From Deltaproteobacteria bacterium (GTDB taxonomy: Bacteria; Desulfobacterota; Desulfobacteria; Desulfobacterales; B30-G6): DNA of 7,536 nucleotides. Under the pieces are notes generated by a model. That model ran no database searches. It was not told where the DNA came from and worked only from the letters and a program-made list of their open reading frames with translations. The stretch covers positions 1 to 7,536 of the forward strand of contig QMMS01000219.1 in NCBI GenBank assembly GCA_003647375.1, given 5' to 3'. Below are positions 1 to 7,536 of the stretch, in pieces; the stretch's first letter is position 1, and every line of letters begins with the position of its first letter. The position numbers were made by a program, and so were the translations under genes.

Positions 1-1
1 G

Positions 2-769
2 GAACACGACAGTGGGCAGATTGCCGTGTCGAACGAAGAGTGGGGCGTTCAAAAAACAGATGCACGGCTCGTGGGATCGCTGACCGAGTTCAAAACTGCC
101 GACACACTTCTCAATCGTTCCCTCCATTATGCCCAGTATGGCTGCTATACCGGGAACCTGACCGGAGCGATTTACGGTGGATGGTGCGGCGGCTCCGAGG
201 GAACGGCAGTGACCACGGTTGCATACAGTCTTATCGGCCTGGTTATTCACGGTGCTATTTTCAATCAGCACTTTCCATTTCATTTGAATTACGGTTCCAA
301 CACCACCCGGGAGCTGTTGTGGCCCATCGCCATGGCAGGGCAGGCACTTGCCAGAAACAGCAAGTTGCTGCATACTTCCAATGGATTTGCCAATGCCGGT
401 CCCATGACTGAAATGTTGTTCCGGGAAACCGCGGTTCATGCCATGGTCTCGACGGTTACCGGATGGCATCTGTGGGAGATGGCTTCGACCCGCAACAAAT
501 ATAAAAATCGTGCAACGCCGCTGGAAGCCAGAATCGGCATGGAGGTCGGTCATGCCGTCGCGTGCCAGGGCTTGTCCCGGGCTGAAGTCAATGTTATTGC
601 CAAAAATTTACTGGCAAAATACGAGGACCATGCGGCGGACGCCCCCATCGGGTGTGAGTATCATGAATGTTACGATGTCGCCAAAGCTGTGCCGACCCAG
701 GAACATTTCGATATGTACCGCAGAATAAAAGATGAAATCGCAGATATGGGAATTGAATTTCCGTACTAA
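2..769 (+). CDS. mtmB: Monomethylamine methyltransferase, MtmB family, C-terminal part (5' end outside window)
   Basis: Family role: transfers a methyl group from monomethylamine to a cognate corrinoid protein in the cytoplasm. The frame is open from base 2 with no start of its own. The GTG at 26 lies inside conserved sequence and is not a real start. About 255 residues are visible, against roughly 458 for archaeal MtmB, so this is the C-terminal half. Matches recalled from the family are YGSNTTRE (archaeal WGSTNTRE), NAGPMTEMLFRE (CAGPCTEMCLLE), ATPLEARIGMEVGHAVACQGLSR (TTGMEARMMGEVARATAGVEIS), EVNVI, and ECYDV near the C-terminus. In archaeal MtmB the pyrrolysine lies about half a dozen codons upstream of the first residue seen here, so the codon that would settle Pyl use is just outside. 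The gene ends in TAA. The cognate corrinoid protein is not in the window. The MetH-activation-like and MtbA-like genes downstream support a methylamine role. The family call is firm; the exact substrate is less so. Confidence 0.87.
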   Translation, partial: EHDSGQIAVSNEEWGVQKTDARLVGSLTEFKTADTLLNRSLHYAQYGCYTGNLTGAIYGGWCGGSEGTAVTTVAYSLIGLVIHGAIFNQHFPFHLNYGSNTTRELLWPIAMAGQALARNSKLLHTSNGFANAGPMTEMLFRETAVHAMVSTVTGWHLWEMASTRNKYKNRATPLEARIGMEVGHAVACQGLSRAEVNVIAKNLLAKYEDHAADAPIGCEYHECYDVAKAVPTQEHFDMYRRIKDEIADMGIEFPY

Positions 770-811
770 AATAAAATCGCGTTGCGATTTTATTGGACGC
801 GGCTGCGCCGC
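770..811. repeat. Tandem small hairpins after mtmB
   Basis: An 11-bp perfect stem (AATAAAATCGC at 770-780 with GCGATTTTATT at 784-794, loop GTT) is followed four bases later by a 5-bp GC stem (GCGGC at 799-803 with GCCGC at 807-811, loop TGC). The first stem starts one base after the mtmB stop codon. No T-run follows, so it is not a textbook intrinsic terminator, although it may end or process the transcript. A close relative of the first hairpin occurs at 6384-6406, which suggests a small dispersed palindromic repeat family. The remaining bases up to the next gene (812-861) show nothing else clear. Confidence 0.65.
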
Positions 812-861
812 TATATTAGAGCCGAAACATGTGGTTTCTCACGTCTGTTTGAGACACAACC

Positions 862-1611
862 GTGATCGTTATGCTGAAAAGTCTAATAACTGATGAAATG
901 TTCGATGCAGGCGATTTGTCGACGGTGAGAATTGGAATCGATCCGGAAGATATCAGGCCGTCACCTGAGGCTGTTGCTCGCTACTTCGGGGGTCCGGATT
1001 ATCAAATGACCCCGGAGACGCATCAACGGGTATGCCAGGGAATCCAGCAGGCCGTGGAGATGGTAAAAGCGATTTTGTGCTATCGAGCGATCCCGATAGA
1101 TAAGATTGAAAAAGAATGTGGAATCGTTTTATCAGAGGGCGCGTATACGGATATTCTTCCTGACAGTACGGATGCTCACGCCCGATATTTTGCCGTTTAT
1201 GTCGGCACCCTGGGGAGTGCCCTCGAGACGATGTGCGGGGATTTGGCAAAGCGCAACAGCATATACCAATCCCTGCTGCTGGATGCCGTTGGTACGGCAA
1301 TGCTGGATACCATGGGATTGATATGCAATGACATGGTTGAGAAGCATTCACAACAGATGGGCCTTTTCACAGGATGTCGATTGGGTCCGGGTTTGAACGG
1401 AATTGCCCTGGAAAGCCAAGCCCTGTTATTCGACCTGTTGGGCGGTGAATCCGCTGGTGTGCATTTGAATGAAGCATTTATCATGCAGCCGGCAAAATCG
1501 ATATCAGGGTTTGTCGTATACAGTGATTCAGAGCAGCGGAAACGTCCGGGCAGTAAATGCCTGCAATGCGAGATGAAGCACTGCCAGTTTAGGTCTACAC
1601 AATATAAATGA
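862..1611 (+). CDS. MetH activation-domain-like protein, putative corrinoid reactivation or accessory factor
   Basis: The 249-residue product resembles the C-terminal activation domain of B12-dependent methionine synthase. That domain binds S-adenosylmethionine and lets an oxidised Co(II) corrinoid be reductively remethylated. The clearest match is residues 173-217: RLGPGLNG, then a helix, then GVHLNEAFIMQPAKSISGF, which corresponds to the family pattern GxxLxExxxMxPxKSVSG. An unusual tail follows with Cys233, Cys236 and Cys241 (CLQCEMKHC), which could bind a metal or Fe-S cluster. Stand-alone proteins of this kind occur beside corrinoid methyltransferases, so reactivating the MtmB or MtbA corrinoid partner is a reasonable inference. 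The start is uncertain: GTG at 862 is the first after a stop at 850, ATG at 871 is an alternative, and neither has a strong Shine-Dalgarno sequence. The TGA stop at 1609-1611 shares its last base with the repeat that follows. It is not RamA-like, since the CxxC-ferredoxin motifs of RamA are absent. Confidence 0.75.
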   Translation: MIVMLKSLITDEMFDAGDLSTVRIGIDPEDIRPSPEAVARYFGGPDYQMTPETHQRVCQGIQQAVEMVKAILCYRAIPIDKIEKECGIVLSEGAYTDILPDSTDAHARYFAVYVGTLGSALETMCGDLAKRNSIYQSLLLDAVGTAMLDTMGLICNDMVEKHSQQMGLFTGCRLGPGLNGIALESQALLFDLLGGESAGVHLNEAFIMQPAKSISGFVVYSDSEQRKRPGSKCLQCEMKHCQFRSTQYK

Positions 1612-1687
1612 AGGGTTCAAGGATCCAAGGGGTCGAGGGTTCGAGTGAACTTCTTGACCCCTTGAATCCTGGACCCCTCGAACCCTT
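1611..1687. repeat. Intergenic inverted repeat with AAGGGTTC / GAACCCTT ends
   Basis: Terminal arms are AAGGGTTC (1611-1618) and GAACCCTT (1680-1687). Inside, 1621-1634 (GGATCCAAGGGGTC) pairs with 1656-1669 (GACCCCTTGAATCC) with one mismatch. The right side carries a few extra bases as a bulge, and a minor GTTC/GAAC stem lies in the loop. As RNA it would fold into a long hairpin. It abuts the stop codon of the upstream gene, which is typical of dispersed palindromic repeats, and it may act as a terminator or transcript stabiliser. Confidence 0.7.
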
Positions 1688-1768
1688 TCTCTCAACGAAT
1701 TGGGAGAAGAACTATATGTTTCAGCTAGCCCTCGATATTGATTTTATACGGGGGTAAATCCATATTAT

Positions 1769-1775
1769 AAAGGAG
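1769..1775 (+). promoter_or_regulatory. Strong Shine-Dalgarno fixing the start of the selenoprotein gene
   Basis: AAAGGAG at 1769-1775 sits seven bases before the ATG at 1783. This is the strongest ribosome binding site in the window and settles the start of the MtbA-like gene. Confidence 0.75.
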
Positions 1776-1782
1776 TCGTCCC

Positions 1783-2814
1783 ATGGCCAAACAGATGCTT
1801 ATCGACGCCACAAGAGGGAAAAAAACTGAAAAAGCCCCCTGGGTCCCGTATGCTGGTGTCAACTGTGCCTATCTCATCAATGAACGGGCAGACAGATATT
1901 TCAAGGATCCCGATATTCTTGCCAGGGGGGTTGTCCAGGCTGCCAAAACCTATCATGCGGATGGGATTCCCCTGATGTTCGACCTTTCCATAGAAGCGGA
2001 ATCCATCGGATGCGAAGTGGAGTACTGGGAAGACAATGTGCCTTCGGTGAGGACCCATCTCTGCGAAAAGGAGACACCGGAAGAACTCGGATTGGGATTG
2101 TTCACAAAAACGTCCGGAAGGTGGCCGATCATCTTCGAGGCGGCAGCCAAGGTAAAGCCGCAGCTTGATGAGCTGGATTGCGCCATGCTCGGTCTGGCGA
2201 CCGGTCCGTTGACCATGGCTTCCCATCTGGCCGGTGTGCGGATTTTTACGGCTGTTAAAAAAAAGAAGGACTTTGCCCATGCCATTATCGCCTATGCCGG
2301 AAAACTCTGTGCCGAGTCCGCCCGGTTTTATGCGCAAATGGGGTGTGACATCATCGCCATCGTTGACCCTGTGGCGTCTCAGATCCGACCCGAAACTTTT
2401 CAGGAATTCGTTACGCCCAACTGCCAGGAAGCTGTCACGGCGATTCATGATGCCGGTAAGACATCCAGCTTTTTTATCTGCGGGGACTGCACCAAAGTCA
2501 TCGAAGATGTCTGCAAGGTCGGCACCCATGGATTTGCCATCGATGAACAGTTGAATTTGAATTTCGTCCGTGATGTCGCAATGAAATATGGCAAAGGCTT
2601 TGGTGGCAATCTGAAGCTGACCCTTGCACTCAGCCTGGGACTTCTGTCACCCAGAGAAGATGCCCTGATAAGTCTTGCGGCGGGCGGCACCCAGGGATAC
2701 ACATTTGCCCCCGGTTGAGATATCCCATACGATGTTCCGGCGGAACATCTGATCCAGGCTTATGAAGCAAGGGAATGGTACCAAGAGCATTATCCAAGGT
2801 ATCCCGAGCGTTAG
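1783..2814 (+). CDS. MtbA/MtaA-like methylcobamide methyltransferase (UroD superfamily), selenoprotein with in-frame TGA
   Basis: Family role: moves a methyl group from a methyl-corrinoid protein to a thiol (coenzyme M in methanogens) activated by zinc. TGA at 2716-2718 is read here as selenocysteine. With read-through to TAG at 2812-2814 the product is 343 residues (archaeal MtbA is about 339); stopping at TGA gives a truncated 311. Conserved features include the GPLTMASHLAG helix (141-151), DPVAS (195-199), and the C-terminal block GGTQGYTFAPG-U-DIP around residue 312, where homologues have a cysteine zinc ligand. The upstream HxC zinc motif reads Phe231-Ile-Cys233-Gly-Asp-Cys236, so the usual His is missing. 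The distance from Cys233 to Sec312 (79 residues) is close to that between the two zinc cysteines of MtbA. The 31 residues after the TGA look like a genuine family C-terminus and coincide with a SECIS-like hairpin. The acceptor in a bacterium presumably lacking coenzyme M is unknown. Less likely alternative: a recent nonsense mutation. Confidence 0.85.
2716..2749 (+). promoter_or_regulatory. Selenocysteine UGA codon plus bacterial SECIS-like hairpin
   Basis: The TGA at 2716-2718 is followed by a perfect 8-bp stem: GATGTTCC (2731-2738), loop GGC (2739-2741), GGAACATC (2742-2749). If the last C-G pair opens, the apical loop is five bases. Twenty bases separate the TGA from the three-base loop, within the 16-37 window reported for bacterial SECIS elements, and G occupies the start of the loop as SelB recognition usually requires. 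The hairpin is itself coding sequence (DVPAEH), as bacterial SECIS elements are. Confidence 0.82.
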
Positions 2815-2884
2815 CTACAGCAATCAAAGTCAAGCACGTTGAAGGGAGACTGAGGCATTTGGTTATGCTGTTGATATTAAATAT

Positions 2885-3046
2885 TTAAATTCGAAGCACG
2901 AAATTCGAAATTCTAAACAATATCAAAGAACCCAAACTCAAATGCTCGAAACATGCTGCATACGGTTCAACCAATGAGCTGTATTTTGGTCATTTGAGCA
3001 TTCGATATTTGGATTTGTTTCGTATTTCGATATTCGTATTTAGGGT
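2885..3046. repeat. AT-rich intergenic inverted repeat (TTCGAA-type)
   Basis: This fills most of the 291-base gap between the selenoprotein gene and the next gene. The best-paired arms are 2899-2920 and 3015-3036, where the reverse complement matches at 18 of 22 positions by hand count. A shorter inner pair is AATGCTC (2941-2947) with GAGCATT (2996-3002). The arms are built from near-repeats of CGAAATTCGAAA. It has no coding potential and looks like a dispersed palindromic element of a type common between genes in this bacterial group, but the family cannot be named from sequence alone. I see no clear promoter in the gap. Confidence 0.6.
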
Positions 3047-3105
3047 TTAATTAGAGCTGAATCCAATGGATTTGCTCTGTTACTTTACATGGGGGAGCGG
3101 TAACA

Positions 3106-3498
3106 ATGGATAATAAAATACGCATAGACGTTCTTACCCTGGACAGTGTACAGTGTGCGGCATGTGGGTATATGATGGAATCGATTGCCGCGTTGCCGGT
3201 GGATATGCAGGAAGTGATCGAATACAAGGAGTGGTCCATCAAGACAAAAGAGGGTATCGGCACGTTTACGAGACTCAAAGGAAAGGTGCTGCCCACCATA
3301 TGCATTGAAGAGGATTTGGTGTTTCAAAGCATCATCCCCCAGTATGAAGAACTGATCGATGCGCTGGCAGAGCGAGCCGGCAGTGCTGAATTGAGAGAAC
3401 GTATCTTAGCGCTGCGTGATGAAGGTTTTGATTTCGACAATATAAAGGAAAATCTGGATAGAGCCGGTTCCGGTAAGAATTTGCGTACCGATGCTTAA
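3106..3498 (+). CDS. Thioredoxin-fold CxxC protein with C-terminal helical extension
   Basis: The 130-residue cytoplasmic protein has no signal peptide or membrane segment. It opens with a beta-strand (MDNKIRIDVLTL) leading into Cys17-Ala-Ala-Cys20, and has a likely cis-proline at 63 (KVLPTICIEED) after a predicted strand, the layout of the thioredoxin fold. Residues from about 90 form a charged helical tail rich in Glu, Arg and Asp, beyond a minimal thioredoxin fold. The start is well supported: GGGGGAG at 3091-3097 precedes ATG 3106 by eight bases, and no other start exists before the upstream stop at 3058. It lies 26 bases before the flavoprotein gene, so the two are probably co-transcribed. 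Its N-terminus (MxNKIRIxVL) matches that of the second CxxC protein at 5760. Its role as a thiol-disulfide or electron carrier for the flavoprotein is inferred from fold and context. Confidence 0.7.
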   Translation: MDNKIRIDVLTLDSVQCAACGYMMESIAALPVDMQEVIEYKEWSIKTKEGIGTFTRLKGKVLPTICIEEDLVFQSIIPQYEELIDALAERAGSAELRERILALRDEGFDFDNIKENLDRAGSGKNLRTDA

Positions 3499-3524
3499 AT
3501 ATATCTTTTTAATGTGGGGCGGGT

Positions 3525-5693
3525 GTGAAAGAGGCAAACGTTGAGACGAGAAAAGGTCAACCATGTCCGGTGTCCCGATTACGGGCGGATTGCACCTGTT
3601 TGTCACAAACGCAGCTTGCACCCCATTTAAAAAAAGCGATTTTTTCACTGTCTGCTGTTTTGGAAAAAATCTCCCTAGGCAAAGCATTCCCCGAAGACCT
3701 GGATATCGTGGCGTCCGCGGGAGAATATCTGGCATCCTCACAAAATGAAACTGTCGCATCCTTGGGTAAAACAATAGCAACGGTTCTGCTGTCGGAAGGT
3801 TTCTGTATGGACGCTCATATCCGAGACCATATCTGCCTGACAGGCGACTGCGAACCCCTTTCTCCGGCACCGTGTCAATGCGCCTGCCCCGCCGGAATCG
3901 ATGTCGCAAGCTATGTGGCCCTGATTGGACAGGGTAAAGACCGTGAAGCAGTAACGTTGATTCGGGAATCCAACCCTTTTCCATGGGTGTGTGGTCTGGT
4001 ATGTACGCATCCCTGTGAAGCGGCCTGCGTGAGAAAAAATATTGACGCGCCTGTGGCCATCAAGGCCCTTAAAGCCTTTGCCTCCAAAATCGTTCTGGAG
4101 AAGAGTGGTTTTCAAAACCCTGCCAAGGCAGCGAACAACGGCCACAAGGTATGTATTGTGGGTGCCGGGCCATCCGGGCTTAGCGCGGCCTATTATTTAA
4201 CCCTGAAGGGATATGGCGTGACCGTTATCGAAGCCCTGCCGTCCGCCGGTGGGATGATGCGTTTCGGGATACCCAGATACCGGCTTCCCCTTTCGGTTCT
4301 CGATCGAGAAATTTCTTTGATTCAAGATCTGGGTGTTGTCTTTCGTTTCAATAAACGCATGGGAAAGGATATAACGGTTGAAGATTTGATACAGGAGGGT
4401 TTTGAATCCTTCTATGTCGCGACCGGTGCCCAAAAAGGGCTGCAAATGGGGATAAAGGGCGAAGCAGATTTCCCGCAGGTTATGGATGGCATCACTTATT
4501 TACATCTTGCCTCCCTTGGCCGCGCCCCATCAATAGGCCCTCGCGTTGCAGTCGTCGGGGGAGGCAATGTAGCGGTAGATGCTGCGCGAACAGCACTGCG
4601 TCTCGGTTGCAGCGATGTTACTATTCTATACCGACGGACTCGAAACGAAATGCCGGCGCTGAATGAGGAAGTTATCCAGGCCAAGCAGGAGGGTGTACGG
4701 CTGTCATTTTTAAAAATTCCTGTCGAGGTAATGGGGTGCCAAGGAAAAGTGTCTGGAGTTCGTTGTATTGACGCCAGACTTGGCCAACCCGATGAAAGCG
4801 GGAGAAGAAGACCTGTTCCCATACAGAAAAGCCTGCATGTGTTTGAAGTTGATTCCGTCATCCAAGCCATAGGACAGCAATCAGACCGAGATGGGTTTTC
4901 AGCTTTTAATGGCCTGATGTGGACGGAGCGCAGCACGATTAAAACAGATCCTTTGACAGGGCAGACAGGGGATAATAGAGTTTTTGCAGGCGGCGATGCT
5001 GTTACAGGACCTGCCACCATTATCGAGGCTATCGCTTCCGGGAAAATAGCTGCAGATAATATCGATAGATCTTTTCAGGGATTGCCCATGCTGAAAACAC
5101 GACATCTTGCAGCTAGAAGAAAGCAAACCCCTTTTCTTGAAACCACAGCGTTTCAGAAAACATCTCTAACAAGACCGTTGGTTCCTCTGCTTGATGTCGA
5201 GAAAAGAAAGAAGAATTTTGAGCAGGTGGAATTAGCGCTTCCACCGGAGACAGCCAGGACGGAAGCCTTACGGTGTCTCAGATGTGATGTGTGTATTCGG
5301 TGTGGCAGATGCGTGGACGCCTGTCGTGAGAAGTTGGGCTTTGAAGCACTTTTCCTTGGTTACCTTGTCGGCGAGACACCGGGCCCGACCGATTTCAATT
5401 TGACCGACGAAAGATGTATCCTGTGCGGCGCATGTGCTAACATCTGTCCCACGGGTGCTTTGACATTGAAGCATAAAAATGATCAGTGCCTCCTCAGTCT
5501 TTGCGGCACAACGCTCTGCCGGGACAATCTGGTTTACTGCAAAGGGTGCGGCAAAGCACTGGGAGCAGACAGATATATTGCCTATATGGAAAAACAGGTC
5601 CGTCCCTATGGTGTCGAACCGGAAGGCGTACACCTGTGCCGGGTTTGTAAACGGATGACTGCCGAAAAAGAATTCACGAAACAAGTTAATTGA
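3525..5693 (+). CDS. GltD-like FAD/NAD(P) oxidoreductase with multiple Fe-S domains
   Basis: The 722-residue product belongs to the glutamate synthase small subunit / DPYD-type flavoprotein group. Visible modules: residues 35-105 resemble the NuoF C-terminal 4Fe-4S helical domain (AVLEKISLGKAFPEDLDIV) but have lost most of its cysteine ligands. Residues 115-190 form the DPYD-like Fe-S domain (Cys117, 119, 121, 156, 160, 164, 168). Residues 208-240 hold the FAD site GAGPSGLSAA. Residues 340-372 hold a second dinucleotide site, GGGNVAVDAARTALRLG. FAGGDAVTGPATIIEAIASGKIAA (487-510) is the FAD-closing motif. Residues 584-641 carry two 4Fe-4S motifs (C590/593/596/600 and C631/634/637/641). A Cys-rich tail has CKGC (672-675) and CRVC (705-708). 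There is no glutamate synthase large subunit nearby, so amino-acid synthesis is unlikely. Flanking CxxC proteins suggest NAD(P)H-driven reduction of a thiol or Fe-S partner. Start: GTG 3525 is the only start after the stop at 3510 that keeps the N-terminus. Confidence 0.85.
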   Translation: MKEANVETRKGQPCPVSRLRADCTCLSQTQLAPHLKKAIFSLSAVLEKISLGKAFPEDLDIVASAGEYLASSQNETVASLGKTIATVLLSEGFCMDAHIRDHICLTGDCEPLSPAPCQCACPAGIDVASYVALIGQGKDREAVTLIRESNPFPWVCGLVCTHPCEAACVRKNIDAPVAIKALKAFASKIVLEKSGFQNPAKAANNGHKVCIVGAGPSGLSAAYYLTLKGYGVTVIEALPSAGGMMRFGIPRYRLPLSVLDREISLIQDLGVVFRFNKRMGKDITVEDLIQEGFESFYVATGAQKGLQMGIKGEADFPQVMDGITYLHLASLGRAPSIGPRVAVVGGGNVAVDAARTALRLGCSDVTILYRRTRNEMPALNEEVIQAKQEGVRLSFLKIPVEVMGCQGKVSGVRCIDARLGQPDESGRRRPVPIQKSLHVFEVDSVIQAIGQQSDRDGFSAFNGLMWTERSTIKTDPLTGQTGDNRVFAGGDAVTGPATIIEAIASGKIAADNIDRSFQGLPMLKTRHLAARRKQTPFLETTAFQKTSLTRPLVPLLDVEKRKKNFEQVELALPPETARTEALRCLRCDVCIRCGRCVDACREKLGFEALFLGYLVGETPGPTDFNLTDERCILCGACANICPTGALTLKHKNDQCLLSLCGTTLCRDNLVYCKGCGKALGADRYIAYMEKQVRPYGVEPEGVHLCRVCKRMTAEKEFTKQVN

Positions 5694-5697
5694 TTCC

Positions 5698-5717
5698 CGA
5701 TCAGGATGAGCTGATCG
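5698..5717 (+). repeat. Short perfect hairpin after the flavoprotein stop
   Basis: CGATCAG (5698-5704) pairs perfectly with CTGATCG (5711-5717) around the six-base loop GATGAG. It lies four bases past the TGA stop of the flavoprotein gene and about 40 bases before the next start. There is no T-run, so it is not an obvious terminator. It may tune stability or coupling between the two genes. Confidence 0.5.
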
Positions 5718-5759
5718 AGAAAATTCTGCAATGTCGCTGCCATGGTCAGAGGGGGTGTG

Positions 5760-6023
5760 ATGAAAAATAAAATCAGAATAGAGGTTCTGGGGCCCGGCTG
5801 TAAAAACTGTGACGCTCTTTATGGCAACGTGCTTAAATCGATTGAGCAGGCGGGACTGAAAGAAAAGGTTGAAGTGGAGAAGAGACAGGACATCGATTAC
5901 TTTATCAAGATGGGTGTCTTCAGTACGCCGGCCCTGGTCATCGATGGAAGGGTTGTCTCCACGAGTCGGGTGCTCAACCCTGATGAGATCATTAAAATTC
6001 TGGAGAATTGTGGCATCAATTAA
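5760..6023 (+). CDS. Small thioredoxin-fold protein (redox-active disulfide protein 2 type)
   Basis: The 87-residue cytoplasmic protein has the minimal thioredoxin/glutaredoxin-like fold of the TM0979 / redox-active disulfide protein 2 family. Visible features are strand KIRIEVLGPG, then Cys14-Lys-Asn-Cys17, then a helix, then the cis-proline loop GVFSTPALVIDG (Pro57), then a final helix ending in another Cys. The ATG at 5760 is preferred because AGAGGGGG (5748-5755) sits four bases before it and the family starts at this strand. An in-frame ATG at 5742 would add six residues (MVRGGV) but has a poorer ribosome site. The gene follows the flavoprotein gene by 66 bases and likely shares its transcript. 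It is plausibly a dithiol carrier paired with that reductase. The substrate is unknown. Confidence 0.8.
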   Translation: MKNKIRIEVLGPGCKNCDALYGNVLKSIEQAGLKEKVEVEKRQDIDYFIKMGVFSTPALVIDGRVVSTSRVLNPDEIIKILENCGIN

Positions 6024-6106
6024 GGGCTCGAGAATTCGTGGCTCCACAGGTTTAAGTAAAATATTTAAAACGGGTTATTCGGAAAACTTGAGTTCTGGTG
6101 TTTGCC

Positions 6107-6306
6107 GGCCTTCGGAAATCCATTTTAAAGCCGGTCAAAACTCGCTTCTAAGGCGCCGTAAGGCCCGCTGCTGCCCGTTGTGTTGAAACAGGTTAAAATA
6201 ATACAGACTGATTATCTATTTGTAACCATTGCAGTAAAGCAGCGGCCCTAACGGCGCCTAACGAGCTCAAACAGTTGCCCGGCTTTAAAATGAATCCCCG
6301 AAGACC
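6107..6306. repeat. Long inverted-repeat element (MITE-like or palindromic intergenic element)
   Basis: The left arm 6107-6172 is the imperfect reverse complement of the right arm 6238-6306, separated by about 65 bases. Matching blocks include a 13-base perfect pair (6122-6134 with 6279-6291), AGGCGCCG (6151-6158) with CGGCGCCT (6252-6259), and GCTGCT/AGCAGC at the inner ends. A smaller inner pair is GGTTA (6191-6195) with TAACC (6223-6227). The element occupies the gene-free stretch 6024-6424 and has no coding potential. The right arm plus downstream flank is repeated at 7405-7510. It could be a non-autonomous mobile element, but target-site duplications were not evident. Confidence 0.65.
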
Positions 6307-6346
6307 TGTGTTCATGGTATGATTTGTGTTTTATAGATAGTCACAT
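6242..6346 (+). repeat. Direct repeat, copy A (upstream of the CobW-type gene)
   Basis: This pairs with 7405-7509 at a constant offset of 1163 bases with no gaps. By hand count roughly four-fifths of positions agree across 6249-6346. The best-conserved parts are the start (TAACGGCGCCTAACGA), CAGTTGCCC, and TTTATAGAT near the end. It overlaps the right arm of the inverted repeat and runs about 40 bases beyond it. It lies upstream of the GTPase gene, so it may carry regulatory sequence. Confidence 0.7.
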
Positions 6347-6383
6347 ACGCAACAAGTTACTCAGATGTAAAAACTTGCAAAAA

Positions 6384-6406
6384 ATAAAATCGTGTAACGA
6401 TTTTAT
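6384..6406 (+). repeat. Hairpin just upstream of the GTPase ribosome site
   Basis: ATAAAATCGT (6384-6393) pairs perfectly with ACGATTTTAT (6397-6406) around loop GTA. It ends four bases before the Shine-Dalgarno AAAGGA (6411-6416) of the gene starting at 6425. It is closely related to the hairpin at 770-794 (ATAAAATCG stem, loop GTT), with a compensated change from C-G to T-A at the stem top. It could influence translation or be a dispersed palindrome that landed here. Confidence 0.6.
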
Positions 6407-6424
6407 GGTGAAAGGAATACAGAT

Positions 6425-7414
6425 ATGTCCGGGACTACGGCAGTATATCTGATCAGCGGATTTTTAGGAAGCGGCAAGACCACATTTCTCAACCGAATCA
6501 TTCATTCTTTTCCGAGCAATCGAAAACTCATGATCCTCATGAACGAGTTTGGTGAGATGGGGGTGGACGGGTCGCTGGTTGAAAATGATGATCTGGCCAT
6601 GCTGGAAATTAGCAAGGGGTCCATTTTCTGTGTCTGTGTCAAGACTGATTTTATCAAAGGTCTGATGAATATTGCACAGAACACCCGACCCGATGCATTG
6701 ATCATTGAAGCGACGGGTGTTGCGAATCCGTCTGACTTGAAGCGAGATCTCAAACTATCCATTTTTCAGGACCGCTTTCAACTCAGAGAACAGTTCTGCA
6801 TTATTGACGCCGGCAACTTCAAAGATGCCTATGACACGTTTACCTCGGTGGAAAAGCAGATAGAATCCGCCACGGTTTTTATTATCAACAAGGTTGATGA
6901 AGCCGATGCCGGCGTCATCCAAAAGGTGAAGAAAATTGTTGAGAGACATCACCCCAATCCAGAATTTTACGAGACCACTTATGCCGATATACCCCTCGCA
7001 AAATATCTGCCGGATGTTATAATGGCTGAAACCCGAGACGAACATCGAACAATACCTGTTTCAGAACAGGCACTTGAGGCTGCCATAGATAAGCTTCTTC
7101 AGGATCCAGGCACGTCGATGACGCCCCCGGATCGTCTGGTGTCTGGTTCCTTTGCCTGGAAGGGGATGGATTGCAGTCAGTTTGAAGAGATGATGAAGCT
7201 CATTCCGGATGGCATGGTAAGGGCCAAAGGTGTTTTTGAAACCTGCACCGGAATTTATTTGTTCAACTGGGTAATGGGGCGTGGTCAATTTGAGGAAATT
7301 GCCCGGAAGGAAAGCATGGCATCCCTCATGAACCAGATCGTCTTTATCGGGCCGCCGGAAGCCATGGAAGAATTGGGAAGAATTGATTTTAAAGGTAAGA
7401 TGCTGCGGACCTAA
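6425..7414 (+). CDS. CobW-type G3E GTPase, putative metal or cofactor chaperone
   Basis: The 329-residue protein belongs to the G3E family (CobW/YjiA/ZNG1, UreG, HypB), GTPases that deliver metals such as zinc, cobalt or nickel. Motifs: Walker A GFLGSGKTT (12-20); NEFGEMGVD (40-48); the Glu-containing G3 motif EATGVANP (95-102); and the guanine-specificity motif NKVD (155-158). The CobW C-terminal domain is present, ending in the NQIVFIG strand. The metal-binding CxCC motif is altered: residues 65-72 read GSIFCVCV, keeping Cys69 and Cys71 but with Val in place of the last Cys. ATG 6425 has AAAGGA eight bases upstream. The stop codon falls inside direct-repeat copy B. Its place next to corrinoid methyltransferase genes suggests metal supply to the zinc enzyme or the corrinoid system, which is inference. 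Confidence 0.85.
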   Translation: MSGTTAVYLISGFLGSGKTTFLNRIIHSFPSNRKLMILMNEFGEMGVDGSLVENDDLAMLEISKGSIFCVCVKTDFIKGLMNIAQNTRPDALIIEATGVANPSDLKRDLKLSIFQDRFQLREQFCIIDAGNFKDAYDTFTSVEKQIESATVFIINKVDEADAGVIQKVKKIVERHHPNPEFYETTYADIPLAKYLPDVIMAETRDEHRTIPVSEQALEAAIDKLLQDPGTSMTPPDRLVSGSFAWKGMDCSQFEEMMKLIPDGMVRAKGVFETCTGIYLFNWVMGRGQFEEIARKESMASLMNQIVFIGPPEAMEELGRIDFKGKMLRT

Positions 7415-7510
7415 CGGCGCCTAACGATCTCAGACAGTTGCCCGACTTTAAAACGAACCCCCGCAGACCTCTGTACGCAGTATCGCTTGAGCTTTATAGA
7501 TGACCGCATA
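7405..7510 (+). repeat. Direct repeat, copy B (overlaps the end of the GTPase gene)
   Basis: This is a diverged copy of 6242-6346, carrying only the right arm and flank of the inverted-repeat element, with no left arm seen. The TAA stop of the GTPase gene (7412-7414) lies inside the repeat, at the TAACGG that copy A shows at 6249. The bases between it and the window end include TATAAC (7520-7525), but I cannot assign a convincing promoter. Confidence 0.7.
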
Positions 7511-7528
7511 GAAAAATGCTATAACTAT

Positions 7529-7536
7529 TGAGAGGA
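7529..7536 (+). promoter_or_regulatory. Shine-Dalgarno-like sequence for a gene starting beyond the window
   Basis: TGAGAGGA closes the window. It resembles the ribosome sites of the other genes here and suggests another + strand gene starts within about ten bases of the end. Confidence 0.45.

What the first reader, a model, noticed from the sequence alone, without database searches (positions are those of the whole stretch)
2700..2814. Selenocysteine in place of the zinc-ligand cysteine of an MtbA/MtaA-like methyltransferase
The frame continues past TGA 2716-2718 for 31 codons of sensible family C-terminus (DIPYDVPAEHLIQAYE...). The TGA sits where homologues have the third zinc ligand, in the context FAPG-x-DIP. 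A perfect 8-bp stem with GGC loop starts 12 bases after the TGA, matching bacterial SECIS geometry. Total length then equals the family norm. A selenolate metal ligand in a B12-dependent methyl transfer enzyme would be mechanistically striking. I cannot tell from here whether this family is already listed as a selenoprotein; Sec-rich deltaproteobacteria have been surveyed for selenoproteins.
Basis: partly seen in the sequence, partly recalled or inferred. Interest (0 to 1): 0.93.

Follow-up and report, generated by a model that had tools for sequence, protein, structure and literature searches.

The report
Selenocysteine-containing MtaA-like corrinoid methyltransferase
In sulfate-reducing bacteria an enzyme of the vitamin-B12 methyl-transfer family appears to carry selenocysteine, encoded by a recoded stop codon, where related enzymes hold zinc with a cysteine; this would be a new kind of selenium protein in methyl metabolism.

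Summary
The UroD-family ORF 1783-2718 continues through TGA 2716-2718 to TAG 2812-2814 (343 codons). All 31 related loci covering the site have TGA in that codon with the downstream frame kept; of 36 survey loci, overlapping these, 34 have TGA and 2 TGC. Of 120 listed homologues 97 end there; of the 23 longer ones 22 have Cys, one Trp. The hairpin after the TGA holds the two lowest-entropy codons of 255 columns assessed, besides the TGA, though its folding energy is ordinary. selB and tRNA-Sec pass cut-off in 25 and 26 of 31 relatives' genomes; the window's genome is not held. The TGA aligns with the last metal-site Cys of MtaA. Correction: MtaA's His is Phe here and its Glu is Asp, so the site reads F-C-D-Sec and zinc binding is not established. 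Corrinoid-protein, RACo, thioredoxin-like and CobW genes lie nearby. A 2026 inventory lists no such family and no NCBIfam model matches over cut-off. Most likely a selenoprotein corrinoid methyltransferase; whether Sec binds a metal or acts as nucleophile or redox partner is open.

The parts
1783..2814 (+). Selenoprotein gene: UroD-family (PF01208) MtaA-like protein, 343 residues, Sec at residue 312
   Evidence: ORF and read-through; PF01208 6.6e-46; same TGA in 31 of 31 loci covering the site
2716..2718 (+). In-frame TGA, Sec312
   Evidence: TGA in 37 of 37 and in 34 of 36 loci of an overlapping set, TGC in 2; Cys in 22 of 23 longer homologues
2731..2749 (+). Hairpin, bacterial SECIS-like (8-bp stem, GGC loop; 12 nt after the TGA)
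   Evidence: codon-level conservation; pair counts with two compensatory pairs; not significant by folding energy alone
2812..2814 (+). Real stop codon (TAG)
   Evidence: coding-type conservation ends at the real stop
2473..2475 (+). Phe231, aligned with His240 of MtaA (4ay7)
   Evidence: profile alignment; that His240 is a zinc ligand is recalled
2479..2481 (+). Cys233, aligned with Cys242 of MtaA
   Evidence: invariant in 45 aligned members
2542..2544 (+). Asp254, aligned with Glu263 of MtaA
   Evidence: invariant in 45
3106..3498 (+). Thioredoxin-like protein with CxxC, the usual neighbour
   Evidence: match in 30 of 33 rows; weak match to NCBIfam HUIPC_Trx_selen, below cut-off
3525..5693 (+). 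FAD/NAD(P) and 4Fe-4S oxidoreductase (GltD-like)
   Evidence: only in the window among 33 rows; a partial match (42% identity) beside the gene in L043
5742..6023 (+). Small thioredoxin (PF13192; MTH895/ArsE-type)
   Evidence: match in 14 of 33 rows
6425..7414 (+). CobW/COG0523 GTPase, candidate metallochaperone
   Evidence: match in 27 of 33 rows
2..769 (+). C-terminal part of an MtmB homologue; full-length relatives have no in-frame TAG (Pyl-less)
   Evidence: PF05369; 8 relatives read, none with TAG; in L004 Pyl202 of MtmB aligns with Val
862..1611 (+). Protein like the MetH reactivation domain
   Evidence: PF02965 6.5e-07

Best explanation
The gene encodes a selenoprotein of the UroD superfamily, closest in fold to the corrinoid:CoM methyltransferase MtaA, and it works as a methyltransferase with a corrinoid protein. 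UGA 2716-2718 is read as selenocysteine with help of the hairpin just downstream (shown by comparison, not by experiment). Sec312 is at the place of the last zinc Cys of MtaA, and Cys233 and Asp254 are at the places of two other ligands (shown by alignment; no distances measured). Inferred: the selenolate, with Cys233 and Asp254, holds a metal (probably zinc, delivered by the CobW neighbour) that activates a thiol or selenol acceptor, which takes the methyl group from methyl-Co(III) or gives it to Co(I). The missing His makes the site poorer in ligands and the more nucleophilic selenolate would compensate. The thioredoxin-like neighbours keep the Cys/Sec pair reduced or supply the thiol. My odds: selenoprotein about 0.96; role in corrinoid methyl transfer about 0.85; Sec as metal ligand about 0.5.
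Against: No experiment. The window's genome is not held. Hairpin energy is ordinary, covariation is modest and one slid control scores higher on it (0.077 against 0.067), and one Cys homologue (L075) has another 9-bp hairpin at a different place. The residue at the His place is Phe in 45 of 45, which speaks against a standard zinc site; CdmB of this superfamily works without zinc (PMC13222342, passages), and MesB-like proteins with FSHG, YCDQ or YREQ are described as not conserving the zinc residues (PMC7857596, passages). One homologue has Trp at the column (P0072). No activity or substrate is known. In 6 of 31 genomes no selB and in 5 of 31 no tRNA-Sec passed the cut-off, in 3 neither; all of these are MAGs by their titles.
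Confidence: 0.7

Rival explanations
1. The protein is a selenoprotein, but Sec is not a metal ligand: Sec312 and Cys233 form a redox or nucleophilic pair. The selenolate itself takes or attacks the methyl group (Se-methyl or selenenylsulfide intermediate) and is restored by the thioredoxin-like partners, as in glycine/betaine reductase chemistry (analogy recalled). Overlaps with the best explanation except for the metal step.
For: Phe at the His place in 45 of 45 and in three outgroup proteins; Cys233 invariant and Sec/Cys at 312 in 44 of 45 (Trp in one); in 33 rows a thioredoxin-like gene in 30, a TrxR-like gene in 13 and a match to the Sec thioredoxin in 9.
Against: Asp254 is retained; Asp in place of Glu occurs in active MesB (PMC7857596, passages); a COG0523 gene is in 27 of 33 rows. 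No coordinates were available to measure the Cys233-Sec312 distance.
Confidence: 0.35
2. The TGA is an ordinary stop and the protein ends at residue 311.
For: 97 of the 120 listed homologues are predicted to end there; hairpin energy is not unusual.
Against: Coding-type conservation for 31 or more codons past the TGA in 37 of 37; TGC with a full frame in two homologues and Cys in 22 of 23 longer proteins; the missing part is the loop after the last strand and the final helix 320-336 of the model.
Confidence: 0.02
3. TGA is read as tryptophan or by unspecific suppression (altered code) rather than as Sec.
For: One homologue, P0072, has Trp at the column, possibly from a gene caller using a TGA=Trp code (not checked).
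Against: 22 of 23 longer homologues have Cys; TGA also serves as the real stop of this gene in 5 of 37; selB and tRNA-Sec pass cut-off in most of the 31 genomes, selA in 10 of 11.
Confidence: 0.02
4. On the substrate: the enzyme is a demethylase of methylated selenium, arsenic or sulfur compounds rather than of amines, with the thioredoxins, aquaporin-like gene and DUF2284 protein as partners (compatible with Sec in either role).
For: DUF2284 in 21 and MIP channel in 3 of 33 rows; the DUF2284 protein resembles the DUF2284 part of two metal/arsenic selenoproteins, below cut-off; the small thioredoxin is of the MTH895/ArsE family; related Mlp clusters are proposed to handle methyl-selenium compounds (PMC10418091, passages).
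Against: In the window's group the neighbours are MtmB and MttB homologues, which point to N-methyl compounds.
Confidence: 0.2

Closest known systems
MtaA, methylcobalamin:coenzyme M methyltransferase of Methanosarcina mazei (PDB 4ay7/4ay8)
   Different: 24% identity; His240 is Phe, Glu263 is Asp, Cys319 is Sec (Cys in a minority); no coenzyme M known in these bacteria (recalled); below NCBIfam cut-offs
Mlp proteins of type 1 mlp gene clusters (PMC10418091, passages)
   Same: MtaA-like proteins clustered with a corrinoid protein, an activase and often selenium genes
   Different: The passages seen name glycine reductase proteins as Sec-containing; they mention no Sec in an Mlp
UroD2 of the same clusters (MtaA/CmuA-like, e.g. 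L029:3435-4496)
   Same: Same superfamily, in the same stretch in 15 of 33 rows
   Different: HxC and PGC are kept and no Sec is at the column in the three UroD2-like proteins read; also below the MtaA/CmuA cut-offs
HUIPC-motif thioredoxin-like selenoprotein (NF047660) and its neighbourhoods
   Same: Thioredoxin-like neighbours here match this model weakly, some with Sec
   Different: All matches are below its cut-off; the paper cited for it (Haft and Tolstoy 2025) is not held and was not read
HgcA and Sao selenoproteins (listed in PMC13188914)
   Same: Sec in corrinoid or organometallic biochemistry
   Different: Other protein families by the names and domain ids listed

Membership tests
Bacterial selenoprotein | in-frame TGA conserved among homologues with coding conservation on both sides | tested here: met
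   31 of 31 loci; 37 of 37; 34 of 36 in an overlapping set
Bacterial selenoprotein | Cys/Sec exchange at the column | tested here: met
   22 of 23 longer homologues have Cys, 1 Trp; codon TGC in L074 and L075
Bacterial selenoprotein | SECIS hairpin shortly 3' of the TGA | tested here: met
   frozen hairpin codons, pair counts; folding energy alone not significant; SelB binding not tested
Bacterial selenoprotein | Sec machinery in the same genome | tested here: inconclusive
   window genome not held; relatives: selB 25 of 31, tRNA-Sec 26 of 31, selA 10 of 11; selD not searched
Bacterial selenoprotein | selenium in the protein | not testable with these tools
   needs mass spectrometry or 75Se labelling
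MtaA/MtbA corrinoid:CoM methyltransferase | UroD fold and full-length similarity | tested here: met
MtaA/MtbA corrinoid:CoM methyltransferase | score over the curated family cut-off | tested here: not met
   mtaA_cmuA 119.2 bits against 235.4; MtaA 105.7 against 400; MtbA 83.5 against 600
MtaA/MtbA corrinoid:CoM methyltransferase | zinc ligands His-x-Cys, Glu/Asp, Cys | tested here: not met
   Phe-x-Cys, Asp, Sec/Cys
MtaA/MtbA corrinoid:CoM methyltransferase | methyl transfer from a corrinoid protein to coenzyme M | not testable with these tools
   corrinoid-protein genes nearby in 25 of 33 rows; no activity data
Uroporphyrinogen decarboxylase HemE | score over the hemE cut-off | tested here: not met
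   58 bits against 303

The most novel reading that the evidence does not exclude
A new selenoprotein family in which the classical His-Cys-Glu-Cys zinc site of thiol methyltransferases has become Phe-Cys-Asp-Sec, so that a selenolate, on a low-coordinate metal or in a metal-free Cys-Sec pair, carries out methyl transfer to or from a corrinoid protein, with a dedicated thioredoxin-like partner (itself Sec-containing in some clusters) as reductant or methyl acceptor; in the window's group it would be the unidentified second methyltransferase of pyrrolysine-independent methylamine-type systems.
Probability: 0.4. Interest if true: 0.88.

Novelty: new variant of a known kind. Interest (0 to 1): 0.74.

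Why it matters
Selenoproteins are mostly thought to serve redox functions (PMC13188914, section read in part); this would put Sec in the active site of a corrinoid methyltransferase, at a position where the superfamily holds zinc. It is found in 44 of 340 sampled genomes of the order when 3 distant and 2 Cys-type genomes are counted in, and in two Desulfotomaculum-type records of another phylum (phylum recalled); database proteins of the TGA type end at the TGA (97 of 120 listed). It gives a natural Cys/Sec series without the His ligand to test what selenium does in methyl transfer, and a candidate for the second methyltransferase that Kivenson et al. 2021 call uncharacterized in the bacterial trimethylamine system (they propose a MetH-family protein; PMC8318568, passages).

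Tried and rejected
Rejected: plain stop; altered code (22 of 23 Cys); sequencing error (same codon in 31 of 31 loci from separate records). Tried without result: Rfam scan of the window (0 matches); tRNA scan of the window (0); plasmid search (5 records, all under 60% identity). Sec elsewhere in the superfamily: a search with the paralogue UroD2 in 146 genomes gave 40 matches, three with a TGA; I read these three: the TGA was the terminal stop (two) or upstream of the start (one), and the column had a plain Cys. So within that search I found Sec only in the Phe-x-Cys subfamily. Folding energy as a test of the hairpin failed. AF2 coordinates were not in the script folder (listing), so no active-site distance was measured; the idea that invariant His148 replaces the lost His was not tested.

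Literature: the listings of nine searches showed no title or abstract on a UroD/MtaA selenoprotein, and passages of the papers opened mention none; PMC1242214 lists a methylcobalamin:CoM methyltransferase homologue among predicted UAG (pyrrolysine) read-through cases, which is a different codon. Table 1 of PMC13188914 (119 families/subfamilies) was read through: no UroD or MtaA entry; part 3 of that section was not read. Not readable: Zhang and Gladyshev 2007, Haft and Gwadz 2023, Haft and Tolstoy 2025 (not held), and the supplementary tables of Kivenson et al. 2021 with 34 putative selenoproteins, so an earlier listing cannot be excluded.

Full report
What is there. The window (7536 b) holds seven genes on the + strand. 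The ORF 1783-2718 encodes a PF01208 (UroD) protein and continues in frame past TGA 2716-2718 to TAG 2812-2814, giving 343 residues with the TGA as residue 312.

Is the TGA a codon? The search for related loci gave 33 loci in genome contigs, mostly Desulfobacterota by their titles, with Desulfofundulus australicus, Desulfotomaculum copahuensis (Firmicutes by recall) and an Olavius symbiont Delta 1. Two loci are cut before the site; the other 31 have TGA in this codon with APG*D and the frame kept. In an evenly drawn sample of 297 genomes of the phylum, 6 match at E 1e-60 or better, each with one TGA. In 340 genomes of the order, 44 genomes match with 49 stretches: 42 long ones with one TGA, 2 long ones without a stop, 1 fragment with a TGA, 1 fragment that ends before the site, and 3 distant ones without a stop. 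Of the 36 loci fetched in these two surveys, which overlap those, 34 have TGA and 2 have TGC at the column. The protein search found 842 homologues, 120 listed: 97 end exactly where the TGA would be, and of the 23 longer ones 22 have Cys and one (P0072) Trp. Differences by codon position show coding constraint between the TGA and the second stop, and no such pattern beyond it.

The hairpin. Folding energy of the window hairpin is not exceptional (z -0.45). The stronger evidence is at codon level: among 255 codon columns assessed in 37 sequences the lowest synonymous entropies, apart from the TGA column, are Val318 (GTT 34 of 34, expected 0.23) and Pro319 (CCG 37 of 37, expected 0.33); Asp317 ranks 5, residue 320 ranks 7, Glu321 11, Tyr316 19 and His322 22. 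On 21 sequences the stem has two pairs with compensatory change (3 cells; 22 of 500 shuffles reach two such pairs) and pairs better than any slid version (88% against at most 61%), but the two outermost pairs often fail, covariation is modest, and one slid version has a higher covariation score (0.077 against 0.067). The two TGC homologues do not have this hairpin at this place, but one (L075) has another, 9-bp, hairpin further on, so a stem alone proves little. L043 has a diverged hairpin sequence.

Machinery. No genome is held for the window. In the 31 genomes of the related loci selB passes its cut-off in 25 and tRNA-Sec in 26; the tRNA matches are all at 70 bits or more, against a cut-off of 47 that 5 of 14 control genomes also pass (selB: 2 of 14). 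Three genomes (G013, G025, G026, all MAGs) pass neither. selA was found in 10 of the 11 genomes asked, both Cys-type genomes included. For the nearest relative (L001, 91% identity) selB and selA pass but tRNA-Sec does not. selD was not searched.

Surroundings. I compared 18 representative proteins and one Sec thioredoxin with the window and 32 loci (33 rows; L033 left out; short contigs make the counts minimal; matches anywhere in the fetched stretch count): thioredoxin-like gene 30, CobW 27, B12-binding corrinoid protein 25, DUF2284 21, RACo activase 20, DUF6951 19, a UroD paralogue (UroD2) 15, MtrH 14, small thioredoxin 14, TrxR-like 13, Sec thioredoxin 9 (10 copies in 8 loci were read and have TGA), MtmB-like 8, MttB 4, MIP channel 3. 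Two layouts recur: B12-binding protein, MtmB-like, UroD-Sec, thioredoxin-like, CobW, MttB (L001 and L004, for example; the window shows the part from MtmB-like to CobW, with the oxidoreductase and small thioredoxin inserted); and MtrH, UroD2, corrinoid protein, RACo, DUF6951, DUF2284, UroD-Sec, thioredoxins, CobW, TrxR. The Cys-type locus L075 keeps MtmB-like, thioredoxin-like and CobW genes, and the outgroup loci L076-L078 have corrinoid-protein and distant thioredoxin-like genes.

Mechanism. Shown by comparison: TGA read as Sec, position in the MtaA site, corrinoid-system context. Inferred: methyl transfer between the corrinoid protein and a thiol/selenol acceptor with Sec312 as metal ligand (about 0.5) or as nucleophile/redox partner of Cys233 (about 0.35). 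The substrate is unknown; amines are suggested for the window's group by MtmB/MttB homologues.

Known or new? The 2026 inventory of 119 families/subfamilies has no UroD or MtaA entry (PMC13188914, Table 1 read through), NCBIfam 20.0 gives no model over cut-off, and the listings of nine paper searches showed none. Kivenson et al. 2021 (passages) report 34 putative selenoproteins in marine Deltaproteobacteria, tabulated in supplements that could not be read, so prior mention is possible. I rate it a new variant of a known kind.

Noticed in passing
L002:4910-5167, L006:12208-12471, L008:11854-12117, L017:13946-14209 and 14251-14499, L018:14649-14909 and 14936-15196, L021:14474-14743, L022:96-365, L029:11896-12156: A second apparent selenoprotein in these stretches: small thioredoxin-like proteins with in-frame TGA (RQUxACVYM or HQUxACVYM; QUASG in two copies) followed by a recurring GGTAA...TTACC-type inverted repeat, with variants; the two tested match HUIPC_Trx_selen only weakly, below cut-off.
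   Followed up: partly
window 2-769; L001-L005, L007, L028, L039: The upstream MtmB homologue has no in-frame TAG in the eight relatives read; Pyl202 of MtmB aligns with Val in L004, so this looks like a pyrrolysine-less MtmB-like protein of unknown substrate.
   Followed up: partly
window 6239-6347 and 7402-7510: Intergenic direct repeat of 109 nt, 80% identical, on both sides of the CobW gene; a 26-nt sequence is also repeated at 768-793 and 6381-6406.
   Followed up: no
window 3525-5693: A GltD-like FAD/FeS oxidoreductase sits between the thioredoxin-like genes only in the window among 33 rows; L043 has a 42% identical stretch next to its Sec-UroD gene.
   Followed up: no
P0072: A homologue with Trp at the Sec column but a Sec-type flank (DVPVEH), perhaps a TGA translated with another code table; its DNA was not looked at.
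   Followed up: no
L011:8709-9185, L011:9192-9794: DUF6951 and DUF2284 genes near the Sec-UroD gene in 19 and 21 of 33 rows, of unknown role.
   Followed up: no
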